Shown here piece by piece: positions 1 through 5,184 of a DNA stretch of 5,184 bases. Source of the DNA: Cyanobacteria bacterium HKST-UBA02 (GTDB taxonomy: Bacteria > Cyanobacteriota > Vampirovibrionia > Obscuribacterales > Obscuribacteraceae); assembly GCA_020431945.1 (NCBI GenBank), contig JAGQHH010000349.1, forward strand, positions 1-5,184, in the 5' to 3' direction. Position 1 is the stretch's first letter. Each line of letters begins with the position of its first letter. A program made the translations under genes and the position numbers. The notes below the pieces were generated by a model. It ran no database searches, was not told the DNA's origin, and saw only the letters and a program-made list of their open reading frames with translations.

Positions 1-603
1 CAGAATCATGTAGTCGATGTCGCATCCGACGGCACCGGCGGGCTCGAGCATATCCTTTATTATCCTTATGATCTAATCGTTCTGGACTGGAATCTTCCCG
101 GTCTCTCCGGTCTGGATATCTGCAGCAGATTCAGAGAATCCGGCGGCACCGCACCGGTTCTCTTCCTCACGGCGAGCACCGAAATCCCGGACCGGGTGAA
201 AGCCCTGGATTCCGGCGCCGACGACTATCTCTGCAAGCCTTTCTCCAGTGCGGAGTTTCTCGCCCGGGTGCGGGCCCTTCTCAGACGTCCGGTGGACATG
301 AGAACGGAGAAGATCTCGGCAGGCACCATCGAGCTCGATCTGCAATCGTGCAAAGTCGACATGGAGGGCTCTCCCCTGGAGCTCAATCCAGCTGAATACG
401 CCCTTCTCGAGCTTTTTATGAAGAACCAGGGCAAATTGTTTCGAGCCGAGGAAATCATCGACAAGGTCTTCAAGCTCGACGCCGATGCTAGTCCCGAGGC
501 CCTCCGACAGAGGATCATGAGACTGCGAAAAAAAATCGACGGCGACCGGAAAGAGTCTTTCATCACCACGGTCAAAGGACTCGGCTATCGATTCGATGGT
601 TAG
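1..603 (+). CDS. OmpR/PhoB-family DNA-binding response regulator (5' end missing)
   Basis: A two-component transcription factor in the cytoplasm: a partner kinase phosphorylates the receiver, and the winged helix binds promoter DNA. The frame is open from base 1 to TAG at 601-603, giving 200 residues. Family members are usually 220-235 long, so roughly 20-30 N-terminal residues, including the acidic pocket, lie outside the window. Receiver landmarks, numbered from the window edge, are phospho-acceptor D29 (LDWNLPG, bases 85-87), T57 (LFLTAS, 169-171) and K79 (CKPF, 235-237), plus GADDY before the Lys. All look functional. The C-terminal Trans_reg_C domain spans about residues 105-200, with the recognition helix near 164-180 (SPEALRQRIMRLRKKID) and the usual wing ending GLGYRF. 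An ATG at 196 opens a shorter ORF but lies inside the receiver and is not the start. The stop overlaps the next gene's ATG by 8 bases. The target is unknown; the direct repeats at 1888-1906 are a candidate site (inference). Confidence 0.95.
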   Translation, partial: QNHVVDVASDGTGGLEHILYYPYDLIVLDWNLPGLSGLDICSRFRESGGTAPVLFLTASTEIPDRVKALDSGADDYLCKPFSSAEFLARVRALLRRPVDMRTEKISAGTIELDLQSCKVDMEGSPLELNPAEYALLELFMKNQGKLFRAEEIIDKVFKLDADASPEALRQRIMRLRKKIDGDRKESFITTVKGLGYRFDG

Positions 604-1864
604 ACGCAAGTTCGCAAACAAGACCCTTCCCGGGATTTTTTCGATGCTTGCCCTCGGCCTCTTTATGTCCGTTGCGATGCCGATGCCTGAACAGGTTAGA
701 GCCGCTCAGCAAAAGATAGATCCTATCGAAACCATGATCATCGAAGGCAAATTCACTGCCGCCACCAGGCAGATCGACACCGGTCTGGCGAGCGGCCGGG
801 ACATCCCCCGGTGGTGCCGGCTCAAGGCTCTCTTGCTCGCCTATGGAGGAAGCGCGGAAGCCCTGCCCTTCGCCATGCGCGCTTTGAGCTCGAAGCCGCA
901 TGCCAGAGAGACCCTGGAGACCGCAGCCCTGGTCCACAGCGCCCTGGGAAGGGACAGTGATGCTGTCACTCTGGCAAAGAGGCTAATCGAGACAGACAAG
1001 CAGAACCAGATAGCCTTTGCTGTCCTCGCTCATCACTATGCCGAAAAGAGAGACATAACCAGGGCTCTCTCCTACCAGTCGAAAGTGCTGGATGAGAAAA
1101 ATCCCTCCTTCCATGCACTGTATAAAGTGGCGCTTGATCTGGAGAAGACGTCACAGCTCGAGAAAGCGGTGAATGCGCTCAACAAGCTCGTAGACACTTA
1201 TCCCCGGTCCTCGACGGCGTGGACGCTGCGCGGGCAGTTCTACCGGCGTCTGGACTCGAGAGAGCGGGCCATGAAAGACTTTCGCGAGGCCTACCGCTTG
1301 AGCCCGGAGAATATCGGAGCAGCGGTCATGATCGCCAAGGTGCTGAGTAACGAGAAGCGTTTCGAAGAAGCCCTCCCCTACTACGACAAATTCATCGAAA
1401 GCGGTGCCCCGGTGGCCTCGGCGTTTTCAAAACGAGGCGATTGTCACCGACACCTCGGTCACCTGGATAAGGCAATCGAGGACTATGACAGAGCCCTGGA
1501 TATTCTCACGCCGAAAGGAAGCGAGTCGATCCGGGGCAAGTCCATTGCCCGATTGGCTCCCAATTACACCAGGCTTTTCAAAACAATCTGGATTGTGAGA
1601 GCCCAGGCATACTATGAAAAGGGAGATTCGGCAAAGGCCCTGACCGAGCTGGGCGAATTCATCGAGACATTTCCGAAGGACTCCTCCGCCCGCTATATTC
1701 GCTACCAGATGCTCAGAAAAGACAGGAGTTATGCAAAAGCCCTCATGGACATCGGCTACCTGGTGGACCAGTATCCGGACATAAAGAAATGGCGAAAAGA
1801 GCAGGCGGAGCTCTGCAAGATTATCGAGAAAGAGAAGAGATCTCGCTCCGTGCCCCGGCGATAG
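596..1864 (+). CDS. Exported TPR-repeat protein, coupled to the response regulator
   Basis: 422 residues. The N-terminus is a signal peptide: basic start (MVRRKFANK), hydrophobic core about residues 11-30, and a V-R-A site suggesting cleavage after A36. The mature protein would be periplasmic or extracytoplasmic. A second membrane segment and a lipobox are not seen. The rest is almost entirely helical repeats of tetratricopeptide type. The clearest units start near residues 207 (AWTLRGQFYRRLDSRERAM), 241, 276 (a canonical unit, GDCHRHLGHLDKAIEDY) and 330. Weaker units cover about 45-200 and 365-400. A Ser/Gly-rich insertion sits at about 304-329. TPR superhelices bind peptides and scaffold complexes; no catalytic motif is visible. 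The ATG at 596 lies within the regulator's last codons (ATGGTTAG), and the nearest purine-rich stretch (575-579) is too distant for normal initiation, so translational coupling is likely. A later ATG at 644 would lose the basic n-region. Its function is unknown; a sensor accessory or envelope scaffold role is inference. Confidence 0.9.
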   Translation: MVRRKFANKTLPGIFSMLALGLFMSVAMPMPEQVRAAQQKIDPIETMIIEGKFTAATRQIDTGLASGRDIPRWCRLKALLLAYGGSAEALPFAMRALSSKPHARETLETAALVHSALGRDSDAVTLAKRLIETDKQNQIAFAVLAHHYAEKRDITRALSYQSKVLDEKNPSFHALYKVALDLEKTSQLEKAVNALNKLVDTYPRSSTAWTLRGQFYRRLDSRERAMKDFREAYRLSPENIGAAVMIAKVLSNEKRFEEALPYYDKFIESGAPVASAFSKRGDCHRHLGHLDKAIEDYDRALDILTPKGSESIRGKSIARLAPNYTRLFKTIWIVRAQAYYEKGDSAKALTELGEFIETFPKDSSARYIRYQMLRKDRSYAKALMDIGYLVDQYPDIKKWRKEQAELCKIIEKEKRSRSVPRR

Positions 1865-1871
1865 CCCGATT

Positions 1872-1921
1872 TTCACCCGTGGCATCCATGTCACGATAAT
1901 GTCACGCGCCATTTTTATTGT
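1872..1921 (+). promoter_or_regulatory. Candidate promoter(s) for the LysM protein gene
   Basis: Two readings fit. (a) A sigma70-type promoter: TTCACC at 1872-1877, a 17-base spacer, and GATAAT at 1895-1900 (5 of 6 to consensus), with the direct repeats lying over the -10, which would suit repression. (b) A PhoB-style activated promoter: the direct repeats replace the -35 box, and TATTGT at 1916-1921 (4 of 6) is the -10, beginning 10 bases after the repeats end. It sits in the only long intergenic gap and points toward the gene at 2028. Which -10 is used cannot be decided from sequence. The leader would be about 100-120 bases. Confidence 0.45.
1888..1906 (+). repeat. Tandem ATGTCACG direct repeat at 11-bp period (putative OmpR/PhoB-type operator)
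   Basis: ATGTCACG occurs at 1888-1895 and again at 1899-1906, identical in all eight bases with ATA between, so the period is one helical turn. OmpR/PhoB regulators bind head-to-tail to half-sites spaced this way. The core TGTCA-N6-TGTCA matches the known Pho-box pattern (CTGTCAT repeats at 11 bp). The stretch at 1878-1885 (CGTGGCAT) is also an imperfect inverted copy, differing from the exact complement at one base, so a dyad reading is possible too. A regulator of the fitting family is encoded at 1-603, but the link is inference. Confidence 0.5.
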
Positions 1922-1923
1922 CG

Positions 1924-1947
1924 AGCCCTGTCCTGAACGGACAGGCT
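1924..1947 (+). other. Hairpin in the leader of the LysM protein gene
   Basis: CCTGTCC at 1927-1933 pairs perfectly with GGACAGG at 1939-1945 around a 5-base loop (TGAAC). Two more pairs form outside one bulged C. No T-run follows, so it is a poor intrinsic terminator for the upstream genes. If TATTGT at 1916 is the -10, transcription would begin about where the stem begins, placing the hairpin at the very 5' end of the mRNA, where such stems can protect transcripts. It could instead be an operator or a weak terminator of the TPR gene. Confidence 0.5.
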
Positions 1948-2027
1948 TCAAAATACAAGCACTACTTTGAAACAGCGCAGACTCCTGGGTTCAGGCGAGC
2001 TGCCGTTTCTGACTGGAGGAAGTAGAG

Positions 2028-2897
2028 ATGTCCGAACTTACCAGCCCACAGGAAAACATGCTCGATGCGATTCAAGACTTTGGAACTCAGGCCACCCGTG
2101 TATCGGTCTGGGGGAGCGAGTCCATGGAGGACCTGAAAGGCTTCTACCACAGATTGAATCCAAACAACAACACTGCCATTCGAAGCGCCGTAATGATGGA
2201 GCTTAAGGAGCGAGGCATTCTTCCTGCCTTCACCATCGAAAACGACGGCACCGTCGACTTCGCTCCGGAAGCCCTCACCCCGGAACAACAGAATGCGGCG
2301 GTGCTCGGCAACTGTCTGCGTGCCTTGACGCCGGACCGCATCGAGGAGATCGCCGGACTCACCGACCGGGGAGAGGACAATCAGATGTCCCTTGCCGACA
2401 TCAATGCAGCACTCCTCGAACCTGCATCCGAAGAAGAGAGGATGGCACTCGAGTACGTCAGGAAAAATTTCGACGATATAACCACCGATGGTTTATTCGA
2501 CGGCGATGATATTGGTCTGGACGAGCTGCGTGATTATGCCACCGATCACCGGGTCGACCCTGCTTCTGTGTACGACCTGGCCAGGCGAGCTGATAATGCC
2601 CAATCGAATATCCTCCAGGGACTGGACGAGTCCGAACTGTACCAGGCAGAAAACATCGACAGCGGTCATGCAAAATTCGAGGTACGGGCCGGAGACGGAT
2701 TCGATCTGATCGCCAGACAGATTTACATGGATGCCTTTGGCGAGCGTCCGAGCATCCGAGACGAGGTCGACCTTTCCCTCATGATCGCCGCCATGAATGG
2801 CAACGATCGACTGTACGCCAATGGAATCATCCATCCGGGACAGATTCTGACCGTACCTGACAACAACGAACTAGAAGAGCTCTTCTCAAGAGCATAA
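2028..2897 (+). CDS. LysM-like domain protein with EF-hand-like acidic loops
   Basis: 289 residues, strongly acidic, with no signal peptide or membrane segment. The start is well set: GGAGGA at 2015-2020 lies 7 bases before ATG 2028. Residues 25-39 contain WGSESMED, a motif shared with the next protein. Residues 113-124 (DRGEDNQMSLAD) fit an EF-hand calcium loop with acidic residues at positions 1, 5 and 12 and a hydrophobic at 8. A second acidic loop at about 154-166 (DGLFDGDDIGLDE) is out of register by one residue and looks degenerate. Residues 216-277 resemble a LysM domain: it opens FEVRAGDGFDLIARQ and closes with the INPGQ.L.VP-like IIHPGQILTVPD, but carries a longer middle than the usual ~45 residues. 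LysM domains bind peptidoglycan or chitin, yet no Sec signal is present, so export by another route or a cytoplasmic role must be considered. It lies 22 bases ahead of the next gene, probably in one operon. The overall function is not recognised. Confidence 0.88.
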   Translation: MSELTSPQENMLDAIQDFGTQATRVSVWGSESMEDLKGFYHRLNPNNNTAIRSAVMMELKERGILPAFTIENDGTVDFAPEALTPEQQNAAVLGNCLRALTPDRIEEIAGLTDRGEDNQMSLADINAALLEPASEEERMALEYVRKNFDDITTDGLFDGDDIGLDELRDYATDHRVDPASVYDLARRADNAQSNILQGLDESELYQAENIDSGHAKFEVRAGDGFDLIARQIYMDAFGERPSIRDEVDLSLMIAAMNGNDRLYANGIIHPGQILTVPDNNELEELFSRA

Positions 2898-2919
2898 AAC
2901 AAAAAGGAGAACAACGAAC

Positions 2920-3198
2920 ATGCATGATAAATATGAATCAATCACACACCGCGTCGAGGACTCGGGACTCAGAGATCAGGTCGGAGCCTCACTCCGGCGG
3001 GATGTATACGGATCCCAGAGCATAGAAGACTGGGCCGGTCGGCGGGAAAGTCGACCCTCCGTTATCCTTCCAGACGTAATGCTGGTTGTTATCGGAGCCG
3101 GCTGCCCGAGCGAGGGTCAGAAGCACGTCGAACCGGGTGACGGCAAGACAGCAGCCCCGAAACATGCAAGCCGAAAGAAGAGTAGCCGGAAGGCGTGA
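2920..3198 (+). CDS. Small basic orphan protein sharing the WGSxSMED-type N-terminal motif
   Basis: 92 residues; I do not recognise the family. The start is supported by AAGGAG at 2904-2909, 10 bases before ATG 2920, and by the 22-base gap from the LysM gene, which suggests cotranscription. Residues 30-37 (YGSQSIED) align with WGSESMED at residues 28-35 of the preceding protein, at nearly the same distance from the start. Flanking R, V and G also match, giving 8 identities over 17 positions. After this come a short hydrophobic stretch (about 48-61, ILPDVMLVVIGAG), a single Cys at 62, a Gly/Pro-rich piece and a Lys/Arg/Ser-rich tail (KHASRKKSSRKA). The hydrophobic stretch is too short and too internal for a classical signal peptide or confident membrane helix. 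It could be a truncated relative of the LysM gene, a small partner protein or a peptide precursor; none is demonstrated. Confidence 0.7.
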   Translation: MHDKYESITHRVEDSGLRDQVGASLRRDVYGSQSIEDWAGRRESRPSVILPDVMLVVIGAGCPSEGQKHVEPGDGKTAAPKHASRKKSSRKA

Positions 3199-3200
3199 AG

Positions 3201-3221
3201 GCCGGCATGCCCCATATGGGG
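3201..3221. repeat. Stacked palindromes upstream of the kinase gene
   Basis: Three overlapping or adjacent perfect palindromes fill this short gap: GCCGGC (3201-3206), GGCATGCC (3204-3211) and CCCCATATGGGG (3210-3221). The 12-bp one is the most likely protein-binding site, or it may form the lower part of RNA structure with the hairpin that follows. No recognised operator consensus was identified. Confidence 0.45.
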
Positions 3222-3222
3222 T

Positions 3223-3259
3223 AGAATGTGGCTCCAGAGACGTTCTGGAGCTGCATTCT
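3223..3259 (+). terminator. Long hairpin with short T-tract: attenuator/terminator or start-masking structure
   Basis: The arms at 3223-3238 and 3244-3259 are complementary over 16 positions around the loop GACGT. Fourteen pairs are Watson-Crick and two adjacent ones are G-U wobbles; the inner 8 bp (GCTCCAGA/TCTGGAGC) are perfect. The 3' side runs into TTCTTTTG, a short T-rich tract like an intrinsic terminator. It also buries the GTG at 3228 and the CTGGAG sequence at 3245-3250, which would be the ribosome site of the alternative TTG start at 3261. It may therefore terminate the upstream operon, attenuate the kinase gene or gate its translation. Sequence alone does not separate these. Confidence 0.6.
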
Positions 3260-5039
3260 TTTGAAACACAGGCTTACGCGGAAGCTTCTCCTCATTCTGA
3301 TTATACCGCTGTGTTTCGAACTGGTCCTTTTTTCGACATGTGCCGTGATGCTCGAAATGGCAGAGACAGAGCGCTCCTTCGAGAAGGAATCAATCGGTAT
3401 CATCGCGCCGATGGGTTATGTCCTGGGTGCGACCATTAAACAAGTGTGCTTTGGTCTGTGGTACTCGATCACGGGATCCAGGCCATCTCCCGAGGAAGTG
3501 CGCGGCGGCCGGGCCAGGATACTGGACAGTGTTCGAAAGCTCCAGTCGGTAGCAGAGCGAAAGGGCCCGCACCGGGAAGACCTGCTCGAGTTATGCGATT
3601 GTGCCAGCGATCTGAGCAAGTCAATCGATGGGATTCTCACAGTTGAGCAGCGCAAAGGCCTCAGTCACCTGCTTGTCCTCGCCGAGCCGGCCGGCAGGCT
3701 CGATCAAATCTCAGGCAGAGTGCTGAAAGAGCTGAGCGACCGGCGGTCGGATCTGCAAGTGCATGATACCGCAATGCGGAGAATCTACAAAAACATTCTA
3801 CTGGTCAGCCTGGCTATAAGTGTGATTGTAGCTCTGTCGGGGTGCCTGGCATTTCAAGCAATCATATCCAGACCGCTCCGCAGACTGGCTGACGAGTCCA
3901 TGCGCCTGGCTGCCGGAGAAGAGGTGGTGCCACGGTTCACGTCCGGTGACGAGATAGGCGATCTCTACACCTCGTTTTGCTCGATGGCTTCTTCCATTGA
4001 GCAGAGCCGCAGAATCGAGCGATCGATTCTAGAGAATACCGGTGACATCATATGCACCCTCGATGAAACAGGGCATTTTCGGAGAGTGAACCAGGCTGTC
4101 AAATTGGTTCTCGGTTACAGCCCCGAAGAGCTCGAGGGGGAAGAGCTGTCCGCCATCGTTCCCGGGGAGCAGCTCCCAGGTGTGCAAGAGCAACTCGAGA
4201 ATATTCGCGAGCGCGTCGCCCTGGGCTCCTTCGAGTCGAGTCTGCGGAGGAAAAGCGGACTCACAATCGACGCAGTCTGGTCTGTTCGCTGGTCTGCCGG
4301 AGAGCGACTTCTCTTCTGTACTCTCTATGACGTGGGATATGAGCGCCAGACAGAGCGCCTCGGAAGGGATCTGAGGAAGACCATTGCAGAAGAGCTAAAA
4401 GGCAAACTGGTGCATGCTCGAAAGGACCTGGCAGAGATCGGATACCGGGTCGGGGACAGGAAGGACGAACGCGTCTCGAGGAAGATTGCCCGGCTCGAGG
4501 ACAACATAGTCAACCTGGTTCGATTGCTCGAAACTCTCGACCTTACTATGAATGCCGCCAATCCGTCCATGGTCCTCGCGACACAGCCTGTCTCGTCCAG
4601 AGCATTGATCGACTCGGCTGTCTCTGTAATAGAAGGTCTGGCCAGAAGCAAGGGAATCAGAATCGTCACCGACGTTGACGACTCCATGGTGGATGTAGAT
4701 CAAGAGCAAATCCGCAGAACCCTCGTGAATCTAATCTCGAACGCCATCAAGGTTTCCGAGTCCGGTGACGAGATCCGCTTGCGAGCGGCGGGAAGAGACC
4801 GAACAGTCAAGTTCGAAGTTATCGACAGCGGGCCCGGAATTCCGCTCAGCAAGCAGCACCTCCTGTTTCAGAGGTTCTCTCGAATAACGAGCACTGATTC
4901 AGCAGAAGGAAAAGGAACCGGGCTCGGACTCGTTAGCGCCAAAACCATCGTCGAGATGCATAACGGGCGAATCGGTGTTCTCAGCGATGGTGCCACCGGA
5001 ACGACATTCTGGTTCGAGCTCGCGGCGGTATCATCATGA
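3228..5039 (+). CDS. Membrane sensor kinase (HAMP-PAS-HATPase) lacking the H-box histidine
   Basis: 603 residues from GTG 3228. TTG 3261 (residue 12, MKHRLTRK...) is an equally good start with CTGGAG upstream. TM1 is about 20-41 (LLLILIIPLCFELVLFS). A largely helical extracytoplasmic region follows to about 188, CHASE3-like in length and style. TM2 is about 190-212, HAMP about 213-262 (RPLRRL, SGDEIGDL) and PAS about 264-372 (ENTGDIICTLDE...LFCTLYDV). The DHp helix at 384-394 reads TIAEELKGKL, where TVSHELRTPL is expected: the His is E388, and the Thr and Pro of the motif are also lost. The ATPase domain is complete: N-box NLISNAIK (N501, N505), G1 DSGPGI (D533), F-box LFQRF, G2 GKGTGLGL (561-568). 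Normal autophosphorylation at this site is therefore not possible, though ATP binding is expected. Role (inference): a partner kinase acting in trans, or a pseudo-kinase sensor. It overlaps the next ORF by ATGA. Confidence 0.93.
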   Translation: MAPETFWSCILLKHRLTRKLLLILIIPLCFELVLFSTCAVMLEMAETERSFEKESIGIIAPMGYVLGATIKQVCFGLWYSITGSRPSPEEVRGGRARILDSVRKLQSVAERKGPHREDLLELCDCASDLSKSIDGILTVEQRKGLSHLLVLAEPAGRLDQISGRVLKELSDRRSDLQVHDTAMRRIYKNILLVSLAISVIVALSGCLAFQAIISRPLRRLADESMRLAAGEEVVPRFTSGDEIGDLYTSFCSMASSIEQSRRIERSILENTGDIICTLDETGHFRRVNQAVKLVLGYSPEELEGEELSAIVPGEQLPGVQEQLENIRERVALGSFESSLRRKSGLTIDAVWSVRWSAGERLLFCTLYDVGYERQTERLGRDLRKTIAEELKGKLVHARKDLAEIGYRVGDRKDERVSRKIARLEDNIVNLVRLLETLDLTMNAANPSMVLATQPVSSRALIDSAVSVIEGLARSKGIRIVTDVDDSMVDVDQEQIRRTLVNLISNAIKVSESGDEIRLRAAGRDRTVKFEVIDSGPGIPLSKQHLLFQRFSRITSTDSAEGKGTGLGLVSAKTIVEMHNGRIGVLSDGATGTTFWFELAAVSS

Positions 5040-5173
5040 TGAGTTTAGGCAAACGGACACGAGGCGTCGGGGCCAGGTTTCTGGTGATTCTGTTGATCCC
5101 GCTTCTCTTCGATATAACCGTTATCTCGCTATCGATCCGGCGCCGCCGGAAGCTCGATAGCGGGGGAATATAG
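5036..5173 (+). CDS. Short membrane ORF repeating the kinase's TM1; possibly a broken second sensor gene
   Basis: ATG 5036 overlaps the kinase stop (ATGA), with a second ATG immediately after. The frame encodes 45 residues and stops at TAG 5171-5173. There is a basic N-terminus (GKRTRGVGAR), one hydrophobic helix (about residues 15-33, FLVILLIPLLFDITVIS) and a basic end (RRRRK). The helix aligns without gaps to kinase TM1 (LLLILIIPLCFELVLFS), including the shared I/L-P-L-x-F-acidic core, which points to a paralogous sensor gene in tandem. A different frame (from about 5116) stays open to the window edge, so a frameshift near the hairpin at 5126-5164 could have split a longer gene. Alternatively this is a genuine single-pass small protein. 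No strong ribosome site is seen; expression would rely on coupling. The window ends 11 bases after the stop, so this cannot be settled. Confidence 0.5.
   Translation: MMSLGKRTRGVGARFLVILLIPLLFDITVISLSIRRRRKLDSGGI
5126..5164 (+). other. Strong nested hairpin at the end of the short membrane ORF
   Basis: CGCTATCGA (5127-5135) pairs perfectly with TCGATAGCG (5154-5162). Inside it TCCGG (5136-5140) pairs with CCGGA (5146-5150) around CGCCG, with only AGC bulged. That makes 14 bp of stem, extendable by two more pairs outward. No T-run follows, so it is not a standard terminator. It occupies the codons just before the stop of the 45-codon ORF. Confidence 0.55.
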
Positions 5174-5184
5174 CGTTAACGAGT

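Follow-up and report, generated by a model that had tools for sequence, protein, structure and literature searches.

The window, i.e. the whole analysed stretch of 5184 nucleotides, carries on its forward strand a gene for a membrane sensor kinase (kinase A) and, overlapping its stop, the apparent beginning of a gene for another one (kinase B). The longest frame of kinase A runs from a GTG at 3228 to 5039 (+), and residues are counted from this GTG throughout. The following features were assigned:

2920..3198, + strand: 92-aa ORF before A, where four genomes have a small ORF of 145–168 aa
3261..5039, + strand: kinase A, a membrane sensor kinase whose HAMP and PAS domains are followed by a degenerate DHp and an intact HATPase_c (Pfam, alignment)
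3864..4004, + strand: HAMP domain of kinase A (residues 213–259, Pfam)
4020..4331, + strand: PAS domain of kinase A (residues 265–368, Pfam)
4341..4553, + strand: DHp hairpin of kinase A (residues ~372–442; no HisKA match by Pfam up to E=1)
4380..4409, + strand: degenerate H-box TIAEELKGKL of kinase A, starting at residue 385 (alignments)
4389..4391, + strand: GAA codon of E388, the phospho-acceptor position of kinase A (alignments)
4698..5024, + strand: HATPase_c of kinase A, its N, G1, F and G2 boxes all intact (residues 491–599; Pfam, 83.5 bits)
5036..5184, + strand: putative start of kinase B with its first membrane helix (by position and likeness to four B N-termini only)

The true start of kinase A is probably the TTG at 3261, because MKHRLTRK encoded from there aligns with the MKNRLTRK that opens P0003 and the A proteins of loci L068 and L070; the acceptor-site residue would then be E377. 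In the predicted structure the DHp domain is modelled as two helices (370–411 and 414–443). Upstream of A, the 92-aa ORF aligns at 18–28% identity with the small ORFs before A elsewhere (the set as a whole spans 18–32%), a weak likeness that makes it a putative homologue at most. A 289-aa protein without Pfam family is encoded at 2028–2897; over its last 71 residues it matches LysM below the threshold (13.1 bits, E 0.092), and no relatives of it turned up among 386 genomes sampled from the phylum. A TPR protein (596–1864), whose protein cluster also occurs on a 42,988-bp contig, overlaps the stop of an OmpR-type regulator with an Asp-containing receiver (1–603), which is cut by the window start. 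Rfam yielded nothing in the window at gathering scores. Promoter-like sites numbered 4 versus 2.0 in shuffles and terminator-like sites 8 versus 5.2, and none of these was used.

According to the original prediction, a Glu stands in kinase A where the phospho-acceptor His is expected, and the alignments bear this out. Using a profile built from the window protein, P0003 and P0004, E388 is placed on the His of VSHELRTPLT in VicK (4i5s) and of ISHELRTPLT in HK853 (2c2a/3dge). In a separate MAFFT alignment of 40 chosen hits column 388 is His in 37 rows, the three other rows being the window protein (E), P0003 (D) and P0004 (I). The Thr and Pro of the H-box, predicted to be altered too, are indeed changed in these three proteins: Thr/Asn at +4 is replaced by G/S/Q and Pro at +5 by K/T/A. 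Comparison with HK853 by VIA-align gave start and end points corresponding to an offset of 128 or 129 according to the chain, so the structure alone sets the acceptor site only to within one residue; residues 388 and 389 are both Glu. On the catalytic side, the alignment shows N501, N505, D533, G535, G537, F547, F550, G563, G565 and G567 all kept, and the claim of intact N, G1, F and G2 boxes stands, as does the HATPase_c match listed above. Measured against a canonical HisKA sensor kinase, kinase A thus has the HATPase_c boxes and lacks the acceptor His in the H-box. Among 142 related proteins examined, His occupies the acceptor column in 135 and Tyr in 2; the other 5 were unaligned, namely three family members, P0031, whose HDL box was read by eye, and P0075, a fragment beginning past the box. 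Two database hits, P0039 (SYELRSPL) and P0046 (SYELRTPL), have Tyr for His in an otherwise normal H-box, the DivL kind.

The clade of kinase A was found by a search of 382 genomes from one class of the cyanobacterial phylum. Since six distinct A members exist, with full-length frames in other genomes that are 36–42% identical to the window protein, we discarded the idea of a single-genome oddity. The acceptor site reads E in the window, D in P0003, I in P0004, G in L049, N in L050 and R in L051; L048, a near copy of P0004, likewise has I, and P0004 and L068 are near copies as well. Sixteen other loci from the same search, one per genome, have His at this site in every case (16/16). A Glu fixed among close homologues, the outcome that an alignment check might have given, was therefore not observed, and the suggestion that Glu mimics a constitutively charged state fails because the residue varies in this way among the six members. 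Loss of the acceptor His is rare but known, with 0.9% of HisKA domains (722/76,471) reported to lack it in a published survey (PMC12632262); Glu as such shows no sign of a special role. The N, G1 and F boxes are kept in all A members and so is G2, save in L049/L069, where a stop lies just ahead of it. The in-frame stop in the A gene of L069 (L069:3285–3287) is found right before the G2 box, GSGLGL can be read beyond it, and it may reflect either an assembly error or decay. Pfam detected HATPase_c in 6/6 scanned A proteins (five of them distinct; the interrupted A of L069 was left out) and HisKA in 0/6 up to E=1. The claim that the acceptor has gone and the ATP-binding motifs are conserved hence extends to the relatives of kinase A.

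Searches further afield gave little. In 386 genomes from the phylum, a draw that did not overlap with the 53 genomes of one order examined below, the A profile found nothing above 163 bits (three candidates scored per genome) and a sensor-domain profile produced 7 weak matches of 43 bits at most. Eighteen genomes of another class had no relatives at E 1e-50, and ten of them none at 1e-40 either. In viral contigs 0 of 51 pattern matches coded for a relative, and a scan of genome contigs with a single query returned 7 loci, each matching just portions of the PAS-to-ATPase region.

A second sensor kinase, kinase B, directly follows A on the same strand in all four complete loci (L068–L071). Its acceptor box is SHDLRSPL or SHDLRTPL and Pfam matches HisKA in 4/4 proteins (34.9–52.3 bits, cut-off 26.9). 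N501, D533, G535, G537, F547, G563, G565 and G567 are missing from all four B proteins, Asn occurs at column 505 in one of them, and HATPase_c was found in 0/4 by Pfam up to E=1. In place of the CA domain B has ~150 residues that are 25–35% identical among the copies and may have another role. By sequence, the two genes would together make up a split histidine kinase, one product having the ATPase without the His and the other the His without the ATPase. In the window and in L068, L070 and L071, the stop of A and the start of B share the sequence ATGA. From 5036 on, the window encodes MMSLGKRTRGVGARFLVILLIPLLFDITVISLSI, which reads beside the first helix of B, e.g. MKIALILCIPLVFEITVIATSI in L069; BLASTP of this end peptide against P0003 gave no alignment of note. 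The B frame of the window has a stop at 5171–5173, 11 bases short of the contig end at 5184, and here too assembly error or decay may be the cause.

Within ~30 bases after B, an OmpR-type regulator is encoded in the four loci, and these regulators are 68–74% identical among themselves. The regulator at 1–603 of the window had been put forward as a candidate partner of kinase A; as it is just 40–43% identical to the regulator following B elsewhere, we dropped it as the cognate of A. It is probably a different paralog, and the module's own regulator would lie past the contig end.

The distribution of both kinases was determined in the 53 genomes of the order, scoring up to 25 candidates per genome. 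The A profile reached at least 607 bits in four genomes (next score 331) and the B profile at least 962 bits in the same four (next score 250); neither A without B nor B without A was seen in the 53 genomes. Under random placement four would coincide with a chance of 3.4e-6, uncorrected for relatedness, and as A and B are adjacent their distribution amounts to one event, not two. In a tree built by a quick method with SH-aLRT support only, from the membrane-to-PAS columns with DHp and CA excluded and four rows removed beforehand, one branch sets the 6 rows of A apart and another the 4 rows of B, both with an SH-aLRT of 100, a result that comes with a warning of the tool about long branches of A and B meeting.

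We compared the conservation of the two halves of the kinase core in one joint alignment. Mean pairwise identities were 35% for DHp and 50% for CA among A proteins (5 rows, leaving out P0004 as a near copy of L068 and the truncated L069), 59% and 30% among B proteins (4 rows), and 58% and 50% among intact paralogs (16 rows). A and B thus each conserve, at about normal strength, exactly the half that the partner has lost. The DHp domains of A and B are 18% identical to each other. P0001, P0003 and P0004 show DHp identities of 27–37% at CA identities of 53–66%. As a control, a DHp identity of ≤38% was found in 1/34 canonical pairs at a CA identity of 54–60% and in 0/36 at 60–68%, counts from pairs that are not independent of one another; the control is weak at a CA identity of 48–54%, where 26.5% of 132 canonical pairs fall into this range.

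A further adjacent pair of complementary kinases, X1 and X2, is present in genome G456 with a gene order that is the reverse of that of A–B. X1 keeps SHDLRTPL and has FMPEDP for DxGxGI and GTRLGL for GxGLGL, and in X2 the box reads VSSDLRTPL, Ser replacing His, and the catalytic domain is intact. The X1 profile scored 1970 bits in G456, 1348 in G448 and 493 in G438 among the 53 genomes (next score 336), and X2 with Ser follows X1 in 3/3 genomes, which are other than the four with A–B. The three loci are:

L102:5618-10205: X1–X2 of G456
L133:2104-6598: X1–X2
L134:2322-6524: X1–X2 of G438

The X2 of L134 contains a stop after the N box and before G1, beyond which the profile match resumes; again this may be an assembly error or decay. 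Pfam still finds a weak HATPase_c in X1 (22.0–43.8 bits, cut-off 26.4) and HisKA in the X2 of L102 and L133 (34.9 and 35.7 bits; the X2 of L134 was left unscanned). The H-box of X2 is altered mainly from His to Ser, and A is without most of its H-box. X1–X2 therefore looks younger than A–B, since its lost halves are still recognised. In G438 (C2:20713–32026) we also noticed a cluster of kinase matches in open frames of 1255–1327 aa, which may be fused or tandem kinases. Of 46 paralog ORFs, a set in which the same gene can occur more than once, 42 carry the His as well as the ATPase motifs; the remaining four comprise two pieces of L076 (interrupted frame), X1 of L093 and the part of X2 cut at the end of the latter locus.

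Reciprocal loss and conservation, adjacency, gene overlap and identical distribution are found together in the A–B pair. As the neighbour B keeps the acceptor and is without the engine, it is most likely that neither A nor B works without the other, and we think it probable that they are an obligate heterodimer, a split kinase with A phosphorylating the His of B. The original prediction had named partners in heterodimers as one precedent for a degenerate kinase; with a reciprocally degenerate kinase gene next to A in 4/4 loci, this now appears to be the best reading, on a small base of four complete A–B loci and three X loci in related genomes. For sensing, A would use its membrane/helical domain together with HAMP and PAS; it would bind ATP but offer no acceptor. 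B, of the same architecture, would contribute an intact acceptor His with its +1 acid and no recognisable ATP-binding site. Made from overlapping genes, the two proteins would pair through their HAMP–PAS–DHp stalks, the catalytic domain of A would phosphorylate the His of B across the dimer, and B would in turn phosphorylate the OmpR-type regulator whose gene comes next. Output would then need both sensors. Weighing against this reading are the stops in the A gene of L069, the X2 gene of L134 and the B frame of the window, the residues that B has in place of CA, the Asn at column 505 of one B protein, the low identity (18%) between the DHp domains of A and B, and the Pfam scores that the degenerate halves of X1 and X2 still give.

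Alternatively, A could be a nucleotide-dependent allosteric regulator in the style of NifL or of DivL acting on CckA: it would bind ATP or ADP and switch B, or some other protein, to a different state, no phosphate being moved, and B would be phosphorylated by another kinase. There are precedents, as NifL is described as binding ADP/ATP and being neither kinase nor phosphatase (PMC11509896) and DivL as having no kinase or phosphatase activity (PMC4211667), and the DivL structure 4q20 shares the top rank, with others, in the structural comparison of kinase A. Taken alone, however, allosteric action leaves unexplained why the neighbour has kept its His and lost its ATPase, a pattern seen in two separate pairs, and why the catalytic half of A is conserved as in intact paralogs; we regard it as unlikely. 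That both genes are decaying remnants of a kinase duplication with no present function would fit the in-frame stops in the A gene of L069 and the B gene of the window, but full-length frames persist elsewhere at the identities given above, and the CA domain of A and the DHp domain of B are conserved like those of intact paralogs, which makes mere decay very improbable.

It is hardly credible that A phosphorylates itself at another residue or acts alone in another register. The nearest His, H396, does lie only eight residues downstream of E388 in the same helix, and a true phospho-His at such a site had been named as the finding that would overturn the loss of the acceptor. Its column reads H/A/E in three relatives, so H396 was rejected as the acceptor; the only invariant His residues, H544 and H578, are both in the ATPase domain, and the variability of position 388 also speaks against this reading.

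Returning to the split kinase proposed for A and B, the two pairs taken together lead us to favour, with some reserve, a broader interpretation: on two or more occasions, and in opposite gene orders, this order would have turned tandem transmembrane HisKA kinases into obligate complementary pairs. Half an active site would remain in each receptor and phosphoryl flow would need the heterodimer, resulting in a receptor-level AND gate created by reciprocal degeneration, with A–B as an advanced and X1–X2 as an early stage. Histidine kinases are usually treated as homodimers and lone kinases without His are difficult to interpret; a pair in which such losses are naturally reciprocal supplies a testable function for one such pseudokinase. 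It also forces phosphorylation to occur across the dimer, and partner choice in HisKA kinases can be studied in it without mutants. Because A–B and X1–X2 have decayed to different degrees, the steps that lead from a duplication to an obligate heterodimer can be compared. Surveys that tally a missing His or ATPase per single protein would overlook such pairs.

Split kinases are an established idea, and the published examples that we found are of the CheA type; a literature search by titles and abstract openings, covering few subscription papers, yielded no natural HisKA-type pair with reciprocal losses. HisKA proteins without HATPase have been counted (1,556/42,417; PMC3591291). Hik36–Hik43 of Synechocystis, called a split histidine kinase with an interaction detected by two-hybrid (PMC7656254), differs from A–B in that it is described there as an HPT protein and a CheA-like protein encoded far apart, not as a tandem HisKA pair. 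Like A, DivL of Caulobacter has a kinase fold without acceptor His and with DHp and CA kept; unlike A, it is reported to have Tyr in nearly all homologues and to bind an ATP analogue weakly (PMC4211667). In A the site reads E/D/I/G/N/R and the remainder of the H-box has gone, hence the absence of a HisKA match, and A does not show the Tyr in an otherwise normal H-box that marks the DivL type. NifL resembles A in having PAS domains and a kinase-like C-terminus that binds nucleotide without kinase activity (nucleotide binding by A being predicted), but it acts on NifA by protein contact, and the accounts cited here do not describe a reciprocal kinase neighbour (PMC8063818, PMC11509896). The ChrS pseudokinase of Corynebacterium is a dead sensor kinase that heterodimerises with another kinase, HrrS; unlike A it arose by a laboratory-evolved frameshift in the CA domain, and HrrS, unlike B, performs the cross-phosphorylation and is not described in that report as missing a half (PMC9491836). 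CheA3/CheA4 of Rhodobacter sphaeroides (PMC3591291, PMC6829392) form a split kinase of which neither protein autophosphorylates alone, and they share with A–B the acceptor His on one protein and the ATPase on the other. They differ in that whole domains are described as absent, with the P1 His domain and P3/P4 on separate proteins. A and B gave no Pfam match to Hpt or CheW up to E=1, which sets them apart from a CheA-type split kinase. In contrast to CheA3/CheA4, A and B are both membrane sensors of the HisKA type, full-length and equipped with HAMP and PAS domains, in which the halves are degraded rather than missing.
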